From a virus, in the IMG/VR virus record IMGVR_UViG_3300047629_000040, positions 1-28,304 of that record: a stretch of DNA of 28,304 bases; one strand, given 5' to 3'. The translations under genes and the position numbers were made by a program. The notes below the pieces were generated by a model. That model worked only from the letters and a program-made list of their open reading frames with translations, had not been told where the DNA came from and did no database searches. The first letter of the stretch is position 1; every line of letters begins with the position of its first letter. This document shows, one piece after another, positions 1 through 28,304 of the stretch.

Positions 1-263
1 GATTCATTCCAGTGAACAGCTGCTTGTCGCCATGTATAACCCATTCCTGTATCAATATAGTGATAACCTTTGCTTGGTTTGTTATAATCATAATTGTGGA
101 AGCTTACCACTCTCCAAGAGTGAGTTGAGCTACCATTCCAAGTGATTGATTCATTGTTGACACAATTAGCTCTGCTGTGGGCTGTATTCGACCAGAACCC
201 AGCATGAGCTTCTATTGATAGACATAACAGAATGCTTCCTGTTATTTTCCCTATTTTCCTCAT
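1..263 (-). CDS. Secreted protein, 3' part cut off by window edge
   Basis: An open frame runs leftward from an ATG at 263 to the window edge (87 codons, no stop). The ribosome site AGGAG lies 10 bases upstream. Residues 1-21 look like a signal peptide: basic start (MRKIGK), hydrophobic core, and an AHA cleavage site followed by GFWS. The mature part is rich in Trp, His, Asn and Ser, as expected for an exported protein. I do not recognise the family. It follows the HNH-AP2 gene in the same direction and may be the last gene of the leftward operon, or a separate lysis or host-conversion gene. Confidence 0.75.
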   Translation of the reverse strand, partial: MRKIGKITGSILLCLSIEAHAGFWSNTAHSRANCVNNESITWNGSSTHSWRVVSFHNYDYNKPSKGYHYIDTGMGYTWRQAAVHWNE

Positions 264-293
264 ATAAATTTTCTCCTAGTTGTTATTTAATTT

Positions 294-989
294 TTAATTA
301 TGTTTTTGGTTTTTATATTCCTCCTTTGCTTTTAGATAGGCTTGATGGGCTTCTTCTTTAGTTTTGTAATACCCAAGATAAATTCTTTTTTTGTTAAAAA
401 CAATTTTTGAAACAAAACCTTTTTTAACCCCTTTTTTTCTAGTCGGCGCAACATATCCTATTTTTTCTTTAATTTCTTTTGAATTTGTTTCAGGATATTT
501 TTTTATTATTTCCTCGCAAATCTCTTTAACTTTTTTTGCCTCTTCCAAATTATTATAATTTCCGCAATTTATTAATTTTTTATTTGAATGAATTCTTACA
601 TTAAATTTTTTCCTAGCAAAAATTATTCCTGAAACTCCAGTTTTGTTATTTTTCATAATTTTTGATTTTAATTTCACTAGCCCTGAACATTTTTCTAAAT
701 TTTCTATTTTAAAATTTACAGGATTACTATCTAAAAATTTAATGTATTTGGGTTTATTCTTATGGTGGAATATATAAATTAAAAATTGCAAATATGTTCT
801 ATAAATTTTCCCTTTAACGCTTATCTGGCAGAAAAATGAGGCTCTATTTTCTTTTGTAGCAACGAAACATCCTAATTTTTTTCCAACTGGAACGCCACTT
901 CTAGCATTTATTGCAATTAACTCTCCATCACAATATTCATAATTCTCATGCAAATACTCATAAATCAAATCAACTTCATCTTGGTTCAT
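294..989 (-). CDS. HNH-AP2 homing-endonuclease-like protein, nuclease part degenerate
   Basis: 231 aa. Residues about 65-100 follow the layout of an HNH_3 domain, ending in the usual IENL motif. The histidines expected in the HRL and DHIN positions are replaced (QFL and KFLD by eye), so the nuclease is probably inactive. Two AP2-like DNA-binding units follow: about 115-160 (NKTGVSGI, then a basic strand and NLEEA) and about 185-225 (KKRIYLGYYKTKEEAHQAY). Very Lys/Ile/Asn-rich. Its start overlaps the stop of the upstream zinc-protein gene by four bases (ATGA). HNH-AP2 proteins are usually mobile free-standing endonucleases; this one may persist as a DNA-binding protein. Confidence 0.8.
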   Translation of the reverse strand: MNQDEVDLIYEYLHENYEYCDGELIAINARSGVPVGKKLGCFVATKENRASFFCQISVKGKIYRTYLQFLIYIFHHKNKPKYIKFLDSNPVNFKIENLEKCSGLVKLKSKIMKNNKTGVSGIIFARKKFNVRIHSNKKLINCGNYNNLEEAKKVKEICEEIIKKYPETNSKEIKEKIGYVAPTRKKGVKKGFVSKIVFNKKRIYLGYYKTKEEAHQAYLKAKEEYKNQKHN

Positions 990-1195
990 TTTAAAATCTC
1001 TGTTGAGTCAAGCATTACATCCACTGTTCCTCCTTCGTAAAATGCTATACAATTATCATCAACTTTTTTTCCATCAGAAATAATAGATTTAAAGTAACTT
1101 TCATTACATTTTTTACAATAATCATAGATTAACTTAATTGATGAATTTGTACTTATAGATTCTTTTTCCTCAAAATCATGGTCACAAGCATTCAT
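986..1195 (-). CDS. Small zinc-knuckle protein
   Basis: 69 aa with C-D-H near residue 4 and C-K-K-C near residue 28, a likely single zinc site. The same C-x-H ... C-x-x-C arrangement recurs in the genes at 6534, 8465 and 8701. The start overlaps the upstream nuclease stop (ATGA at 1192-1195) and the end overlaps the HNH-AP2 start, so it is translationally coupled within the leftward operon. Function unknown. Confidence 0.75.
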   Translation of the reverse strand: MNACDHDFEEKESISTNSSIKLIYDYCKKCNESYFKSIISDGKKVDDNCIAFYEGGTVDVMLDSTEILK

Positions 1196-1863
1196 TTATG
1201 GCACTCCAATTTAAAAGGACAAGAGCGGCAAATATAAAACAAAGGGCTATTATTAATCTTAGGAGGAGCATTTTCTGACTCACTAATCCGCTTGGCTTTT
1301 GATTTTAACTGTTCGTATAAATCTTTGTCTAAAAGCACATGTTCATCATGCAAATCACTGGTATCTTTATTAAGAGCAACCACATAAGCCCCATGGACTC
1401 CTGACATTCCCATATATGATTGCACCTGAGCATAGTAATTTGAGGACCATTCCTTTAAACCTTTACTGAGAAATATATTAAAGCTTGAATCTCTAGCGGT
1501 TTTCACCTCAATGATTGCTCGTGGGGTGCCATCTTCAAAAAGCCACATCGCATCAACGTGGCCTTTGAAAATATCTACCTCAGAATCTTTTAAATCATAC
1601 CAAGTTCTGGCCAAATTCAATCCCGCGTTCTCTAGGCAATCCAAAATAATTGACTCTAGTTTCTTACCAACAGAAAAAATTCTCTGTTGTTTTGGAGACA
1701 GCATAATATCCTCATGTCCTTTGTATTTATACCAAATAGCCCTTTCACATGGATTACCTATAGAGCTTGCTCCTATGTAATCTCTAGGAATTTCTCGCTC
1801 TAAATTTTTCATAGAACTATTAATTAGCCTTGTCAAACTCCCTGTTTTAACTAATTCGCTCAT
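1192..1863 (-). CDS. PD-(D/E)XK exonuclease with Cas4-like Fe-S cysteines
   Basis: 223 aa RecB-family nuclease. Motifs: an early E in GKKLE (about 70), GHVDAMW with D104, and IIEVKTAR with E119 and K121, then a QV motif (YYAQVQSY). Cysteines at C39 (NPCERAIWY), C212, C215 and C221 match the four ligands of the [4Fe-4S] cluster in Cas4/AddB-type nucleases. Such enzymes resect DNA ends in phage recombination. It lies in one transcript with Sak4-like and SSB genes, the expected partners for single-strand annealing. No CRISPR genes are nearby, so an adaptation Cas4 is unlikely. Confidence 0.87.
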   Translation of the reverse strand: MSELVKTGSLTRLINSSMKNLEREIPRDYIGASSIGNPCERAIWYKYKGHEDIMLSPKQQRIFSVGKKLESIILDCLENAGLNLARTWYDLKDSEVDIFKGHVDAMWLFEDGTPRAIIEVKTARDSSFNIFLSKGLKEWSSNYYAQVQSYMGMSGVHGAYVVALNKDTSDLHDEHVLLDKDLYEQLKSKAKRISESENAPPKINNSPLFYICRSCPFKLECHK

Positions 1864-1918
1864 TTATTGGTCCTATAATTTAATTAAAAGTAGTATTTAG
1901 TGTGTTTTAACTAATTTT

Positions 1919-2299
1919 TTAATAAATTCCGAAAAAAGAACGAGTACCACAATCAGAACAATTAAAAAGATAATCTTTCATTGGCTCAATAAATACATAA
2001 CCAGATGGAAATACAACCGCAACCAAATCATCATTTTTACGATTATCTTCAATCGGATGAACCGCCATACTTCTTTTTATTGGTCTTGCTTTTTTTATTT
2101 CAACTCTTAATATCAAATCATCTTTTTGAACGTGCATATCAGGACCATTTTTAGTACCTTCAACCAAAGATAATATTTTGTATCCCATTAATTCAAAGGC
2201 AATAGCTGCCTGCTGATTAGTTGATGCATTATGATATTTATTTTCATTTTCAATAATGGTTTTGACATATACTTCGCCATTAATAATTATTTCATTCAT
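1919..2299 (-). CDS. Small PD-(D/E)XK-fold nuclease-like protein
   Basis: 126 aa. A restriction-enzyme-like core is visible: NGPD (D54), then RVEIKKAR with E67 and K69, followed by a strand and a C-terminal C114-x-x-C117 pair. The ribosome site AGGAG is well placed before ATG 2299. This could be a Holliday-junction resolvase-like or repair nuclease; fold and active site are inferred from the D...ExK pattern only. It sits between SSB and the Cas4-like nuclease in the recombination operon. Confidence 0.72.
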   Translation of the reverse strand: MNEIIINGEVYVKTIIENENKYHNASTNQQAAIAFELMGYKILSLVEGTKNGPDMHVQKDDLILRVEIKKARPIKRSMAVHPIEDNRKNDDLVAVVFPSGYVFIEPMKDYLFNCSDCGTRSFFGIY

Positions 2300-2312
2300 T
2301 TATTTTAATCTC

Positions 2313-2876
2313 CTAAAATGGTATGTCCGAATCAAATTTTTCCCCTCTCTCAGCATTCCTACTAAAAGCACTCTCAACCCTAACTTTCTTTACGCCAACC
2401 TCCGAATTAAACCCTTGTGCTTGATGTACTTCAGAGACATAATTTATATCAGTAAATAATCCTGAACCATCTTCTTTAGGAAATGACCATTCTTTTATTT
2501 TTACGCCACATATCTTACCAATCATCCCTTTTAAATCTTGTACACTAGGTTCGCCATCATGTGAAAATCTATGATTACATAGGTTCATAACTAGTTTCAG
2601 CATGTTAAGGGCCCTATCTATCTGCTCAGGCTTTCCATTAAAAACTTTTATTTTCTGTCTAACTTCTCGACCGAAAAAATCACCGTCATTAATTTTCCAG
2701 GTAATTTGTATGAATTTTTGATATCCATAAGATGGGTTATTTTTTTCTAAAATATCTATATCATGCAATATTGCCTTTGCCATTGTTCCATCTGGAATAA
2801 CTGGAAAATCTTGCAAAAATGCATTTTTTGGATCACCTGTTATTTCCATGCCGCTTCGGCTGCTAAAAAAACTCAT
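2313..2876 (-). CDS. Phage single-stranded DNA-binding protein
   Basis: 187 aa from the ATG at 2876, which overlaps the upstream stop (TGATG) with AAGGAG eight bases before it. A longer frame begins at a GTG three bases earlier. The middle is beta-rich (YQKFIQITWKI, REVRQKIKVF), consistent with an OB fold. The last residues DSDIPF match the acidic aromatic tail by which SSBs recruit partners. Direct coupling to the Sak4-like ATPase supports a joint role in recombination or annealing. Confidence 0.8.
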   Translation of the reverse strand: MSFFSSRSGMEITGDPKNAFLQDFPVIPDGTMAKAILHDIDILEKNNPSYGYQKFIQITWKINDGDFFGREVRQKIKVFNGKPEQIDRALNMLKLVMNLCNHRFSHDGEPSVQDLKGMIGKICGVKIKEWSFPKEDGSGLFTDINYVSEVHQAQGFNSEVGVKKVRVESAFSRNAERGEKFDSDIPF

Positions 2877-3532
2877 CACTCATCTCCTTCGTAATTATAA
2901 TAATTGTCAATAACACACCTAATTGATGATAAATCATTATCTATGTACATTTCTTCAAACATGCCAATTGGGGATTTGGCCACACAAATTCCGTCATGTT
3001 GGGTCAAAAACTTATATTGTCTATCAATGATTTGCGTATGCAGTACAATCGACACACGTTCAGAAATTCCCACATAATCAGCCGTCATTTTCCCAACGGT
3101 TCGAGGCTTAATAATTCCGGCATGATCTTTTTCTGTATGACACATAACAAAACAAAATAAATCCGGTCTAAATTCTTTGCATGTTTCCATAATGTCAAAC
3201 ATATTACTGCCCATATCCACAAATTTATCAAAACTTTTCTCTCTGCATCTTCTCATGAACTCATTGTTCATTAAGAAGCTAAAGTCATCGATGATAATAT
3301 TTTTTATCTCAGGTCTTCTTTCATTAATAGCCTTCATATAAGTATTAATCTTTCTGTAATCATCTGTTTCGAGACAATTTAATTTATCTTCGTTGTACAG
3401 TTTTTTGTAGCCTCTAAATGGAAGAGGCTTATTAAGAACATTGAATATGTAAGTTTCCTCTGGATTTAGAGTTCTAATGGATGTTGATTTTCCGGTGCCA
3501 CTTTCTCCAAGTATTACGATTAGGTTCGACAT
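2876..3532 (-). CDS. Sak4-like RecA-fold recombination ATPase
   Basis: 218 aa. Walker A is GESGTGKS (residues 9-16); Walker B is IIIDDF (D82, D83); a later MCHTEKDH segment fits a sensor-type region of the phage AAA_24/Sak4 family. These short RecA-like ATPases stimulate single-strand annealing with a phage SSB, which is exactly the next gene here (TGATG overlap). GGAG precedes the ATG. Role in recombination-dependent replication or repair is inferred from family and neighbours. Confidence 0.85.
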   Translation of the reverse strand: MSNLIVILGESGTGKSTSIRTLNPEETYIFNVLNKPLPFRGYKKLYNEDKLNCLETDDYRKINTYMKAINERRPEIKNIIIDDFSFLMNNEFMRRCREKSFDKFVDMGSNMFDIMETCKEFRPDLFCFVMCHTEKDHAGIIKPRTVGKMTADYVGISERVSIVLHTQIIDRQYKFLTQHDGICVAKSPIGMFEEMYIDNDLSSIRCVIDNYYNYEGDE

Positions 3533-3535
3533 ATA

Positions 3536-3913
3536 TCAAAACTCCTTAACATTATTTAATTGTCTTTCTATATATGCCATATAAGCATCCGCAGGTGTAT
3601 CGAAACCATGGCTGCATATTCTTTTACCATCCTTCATATATCTAAAGTAAAATTTATTCCTATGTTTTATAATATTTCTATATTTACCTTCCTGAAAATT
3701 TATATACCTTAAGGTCTCATCTCTAATTTTTTTTTGAACTTCTTTTATACCCATATTATTTATTAGCCTTCTTGCTTCACAATGGGCTTTGTAAGCAAGT
3801 ATTTTATTATCATGACTTGCTAAGTGATAAACTTTTCTGTTCACAATAATTATTGAAGAATATCTAATTTCTCCATTTTTTGTTTTGTATTCTTTATATC
3901 CCTTACTTTCCAT
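3536..3913 (-). CDS. Stand-alone AP2-like DNA-binding protein
   Basis: 125 aa. Residues about 77-120 form an AP2-type unit (KYRNII, FYFRYMKDGKRI, then a helix FDTPADAYMAYIERQL). A weaker copy lies at about 17-50 (YSSIIIVNRKVYHLA, then helix AYKAHCEARRL). There is no HNH motif, unlike the gene at 294. GGGAG precedes the ATG. It could be a remnant of an HNH-AP2 element or a sequence-specific DNA binder; its place between the operon's first gene and Sak4 suggests it was kept. Confidence 0.65.
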   Translation of the reverse strand: MESKGYKEYKTKNGEIRYSSIIIVNRKVYHLASHDNKILAYKAHCEARRLINNMGIKEVQKKIRDETLRYINFQEGKYRNIIKHRNKFYFRYMKDGKRICSHGFDTPADAYMAYIERQLNNVKEF

Positions 3914-3915
3914 GA

Positions 3916-4314
3916 TTAAACTCCCGCCGAAATACGAATATAAATCTTCTTAGGCTTCTTAGAAATAAACTGAGCCATTAAGTTCACTTCTTCCTGAGAA
4001 CCATACTTTTCAGCATCTCTAATCACACTCTTATCTAATTCATAAGATATTTTCTTTTTCACAGGATTGAAACAATCAGGAATTTTAGAACTTAATATTT
4101 CATATTCTTCTTTATTCAATGAATAATTGAACCCGCTAGAAACTGTTACCTTATATTTTCCGCAAACATATGTCTTGGAACCATCTTCAGGATGCTCTAA
4201 TAATTCATTCAACTGAGCTTCTAATTCTTCTTTGATTCGAGATAATTCTGCTATCTGATAATTGATAAGATTTAATGTTTTGGTGATATCTATGATTTTA
4301 TCGTGCTTTTCCAT
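3916..4314 (-). CDS. Phage protein with N-terminal coiled coil (DUF7173-like)
   Basis: 132 aa. Residues 5-42 are a heptad-like helix (ITKTLNLINYQIAELSRIKEELEAQL), followed by a beta-rich part (KTYVCGKYKVTVSSGF) and a basic C-terminus ending KKPKKIYIRI. It resembles a phage family commonly found beside recombination ATPases, from memory and without a search. First gene of the leftward operon, with GAGGA before ATG 4314 and a strong promoter about 50 bases upstream. Confidence 0.68.
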   Translation of the reverse strand: MEKHDKIIDITKTLNLINYQIAELSRIKEELEAQLNELLEHPEDGSKTYVCGKYKVTVSSGFNYSLNKEEYEILSSKIPDCFNPVKKKISYELDKSVIRDAEKYGSQEEVNLMAQFISKKPKKIYIRISAGV

Positions 4315-4360
4315 TTTTATTCCTCTTTAGTTTATATACAACGGCGATGGCCGAACCTTA

Positions 4361-4389
4361 ATAATATGAGAATTGACTTATCATGTCAA
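4361..4389 (-). promoter_or_regulatory. Leftward early sigma70 promoter
   Basis: On the minus strand TTGACA (4389-4384) is followed after 17 bases by TATTAT (4366-4361), a near-consensus promoter reading into the recombination operon that starts at 4314. Confidence 0.75.
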
Positions 4390-4390
4390 T
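4372..4390. promoter_or_regulatory. Palindromic operator between divergent promoters
   Basis: ATTGAC and GTCAAT arms flank the 7-base centre TTATCAT. The two arms contain the -35 boxes of both divergent promoters, so one bound protein would cover both. The Cro-like product of the gene at 4424 is the natural candidate ligand; this is inference. Confidence 0.55.
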
Positions 4391-4400
4391 AGTTTAAAAT
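4373..4400 (+). promoter_or_regulatory. Rightward early sigma70 promoter
   Basis: TTGACT (4373-4378), 16 bases, TAAAAT (4395-4400). It reads into the Cro-like gene at 4424 and probably on to the replication gene. Its -35 box lies in the same palindrome as that of the leftward promoter. Confidence 0.68.
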
Positions 4401-4423
4401 AACAATTTTCAGGAGTAATATTA

Positions 4424-4618
4424 ATGACGTTAGATGAAGTAAAAGAATATTTTGGAAGCAGCTATCAATTTCATAAAAAAACAGGAATGAATCATAGAAA
4501 TTATTATAATTGGAGAATTGCAGGTTACATACCTATCAAGACGCAAATGAAGCTCGAAAAGCTTTCAAATCAAGGTTTAAAAGCAGAATTACATGATGTC
4601 AATTGGGAGAGATCTTAA
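4424..4618 (+). CDS. Cro/YdaS-like HTH repressor
   Basis: 64 aa. A helix-turn-helix is visible at about residues 3-40 (LDEVKEYFGSSYQFHKKTGM, then NYYNWRIAGYIPIKTQMKLEKL), the layout of Cro/YdaS-type regulators that act on DNA as dimers. AGGAG lies nine bases before the ATG. It is the first gene right of the divergent promoter pair, the classic place for a cro-like gene. It would switch or dampen early transcription. Confidence 0.77.
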   Translation: MTLDEVKEYFGSSYQFHKKTGMNHRNYYNWRIAGYIPIKTQMKLEKLSNQGLKAELHDVNWERS

Positions 4619-4792
4619 ATGTTCAACTGTGTGTTTCATGATAGGAATGGTACTTCCTATAGTTTAGATCACGAATGGATGCCTATCAGAACTTTTTTTG
4701 GCCTAATTCAGGCTTATAAGTGCAACCTATGTCACACTACTATATCAAAGAAAAAATTCAACGAAAACAACTACAAAGTTCATCAAAAATAA
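4619..4792 (+). CDS. Small zinc-ribbon-like protein
   Basis: 57 aa starting immediately after the previous stop, with GGGAGAG ten bases upstream. Cysteine/histidine pairs C4...H7 and C35-x-x-C38-H39 suggest one zinc site. Co-transcribed with the Cro-like gene. Function unknown; similar short zinc proteins are common in phage early operons. Confidence 0.6.
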   Translation: MFNCVFHDRNGTSYSLDHEWMPIRTFFGLIQAYKCNLCHTTISKKKFNENNYKVHQK

Positions 4793-4839
4793 TCTTCATT
4801 TTTCTCTATTAAACCATTGATTTTTAAGATAAAGTGATA

Positions 4840-4936
4840 GGCCATAAGGATGTACCACCATCCTTTACGGCCTTGAGCGTAGCTCGGGGAAATTTAACCT
4901 TGGGATTAAGGTCAAATATGATAAGTAGATTATCAT
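4840..4936 (+). other. Multi-hairpin leader upstream of replication gene
   Basis: The 219-base gap before the replication gene holds four successive inverted repeats. The first is 4840-4852 with 4859-4872 (about 12 pairs, one mismatch, one bulge). The second is GAGC-GTA-GCTC at 4875-4885, extendable by GU pairs. The third is ACCTT/AAGGT at 4897-4912. The fourth is ATGATAA/TTATCAT at 4918-4936. As RNA this would be a compact structured leader. An antitermination (put-like) or translation-control element is possible; the last repeat could instead be a DNA operator. Confidence 0.45.
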
Positions 4937-5011
4937 ACATTTCTTACATGTCAACTTTCATGCGCGAACTGCTGTCTTTTTTTTCCATTGTAAATAGAGG
5001 GATTTTTATTT

Positions 5012-5857
5012 ATGAGCATAGAAGCAATCAATTGGGTTTTCGATTTACAAGATGTGACCCCGTCAGAAAAATTAGTACTCCTATCCTTAGCGAATCGAGC
5101 TAACAATCTTCATGTTGCTTGGCCTTCATGGGCAAGATTAATGAGAGATACAGGCCTAAGTAGAAAATCTATTTATAGATTATTAGACTCTCTCATTATA
5201 AAAGGCCATATCATGAAGACTGGCAATATGATGCGACAAGTACATGTATATAAGCTATGTGGAATTTCTCTACCAAAAACCAAAGAAAAGTTATCCACAA
5301 CCAGTGTCACCATGACACCAGTATCACAGAGTAACCCGTGTCACCATGACACTGGTACCCGTGTCACCATGACACCCCCGCCCGTGTCACCACGACACCT
5401 AGAACCCAAATTAGAATCCAAAGAGGAATCCAAAGGGGAAAATTCGATTTTTTCACCCATTCAAAAACAAATTCAAAACCAGCTAATAAAGCATGGTCTA
5501 GAGCCAACCCAAGACATTGTGCAGCAGATAGAGTTCTACGTAGACCAAAAGACCGACCAACCAGAAGAACAGACCATCCGAGTAGCGGTGAGCCTCCACA
5601 AGAAAAATCAATGGAAAATTCCGAATGGATACTTAGGTATTACGTCGCAATCGATTGCTGAGAAAGAGAATGAGTATCAAAAAGAAAAAATAAGACAGAT
5701 TCATGAAGACGCTGAGATATTTAAATCTCTTAAGTCGCAGGATTCACCCGTCATCATGCAAAAAATTGAAGGAGAGACGGAAAAAAGCTTAAAAGAAAGA
5801 AACGAGAACATGGGAAGGCTAGCCAGCATTCTAAGAAGCGCTTTAAACAAGCATTGA
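5012..5857 (+). CDS. Replication initiator, lambda O-like
   Basis: 281 aa. Residues about 5-80 form a winged-helix domain typical of phage replication protein O or primosomal DnaD-like N-termini (TPSEKLVLLSLANRAN, WPSWARLMRDTGLSRKSIYRLL, IIKGHIMK). Residues about 90-130 are low-complexity (repeats of VTMTP) because the DNA there carries iterons. The C-terminal half is a charged helical region that may contact a helicase or loader. GAGGGA precedes ATG 5012. The gene thus both encodes the initiator and carries the likely origin, as in lambda. No helicase or loader gene is visible in this window. Confidence 0.78.
   Translation: MSIEAINWVFDLQDVTPSEKLVLLSLANRANNLHVAWPSWARLMRDTGLSRKSIYRLLDSLIIKGHIMKTGNMMRQVHVYKLCGISLPKTKEKLSTTSVTMTPVSQSNPCHHDTGTRVTMTPPPVSPRHLEPKLESKEESKGENSIFSPIQKQIQNQLIKHGLEPTQDIVQQIEFYVDQKTDQPEEQTIRVAVSLHKKNQWKIPNGYLGITSQSIAEKENEYQKEKIRQIHEDAEIFKSLKSQDSPVIMQKIEGETEKSLKERNENMGRLASILRSALNKH
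5291..5398. other. Putative replication origin: DnaA box plus four iterons
   Basis: A perfect DnaA box TTATCCACA lies at 5291-5299. Four copies of GTGTCACCATGACAC follow at 5304-5318, 5338-5352, 5361-5375 and 5384-5398 (last copy with one change, T to C). Each iteron is itself a palindrome (GTGTCA-CCA-TGACAC). Copies 2, 3 and 4 are spaced 23 bases start to start; copies 1 and 2 are 34 apart, with a degenerate half-site near 5321. An A-rich stretch (about 5400-5480) follows, a plausible unwinding region. The arrangement inside the initiator gene mirrors the lambda origin. Confidence 0.78.
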
Positions 5858-5913
5858 CCGCATAAATTAAAGAGATCTCTAAAAATTAATACCTACATAG
5901 CTATAAAATAAAA

Positions 5914-5933
5914 AAGAGCCTAAAAAGGCCCTT
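5914..5933 (-). terminator. Rho-independent terminator of the csrA operon
   Basis: AAGAGCCT (5914-5921) pairs with AGGCCCTT (5926-5933), seven of eight pairs, loop AAAA. On the minus strand it is followed by CTTTTTTATTTTAT-like U-rich sequence. It lies between convergent genes and may also slow plus-strand transcription out of the replication gene. Confidence 0.72.
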
Positions 5934-5953
5934 AAAATTGATTTTGTGATTGC

Positions 5954-6139
5954 TTAAGGTTTTTCCCACGCTTCGCCATTATTAATGCGCTCTTGGATTT
6001 CACCACGATGGATTGATATGTGTTTTGGTGCGTCAATTGCAAATTTGATTTGACCTGGATTCTTTGACTTTTCACACACAATGGTTATTTCATTGTTGAT
6101 GACTATGGTTTCACCTGGTCGTCTCGTTAAAACTAGCAT
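5954..6139 (-). CDS. csrA: Carbon storage regulator CsrA (phage-encoded)
   Basis: 61 aa, the usual CsrA length. CsrA is a dimeric RNA-binding protein that blocks or protects mRNAs at GGA motifs. The N-terminal strand MLVLTRRPGE and the C-terminal PKHISIHRGEIQERI are preserved. The RNA-contact residues L4, R6 and R7 are present, and R45 matches R44 of E. coli CsrA with a one-residue insertion (NPG loop, 27-29). AGGAG lies eight bases before the ATG. It is the last gene of the leftward operon of tiny genes, just before a terminator. It may retune host metabolism or phage translation; binding targets are unknown. Confidence 0.93.
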   Translation of the reverse strand: MLVLTRRPGETIVINNEITIVCEKSKNPGQIKFAIDAPKHISIHRGEIQERINNGEAWEKP

Positions 6140-6308
6140 TTAAATCTCCTTTTGTTGTTGAAATCTTTTCACCCAAAGCATCACAAAAATAAGCGTAACT
6201 TACAGGCATATTTTCAGGTCTTCTGTTTCTCTGTTCTTCTGTCATTTTTCTGCCACATTCATTTTTGCAGTTTGGTGATGCGCAGAATGTTCTGTCTAGG
6301 TAGTGCAT
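6111..6308 (-). CDS. Small cysteine-rich phage protein
   Basis: 65 aa. ATG 6308 is chosen because it overlaps the upstream stop (TAATG) and has AAGG about ten bases before; a longer frame from a TTG at 6335 exists. Conserved-looking FCASPNCKNECGRKMTEEQ and a later YFC give four cysteines for a metal site. It overlaps csrA by 29 bases, so the two are translationally linked. Function unknown; the pattern is common in phage early regions. Confidence 0.7.
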   Translation of the reverse strand: MHYLDRTFCASPNCKNECGRKMTEEQRNRRPENMPVSYAYFCDALGEKISTTKGDLNASFNETTR

Positions 6309-6472
6309 TAATTCCAACCTTCGTTTACATGGCAAACTTTATTACATCTATCACAGTAAAATTCATTTGGTATAATTTGCAAAAAAATTTCTTTTTGATC
6401 TTTTTTTATTTCGTAGCCACCAAATTTATGGCCAATTAAAAATTTACAAATAAGATATTTTAATTTTTTCAT
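6308..6472 (-). CDS. Small zinc protein, DUF1660-like
   Basis: 54 aa. N-terminal KYLICKFLIGHKFGG and C-terminal CDRCNKVCH match the layout of DUF1660-like prophage proteins (Cys, GHK, then CxxC). The stop overlaps the next start (TAATG at 6310-6306). GTGGGG precedes the ATG at some distance. A similar layout occurs in the gene at 12347. Confidence 0.65.
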   Translation of the reverse strand: MKKLKYLICKFLIGHKFGGYEIKKDQKEIFLQIIPNEFYCDRCNKVCHVNEGWN

Positions 6473-6475
6473 TAA

Positions 6476-6553
6476 TTAACCCCACATATAAAAAATAATT
6501 ACACCGAAGAGCAGAATTTTATGTCTAGATAGCTCATCGGAATGGTTTCTCAT
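6476..6553 (-). CDS. Possible membrane micropeptide
   Basis: 25 codons from ATG 6553, overlapping the end of the upstream gene by 20 bases. Residues about 13-24 are one hydrophobic stretch (ILLFGVIIFYMW). The ribosome site is poor. It ends in a sequence similar to the end of the micropeptide at 7509, and like that one it is followed by a zinc protein. Confidence 0.4.
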   Translation of the reverse strand: MRNHSDELSRHKILLFGVIIFYMWG

Positions 6554-6764
6554 CTCTGCATTTATGACACATAGAGATAAAATACATACCAGATTTTGAG
6601 AGTGTTTTTTTATATTCATGCTCACAATACTCATCTATCATAGATAAAACTTTATTGAGCACATCAATTAATTCATCACGCCCTTCCATGCTCAGGGAAT
6701 CAAAGTCATATCCAGCAATCGAAGTAGCAATCCATTTTAATTCTTTTTTTGTGAAGTCATTCAT
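6534..6764 (-). CDS. Small phage protein with CEHEY/CxxC zinc tail
   Basis: 76 aa from ATG 6764 (stop/start ATGA overlap, AGGGG upstream); a longer frame begins at 6791. Starts MNDFTKKELKWI and has YCEHEY...CHKC near the end. Clear paralogue of the gene at 8465 (MSDFTKEELKTI, NYCEHEY, CMEC). Zinc binding is likely; function unknown. Confidence 0.75.
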   Translation of the reverse strand: MNDFTKKELKWIATSIAGYDFDSLSMEGRDELIDVLNKVLSMIDEYCEHEYKKTLSKSGMYFISMCHKCRDEKPFR

Positions 6765-7009
6765 TCTAATTCCCCTAAAACTTTCTCCCATTCGTGCCTA
6801 TCGCATTCCATGCCATATTGTTTGCGCTTAAAGGCTGTATTTATGTCTCTCTTAATCACAAACCTAGAATTTTCTGATAAATCATCTTTATGCCTTATTA
6901 GAAACTCTGCCATATCTGATACTGCATAGGTTGTTCTTCCTAGGGCGTATCTGAAAGCATAGACTGAAATATCTTGGAAATCCTGGTATGAGATTTTTAT
7001 TTCATTCAT
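6761..7009 (-). CDS. Conserved-looking phage hypothetical protein
   Basis: 82 aa. The motif AFRYALGRTTYAVSDMAEFL (residues about 18-37) recalls a small protein family seen in many phages; no function is known to me. Mostly helical, soluble, no membrane segment. Starts inside the end of the upstream gene (overlap 7002-7009) and ends in an ATGA overlap with the next. Confidence 0.72.
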   Translation of the reverse strand: MNEIKISYQDFQDISVYAFRYALGRTTYAVSDMAEFLIRHKDDLSENSRFVIKRDINTAFKRKQYGMECDRHEWEKVLGELE

Positions 7010-7244
7010 CTTTTAACCCTTCTACTAATTTTATCAACCCATCAATAGCCTCATTTTTAGATTTAAATATGAACTCTAATGGCATAGCCATACCAACTTG
7101 ATGTTCATGATATAAACAGCAAAAACTTATATTTTCTTGATGAATAATGTTTGTTATTTCATATTCACTAAAAAATGGAATATAAGAACCAAATACGGTT
7201 AATGACCACGTCCAACATTTATCGCCTATTTTAAAATCATTCAT
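7002..7244 (-). CDS. Phage hypothetical protein
   Basis: 80 aa from ATG 7244, chosen because it overlaps the stop of the upstream membrane peptide (ATGA). An upstream ATG at 7259 would add five residues. The sequence (FKIGDKCWTWSL...) suggests a small beta-rich domain, followed by a helix (SKNEAIDGLIKLVEGL). Unknown function. Confidence 0.7.
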   Translation of the reverse strand: MNDFKIGDKCWTWSLTVFGSYIPFFSEYEITNIIHQENISFCCLYHEHQVGMAMPLEFIFKSKNEAIDGLIKLVEGLKDE

Positions 7245-7381
7245 AAATATAGTGCCCATATAATAATCATCAACCCTACTGAAAACATAAGTTCAGCAGA
7301 AAATGAATTGAGTAGAAAGAAAGATCTAAAAATCATAAATCCTCCCAGGGTAAATGACGGTAATCTGATAAAATTTTTCAT
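7241..7381 (-). CDS. Small membrane protein
   Basis: 46 aa, preceded by AAGGAG nine bases before ATG 7381. Hydrophobic segments at about 8-26 and 31-46 suggest one or two membrane passes. Ends by overlapping the next start. Unrecognised; could affect the host envelope. Confidence 0.62.
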   Translation of the reverse strand: MKNFIRLPSFTLGGFMIFRSFFLLNSFSAELMFSVGLMIIIWALYL

Positions 7382-7384
7382 ATG

Positions 7385-7522
7385 CTAAATCTCCTTTTTT
7401 ATAAAAAAATTAAAAATCCTTAAACAATCGTCACATAAAATGAATAAATCGTTTTCAAATTTAACTACATTAGAACCCTTTCTTTTTTTACACATCGCGC
7501 ATTTTCGTTTAACCCACCACAT
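7385..7522 (-). CDS. Small zinc-ribbon protein
   Basis: 45 aa with KCAMCKKRK (C8, C11) and LCDDC (C30, C33), a two-CxxC zinc ribbon. It overlaps the end of the upstream micropeptide by 14 bases. Its tail carries the AAGGAG ribosome site of the next gene. Role unknown; could bind nucleic acid. Confidence 0.62.
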   Translation of the reverse strand: MWWVKRKCAMCKKRKGSNVVKFENDLFILCDDCLRIFNFFIKKEI

Positions 7523-7598
7523 AAAAAATGGCCATCAATAGATAGATAGTTGCCGCTATACAGATGATTGCTAGTAAATCACAGATTATTTCCTTCAT
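7509..7598 (-). CDS. Membrane micropeptide
   Basis: 29 aa: almost entirely one transmembrane helix (residues about 8-27), with GGAGAG six bases before the ATG. Overlaps the next gene by 14 bases. The good ribosome site and the operon context support expression. Confidence 0.58.
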   Translation of the reverse strand: MKEIICDLLAIICIAATIYLLMAIFYVVG

Positions 7599-7601
7599 TT
7601 T

Positions 7602-7757
7602 TTACTCTCCTTCGTTGATGATTAAAGCTAAACATAAAATCTCGCAATTTATACTACACATGTACAGCCACAAATCATTGTAGTAACATGCTGTGGCTAT
7701 TAATATTACTGATGCCAATAACAAAATTATTTGTGCAATTAGTCCATATATTTTCAT
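7602..7757 (-). CDS. Small membrane protein
   Basis: 51 aa with a hydrophobic segment at about 5-24 and a second weaker one at about 34-47. AAGGAAA precedes ATG 7757. Its last codons carry the GGAGAG ribosome site of the next gene. Several cysteines; function unknown. Confidence 0.6.
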   Translation of the reverse strand: MKIYGLIAQIILLLASVILIATACYYNDLWLYMCSINCEILCLALIINEGE

Positions 7758-7794
7758 TTTTATTTCCTTATTTTAGTTAAGAATATTTAAGAAA

Positions 7795-7959
7795 TTACCG
7801 TTCCAATTTATCTAATCTCATCAATATATGTTCAAGTATTTCTTGCACATAATTATGTTGTGATAACAATGTTTCTTTATGATTATTTTCATCAAGCCAT
7901 TTTCTAATTAAAGGATATGACTTGTTTAGTCTTTCTTGGGGGGTATACCAGTCATTCAT
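7795..7959 (-). CDS. Small helical phage protein
   Basis: 54 aa, hydrophilic, mostly helix, with a C-terminal amphipathic stretch (YVQEILEHILMRLDKLER) that could dimerise. AAAGGAAA precedes the ATG, and the start overlaps the upstream stop (ATGA). Unrecognised. Confidence 0.62.
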   Translation of the reverse strand: MNDWYTPQERLNKSYPLIRKWLDENNHKETLLSQHNYVQEILEHILMRLDKLER

Positions 7960-8126
7960 TCTATTTCCTTTAGTTGTTCGGATTGTTGTGTTGTTATCTT
8001 ATCAAGAAGGTTGGCTAACTCTATTTTGAGTCCTTCCTCATGCCACCAATCTCCGTTATTAAATTTCTCAAATGTGTAGTGAGCAAAATCCATCAACTGC
8101 ATGATTTGTTTTTCACTGATTATCAT
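7956..8126 (-). CDS. Small phage protein
   Basis: 56 aa starting MIISEKQIMQLMDFAHYTFE. GAGAGGA precedes the ATG. Its first five residues equal those of the gene at 8113 because both starts lie in the same 17-base repeat. Overlaps the upstream gene by 14 bases and ends with an ATGA overlap. Function unknown. Confidence 0.65.
   Translation of the reverse strand: MIISEKQIMQLMDFAHYTFEKFNNGDWWHEEGLKIELANLLDKITTQQSEQLKEIE
8110..8126. repeat. 17-base gene-junction repeat, second copy at 8462-8478
   Basis: TTTTCACTGATTATCAT occurs identically at 8110-8126 and 8462-8478. Each copy spans an overlapping stop and start (minus strand GATGATAATCAGTGA), so the repeat separates successive gene cassettes. 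Confidence 0.75.
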
Positions 8127-8478
8127 CAAATCCTCTCCATAGTTGTTTCATATAATCAGCATGAGGCTTTAAAAATTCTTTTATTTTAGGCTCATCTTCT
8201 TTATTAACTGCAATTAGATAAACCCCAAATATTCCTTTGCGCTGCCTTATCACAGATAATTGAAGGATATTTTCAGTGGATTGTTCGTCATCACTTACTT
8301 CATGCTCATCCCAATCCCAGCGAAATATTAAGTTCATATCAATATCATCGTCGTGATGTTCTTCATAAAAATCATCCCAACAACCATATTCCCAAGTACA
8401 TTCACGACTAAAATAATTATTGTCTGAACAATAATAAGGATGTTTTATCTCGTATAATTTATTTTCACTGATTATCAT
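8113..8478 (-). CDS. Acidic phage hypothetical protein
   Basis: 121 aa, strongly acidic in the middle (HHDDDID, EVSDDEQSTE), with several Trp residues and a beta-strand pair (LQLSVIRQRKGIFGVYLIAV). Acidity and size would fit a DNA-mimic or inhibitor-type protein, but nothing specific shows this. GAGGA precedes ATG 8478. Overlaps neighbours by 14 bases on both sides. Confidence 0.7.
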   Translation of the reverse strand: MIISENKLYEIKHPYYCSDNNYFSRECTWEYGCWDDFYEEHHDDDIDMNLIFRWDWDEHEVSDDEQSTENILQLSVIRQRKGIFGVYLIAVNKEDEPKIKEFLKPHADYMKQLWRGFDDNQ

Positions 8479-8704
8479 TGCATATCCTCAACGCATGGCA
8501 CTCCATGCATTTTTCAATAAATGGTTCATTGTTTTGGTCTTGCAAGAATGTTATGTACTCATGCTCGCAATAGTTATCAATTATTCGTTTAATTTTCAAA
8601 TCAAGGGCGCGTTCTTCTTCGTCACCTTCTGTACCATGCTCGGTCGATAGATATTGGCTCCATTCAAGGATGGTTTTTAATTCTTCTTTAGTGAAATCAC
8701 TCAT
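8465..8704 (-). CDS. Paralogue of 6534 gene, CEHEY/CxxC zinc tail
   Basis: 79 aa from ATG 8704 (ATGA overlap, GGAG upstream); a longer frame starts at 8731. MSDFTKEELKTIL, NYCEHEY and CMEC match the gene at 6534 across most of its length. A gene-duplication pair within one operon. Function unknown. Confidence 0.73.
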   Translation of the reverse strand: MSDFTKEELKTILEWSQYLSTEHGTEGDEEERALDLKIKRIIDNYCEHEYITFLQDQNNEPFIEKCMECHALRICNDNQ

Positions 8705-9450
8705 TTGTAATATTCTCCGCATTTTTTGCATTTATATTTGGTGTCTTCATAATTTCCTTGGTGCGTCATCATGCGCTTGTATCCTGCTATGGTATTACAA
8801 TATATTGCGCCGTCCCTTTCATGTTGGCATTCAATCCCATCCTCGGATTCGCACCCGATTTGTTTTTTGGCTTCTTTTAGACAACTATTTATGACATTTA
8901 CTAATATTTTACCGCAGTTAGGATAGAGACAATTTGGTCCTTTGGTCCCATATTTTTCGGTGAATTTCCACATTAGGTCAGTGATTTTTATTTTCAATTC
9001 CATTTTAGGTTCCATGAAATCTAGTTTTAATTTATTCCAATATTCTATTTGGGAGTCTATTAGGGATTGTTTGGTGGGATATAATTTATCTGGATGCTTC
9101 CAATTGCCTCCTGTATCCCATCCGTCCAGCGTTTTGCAATCACTTAATACATATTCATCATTGTCTTTATGGTATTTTATTTTTGCTGTACATATCTCAT
9201 CGCAATCTATCAACCAAACCTCTTGACCAATTTCATATTTAGATTTTGATTGAGTTAATTCGGTTAATGTTGTGATAAGTTCATCGATTTTTTTCCCGAA
9301 ATATAAGCACGCCTCATTCGTTGCTGTCAGTCCGTAATTTTCTAAACCATTTTGCCCCGTAAATTCGATTTCTATCGTCACCCATTTATCTTTTCTACTT
9401 AATTTTTCAGCTAATTGGCAGACTATCTTCAATTTTTCGTAATCAATCAT
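8701..9450 (-). CDS. Multi-part phage hypothetical protein with zinc tail
   Basis: 249 aa. The N-terminal part (1-70) is helix/strand. A middle part (72-140) has a small beta domain (KYEIGQEVWLID) and the sequence YPTKQSLIDSQIEYW. Residues about 150-200 are a helical unit with paired cysteines, and the C-terminus carries C-x-H ... C-x-x-C, like the short neighbours. It looks like several small phage modules fused. Function unknown. ATG 9450 overlaps the upstream stop by eight bases. Confidence 0.75.
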   Translation of the reverse strand: MIDYEKLKIVCQLAEKLSRKDKWVTIEIEFTGQNGLENYGLTATNEACLYFGKKIDELITTLTELTQSKSKYEIGQEVWLIDCDEICTAKIKYHKDNDEYVLSDCKTLDGWDTGGNWKHPDKLYPTKQSLIDSQIEYWNKLKLDFMEPKMELKIKITDLMWKFTEKYGTKGPNCLYPNCGKILVNVINSCLKEAKKQIGCESEDGIECQHERDGAIYCNTIAGYKRMMTHQGNYEDTKYKCKKCGEYYK

Positions 9451-9547
9451 TTTTACCCCTAATTTTTATGCTACCAAGTCCAATTGCTAACCAAAAACAA
9501 CACCATTCAGCGGCATGTGCTATTATTTTTATTTCTTCTGTTGTCAT
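9443..9547 (-). CDS. Membrane micropeptide
   Basis: 34 aa. A short polar start (MTTEEIKIIAHAAE) leads into one hydrophobic helix (WCCFWLAIGLGSI). Coupled on both sides: its start overlaps the stop of the upstream gene (ATGA) and its end overlaps the next start by eight bases. Function unknown. Confidence 0.6.
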   Translation of the reverse strand: MTTEEIKIIAHAAEWCCFWLAIGLGSIKIRGKND

Positions 9548-9747
9548 TTATCTAAACCCCCATCCTGCCTAATCACCATTTTTGCGAAAGATACTAAAGA
9601 CTCCCATGCCGCTCTGTTGCTTTTTTCTTGATAAACAACATTGTCATTTTCATCTTGTACCTCTACGGTTACCTCTCCATCATCATTCATCCTTGCAAAA
9701 ACATAATGGTCTTCTCCGCATAGGCTATATAGGGTTACGTCTTTCAT
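9544..9747 (-). CDS. Small phage hypothetical protein
   Basis: 67 aa, acidic, with alternating strands (YVFARMNDDGEVTVEVQDENDNVVYQ kept here in part) followed by a helix. AAGGAAA, embedded in the tail of the upstream gene, precedes the ATG. Unrecognised. Confidence 0.68.
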   Translation of the reverse strand: MKDVTLYSLCGEDHYVFARMNDDGEVTVEVQDENDNVVYQEKSNRAAWESLVSFAKMVIRQDGGLDK

Positions 9748-9748
9748 T

Positions 9749-9961
9749 TTAATTTCCTTTTTTAAGTATTTTTAATAAATATTCTAAACCATCAATTAGT
9801 TCTTCATAATCCTCTGCTCTCAACGTGTATTCTATTTTTTCATGAACACAATGACTTTGTTTATAATGAAAATTTATGGTGTAACTTCCACCATCAAAAT
9901 CCCCATCAAATTCACACCTGGGGCTGTAAGATTGTATGTATCTCAAATCTAATAAATTCAT
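9749..9961 (-). CDS. Small phage hypothetical protein
   Basis: 70 aa, beta-rich first half and a C-terminal helix (YEELIDGLEYLLKILKKGN). Its last codons LKKGN-stop encode the ribosome site for the next gene. The upstream gene at 9965 ends with the same five residues, so the two junctions are near-repeats. Unknown function. Confidence 0.7.
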   Translation of the reverse strand: MNLLDLRYIQSYSPRCEFDGDFDGGSYTINFHYKQSHCVHEKIEYTLRAEDYEELIDGLEYLLKILKKGN

Positions 9962-9964
9962 TTT

Positions 9965-10147
9965 TTAATTCCCTTTTTTTAATAATTTAGAAATAAAATA
10001 AGAAAATTCACTGCTGCTTTTGCAAGAATCAGCTTTTACAAATAAAACACCTCTAAAGAATTCGTAATCTTCTGGATCGGCTATTAAGGGAACTACTTTA
10101 TTTATTATCGATTCTATTTGCTGCGCACTAAATTTTTCTACTATCAT
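9965..10147 (-). CDS. Small helical phage protein
   Basis: 60 aa. Helical (FSAQQIESIINKVVPLIA, FSYFISKLL), ending LKKGN as in the next gene, with AAAGGGAA serving as the downstream ribosome site. GGAG precedes its own ATG. Unrecognised. Confidence 0.68.
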   Translation of the reverse strand: MIVEKFSAQQIESIINKVVPLIADPEDYEFFRGVLFVKADSCKSSSEFSYFISKLLKKGN

Positions 10148-10173
10148 TTTTTAATCTCCGTTCTTAATCCTTT

Positions 10174-10359
10174 TTAAATACTCTCGTAAAAACTACCCTT
10201 CAATTTTCTATTGCAAATATTTAAGCAAATTTTCAGATGCTCAGTTATTTCTTCGTTTTTTTCTTTACTTAATAAATCAACAAACCATTTTTTATAATTA
10301 TGCAAATAAAATAAATCTTTGTAATTTTCTAAAACTTCATACGTTAATGTATCTTTCAC
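10174..10359 (-). CDS. Small phage protein, first gene of csrA operon
   Basis: 61 aa starting with GTG at 10359, with AGGGGG five bases before. Helical, basic C-terminus. First gene after the promoter at 10391-10419. Unrecognised. Confidence 0.65.
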   Translation of the reverse strand: MKDTLTYEVLENYKDLFYLHNYKKWFVDLLSKEKNEEITEHLKICLNICNRKLKGSFYESI

Positions 10360-10379
10360 TTTGACCCCCTTTTATTAAC

Positions 10380-10442
10380 TCAATAGAAACATGATAAGCC
10401 ATTTCTCATACTAAATCAATAGAAATATGAGAAATTGTTTCT
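10380..10442. promoter_or_regulatory. Nested operator-like repeats over the csrA-operon promoter
   Basis: ATTTCTCATA (10401-10410) is a perfect inverted repeat of TATGAGAAAT (10426-10435). Outside these, AGAAAC (10385-10390) mirrors GTTTCT (10437-10442). In direct orientation, TCAATAGAAAYATGA occurs at 10380-10394 and 10416-10430 (one mismatch, 36 bases apart). The repeats cover both promoter boxes, so a bound repressor would shut off the operon. Confidence 0.6.
10391..10419 (-). promoter_or_regulatory. Promoter of the csrA operon
   Basis: On the minus strand TTGATT (10419-10414), 17 bases, TATCAT (10396-10391), reading into the GTG at 10359. It lies within the nested repeats at 10380-10442. 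Confidence 0.62.
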
Positions 10443-10470
10443 CCTAAAATGAAATGAATTTGATCACCAC

Positions 10471-10500
10471 TTGAAATGTATGAAAAATATAAGGTAATAT
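10471..10500 (+). promoter_or_regulatory. Weak candidate rightward promoter
   Basis: TTGAAA (10471-10476), 18 bases, TAATAT (10495-10500). It is the best plus-strand candidate before the gene at 10637 and the packaging genes. A nearby TTGACA at 10507 has no good -10. Confidence 0.35.
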
Positions 10501-10530
10501 GAGTTATTGACAGAGTTATCCAGAGATTTT

Positions 10531-10650
10531 GTGAACTTTTCTTTAATTAAATACCATGGAAAGCTTGATGATTTTGAATCATTGTGGGATTATTTAGATG
10601 GTATTAACAATTTCATTAATTATTTAAAGGTAACTTATGCTTTGTCCTAA
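10531..10650 (+). CDS. Doubtful small ORF
   Basis: 39 codons from a GTG at 10531, overlapping the next gene by 14 bases as many neighbours do. Encodes a plausible soluble helix-rich peptide (KLDDFESLWDYLDGINNF). The ribosome site is weak, so it may be chance. Otherwise the 277-base gap 10360-10636 holds only regulatory sequence. Confidence 0.3.
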   Translation: MNFSLIKYHGKLDDFESLWDYLDGINNFINYLKVTYALS

Positions 10651-10870
10651 ATGCAATAACTCCGGTAAAAAACGAGGTATTGGCATGATGGACGTAACTT
10701 GTGATTGCCAATATGAAGAAATTAAGACAAAAGGCGAATCTAAGCAAGTACCAGTTGATAAGAGGTCTAAGACGTATCGGGATGCGATTGCTCAACTTAT
10801 GGTGTCCGCAAAAGTCACCAGAGAAAAAGCCGTGAAAATGTTTGATGAAGAGTTTCAGAAACTTCCGTAG
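10637..10870 (+). CDS. Small zinc-binding phage protein
   Basis: 77 aa. N-terminal LCPKCNNSGKKRG with a later CDC gives a DnaJ-like single zinc loop (C3, C6, C22, C24). The C-terminal part is helical and basic (AIAQLMVSAKVTREKAVKMF). AAAGG precedes the ATG. Its stop codon TAG (10868-10870) lies inside the tRNA-like element that follows. First clear gene of the rightward block. Confidence 0.72.
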   Translation: MLCPKCNNSGKKRGIGMMDVTCDCQYEEIKTKGESKQVPVDKRSKTYRDAIAQLMVSAKVTREKAVKMFDEEFQKLP

Positions 10871-10933
10871 CTCAGTGGCAGAGCTCTGTACGAAAGTATG
10901 GGTAGTTGTTACGTTCGAATCGTAACCGGAGGA
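10861..10933 (+). ncRNA. tRNA-like element
   Basis: A cloverleaf-like fold of about 72 bases. The acceptor stem is CTTCCG (10862-10867) with CGGAGG (10927-10932), six pairs. The D arm is GCTC/GAGC with an AGTGGCA loop (10870-10884). The middle hairpin is CTGTA/TATGG with a six-base loop CGAAAG that lacks U33. The T arm is TTACG/CGTAA with the standard loop TTCGAAT (10909-10925), then A73 and TCA. The short acceptor stem and six-base anticodon loop argue against a normal decoding tRNA. It may be a decayed tRNA, a processing signal or a regulatory mimic. It overlaps the stop of the gene at 10637. Confidence 0.62.
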
Positions 10934-10939
10934 TCAATT

Positions 10940-11344
10940 TTGGGTTTTTTTATGACAGATGAAGAAATTGTTGATTTGATATCTCGAAAACATGGCGCTC
11001 TAAAAAACCATCTTTTAGTTGAATTGTCTAAAATAGAAAAAGATATATGGGCCGCTTATAGAAGAATAGATTATGCCCTTGAGAAATGTGATAAGCTTAT
11101 TAAAAGATATGAGAAAGTAAATCCAGAGATAAGCTTCAGAGAAAAATTATCCGCAGATTTATTTAAAGAAGTAGAAAAGTCCGTTAAAGAAAAGGTGACT
11201 CAATTCATTAATGAGATAGGTAATTTACCTGAATACAGGGACCTTGCTAATATCATTAATAACCATGCAAATGCCTATGAAAGATTGGTTTATGCTTATA
11301 ATGAACTTCTGAAAGAAGTTAGCGAGCTAAAAAATGACCGATAA
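10940..11344 (+). CDS. Coiled-coil phage protein
   Basis: 134 aa if started at TTG 10940, which has GGAGG (10928-10932) at an ideal seven-base distance. An in-frame ATG at 10952 has no close ribosome site, and the frame also opens at ATG 10898 inside the tRNA-like element. Almost wholly helical with heptads and basic/acidic repeats. No known motif. Precedes the small terminase gene, so it may belong to the packaging transcript. The GGAGG is the 3' strand of the tRNA-like acceptor stem. Confidence 0.68.
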   Translation: MGFFMTDEEIVDLISRKHGALKNHLLVELSKIEKDIWAAYRRIDYALEKCDKLIKRYEKVNPEISFREKLSADLFKEVEKSVKEKVTQFINEIGNLPEYRDLANIINNHANAYERLVYAYNELLKEVSELKNDR

Positions 11345-11377
11345 ATCTAGAAATTTTTTATGCTGTAGGAGATAATT

Positions 11378-11854
11378 ATGCCTGGTGGGCGACCTACAAA
11401 ATATTCCCCCGAGATTGTTGAGTTAATATGTGAAAGAGTAGCTACCCATGATATGGGACTACGTCGATTAACAGACTTATATGATGATATGCCAGATAAG
11501 GTAACAATCAATATTTGGCGTCGAAAATATCCAGAGTTCCGTTCCCAATACGCACAAGCCAAGTGCGAACAGATAGAGTTTTTAACAGAAGATATCTTAG
11601 ATATAGCTGATGATTCTCGCAATGATTGGATGGAATCCTTGAATGATGATGGTAACTTTCAAGGGTATAAAGTTAATGGCGATCACATTCAAAGATGTAA
11701 ACTAAGAGTTGATACAAGAAAGTGGCTTGCTTCAAAATTAGCCCCTAAAATATACGGCGACAAAAAACAAGAAGAATCCAATCCTCAAGAAACATTATCT
11801 AAGATTAAAGATTTGGTTAATGAATTAAATAAAACAAATAACAGTGATATTTAA
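11378..11854 (+). CDS. Terminase small subunit
   Basis: 158 aa. Starts GGRPTKYSPEIVELI, with an HTH-like region (residues 5-55, ending INIWRRKYPEF) and the typical YAQAKCEQIEFLTEDILDIADD helix of Sf6-type small terminases. The later segment TRKWLASKLAPKIYGDK is also typical. It recognises the packaging start site on DNA and hands it to the large subunit. TAGGAG precedes the ATG. The large subunit follows about 1.5 kb later, after inserted small genes. Confidence 0.88.
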   Translation: MPGGRPTKYSPEIVELICERVATHDMGLRRLTDLYDDMPDKVTINIWRRKYPEFRSQYAQAKCEQIEFLTEDILDIADDSRNDWMESLNDDGNFQGYKVNGDHIQRCKLRVDTRKWLASKLAPKIYGDKKQEESNPQETLSKIKDLVNELNKTNNSDI

Positions 11855-11855
11855 T
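11820..11855. repeat. Duplicated gene-tail repeat, second copy at 11984-12019
   Basis: ATGAATTAAATAAAAC is identical at 11820-11835 and 11984-11999, and the similarity continues for about 20 more bases. It makes both reading frames end in ELNKTN, then two or three similar residues and I-stop. Confidence 0.65.
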
Positions 11856-12018
11856 GAAGCCATTCGAAGAAATGACAGAGGAAGAAAGGAAAGAAGTTGT
11901 TCGAATTTATAATGAAGCAAATTATCATTTTATTCAATCTTTGCTTCCTGAGGAATGGAGGGATACATTTAAAATTCCTTTCCATGAATTAAATAAAACT
12001 AATTCCAGTGAAATATAA
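11854..12018 (+). CDS. Small phage protein sharing its tail with small terminase
   Basis: 54 aa, start coupled to the previous stop (TAATG at 11852-11856). Acidic helical start (MKPFEEMTEEERKEVVRIY). The C-terminus ELNKTNSSEI nearly copies the small terminase tail ELNKTNNSDI. Function unknown. Confidence 0.65.
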   Translation: MKPFEEMTEEERKEVVRIYNEANYHFIQSLLPEEWRDTFKIPFHELNKTNSSEI

Positions 12019-12071
12019 TTAATCATCCATGTCTCATAAAGATCCACGCCAGCATTGAAGATTATCCTATA

Positions 12072-12099
12072 TTGACATGCAGTTATTGCGTGTTATAAT
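12072..12099 (+). promoter_or_regulatory. Strong sigma70 promoter
   Basis: TTGACA (12072-12077), 16 bases, TATAAT (12094-12099) with an extended -10 TG at 12091-12092. Both hexamers are perfect. It reads into the HTH gene at 12171, through a hairpin. Confidence 0.85.
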
Positions 12100-12109
12100 C
12101 TCATAAGAA

Positions 12110-12153
12110 AACCCACCAAGGCTATGCTTAATGTATCCTCAAACCGGTGGGTT
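12110..12153 (+). promoter_or_regulatory. Leader hairpin after the strong promoter
   Basis: AACCCACC (12110-12117) pairs with GGTGGGTT (12146-12153), eight perfect pairs with a 28-base loop, starting a few bases after the expected transcript start. No clear U-tract follows, so a leader or small RNA is likelier than a terminator. Confidence 0.55.
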
Positions 12154-12170
12154 ATTTAATAGATTCATAT

Positions 12171-12344
12171 ATGACTAACATAGAACTAAAAGAAATCCGT
12201 AAGCAGCTAGAATTAAAACAAACAGAAATGGCAGAATTATTACAATGTTCATTACGTATGTATCAATATTATGAAAGTGGTGAGCAAAAGATTCCTGCTA
12301 TGACGGCTTGGTTTGTTAAATATGTTAAGAATAAGGTTATATAA
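12171..12344 (+). CDS. Small HTH (Cro/CI-type) regulator
   Basis: 57 aa: IELKEIRKQLELKQTEMAELLQCSLRMYQYYESGEQKIPAMTAWFVKYV in pieces fits an HTH_XRE domain. Helix 2 is QTEMAELLQ and the recognition helix is SLRMYQYYESG. ATG 12171 is used, though no ribosome site is close; an in-frame GTG at 12147 sits inside the leader hairpin. It lies between the terminase subunits with its own strong promoter. It may regulate itself or late genes. Confidence 0.75.
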   Translation: MTNIELKEIRKQLELKQTEMAELLQCSLRMYQYYESGEQKIPAMTAWFVKYVKNKVI

Positions 12345-12346
12345 TA

Positions 12347-12532
12347 ATGATAATCAATAAAATAATCTGTTTTATTTATGGTCATAAATATTCTTGCAGA
12401 AGACATAATGTAATTCACCACGACTCCCCGGTAGATCCAATTAAAGTATGCGTGGTTCGTTGTTTAAGGTGTTATGGGGAATTGGAGTATTATCTCCATT
12501 ATGGAGATAATTGTGGGAGAATCATTGAATGA
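12347..12532 (+). CDS. Small zinc protein, DUF1660-like
   Basis: 61 aa. IICFIYGHKYSC at the start and VRCLRCYGELEYY later match the Cys/GHK plus CxxC layout also seen in the gene at 6308. AAGG lies ten bases before the ATG, and its stop overlaps the next start (ATGA). Function unknown. Confidence 0.65.
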   Translation: MIINKIICFIYGHKYSCRRHNVIHHDSPVDPIKVCVVRCLRCYGELEYYLHYGDNCGRIIE

Positions 12533-12750
12533 AATGGTATAGCGTTAAGAAATATAAGCCTATGACAAGCACGACTTGTTTGATTTTTACCGAAAACAAT
12601 ATATGTTATGCCGCTCGTCTAGAAAGTATTGATACACCCGATGTATGGATACATGATTATTATTGCGAGGATTGCCAAGAGTCCAGTTATGAGAAAATAT
12701 ATGGAGTAACCCATTTCTGCGTACCTGATCCGGTAGAAATAGATGACTAA
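12529..12750 (+). CDS. DUF551-like phage protein
   Basis: 73 aa. WYSVKKYKPM at the start, a central strand ENNICYAARL and GVTHFCVPDPVE at the end follow the DUF551 plan (W-x-S-V, then GVTHW-x-PLP). Function of this family is unknown. Ends EIDD in a 17-base junction repeat. Confidence 0.65.
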   Translation: MKWYSVKKYKPMTSTTCLIFTENNICYAARLESIDTPDVWIHDYYCEDCQESSYEKIYGVTHFCVPDPVEIDD

Positions 12751-12751
12751 A
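12735..12751. repeat. 17-base gene-junction repeat, second copy at 12952-12968
   Basis: AGAAATAGATGACTAAA occurs identically at both places. Each spans an overlapping start and stop (ATGACTAA) and bounds the gene at 12743 on both sides. Confidence 0.75.
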
Positions 12752-12967
12752 ATAATTTATAAAGATTCTTGGAAGTCATTAGGAATTCCTTTGGGTCATG
12801 AATATAGAGATAATAATGGTAATGTTTCTTTGGAATATTTGTATATGATACATAAAACAAATAAAGTTATAGCTAAAAAGTTTGAAATAGCTTTAAATTC
12901 TATGTGCACCAATTACCCTACGAATCCAGTGATAATCTCATGGAAAATAGAAGAAATAGATGACTAA
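12743..12967 (+). CDS. Small phage hypothetical protein
   Basis: 74 aa, starting and ending within copies of the same 17-base junction repeat. No recognised domain. Overlaps both neighbours by eight bases. Confidence 0.65.
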   Translation: MTKIIYKDSWKSLGIPLGHEYRDNNGNVSLEYLYMIHKTNKVIAKKFEIALNSMCTNYPTNPVIISWKIEEIDD

Positions 12968-13208
12968 ATGGATAAAATGTAGTGATAGATTGCCGTCTGG
13001 TGATGGTTTATGCTATGAAATATTTTTGGTAATGCATGAGAAGTTTTATCCAGAATTTAGAGAGCATAAATTAATTCCTGAATTGGCTTGTTATGATTAT
13101 TATATTCCATTTGATGGATTAGCATGGCAATCATTGAAAACACGGGAATGGTTACATGTTAAATATTATATGTCACTTCCTGAACCACCGAGGGATGTAG
13201 ATGAATAA
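12960..13208 (+). CDS. DUF551 family phage protein
   Basis: 82 aa. KWIKCSDRLPSGDG at the start and MSLPEPPRD at the end are the hallmark ends of DUF551. The middle has aromatic strands. Function unknown; such genes are frequent in phage accessory regions. Second DUF551-like gene of this cassette. Confidence 0.75.
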   Translation: MTKWIKCSDRLPSGDGLCYEIFLVMHEKFYPEFREHKLIPELACYDYYIPFDGLAWQSLKTREWLHVKYYMSLPEPPRDVDE

Positions 13209-13371
13209 TTCAATAATTAAAAAATATACAAATGAAGAGATGGTGAAAAAATTGGAAGAATTATTAAATCCATATCTTGATGTATATGCAGCAATACTGA
13301 GTGATTGTTTGATTCATGATAATCGCCCAACTGAAGAAGAATTTTTGGCTATGCGAAATGACCCCAAATGA
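13201..13371 (+). CDS. Small phage protein upstream of large terminase
   Basis: 56 aa starting inside the end of the DUF551 gene (GATGAATAA junction). Helical, Lys/Glu-rich, with NRPTEEEFLAMRNDP near the end. Overlaps the terminase start by 14 bases. Unrecognised. Confidence 0.62.
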   Translation: MNNSIIKKYTNEEMVKKLEELLNPYLDVYAAILSDCLIHDNRPTEEEFLAMRNDPK

Positions 13372-14890
13372 ACATGCCCAATTAATCTCAGATTTGCAAT
13401 CAAGCTTTTTCCTTTTCACAAGAACATTTTATCCATTATTGACTGGTAGAAACTTTATAATTCCAAACCCACCTGGAAGAGAAAATCATATAGTAACTAT
13501 ATGTAGAGAATTAATGAAATGTTCTAGGTTAGAGACCACCAGGTTAATTATAAATGTTCCTCCTGGACACGGGAAGAGCACTTTGCTTAGCATGTGGACA
13601 GCATGGTGCCTGTCAAAATATCCAGACTCTAGATTTTTGTACATCTCATATTCTCAAACATTGGCAGCCAGCCATACCGATACAATTAGACGTATTATGA
13701 TGTTGCGGGAATATAGGGAATTGTTTGATGTGGAATTGCGATCTGATAGTAAAGCTAAAGATTTTTTCCAGACTACACATGGCGGTCAAGTAGCGGCATT
13801 TGGTTCCGGAGGCGCCATAACTGGGAGAGATAGCGGACTACCAGGACTTGATAGGTTTTCGGGTGCAACTATAATAGATGATGCTTTGAAGCCAGATGAG
13901 GCGCACTCTGAAACAATAAGAGAAAAAGTGATCGCAAATTATAGAGAAACAATTCAACAGCGTGCGCGTGGCGTAAATGTTCCGACAATATTCATTGGGC
14001 AAAGACTACATGAAGCAGATTTGGCTGCTTATTTATTGGCTGGTGAAGATGGTCATGAATGGCGAAGAGTCATATTGAAAGCTATTGACGAAGCTGGAAA
14101 TGCTCTTTATCCAGAGGCATTTCCATTAGAGATGCTTCGGATTAGGCAGGAACGAGATATATATATGTTTGCTGCTCAGATGCAACAAGATCCGCAACCG
14201 GCGGGTGGCGCAATCTTTAAAGATGAATGGTTCATTATTTTGGATTACGAACCACAAATGCTAGCAACTTTTATCACGGCAGATACGGCAGAAACAGACA
14301 AGGATTACAATGATGCGACAGTTTTTAGTTTCTTCGGTCTATATGAAATAGAAAATATGGGAAGAAAAACCGGAGAATATGGCCTTCATTGGATAGATTG
14401 CTTGGAAACAAGAATTGAACCTTGTGATTTACATTCTACCTTTATTGATTTTTGGTCAGGATGTATGAGGCATAAGATGCCTCCTCAGTTAGCAGCTATC
14501 GAGAAAAAGAGCACGGGCAGTACGTTACTTTCTTCTTTAAAAGACATCCGTGGTATGCAAATACGAGATATTCCTCGCAACGCTGCGACAGGAAATAAGA
14601 CGAAAAGATTTTTAGAATGTCAGCCGCATGTAGCCGCTAAAAAGATAAGTTTCACTTTAAATGCTCGCCATTCTGAAATGTGCATTAAGCACATGAGTAA
14701 AATAACCGCTAATGAAACACATCGACACGACGATATCGCTGATACTTTGGCAGATGCAATTCGCATTGCCCTTATTGACAAAACATTAATACATGCAAAT
14801 ACTAACCAAACAGATTATAATCAAATGGCACACTCCTTGACTTCGACTAAAAATAGGGTTGAAAGATTGAGACATAAGGCATATAAATAA
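13358..14890 (+). CDS. Terminase large subunit
   Basis: 510 aa from ATG 13358 (MTPNEHAQLI); an ATG at 13316 would add 14 unlikely residues overlapping the upstream gene. ATPase: Walker A NVPPGHGKS (66-74), Walker B TIIDDAL (D174, D175). Nuclease: ITADTAE (D309) and the late HDDIADTLADAI motif of the RNase H-like domain. It cuts concatemeric DNA and pumps it into the prohead through the portal encoded next. Length and motifs are complete. Confidence 0.95.
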   Translation: MTPNEHAQLISDLQSSFFLFTRTFYPLLTGRNFIIPNPPGRENHIVTICRELMKCSRLETTRLIINVPPGHGKSTLLSMWTAWCLSKYPDSRFLYISYSQTLAASHTDTIRRIMMLREYRELFDVELRSDSKAKDFFQTTHGGQVAAFGSGGAITGRDSGLPGLDRFSGATIIDDALKPDEAHSETIREKVIANYRETIQQRARGVNVPTIFIGQRLHEADLAAYLLAGEDGHEWRRVILKAIDEAGNALYPEAFPLEMLRIRQERDIYMFAAQMQQDPQPAGGAIFKDEWFIILDYEPQMLATFITADTAETDKDYNDATVFSFFGLYEIENMGRKTGEYGLHWIDCLETRIEPCDLHSTFIDFWSGCMRHKMPPQLAAIEKKSTGSTLLSSLKDIRGMQIRDIPRNAATGNKTKRFLECQPHVAAKKISFTLNARHSEMCIKHMSKITANETHRHDDIADTLADAIRIALIDKTLIHANTNQTDYNQMAHSLTSTKNRVERLRHKAYK

Positions 14891-14916
14891 TAATTTCATA
14901 ATGAGGACGCGCAGGT

Positions 14917-17040
14917 ATGCAAGTTGCTCAACGATATCAAGACCGATTATCTAAGATAAAAAACCGCGTTCGTAATTCACATGATTATTTCCGTGAAAAC
15001 TACGACAGATACAATGAATTCATCCGCTTTGTCTTTGAATCAAATTTAACTGGCGATGAAATTACTCTTCTTCAAACTATGAATAAACCTCAATTAGAAT
15101 TCAATATTCTAGAATCTAGAATATCAAGATTGCTTGGTGAATTCAGTAAGCAAGAGCCAGATATATATGTGACATCTGATAATCAAAATGATGTGGATTG
15201 GATGACAATGAAAGTTGTTGAGCAGCATCTTCGTCACGTTTTGCTTGATATTAAGAATGAACATACAAGGTACGAAGTATATAAAGACCTACTTGCCGGT
15301 GGTTTTTCTGTCTTCAAAGTTTACACCGACTATGCAAATTCCATGTCGATGGATCAGGTGATTAATATTGTTCGTGCAGAGCCGACTTTGTCAGTTTTTG
15401 ATAAACTAGCTAGACTGCCTCACAAAGGCGATGGAATGTTTTGTGCCGAACTTTTTCCTAAGAGCAAAGAAGATTTTGAAGAAGAATTCCCAGATGTCCC
15501 AACCAATACGTTAAGTTTTAGACGTGATTTTGCCGGATTCAACTGGTCATACATCAATGATAATTCATCCATTATTCTGGTTGCTGATTATTATGAAAAG
15601 GTTAAGCGTGAGAAGACGATTGTTAAAGTTCGTGATGACGAAAATCCTAATGGCAAAGTGATGACCATGGAAGCTTATCGAAAGCTTCTTGATGAATGGA
15701 ATGATATTACAATGCCTCCGGTTCAAATGGGAAAGCCGAGAAAAACGCTAATTGATAGAATTGATAGGTATCGTGTGATTGACAATCAGGTTCTTGAATA
15801 TGAACAGACTGATTATACGATGCTTCCATTGATTTTTGTTGATGGCTCTAGCGTCATGGTTAAGACGCCAAAAAATGGAAATGTCAGGCAGGTATGTCGC
15901 CCTTATGTTTATAATGCCCGTGGAGCTCAACGTTTAAAAAATTACGCGGGTATTGCATTAGCAAATGAAATTGAAAACGAAACTCAAGCAAAATTGATGG
16001 TTGCAAAAGAAGCATTGCCTAAAGAAGAAGGATTGTTAGAAGCTTATGAGAATCCGTCTAAGGCGAATGTCTATGTATTCAATTCCGTTCATGAAAATAA
16101 TCCTGAAATGCCTATAAGCAATCCCATTAGGGAAGTACAGAAAGTTCCAGCGCCTCCTGAGATAGCCCAAGCATTTAGCGGTGCTGATTCTTTAATGGAG
16201 CAAATCCTTGGCTCTTATGATGCGGCACTTGGCATTAATAACAATCAGTTATCTGGTGTTGCCATTGTCGAAGGGGCTACGCAGTCTAATTCGGCAGCAA
16301 TGCCTTATGTGGTTGGATTTATGCAGGGACTTCAAAGAGCGTCGCAAGTTTATGTGGATTTACTGCCTAAATATTACACCACTCCACGCACTATTCCTAT
16401 TTTAGATGAAGAAGGCAAGAGAAGTTTTGTTAAGATTAACACTGACGATGGACTACCTTTTGACTTTGATACAGATCCTTTAAATGTTGTAGTTAAAGCT
16501 GGAGCAAGTTTCCAAGTTCAGAAATCACGTACCATTATGATGGTTAAAGAGATGATGGGAATGTCTCCTTTGTTTGCACAATTTATTGCCGATAAAGGAT
16601 TGAATTTCGTTCTTGATAACATGGAAGGTAAAGGACTTGAGCAATTGAAATCAATGGTTGATGAGTGGCAAAAAGAACAAGAGCAACAAAAACAAATGGC
16701 TATGCAAATGCAACAACAAGAGATGCAAAATAATCCTGCTATTCTTAAGCAACAAGTTGATATGCAGAAATTGCAAATGGACGCTAAGAAGAATGAGGCT
16801 CAATTTGCTGTGGACATGGAGAAAATTAGGCTAGAAGAATATAAGACGAAGGCTGAAATACATATGAATGAAACTGGTTCCAGTGTTCAACTTGTTAAGG
16901 CATTAACAGAGCGTGCTAAATATGAAGCAGAACTTGAAATGAAAAAACTTGGCATGGCGCATACTCATTTAAAAGAAGCAATTGAAGTTCATCATATGAA
17001 AACATCGAAACCGAAAGAGGACAAAATGGCTAATGCTTAA
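14917..17040 (+). CDS. Portal protein, P22 gp1-like
   Basis: 707 aa, close to the P22 portal length. The N-terminal RENYDRYNEFIRFVFESNLT and the following KPQLEFNILESRISRLLGEF are typical of P22-type portals. The C-terminus (about 575-700) is a long Gln/Met/Lys-rich coiled coil, resembling the barrel of P22-type portals. It forms the dodecameric DNA channel at one capsid vertex. GAGGAC precedes the ATG. Ends eight bases inside the next gene. Confidence 0.92.
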   Translation: MQVAQRYQDRLSKIKNRVRNSHDYFRENYDRYNEFIRFVFESNLTGDEITLLQTMNKPQLEFNILESRISRLLGEFSKQEPDIYVTSDNQNDVDWMTMKVVEQHLRHVLLDIKNEHTRYEVYKDLLAGGFSVFKVYTDYANSMSMDQVINIVRAEPTLSVFDKLARLPHKGDGMFCAELFPKSKEDFEEEFPDVPTNTLSFRRDFAGFNWSYINDNSSIILVADYYEKVKREKTIVKVRDDENPNGKVMTMEAYRKLLDEWNDITMPPVQMGKPRKTLIDRIDRYRVIDNQVLEYEQTDYTMLPLIFVDGSSVMVKTPKNGNVRQVCRPYVYNARGAQRLKNYAGIALANEIENETQAKLMVAKEALPKEEGLLEAYENPSKANVYVFNSVHENNPEMPISNPIREVQKVPAPPEIAQAFSGADSLMEQILGSYDAALGINNNQLSGVAIVEGATQSNSAAMPYVVGFMQGLQRASQVYVDLLPKYYTTPRTIPILDEEGKRSFVKINTDDGLPFDFDTDPLNVVVKAGASFQVQKSRTIMMVKEMMGMSPLFAQFIADKGLNFVLDNMEGKGLEQLKSMVDEWQKEQEQQKQMAMQMQQQEMQNNPAILKQQVDMQKLQMDAKKNEAQFAVDMEKIRLEEYKTKAEIHMNETGSSVQLVKALTERAKYEAELEMKKLGMAHTHLKEAIEVHHMKTSKPKEDKMANA

Positions 17041-17254
17041 AATATCAATTGGAAAAATATTTGGTGGATATTGCGGTGATAAGGAAGAAACTACCGGAAT
17101 GATGATGGAATATGAAAATGAAAATATTTGCTTGGTATTCAATGAGAGAGATAGCGTTCTGCCTTTTATGGGTGGATGTCTTCATTTGAAAGACGATATA
17201 GAATTATTACGCGATTTTTTAAACAAAATATTAGAGGATGATAAAAATGGCTAA
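17033..17254 (+). CDS. Small phage hypothetical protein
   Basis: 73 aa, overlapping portal by eight bases. Mixed strands and a C-terminal acidic helix (DDIELLRDFLNKILEDD). No known motif. Confidence 0.65.
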   Translation: MLKISIGKIFGGYCGDKEETTGMMMEYENENICLVFNERDSVLPFMGGCLHLKDDIELLRDFLNKILEDDKNG

Positions 17255-17426
17255 AGGACCAACCTGGGGAGATTTAAAAAATGCTCCTTGGAATGATATT
17301 AAGCGTGTGTACAAATTGAATGATAGACAGCTTGAGATGGGTGTTCGTAAACATTTGGATGGTGCTACTTCGGAACAACGTAGTGAGATGTACAAGCAGG
17401 TTTGGACTCCTGAGCATAAGAGGTGA
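17247..17426 (+). CDS. Small phage protein
   Basis: 59 aa from ATG 17247, with GAGG nine bases upstream; an ATG at 17238 sits directly on that site and is less likely. WGDLKNAPWNDIKRVYKLND suggests a compact helical domain. Unrecognised. Confidence 0.65.
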   Translation: MAKGPTWGDLKNAPWNDIKRVYKLNDRQLEMGVRKHLDGATSEQRSEMYKQVWTPEHKR

Positions 17427-17430
17427 TTAG

Positions 17431-17577
17431 ATGCCATTAAAAAAAAGTGCGAAACCAGGAAGCAAAGGCTTTAAAGATAATATTAAAACGGAAATGGCTC
17501 ATGGGAAAAAACAATCTCAGGCTATAGCAATCGCATATTCAGAATCAGGCGAGAAAAGAAAAAAGAGGAAAAAATGA
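17431..17577 (+). CDS. Small basic phage protein (DUF6496-like)
   Basis: 48 aa: MPLKKSAKPGSKGFKDNI, then KTEMAHGKKQSQAIAIAYS and a Lys/Arg tail. The pattern of short basic proteins with a QAIAIAYS helix is common in phage and viral head regions. Stop overlaps the next start (ATGA). Role unknown; nucleic-acid binding is possible. Confidence 0.7.
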   Translation: MPLKKSAKPGSKGFKDNIKTEMAHGKKQSQAIAIAYSESGEKRKKRKK

Positions 17578-17744
17578 CAGAAAAAGAATTTGAGGATACT
17601 ATAGAAGCCACAGCCAATGTTATGTCGTCAATACATCAACGATTAGTGAGGATAGAAGAATGGATGTTACGTCAAGAAGAGGCAAAGAAGGAAAATCCAC
17701 GCCTTATAACAAACGGGAATCAAAAGATAATAAAAAGGCGGTAG
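17574..17744 (+). CDS. Small helical phage protein
   Basis: 56 aa, start coupled to the previous stop. Helical first half (FEDTIEATANVMSSIHQRL, RIEEWMLRQEE), basic tail. Its last 85 bases are read in another frame by the gene at 17660. Confidence 0.58.
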   Translation: MTEKEFEDTIEATANVMSSIHQRLVRIEEWMLRQEEAKKENPRLITNGNQKIIKRR

Positions 17745-17890
17745 CTTCTACCGAGAAATCGGTGAGCCCTGTCAAGAAAATTGCTGAAAAAAGCAAAAAA
17801 ATGGTTGGAAAGCCAGATGTGGGTGGAACGAAAAGTAAAAAAGCAGCTATCCATATGGGTAATAGCAAAAAAATGAAGGATTGTTATTAA
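17660..17890 (+). CDS. Small lysine-rich phage protein
   Basis: 76 aa, strongly basic and low complexity (SVSPVKKIAEKSKKMVGKP), ending KAAIHMGNSKKMKDCY. GAGGA precedes the ATG. Overlaps the gene at 17574 by 85 bases in a different frame, unusually long for this genome. Stop coupled to the next start (TAATG). Possible DNA-associated virion protein. Confidence 0.6.
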   Translation: MDVTSRRGKEGKSTPYNKRESKDNKKAVASTEKSVSPVKKIAEKSKKMVGKPDVGGTKSKKAAIHMGNSKKMKDCY

Positions 17891-18138
17891 TGAACATTGT
17901 CCTAAGTTGGTTAATTGCTCATCTTTTATCGGTCCTTGAGACTATTGTTATTTCTGAAGAGCCACAAATAATTGCGGAACTTGAAACTTTGGTCAAAAAG
18001 TTGGAGAATTACATATCTTCCAAATCCTCTATCACGGCATCTATCATTAATCCTATTTTAAGCGGCATTGACCCGATTATTGAGCAAAATGTTCCGATTG
18101 CTGTTAAAAAGGTTTCTGACGAACTGGCAGATATGTAA
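17890..18138 (+). CDS. Small phage protein with hydrophobic N-terminus
   Basis: 82 aa from ATG 17890 (TAATG coupling); the longer frame begins at a TTG. Hydrophobic residues 2-20 (IVLSWLIAHLLSVLETIVI) may be a membrane or signal-anchor segment, followed by helices. Unrecognised. Confidence 0.65.
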   Translation: MNIVLSWLIAHLLSVLETIVISEEPQIIAELETLVKKLENYISSKSSITASIINPILSGIDPIIEQNVPIAVKKVSDELADM

Positions 18139-18147
18139 GGATAAATT

Positions 18148-18255
18148 ATGGCATTTTATAGCTACAATCCTCAAGAAGGTGGTTCTATTAATAATTTTAA
18201 TTTTTTTGGCGTGGCTATTGATGGCAACGGGGTCATAACTTTGCAAGGCTGGTAA
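18148..18255 (+). CDS. Tiny phage protein
   Basis: 35 aa with AAGGAT seven bases before the ATG. Aromatic/Asn/Gly-rich (FYSYNPQEGGSINNFNFFGV), ending GVITLQGW. It could be a small structural or tail-fibre-associated peptide. Unrecognised. Confidence 0.55.
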   Translation: MAFYSYNPQEGGSINNFNFFGVAIDGNGVITLQGW

Positions 18256-18271
18256 TTTTTAGGGGATAAAA

Positions 18272-18490
18272 ATGAGTGAATATAAATTAAAAGAAGGGAT
18301 GATTGACAATAGGAAAGTTCATGACAGTCATCAAGAAGGTATTTCTCGTGTTCTTCAGAGAAAAAGTGAGAAAAATCCTAAAGATTATGAGGGTCATAAA
18401 GGAAGTATGGCTGGTGGTTGGGGCCATGGTTCTGGATCTGAAAAGAATTGGAAAAGGGCCGGTGGATCTTTGACTCCTAGAAAGGGATAG
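18272..18490 (+). CDS. Small basic Gly/His-rich phage protein
   Basis: 72 aa with GGGGA before the ATG. Hydrophilic, basic, with GWGHGSGSEKNW and a Lys/Arg end; probably flexible. No known motif. Lies directly before the fibre-like paralogues. Confidence 0.65.
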   Translation: MSEYKLKEGMIDNRKVHDSHQEGISRVLQRKSEKNPKDYEGHKGSMAGGWGHGSGSEKNWKRAGGSLTPRKG

Positions 18491-18515
18491 ACAATAATTC
18501 ATTAAGGAGATTAAT

Positions 18516-19496
18516 GTGTCACCCATAATTTATCAGTTACCGACTCCTATTCCTGCAACAGTTGGAGTTTTGCCAAATTTTAAATTTATGGTATCTGGAG
18601 ATGATTTAGTTACCTTAACTACTCCTGGGTATCTTAATCAACTCTCGTCCCAATTAGAGCCTGTGGCATCTTCAGATATTTTGCAAATTTTGTATAATTA
18701 TTCCAACAATTCCAACACTGGATCTTACGGTATTTTTCTTGTTTCAATTGATAGCTCGACTGGATTGATTACTTTGTCTGAGTGGGCTAATACAGAAAAT
18801 GTTATATTATTATCCACTTATACTCAAAGTAATGGTACTGTAACTTTTACAGTTCCTCCAAATGCTTTATATATAAATTATTATATAAGCGCACCTGGTG
18901 GTGGAGGAGGTGGATTCGTTGATGGGGGTGGCGCTAACACATTCGGAGCTGGAGGAGGCGGTGGCGCTGGTACGGTCGTTCAAGGTTCCTGGACCATTTA
19001 TGATGGTCCCAATAAAATTCCGAATAACTCATTTCAAATTACAATAAATCCTGCTGGTGCTGGCGGTGTCGGAAGTGCAAATGGTGCAAATGGCGGCACT
19101 ATAGTTTTGACTTTCCCTGCTCCTACACCATCCACAACGATTGTTGGAGGATCTGGTGGGTTGGGAGCCACCGGCGTTGCAAATACAGCGGCTTCATTTT
19201 CAGCCGGAGGCCCAGGAGGTAATGGAATTATTGGTGGTGGATTCGGTAATGTTTCACGTGGCCAACAAGGAGGCAATGGATTGTCTGTTTTAGGTCAGGT
19301 AGCGTCTGGGGCTGGTGGTAATTCTAATTACAACGCTGGTGGGGTTAGTAGAGTAAATATTAATAGTAACGGATTCTCTGGTTCATTTGGCGGCGCTGGC
19401 GGAGGTGGAGCTTGCGGAATAGCATCTGGAACTCAAACAGGAGGCTCAGGAGGACCCGGGTTTGTTCTTTTTAATATTTATGGGATAGGGCCGTAG
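18516..19496 (+). CDS. Glycine-rich fibre/adhesin-like protein A
   Basis: 326 aa with GTG start (AAGGAG six bases before; the ATG two bases earlier hits a stop). Residues 1-85 are shared with the next gene (MSPxIYQ, PNFKxMV, ILQILYN). Residues about 115-320 hold many Gly-rich runs (GGGGGGF, GAGGGGGAG, GGAGGGGACG), like the polyglycine blocks in receptor-binding adhesins such as T-even gp38. Likely virion surface or receptor-binding protein. The shared N-terminus would be the attachment module and the Gly-rich part the variable tip. Function inferred. Confidence 0.7.
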   Translation: MSPIIYQLPTPIPATVGVLPNFKFMVSGDDLVTLTTPGYLNQLSSQLEPVASSDILQILYNYSNNSNTGSYGIFLVSIDSSTGLITLSEWANTENVILLSTYTQSNGTVTFTVPPNALYINYYISAPGGGGGGFVDGGGANTFGAGGGGGAGTVVQGSWTIYDGPNKIPNNSFQITINPAGAGGVGSANGANGGTIVLTFPAPTPSTTIVGGSGGLGATGVANTAASFSAGGPGGNGIIGGGFGNVSRGQQGGNGLSVLGQVASGAGGNSNYNAGGVSRVNINSNGFSGSFGGAGGGGACGIASGTQTGGSGGPGFVLFNIYGIGP

Positions 19497-19535
19497 TTTA
19501 CATGAAAAAAATACTTTACGATGAGGAATTATAAA

Positions 19536-20645
19536 ATGAGCCCAAAAATTTATCAAATGCCACAGCCATTAACTGGGACGACGGGTGTTGTTCCTAATTT
19601 TAAATATATGGTATGCGGCGATAATTTAGATACTATAACATCTGCAGGATATCTAAATAGTTTAGATTTACAGAGTTATCCAATATCATCTACCGATATT
19701 TTGCAAATTTTGTATAATTTCAATTTGCAAACCCAAGTGGGAAGTTATGGTGCTTTTACGGTCTCTTTAACAGATGGAATTATAACGCTTACGGCTGCTT
19801 CAGTTCCAGGAGAAATTATATTGCCCGTTACTCCAGGAAACTTCGCAAATTGGGCAAATACTTCTGGTGCTTTACATGATCTTGGCTATTCACCTACAAA
19901 TTCATCTTTAAATAAAGTAGCGATGTACAATGGAGCTATTGCCGCAAAAATTAATTATGTACCGGTTTTTTCAGATGCAAACGGAAGCATCCGAGAACAA
20001 GTTACAAATGATAATTATAATATGGATGGACCTTTAATTGTAAACGGATATGCGGAAGCAACTGCCGTGATAATTAAACAAACACCAGATTCATCTGCAG
20101 CATCTTTATTAAGCTTGGATTCTCTCTCAGAGAATAGCAATTATTTTTTAGCAGATCCCGTTATCGGCGTTGCTACCATCCCTGTTTTTCCATCAAATCC
20201 TGTTACAGTGCCTGCCGGAAATTTAATAGTAGCTGGAAGCGATGCCGGAACTCTTGCCGATGGAGGATCTCCAGTCAGTGGGTTTGTTTCAACATCTGGA
20301 ACGTCGACTATGCAGACGGGAAGTGAAATAGTTTTTGATCATACATTCCCCCAAACTATAGGGGGCGGAGATACTGTAACAATAAATAATCAATCTGGTA
20401 TTATTCAAACCAATACTTTAACTACCGCAGGTGGTGCAATGTATACTTTTACATTGAATAATAGTTTGTTAAAAGCCGATGGTAATATACAGCTGCAAAC
20501 TCAATATGGAGATAACACTGTTACTAATATTGAATGTACTCTATTAAGTCCATGTACTAATGGTTCATGTCAGATTACTTTAATTAATAATAATACGGTT
20601 CCAATGAATGGTAATATGAAAATATATTTTTTTGTTCCTTATTAA
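19536..20645 (+). CDS. Fibre-like protein B, paralogue of 18516
   Basis: 369 aa from ATG 19536 (GAGGAA nine bases before; ATG 19521 is less likely). N-terminal 85 residues match protein A, including a 25-base identical DNA stretch (19695-19719 with 18675-18699). The rest differs: a segment GALHDLGYSPTNSSLNKVAM and a C-terminal beta-rich domain ending MNGNMKIYFFVPY. Beta-rich, Ser/Thr/Asn-rich, as phage fibres are. Two proteins with one N-terminus and different C-termini suggest alternative receptor-binding tips. Confidence 0.7.
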   Translation: MSPKIYQMPQPLTGTTGVVPNFKYMVCGDNLDTITSAGYLNSLDLQSYPISSTDILQILYNFNLQTQVGSYGAFTVSLTDGIITLTAASVPGEIILPVTPGNFANWANTSGALHDLGYSPTNSSLNKVAMYNGAIAAKINYVPVFSDANGSIREQVTNDNYNMDGPLIVNGYAEATAVIIKQTPDSSAASLLSLDSLSENSNYFLADPVIGVATIPVFPSNPVTVPAGNLIVAGSDAGTLADGGSPVSGFVSTSGTSTMQTGSEIVFDHTFPQTIGGGDTVTINNQSGIIQTNTLTTAGGAMYTFTLNNSLLKADGNIQLQTQYGDNTVTNIECTLLSPCTNGSCQITLINNNTVPMNGNMKIYFFVPY

Positions 20646-20657
20646 TATATAACAAGG

Positions 20658-20685
20658 CCCAATCCTCTGCGCGAGTACGATTGGG
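20658..20685. terminator. Probable bidirectional terminator hairpin
   Basis: CCCAATC (20658-20664) pairs with GATTGGG (20679-20685), loop 14 bases. It lies between the convergent genes ending at 20645 and 20690. The U-tract is weak on both strands. Confidence 0.45.
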
Positions 20686-20689
20686 TTAT

Positions 20690-21139
20690 CTATGATTCAT
20701 TTAGTTTTTTATAGATATCAAATATTGTTGATGAAAAACCAGGTATTTTTTCATTTATCCTTCTGATTATTCCTTCTGGAGATTTCTCAATTTCAATATT
20801 TTGAATAAGTCTGTATTGTTCGCATAAAATAGTTCTAAATTCATTTATTTCATGATTGATATTGTTCATGGGAAATTGAACTAAATCTTTTATTTCATTA
20901 ATTATAGTGTTTCTTAAGACCGCTAATAAATCATCTTTTTCCAATTTTATTTCATTAGATTTTCTATACCAATAAATAGCTTTTTTAATGTATTTTAATT
21001 GTTGTTTACCTATTCCATGTATGGATAACAATTCAGCCTCAGTTGCTTCCAATAATTGAGGCAATACCAGTATTTTTCCTCTAAATTTTAAGATATAAAT
21101 AATTTCATCAGATAATGGTAAGTCACGTATATCAATCAT
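20690..21139 (-). CDS. Protein with RNA polymerase alpha-CTD-like domain
   Basis: 149 aa. Residues 3-56 (IRDLPLSDEIIYILKFRG, LLEATEAELLSIHGIGKQQL, YIKKAI) follow the alpha-CTD pattern of bacterial RpoA: E-D-L-x-L-S, a helix, T-E-x-E-L-L, then N-L-G-K-K-S-L. By eye the DNA-contact R265 of E. coli alpha is E12 here and N268 is Y15; G296 and K297 are kept (G44, K45). Residues 60-149 are a long helix-rich extension. It could bind sigma, activators or DNA in place of host alpha, or be a plain helix-hairpin-helix protein. Start overlaps the HTH gene's stop (ATGA). Confidence 0.62.
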   Translation of the reverse strand: MIDIRDLPLSDEIIYILKFRGKILVLPQLLEATEAELLSIHGIGKQQLKYIKKAIYWYRKSNEIKLEKDDLLAVLRNTIINEIKDLVQFPMNNINHEINEFRTILCEQYRLIQNIEIEKSPEGIIRRINEKIPGFSSTIFDIYKKLNES

Positions 21140-21333
21140 TTCTCCACCATATTTTCTTTAAACCATTCATCTGTTTTTTCAACATAATAATAAACTTTCC
21201 CTTTTCCTTTCATTTGAAGATAAGGTGGACCTTTCTTTTTATTGCGCATAATTCTAAACCAAGACTGGGAGTAGCCATACCTTTCCGCTGCTTCTTTATC
21301 TGTCATTACCAATTCATTCATGAGCTTAATCAT
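21136..21333 (-). CDS. AlpA/Xis-like HTH DNA-binding protein
   Basis: 65 aa. Residues about 10-58 match the MerR-like winged HTH of AlpA and excisionases: TDKEAAERYGYSQSWFRIM, then GPPYLQMKGKGKVYYYVEKT and DEWFKEN. AGAGGGA precedes ATG 21333. Encoded against all its neighbours, in one operon with the alpha-CTD-like protein, with its own extended -10 promoter. It may be an activator or repressor; excisionase is less likely because no integrase is seen. Confidence 0.78.
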   Translation of the reverse strand: MIKLMNELVMTDKEAAERYGYSQSWFRIMRNKKKGPPYLQMKGKGKVYYYVEKTDEWFKENMVEK

Positions 21334-21370
21334 AAATAAATCCCTCTATTTTTGTTAAAAATGTTAATCG

Positions 21371-21379
21371 ATTATAGCA
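21371..21379 (-). promoter_or_regulatory. Extended -10 promoter of the HTH/alpha-CTD-like cassette
   Basis: On the minus strand TGCTATAAT (21379-21371) is a perfect extended -10; the -35 region (ATGATT at 17 bases) is poor. Transcript would start about 30 bases before ATG 21333. The rest of the gap 21380-21550 holds no gene I can support. Confidence 0.6.
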
Positions 21380-21553
21380 ACCTTTGAACAATAAATCATT
21401 ATTAATTAAAGTCTAATCAACAATTGTTTGTATGTAGACTCGTGACATATAGCGAGGTTGAAAACTACCGTAGCAGCGGGCAAAGGCTAAGTTACCCATA
21501 CTTAAAATTGGGGAAATCAGCGTGGTGGCGTTAATAACCAGAGGACGTAATTG

Positions 21554-22273
21554 ATGGAAGATGCAATAGGACAAAGTTTAGATACATCGGCACCGGTTCA
21601 AAATACTGGTTCTGTTTCAGAAACATCCGCTCCTCAAGAGAAGATGTTAAAACAGTCTGAAGTTAATGACATTGTTGGTAAGCGATCCCAAGAAGCAGCT
21701 TCGAGAGCTGTTGAGCAATATAAGCGCTCATTAGAATCTCAGCAACAAAGCTATCAGCCACAATCTCAACACTCGGAAATGAGTGAAGAAAGATTTAGAA
21801 AGTTAGCTGCAGAAGAGGCTCAAAGGCTTCGTGACCAAGAACGTTCAGAATGGCAGACGAGAAGCGAAAAAGAACAGGCTCAGAGAATTGTAAAAAATTT
21901 CTGGGATAAGATTGAAGCTGGTAAGCAGAAATATGAAGACTTTGACAAAGTAACTAATAGCATTGATTTGCAGGCTTTTCCTAATTCTGTTCAAATTCTC
22001 GCTGAAAGTTTGGAAAATTCGGCTGATGTATTATACGAATTGGGAAAAAATCCTTTCAAATTAGATCAATTGGAAAGACTTGCTGAACGCTCGCCAAGAA
22101 TGGCTTACGCAGAGGCTAAAAGGCTTTCTGATTCTATCAAGAGCAATGAGACTGCTTCTAGTTACAAAATCCCTAATGCACCACTAAGTCAACAGCGCCC
22201 TACTAACGTCGGAACGGATGCAGGTAAAAATGCGCTGTCGATGAGAGATTTAAAAGCCAAATACAGAGCTTAA
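21554..22273 (+). CDS. Scaffolding protein, P22 gp8-like
   Basis: 239 aa from ATG 21554 (GAGGA upstream; the longer frame begins with a TTG). Disordered N-terminus, Gln/Glu-rich helices (residues 40-115), and a basic helical C-terminus (SMRDLKAKYRA) as used by P22 scaffold to bind coat. Directly upstream of coat. It guides prohead assembly and leaves before maturation. Length and context support the call; sequence motifs are weak. Confidence 0.8.
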   Translation: MEDAIGQSLDTSAPVQNTGSVSETSAPQEKMLKQSEVNDIVGKRSQEAASRAVEQYKRSLESQQQSYQPQSQHSEMSEERFRKLAAEEAQRLRDQERSEWQTRSEKEQAQRIVKNFWDKIEAGKQKYEDFDKVTNSIDLQAFPNSVQILAESLENSADVLYELGKNPFKLDQLERLAERSPRMAYAEAKRLSDSIKSNETASSYKIPNAPLSQQRPTNVGTDAGKNALSMRDLKAKYRA

Positions 22274-22333
22274 TTCTCATTCAGGTCATTTATATCTTAT
22301 CCGAACTATTAACAGTAGCTAGGAGTAGCCCAA

Positions 22334-23650
22334 ATGGCCGTATTTCCCAATAATATTTTACAACAGGTACAAACCTATCAACGTTCGGGTTTAGCTTTGT
22401 TACAAAACCTGTGCTGCCATATCAGTACAGCTAATACAAAATTTAAAGACTTTGATCAAATCCAAGCAAATCTTGGGTCTGTGGTGACATTTGACTTACC
22501 ACCAAGAGCCACGACTGTTGCCGGTCTTGTGGCAGCTTTCCAGCCAGCTGTTCAGCGCGTGCAAACATTGGCATGTGACCAAGCAAACAACAGCTCATTT
22601 GCCGTAACTTCACAACAACGCATTTTCAACTTAGAAAAAGGTGAAGAAGATTATATGCGTGTGTTTGGTAAGAGTTTTATTGCTGAATTAGCTACTCAAG
22701 TTGAAGGTAATATTGCTCAAAACTGGGATTCAGGTGTTAGAAGCCAATTAGATGGTACATTGAATACTTTCTCGGGCCCTTATCGATTCTTCGGTAATGG
22801 TAGTACAGCGTTAAGTTCCTATCAGCAATTGGCTCAAGCTATCATGCTATTTAAGAACTATGGATCTGTGGCTGAAGGTATTAAGGTTTATCTGCCAGAT
22901 ACAGTTATTCCTGCGATTGTTGGTAGTGGTTTAAATCAATTCGTTCCTCATCGTAACGATGACATTGCTATGTCTTGGGAAGTTGGCGATTTTGGTACAC
23001 CTTTAGTTAACTATTATCAGTCAAACTTAATGCCTATTCACATTTCTGGAAATACTGGAGTTTTAGGCCAAGTATTGACTGTAGTAAGTACTAATGATCC
23101 AACAGGACAAAATGTCACTCAAATTACAGTTTCTGGGGCTACAGCTAGTGATGCTCAGGCAGTATTTTCTGGTGACTTGTTTGAATTTAATGACGGCGTA
23201 TCAGGATTTCCAAATATGCGTTATTTAACATTTATTGGTCATTTCCCAAGTGCTAATCCTGTTCAATTTAGGGCAACCGCAGATGCTGCTGCCACTGGTG
23301 GTGGAGATGTTACTATAACTATCACTCCTGCTCTTAACTGGGCTGGTGGTCAAAATCAAAACCTAAACAATCCTATTCAAGCCGGCATGCAGATTAGCGG
23401 TCTTCCATCACATAGATGTGGTGGCATTTTAGGAGGGGAAGCATTCTATTTAGCGATGCCTCAATTACCTGAACAATCACCTTATGATACTGCAAATGAA
23501 TACGATGAAGATACTGGTTGTTCATTGAGGCTGACATATGGCTCATTATTTGGTCAAAACCAGACAGGTATGATTTACGATGAAACTCATGGATCTGTTA
23601 TTGTTCCAGAATATTCAATGCGTTATATCATTCCTCTGTCACAGGGCTAA
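22334..23650 (+). CDS. Major capsid protein, P22 coat (gp5)-like
   Basis: 438 aa, matching P22 coat length (430). N-terminal NNILQQVQTYQRSGLALLQN and the SSFAVTSQQRIFNLEKGEEDYMRVFG segment, followed by LATQVEGNIAQ, are features of P22-type coats with the HK97 fold. A middle beta-rich stretch (about 225-345) corresponds to the extra inserted domain of the family. AGGAG precedes the ATG. Forms the icosahedral shell. Confidence 0.9.
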   Translation: MAVFPNNILQQVQTYQRSGLALLQNLCCHISTANTKFKDFDQIQANLGSVVTFDLPPRATTVAGLVAAFQPAVQRVQTLACDQANNSSFAVTSQQRIFNLEKGEEDYMRVFGKSFIAELATQVEGNIAQNWDSGVRSQLDGTLNTFSGPYRFFGNGSTALSSYQQLAQAIMLFKNYGSVAEGIKVYLPDTVIPAIVGSGLNQFVPHRNDDIAMSWEVGDFGTPLVNYYQSNLMPIHISGNTGVLGQVLTVVSTNDPTGQNVTQITVSGATASDAQAVFSGDLFEFNDGVSGFPNMRYLTFIGHFPSANPVQFRATADAAATGGGDVTITITPALNWAGGQNQNLNNPIQAGMQISGLPSHRCGGILGGEAFYLAMPQLPEQSPYDTANEYDEDTGCSLRLTYGSLFGQNQTGMIYDETHGSVIVPEYSMRYIIPLSQG

Positions 23651-23679
23651 TAAACAAATTTACTTTTTTGGAGACAAAT

Positions 23680-24468
23680 ATGTCACAAGATCAAAGTTAT
23701 CCCGTTATTAATTTGCCAAATTTATATAAAAATGGATTAGTTCTTTCTAAAGTAAGCAATACTTCTTTGCATATATCTGTCGGTCAATGTAGAGATTCAA
23801 ACAATGTTATTGATTTGGTTATTGGATCGCAAAATGTAGAAGGACAATTGGTGACCGCGCCATTGGTATTAGATATGACAATAAATGGCGCTAATGGCCT
23901 CGATAAAGGGAGCATTGCAGCAAGCACTATGTATGCAATATATCTCATCGGAGATTCAAGATATTATCAGCCGACAGCATGTATAGCTACAGTTGATACA
24001 AATTCAGTTCCTCTGATGCCTATAGGTTATGACTCAATGAGACTGATTGGATATTGGCCAACTAATAGCAGCTCACATTTTTGGTCTGGAACTTATTTAG
24101 GTTCTAGTAATGATATTAAATTCTATTATTCAAGCCAAGTTCAAGCACTTCTTGGAGGTAATGCTACCGGTGGCCCGACAGCTGTACCCCTGTTACCATT
24201 TGTTCCGTATGCAAATTCAGTAGAAGTAGGATTACAAGCTGTTTATGCAGGTGCAACAGTAGGTAACTTAGGTCTGCTTTATAATGGCGTTAATGATGGA
24301 AGTAACTATGTCATAATATATTGTCAGGTAACTGGCGTTACAACTTCAGAACAAGTAGTATTAAATACCGGACCCATCGTTTCTGGATCACCATTCATAG
24401 ATTATGCTGTAACCAATTCATCTGATAGTATGAGTTTGTATGTGACTGGATTTAGTGTAGAAGTATAA
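23680..24468 (+). CDS. Probable virion decoration or fibre protein
   Basis: 262 aa from ATG 23680 with GGAG nine bases before (a TTG frame adds four residues). The pattern GQCRDSNNVIDLVIG, then LDMTINGANGLDKGSIAAST and MPIGYDSMRLIGYW, recurs in many phage structural proteins of uncertain role. Beta-rich, Ser/Thr/Gly-rich. Location between coat and gp4-like genes fits head decoration or a knob-like appendage. Confidence 0.7.
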   Translation: MSQDQSYPVINLPNLYKNGLVLSKVSNTSLHISVGQCRDSNNVIDLVIGSQNVEGQLVTAPLVLDMTINGANGLDKGSIAASTMYAIYLIGDSRYYQPTACIATVDTNSVPLMPIGYDSMRLIGYWPTNSSSHFWSGTYLGSSNDIKFYYSSQVQALLGGNATGGPTAVPLLPFVPYANSVEVGLQAVYAGATVGNLGLLYNGVNDGSNYVIIYCQVTGVTTSEQVVLNTGPIVSGSPFIDYAVTNSSDSMSLYVTGFSVEV

Positions 24469-24487
24469 AATTTTTCTGGAGGAAGCC

Positions 24488-25240
24488 ATGTCTTATACAG
24501 CTCAAGAGTTGATAACTAGGTCATGGTTTCTTTCTGGTATTGTTGCTAGAAATTTGCAGTATCCCACTGGTGATCAAATCACCGATGGTCTTTATTTGCT
24601 TAATGCTTTGCTGGATTTTAAGCAAGTTGAGACCGATTTAATCCCTTATTATACCTATATTGAAATGCCCATGGTTGCTGACCAAGAGTTCTATTATTTG
24701 CCTTACGTGGCATTAGTAGAGTCAGCGACGTTTAATATTTCTACAGTTAGATACCCGACCAATAGCGTATCACGTACTAACTATTTTGGTTCTGCTAGAG
24801 TGGATAATATTAGTTCTCTACCCTTTTCTTGGAATTTTAATAGGGGACAAGGTGGCGGGACAATAGGATTCTATTTTAAACCAGAATCAGCATATCCATT
24901 GAAAATGATGGTTAAGTTTTTCTTGGTGGATGTATCTCTAGATACTGATTTAACTAATGCATCCCTTATAGTTCCATACACATTTATAAATACTTCAAAT
25001 CAAGGATATGACAGTAGCTACATTGAATATTTGCGGTACGCATTGGCAGCCAAAATGTGTGAAGAATACGGGTTGGAATTTGCTCCTCAAGCGATGGCCA
25101 CATTAAAATCTTATGAAAGAAAACTAATGTATATGGAGCCCCCAGATTTATCAATGAAGAAGGGTTCAATTCTTAATTCCAGTAGAAGTGGCGTTCTCAA
25201 CTGGGGCATGGTCAATATCGGTCACGGGTGGGTTCCTTAG
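24488..25240 (+). CDS. Head-to-tail adaptor, P22 gp4-like
   Basis: 250 aa. Start MSYTAQELITRSWFLSGIVA and helix ITDGLYLLNALLDFKQ fit the gp4 family that binds under the portal and begins the tail. The family also has C-terminal helices like YIEYLRYALAAKMCEEYGLEF. Longer than P22 gp4 (166 aa), with an extra beta-rich middle. GGAGGAAG precedes the ATG. The gp10- and gp26-type genes expected next are not in this window. Confidence 0.78.
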   Translation: MSYTAQELITRSWFLSGIVARNLQYPTGDQITDGLYLLNALLDFKQVETDLIPYYTYIEMPMVADQEFYYLPYVALVESATFNISTVRYPTNSVSRTNYFGSARVDNISSLPFSWNFNRGQGGGTIGFYFKPESAYPLKMMVKFFLVDVSLDTDLTNASLIVPYTFINTSNQGYDSSYIEYLRYALAAKMCEEYGLEFAPQAMATLKSYERKLMYMEPPDLSMKKGSILNSSRSGVLNWGMVNIGHGWVP

Positions 25241-25244
25241 TTAA

Positions 25245-25273
25245 TTGATAAAGGATGGAGTTCATTGTATAAT
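25245..25273 (+). promoter_or_regulatory. Strong sigma70 promoter before endonuclease VII genes
   Basis: TTGATA (25245-25250), 17 bases, TATAAT (25268-25273), just after the gp4-like stop and 27 bases before ATG 25300. Confidence 0.78.
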
Positions 25274-25299
25274 CTAATTTTCCAAACAGAGAAAAGATT

Positions 25300-25860
25300 A
25301 TGCATTGTAATAGACATGGTGAACTTTCTTCCGATCAAATACGTTCTTATATCCGCAACAGAAGAGGAAGTTCAAAATTAGTGCATGGATGCAAATTATG
25401 TCATAGAATGTCAGCTGGGTCTTCGAAAAAAAAAGCAAGAGAAGATTATAGAAATGGTATAACTGATGTTGAGCCAATCGAAAATATTAGAACCAGAGAA
25501 GACAGAAAGAAAAATCCAGAAAAATATAGAAAATGGTCAAAAAATTCCAGGGAAAAACAAGGAACTTTTAGAAATGTTGTTGAGATATGTCGGGTCCGTT
25601 CAATATCTACAAATGAATATCAATCAATTTTAAAATCACAAAATTACAAATGCGCAATTTGCAAACAATCAGAAACTCGTAAAAATAGAGCAGGTGAAAT
25701 AGCTCGTCTATGTCTCGACCACAATCATAAAACCAATAAAATTCGAGAATTTCTTTGTCATAATTGTAATGTAATGATAGGTAAATTTCATGAGTCCATT
25801 GAATTTATTGAATCGGCAATTAATTATTTAATAATTCATGGTGATGTATGCCGGAAATAA
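25300..25860 (+). CDS. Recombination endonuclease VII-like nuclease A
   Basis: 186 aa. Residues about 115-165 carry the endonuclease VII core: CAIC, CLDHNHKTNKIREFLCHNC and NVMIGKF, with four zinc cysteines and the DH active-site pair. An N-terminal C/H set (CNRHGEL, HGCKLC) may bind a second zinc. These enzymes resolve branched DNA before packaging, and free-standing copies also act as homing endonucleases. Own promoter; overlaps the next paralogue by 13 bases. Confidence 0.87.
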   Translation: MHCNRHGELSSDQIRSYIRNRRGSSKLVHGCKLCHRMSAGSSKKKAREDYRNGITDVEPIENIRTREDRKKNPEKYRKWSKNSREKQGTFRNVVEICRVRSISTNEYQSILKSQNYKCAICKQSETRKNRAGEIARLCLDHNHKTNKIREFLCHNCNVMIGKFHESIEFIESAINYLIIHGDVCRK

Positions 25861-26246
25861 TAAAAATATGTAAGATGTGTGGACCATTAACAATAGATAA
25901 AACTAGGACAGAAAAAAATAGTATTTATTTACGTATAGAATGTTTATTCTGTAGGCGACAGAAACAAATATTGAATAGAAGAAAAATATCTAAAATAGAT
26001 TATGATTTTTTATTTGAAAAACAAGAAAACAAATGTGCTATATGCCGAAAAGAAGAATTATTAATAAGCAGGGGTGGTCATGTTGCGCCTTTGTGTGTTG
26101 ATCATTGCCATTTGTGTAATAGTAATCGAGGATTATTATGTCATGACTGTAATACTTCGATCGGAAGAGCTAAAGACAATATAAGCATCCTCCAATCCGC
26201 CATAGACTACCTAAAAAAACACAACCATGTCGAGAACAATCTCTAA
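25848..26246 (+). CDS. Recombination endonuclease VII-like nuclease B
   Basis: 132 aa paralogue of the preceding gene. N-terminal CKMCGPL and CLFC, then CAIC, CVDHCHLC, GLLCHDCNTSIGRA and the C-terminal LQSAIDYL helix. The active-site DH is present. No separate promoter; translation probably coupled to nuclease A (13-base overlap). Two tandem copies suggest duplication or sequential insertion. Confidence 0.85.
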   Translation: MPEIIKICKMCGPLTIDKTRTEKNSIYLRIECLFCRRQKQILNRRKISKIDYDFLFEKQENKCAICRKEELLISRGGHVAPLCVDHCHLCNSNRGLLCHDCNTSIGRAKDNISILQSAIDYLKKHNHVENNL

Positions 26247-26250
26247 ATGG

Positions 26251-26436
26251 TTAAGTCAATCTCAAATAATGCAACACAACCGGAATGAAAATAGAAGTAA
26301 TCACAAGTCCTATGATAAGCAAGAATCTTGTATCAATTTTAACCTCAAGTTCATTAATGCTGTCATGAATTTCTCGGTTTAATTCTTCGAGCATTCTTAG
26401 GCGAACTTCATGGTTGATATAAGCTTCATCAGTCAT
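26251..26436 (-). CDS. Holin/XhlA-like small membrane protein
   Basis: 61 aa. Residues 1-36 form a charged coiled coil (VRLRMLEELNREIHDSINEL). Residues about 38-58 form one membrane helix (FLLIIGLVITSIFIPVVLHYL). This coil-then-TM plan is that of XhlA/hemolysin-type phage lysis accessories. Start overlaps the ejection-protein stop (ATGA). No endolysin gene is in view, so a lysis role is inferred. Confidence 0.6.
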   Translation of the reverse strand: MTDEAYINHEVRLRMLEELNREIHDSINELEVKIDTRFLLIIGLVITSIFIPVVLHYLRLT

Positions 26437-28304
26437 TCGAATAGCTCATTTAAATATTTCTTTCCTTGGTATAAGCCGTAAGCTAAAGGTGCACCTACGG
26501 TAGTCGTATATAGAGCTCCTTTTAATTTATTTTTTATAGCGTCCCTATTTTTAATATGCCTATCATATTCTTTTTGAAGCCTATCAACTTCTTCTTTGGA
26601 TAATTTTTTATCGTTCATTTTTGATTTAATAGCATTAGCTAATCTTTCCGATTCTCTTATTTCATATTGTAACTTGGGTATTTCAACTTCTAATGTTTTC
26701 CGTCTATCCTGTTCTTTTTGACGTAGCTTGAACTCTTCGTTTCTTTGTTTGGCAATTTTCTCTAATTCAGGAACTATTTTTTCAGCATGTTCGAGTTGCT
26801 GAGATGTTGCAGCGTGTTTCTGTAAAGTTTCAGAAATCTTAGGATTTAATTGCATATATGGAGTTAAATTTTCACTTGGATTTTTTATGCCTTCTAAATT
26901 TTTACCTAAAGATTGGCCAACAATAAGTCTTTGTAATTCTGGATTTTTAGCTACTTGATTTCTTAAAATATCCGTACCAGAAGTTGTTCCAGAAAGATGT
27001 TCTGCGATATTTTTTGATGTGCGTCCGTGCTGCAACATCTCCTGATACAAAGGATTTTTATATAAAGGAGCATATTCAGTAGCATAACGTTTATTGATAG
27101 CTCTTAGTTTTTCTAAATGCTCTCCACCTAATTGTTCTTCTATGATAGAAGACATTTTTCCTGAAGTATTTTCTAATTCTTGGGCTCTTTTAATCCAATC
27201 ATCATGAGCCTTGGGGCTGATTCCCTGGGAATGTGCTTTTTTATAAGCTTCCTGTGTTTGACGAAGAATCTCCCTATAGCCTGTCATGTAATCTTTGGCG
27301 TTTATATTTTTATTGCTACCAAATGATTTTATTAATAAATCTTTATTGAATTTATCCAAATCAGTTGACTGTCCAAAAGTTCTTTCTAAGGCTATCTTTA
27401 TTTCTTTTAATTCTGGGGTTTGAAAAATTTGGACATTTTTATTTTCTAAATCTTTGTTAAATTCATCGTATAAGTCACCTAATTCCTGTTTTATACCTCC
27501 TGAACGCTCTCCTGTGTCTTTATTTAATTTACCTTCTATAGCATCAACAATTTCAGTTGAAGCGCGTCTACCATGATTTTGATTGGGTTGGTAATATTCT
27601 TTCGCTTCCTTAGTAGCTGCTTCAAGTTGTTCTTTTATTTTTGGAATAATCGTTTCATGCCTTGTATCTGGCAGCATCGTCTCAAAATTTTCCGGTTTAA
27701 TAGTTTCATGCTCTTTTAATGCATTAGATAATTGTCCCTGTTTTTCTTTTGCAGATAACATTAACCTTTCTGGATCTTTGCTTCCAAGCTTATGAGAAGC
27801 TTCGGAAGTTAAAGATTTTTCCTCGGAAGTTAAATTATGCAATTGCTTCATAGCATTTTCTAATGCTCCTTCAGATGGTTTTTTTAATCCTAATATATTT
27901 TTCAATATTGAATCAGGAAGTGCGCCTAAAGCTTTAAATCCCAATGGTATCACTGCTGCCTCAGCCCCAGAGAGACTTCTTTCTTTAATACCACCTGGTT
28001 CTGTAGCAGCAAATCCTCCAGCGGTCGCTGCCGTGGTAGATGGTAAGGATTTAAGCCCCATCCTCCCAAACCCTGAACGTAAAGCAGCTATGATAGGAGC
28101 TGCCGCCAATCCTTGACCTATGCCATGGCCAATAGATTGACCTGCTGACGCCCCATATTCATTAGGAGCTTGCTGATTTTGGTAAGGTTGTCCTTGTAAA
28201 GCTGCATATGAAGATTTCAAACCTTGAGAAATTCCGCCTGGTATTTGTTCGATAGCGGGCAACGCCCCATATCCTATTTTTTGTCCAATTTCAGATGCTT
28301 TTGG
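26433..28304 (-). CDS. Probable DNA-ejection protein, 5' end cut by window edge
   Basis: At least 623 aa: the frame stays open from the window end (14 codons beyond a TTG at 28262), so the true start lies outside. The N-terminal part is Gly/Ala/Gln-rich with hydrophobic stretches (ASAGQSIGHGIGQGLAAAP), and the remainder is long charged helices with coiled coil (about 490-585), ending with a hydrophobic TTTVGAPLAYGLY. This resembles P22 gp7/gp20/gp16-type proteins ejected with the DNA to span the cell wall. It is on the strand opposite to the capsid genes. Confidence 0.65.
   Translation of the reverse strand, partial: PKASEIGQKIGYGALPAIEQIPGGISQGLKSSYAALQGQPYQNQQAPNEYGASAGQSIGHGIGQGLAAAPIIAALRSGFGRMGLKSLPSTTAATAGGFAATEPGGIKERSLSGAEAAVIPLGFKALGALPDSILKNILGLKKPSEGALENAMKQLHNLTSEEKSLTSEASHKLGSKDPERLMLSAKEKQGQLSNALKEHETIKPENFETMLPDTRHETIIPKIKEQLEAATKEAKEYYQPNQNHGRRASTEIVDAIEGKLNKDTGERSGGIKQELGDLYDEFNKDLENKNVQIFQTPELKEIKIALERTFGQSTDLDKFNKDLLIKSFGSNKNINAKDYMTGYREILRQTQEAYKKAHSQGISPKAHDDWIKRAQELENTSGKMSSIIEEQLGGEHLEKLRAINKRYATEYAPLYKNPLYQEMLQHGRTSKNIAEHLSGTTSGTDILRNQVAKNPELQRLIVGQSLGKNLEGIKNPSENLTPYMQLNPKISETLQKHAATSQQLEHAEKIVPELEKIAKQRNEEFKLRQKEQDRRKTLEVEIPKLQYEIRESERLANAIKSKMNDKKLSKEEVDRLQKEYDRHIKNRDAIKNKLKGALYTTTVGAPLAYGLYQGKKYLNELFE

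Follow-up and report, generated by a model that had tools for sequence, protein, structure and literature searches.

A 149-amino-acid protein encoded among the head genes of a phage has at its N-terminus, judging from sequence profiles and a structural model, a genuine domain of the RNA polymerase alpha-CTD type. The gene is phage cargo that can be exchanged, and it is found at two insertion sites. We propose that it encodes a transcription adaptor, in which a captured domain of this type would be followed by a helical spacer and by a C-terminal docking module specific to the phage. We put the probability of this proposal at roughly 45%.

A minus-strand gene pair among the head genes

The window, by which we mean the whole 28,304-base virus record that we analyzed, is from a podovirus-like phage group. 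Its plus strand encodes a P22-type portal, TerL, a scaffold protein, and the major capsid protein (MCP). Two genes on the minus strand sit between a tail/fiber-like gene (which ends at 20645) and the scaffold gene (which starts at 21551 or 21554). An earlier note, made from the letters of the window, had described them as coupled ORFs inside the head-gene block. Both are present as claimed, with plus-strand neighbors and an ATGA overlap. The features of the locus are:

terL at 13316, portal at 14917, scaffold at 21551, and MCP at 22334, plus strand: head genes
20658–20685, minus strand: inverted repeat, CCCAATC/GATTGGG (7 bp with a 14-nt loop), lying between the convergent genes, read from the sequence
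20690–21139, minus strand: alpha-CTD gene, 149 amino acids, with an N-terminal alpha-CTD-type domain, a long helix, and a conserved C-terminal helical module
20693–20863, minus strand: family-specific C-terminal module (residues 93–149), the most conserved part
20864–20971, minus strand: variable helical linker (residues 57–92), part of a long helix (45–119), with the lowest identity between members
20972–21139, minus strand: alpha-CTD-like domain (residues 1–56), identified by PF03118, by the family profile against PDB, and by fold
21104–21106, minus strand: codon for E12, the residue aligned with R265 of the E. coli alpha-CTD
21136–21333, minus strand: AlpA-like HTH gene, 65 amino acids, a backbone gene
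21142–21148, minus strand: GGTGGAG, the likely ribosome-binding site of the alpha-CTD gene, within the end of AlpA, read from the sequence
21341–21346, minus strand: GAGGGA, the likely ribosome-binding site of AlpA, read from the sequence
21371–21379, minus strand: extended -10 of the AlpA promoter (TGCTATAAT), conserved in L011 and L012

The gene pair is real and not an artifact, since a near-identical record (L010) has 99.96% identity to the window over 11 kb and another locus (L003) has an equivalent pair, which also overlaps. The alpha-CTD protein of L003 is 62% identical to the window's. The inverted repeat is a possible shared terminator for the convergent genes; it was not reported by a terminator scan that demands loops of 3–8.

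The 65-amino-acid protein matches HTH_17 (PF12728) with 25.7 bits (E = 1.4e-5), just under the cut-off of 27, and it also matches the AlpA/excisionase family PHROG 66. A homolog at the equivalent site in L005 scores 27.2 bits against HTH_17. The pair had also been credited with its own extended -10 promoter. The motif is weak by itself: the window contains 4 such motifs, which is not above the 3.05 expected by chance. The position is what supports the promoter, as the -10 lies at an equal distance from AlpA in L012 (TGCTATAAT) and L011 (TGTTACAAT). Among the 65 related loci in which the sequence extends 1 kb or more ahead of the scaffold gene, 55 have an AlpA-like gene, and in all 55 it is on the opposite strand from the scaffold gene. 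The AlpA-like gene and its promoter are part of the phage backbone.

We also noticed some other features of the window. The adjacent tail/fiber-like genes at 18516–19496 and 19521–20645 (plus strand) have paralogous first parts (71% DNA identity over ~140 bases), and this looks like a tandem duplication. At 5954–6139 (minus strand) there is a phage-borne CsrA homolog (Pfam CsrA, E = 5e-18; PHROG CsrA-like regulator, E = 2.5e-19). Downstream of the capsid genes are two tandem, overlapping genes of the endonuclease VII type (PF02945), at 25300–25860 and 25848–26246 (plus strand).

The N-terminal domain is of the alpha-CTD type

We scanned IMG/VR and ran HMM searches on loci retrieved via the capsid protein, and found seven distinct members of the family: the window protein and those of L003, L005, L020, L045, L055, and L081. 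The best Pfam match for residues 4–54 of the window protein is RNA_pol_A_CTD (PF03118), with E = 9.8e-4, versus 0.04 for HHH_5. By itself, the window protein misses the gathering score for PF03118 (19.2 bits instead of 23.8). The relatives from L005, L055, and L020 exceed it, with 40.7, 37.3, and 28.9 bits, respectively; for L020, the HHH_5 score is as good. When a profile of the seven members was compared to PDB sequences, about 55 RNA polymerase alpha chains were on top (best E = 4.6e-9), followed by DNA ligase, which has a helix-hairpin-helix (HhH) domain, at E = 0.013. On this ranking, we rejected a chance HhH resemblance. In one cellular genome (a Bacteroidetes MAG), the sole match to the seven-member profile was a 336-amino-acid open frame, which is the size of an alpha subunit. 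A search of NCBIfam gave weak hints of RadC.

AlphaFold models the window protein (pLDDT 86, pTM 0.43) as a helical N-terminal domain, a single long helix (residues 45–119), and two short helices. Residues 1–60 of the model superpose on alpha-CTDs with an rmsd of 1.1–1.3 Å over 57–59 residues (Z = 8.3–8.9). The N-terminal HhH domains of the RAD51 family align to the model with similar Z (~8), so the identity of the domain is decided by its sequence, as the fold by itself would leave it open. A Foldseek search with the full-length model found nothing at E < 0.001, probably because alpha-CTD chains have nothing that corresponds to the long helix, and the fold match at the level of the domain relies on rmsd and probability. 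The N-terminal assembly domain of RpoA is missing, and the other parts of the protein are only the helix and the C-terminal module.

The suggestion that the first 56 residues follow the alpha-CTD pattern is thus borne out by the relatives' PF03118 scores, by the ranking of PDB sequences, and by the predicted fold of the protein alone. A contest between RpoA_CTD and unrelated HhH families had been set beforehand as one point of refutation, and the alpha-CTD wins it.

The main rival to our proposal is that the protein is an HhH DNA-binding accessory, such as a helper for packaging, replication, or repair, with no link to RNA polymerase. Its resemblance to alpha-CTDs would then reflect the ancestry of the domain and nothing more. 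That HhH DNA-binding domains share the alpha-CTD fold, with RAD51-type domains fitting the model about as well, is a point for this rival and against a transcription adaptor. The tie between HHH_5 and PF03118 for L020 is a further point for the rival. However, the profiles favor RNA polymerase alpha over DNA ligase by many orders of magnitude. Together with the evidence from residues and gene positions described below, this leads us to consider the rival less likely than our proposal.

Loss of DNA-contact residues in one branch

At four positions where the alpha-CTD of E. coli contacts DNA, the window protein has R265 → E, N268 → Y, K298 → Q, and S299 → Q. The corresponding residues of L003 are E, K, S, and Q. 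The other five members (L005, L020, L045, L055, and L081) retain R265, and all of these except L045 also retain N268. So the loss of the DNA-contact residues appears, from the alignment, to be specific to the branch with the window and L003 and is not family-wide. The loss of R265 coincides with the branch whose gene is in the slot next to AlpA.

The earlier note was correct that the R265 position is acidic (E12). It read this as a sign of protein contact rather than binding to UP elements, which fits the window and L003 but does not extend to the five of seven members that keep R265. Despite the lost DNA-contact residues, the domains of the window and L003 are 59% identical, and such conservation counts against a DNA-binding accessory. 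On the other hand, E261, which is part of the sigma-facing 261 determinant, is absent from all seven members, and the 287 determinant is retained inconsistently. Both observations count against a transcription adaptor.

A conserved C-terminal module

The last 57 residues are the most constrained part of the protein. Pairwise identity between members is 41–74% in this part, as compared to 19–59% in the alpha-CTD part and 4–43% in the linker. The consensus of the module is HEINELRTIxLEQYRLLQxIQxEKSPDGIxxKINEKIPGFSxTxYDLYKKLE. We found no convincing match to it in Pfam, PHROGs, NCBIfam, or PDB sequences. The strong constraint suggests that the module has a conserved partner.

Proposed role

If the protein is a transcription adaptor, then its ancestor probably bound DNA or joined promoter complexes as the alpha-CTD does, since the minor-groove arginine is kept in most of the relatives. 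The C-terminus of the ancestral protein would have held a partner from the phage or the host. In the window and L003, where the DNA-contact residues are lost, we infer a switch from DNA contact to protein contact: the domain most likely acts by touching other proteins, for instance as a decoy or a bridge at transcription complexes.

A narrower version of the proposal is that the protein of the window and L003 is a decoy blind to DNA. With an acidic residue in place of R265, it would imitate the tail of the polymerase with the DNA contact turned off, and it would titrate or bridge activators, sigma, or the polymerase via its C-terminal module. As a specific mechanism, we think that this is improbable.

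An exchangeable gene at two insertion sites

The GC content is 24.8% in the alpha-CTD gene and about 40% in the head genes. The nearest relatives of the window, L012 and L011, lose nucleotide homology to it at 21135 and 21138, respectively, which is where AlpA stops and the alpha-CTD gene starts. Past this break, L012 has an unrelated gene of 152 amino acids. In the portal tree, L012, L011, L013, and L015 are nearer to the window than L003 is, yet they have no alpha-CTD gene at the AlpA site.

The five members that retain R265 belong to a separate portal clade, and there the gene lies between terL and the portal gene, on the late strand. The gene's start is near the terL stop or overlaps it. 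These copies have no adjacent AlpA; instead, AlpA is ~5 kb away on the other strand. Their placement right after terL would suit a packaging helper, and an early role in transcription is not obvious for a gene in the packaging/head operon, which is a difficulty for the transcription adaptor. However, in the branch with the window and L003, the gene has left the packaging operon, which is a difficulty for the packaging helper.

The neighbors of AlpA vary: the alpha-CTD gene (in the window and L003), a family with the motif SLDNWKP (in 11 loci), HNH nucleases, zinc-finger-like proteins, coiled coils, or none. In the window and across L003 and L011–L089, the position next to AlpA is a hypervariable cargo slot inside the head operon; in L089 it holds a stomatin-like protein. 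The SLDNWKP proteins are acidic, have ~170 amino acids, and share the motif SLDNWKP...QSxWRKxxIGNxFNQ; their genes mostly lie immediately upstream of AlpA, in the same orientation. They are found in L037 (8423–8941, minus strand), L045, L046, L048, L053, L054, L062, L064, L067, L069, and L077. A coiled-coil protein of 186–192 amino acids follows the alpha-CTD gene in L003 (6417–6977, plus strand) and follows AlpA directly in L015 (8262–8837, minus strand). Comparing these two gene orders, the alpha-CTD gene was inserted or lost between AlpA and the coiled-coil gene.

We did not find the alpha-CTD family outside of this phage group, either in a pattern scan of GTDB species genomes or in plasmids, and INPHARED phages gave only chance-level matches; absence from these collections holds at the sensitivity that we used. 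PADLOC gave no defense match of weight for the family. We tried to assign a host via matches to the MCP in genome contigs and rejected the result: the four matching contigs came from MAGs of unrelated phyla (Bacteroidetes, Parvularculaceae, Sulfuricurvum, and a beta-proteobacterium), which is likely to be binning noise. The window's MCP has no relative in INPHARED.

The low GC content, the patchy distribution, the restriction to this phage group, and the very mixed contents of the slot are what a transient, moron-like passenger would show. Such a passenger would be without benefit to phage transcription and might be a host-modifying or superinfection factor that uses the alpha-CTD fold. But the C-terminal module is strongly conserved across deeply diverged phages, and the gene is found in two genomic contexts, so we give this explanation a low probability. 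The least probable explanation is the earlier note's own model, a single cassette in which the AlpA-like and alpha-CTD proteins jointly recruit or redirect host RNA polymerase: although the two genes are translationally coupled behind one promoter in the window, the overlapping pair recurs in L003, and every relative with an alpha-CTD gene has AlpA somewhere, AlpA is usually kept without any alpha-CTD gene and beside mixed neighbors or none, and the family's two insertion sites, with five copies far from AlpA, imply that the pair is not a fixed unit.

A structured RNA before the scaffold gene

Within the 128 nt before the scaffold start (21426–21553, plus strand) is a conserved tandem RNA with two modules, each a hairpin plus an H-type pseudoknot. 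It occurs at the equivalent site in ~60 related loci (alignment A6), with strong compensatory covariation. Across 33 loci, pairing holds in 93% of cells, versus 29–50% with the partners slid (and 0 of 500 shuffles), but because we drew the structure by hand, using a single aligned sequence, this comparison favors it somewhat over the slid versions. Independently of that, 14 of the 17 pairs change on both sides. The region has no match in Rfam. It is possibly a new phage RNA that controls the translation of the scaffold or capsid proteins.

Comparison with known systems

The AlpA-like protein is similar in size to AlpA/excisionase-type HTH_17 proteins and matches their HTH profiles (PHROG 66 and, just short of the cut-off, PF12728). 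It differs in being encoded by a backbone gene that opposes the scaffold/MCP operon of a phage with a P22-like portal, and a regulatory role for it is putative.

Phage proteins with alpha-CTDs are already known. Those annotated as such include Ruegeria phage V16 gp23, Bacillus phage Goe8 c00050, and Microbacterium phage Mazun gp26, as well as a protein from Mycobacterium phage Mithril and several uncultured Caudovirales entries (in BFVD). Like the window protein, these are phage-encoded, free-standing alpha-CTD-type domains. V16 gp23, Goe8 c00050, and Mazun gp26 have the equivalents of R265 and N268 (R..N), and their domains are arranged differently. The C-terminal module has no convincing match in V16, Goe8, or Mazun; the Mithril and Caudovirales entries are known to us by annotation only. 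So the family described here appears to be a variant with its own C-terminal module.

Our search of the literature on phage alpha-CTD proteins yielded reviews of phage T4 (PMC2988021, PMC2988020) and a report on Rac, a phage enzyme that acts on alpha (PMC7552054). In this literature, whose coverage is partial, we found no functional study of a phage-borne, free-standing alpha-CTD protein. The family offers a natural series within one phage group, with five members that have R265, two that do not, and a single conserved C-terminal module. It makes two ideas testable: that copies of the alpha-CTD serve to enter promoter complexes, and what follows from losing the DNA contact. It also points to a slot within a head operon where genes are exchanged next to a conserved HTH gene.

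Compared to RpoA of E. coli, whose alpha-CTD (PF03118) spans residues 250–312, the window protein has the fold (1.1–1.3 Å) and the profile in common, and five relatives keep R265. The differences are that the window protein is free-standing, with the domain at its N-terminus and no alpha-NTD; that it has R265E, N268Y, K298Q, and S299Q and lacks E261; and that it adds a helical spacer and an unrelated C-terminal module.

During T4 infection, Alt and ModA ADP-ribosylate R265 of alpha, which alters the use of UP elements, and AsiA and MotA appropriate sigma (PMC2988021). By analogy, T4 shows that a phage can gain from altering the R265 surface. If the window protein is a decoy that does not contact DNA, then the parallel is that T4 switches off the R265 contact chemically, via ModA. 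What the T4 factors target in the host polymerase is likewise the R265 surface or sigma region 4. However, they are an enzyme activity and sigma-binding proteins, while the window protein is itself an alpha-CTD-type domain, with a putative effect on the polymerase.
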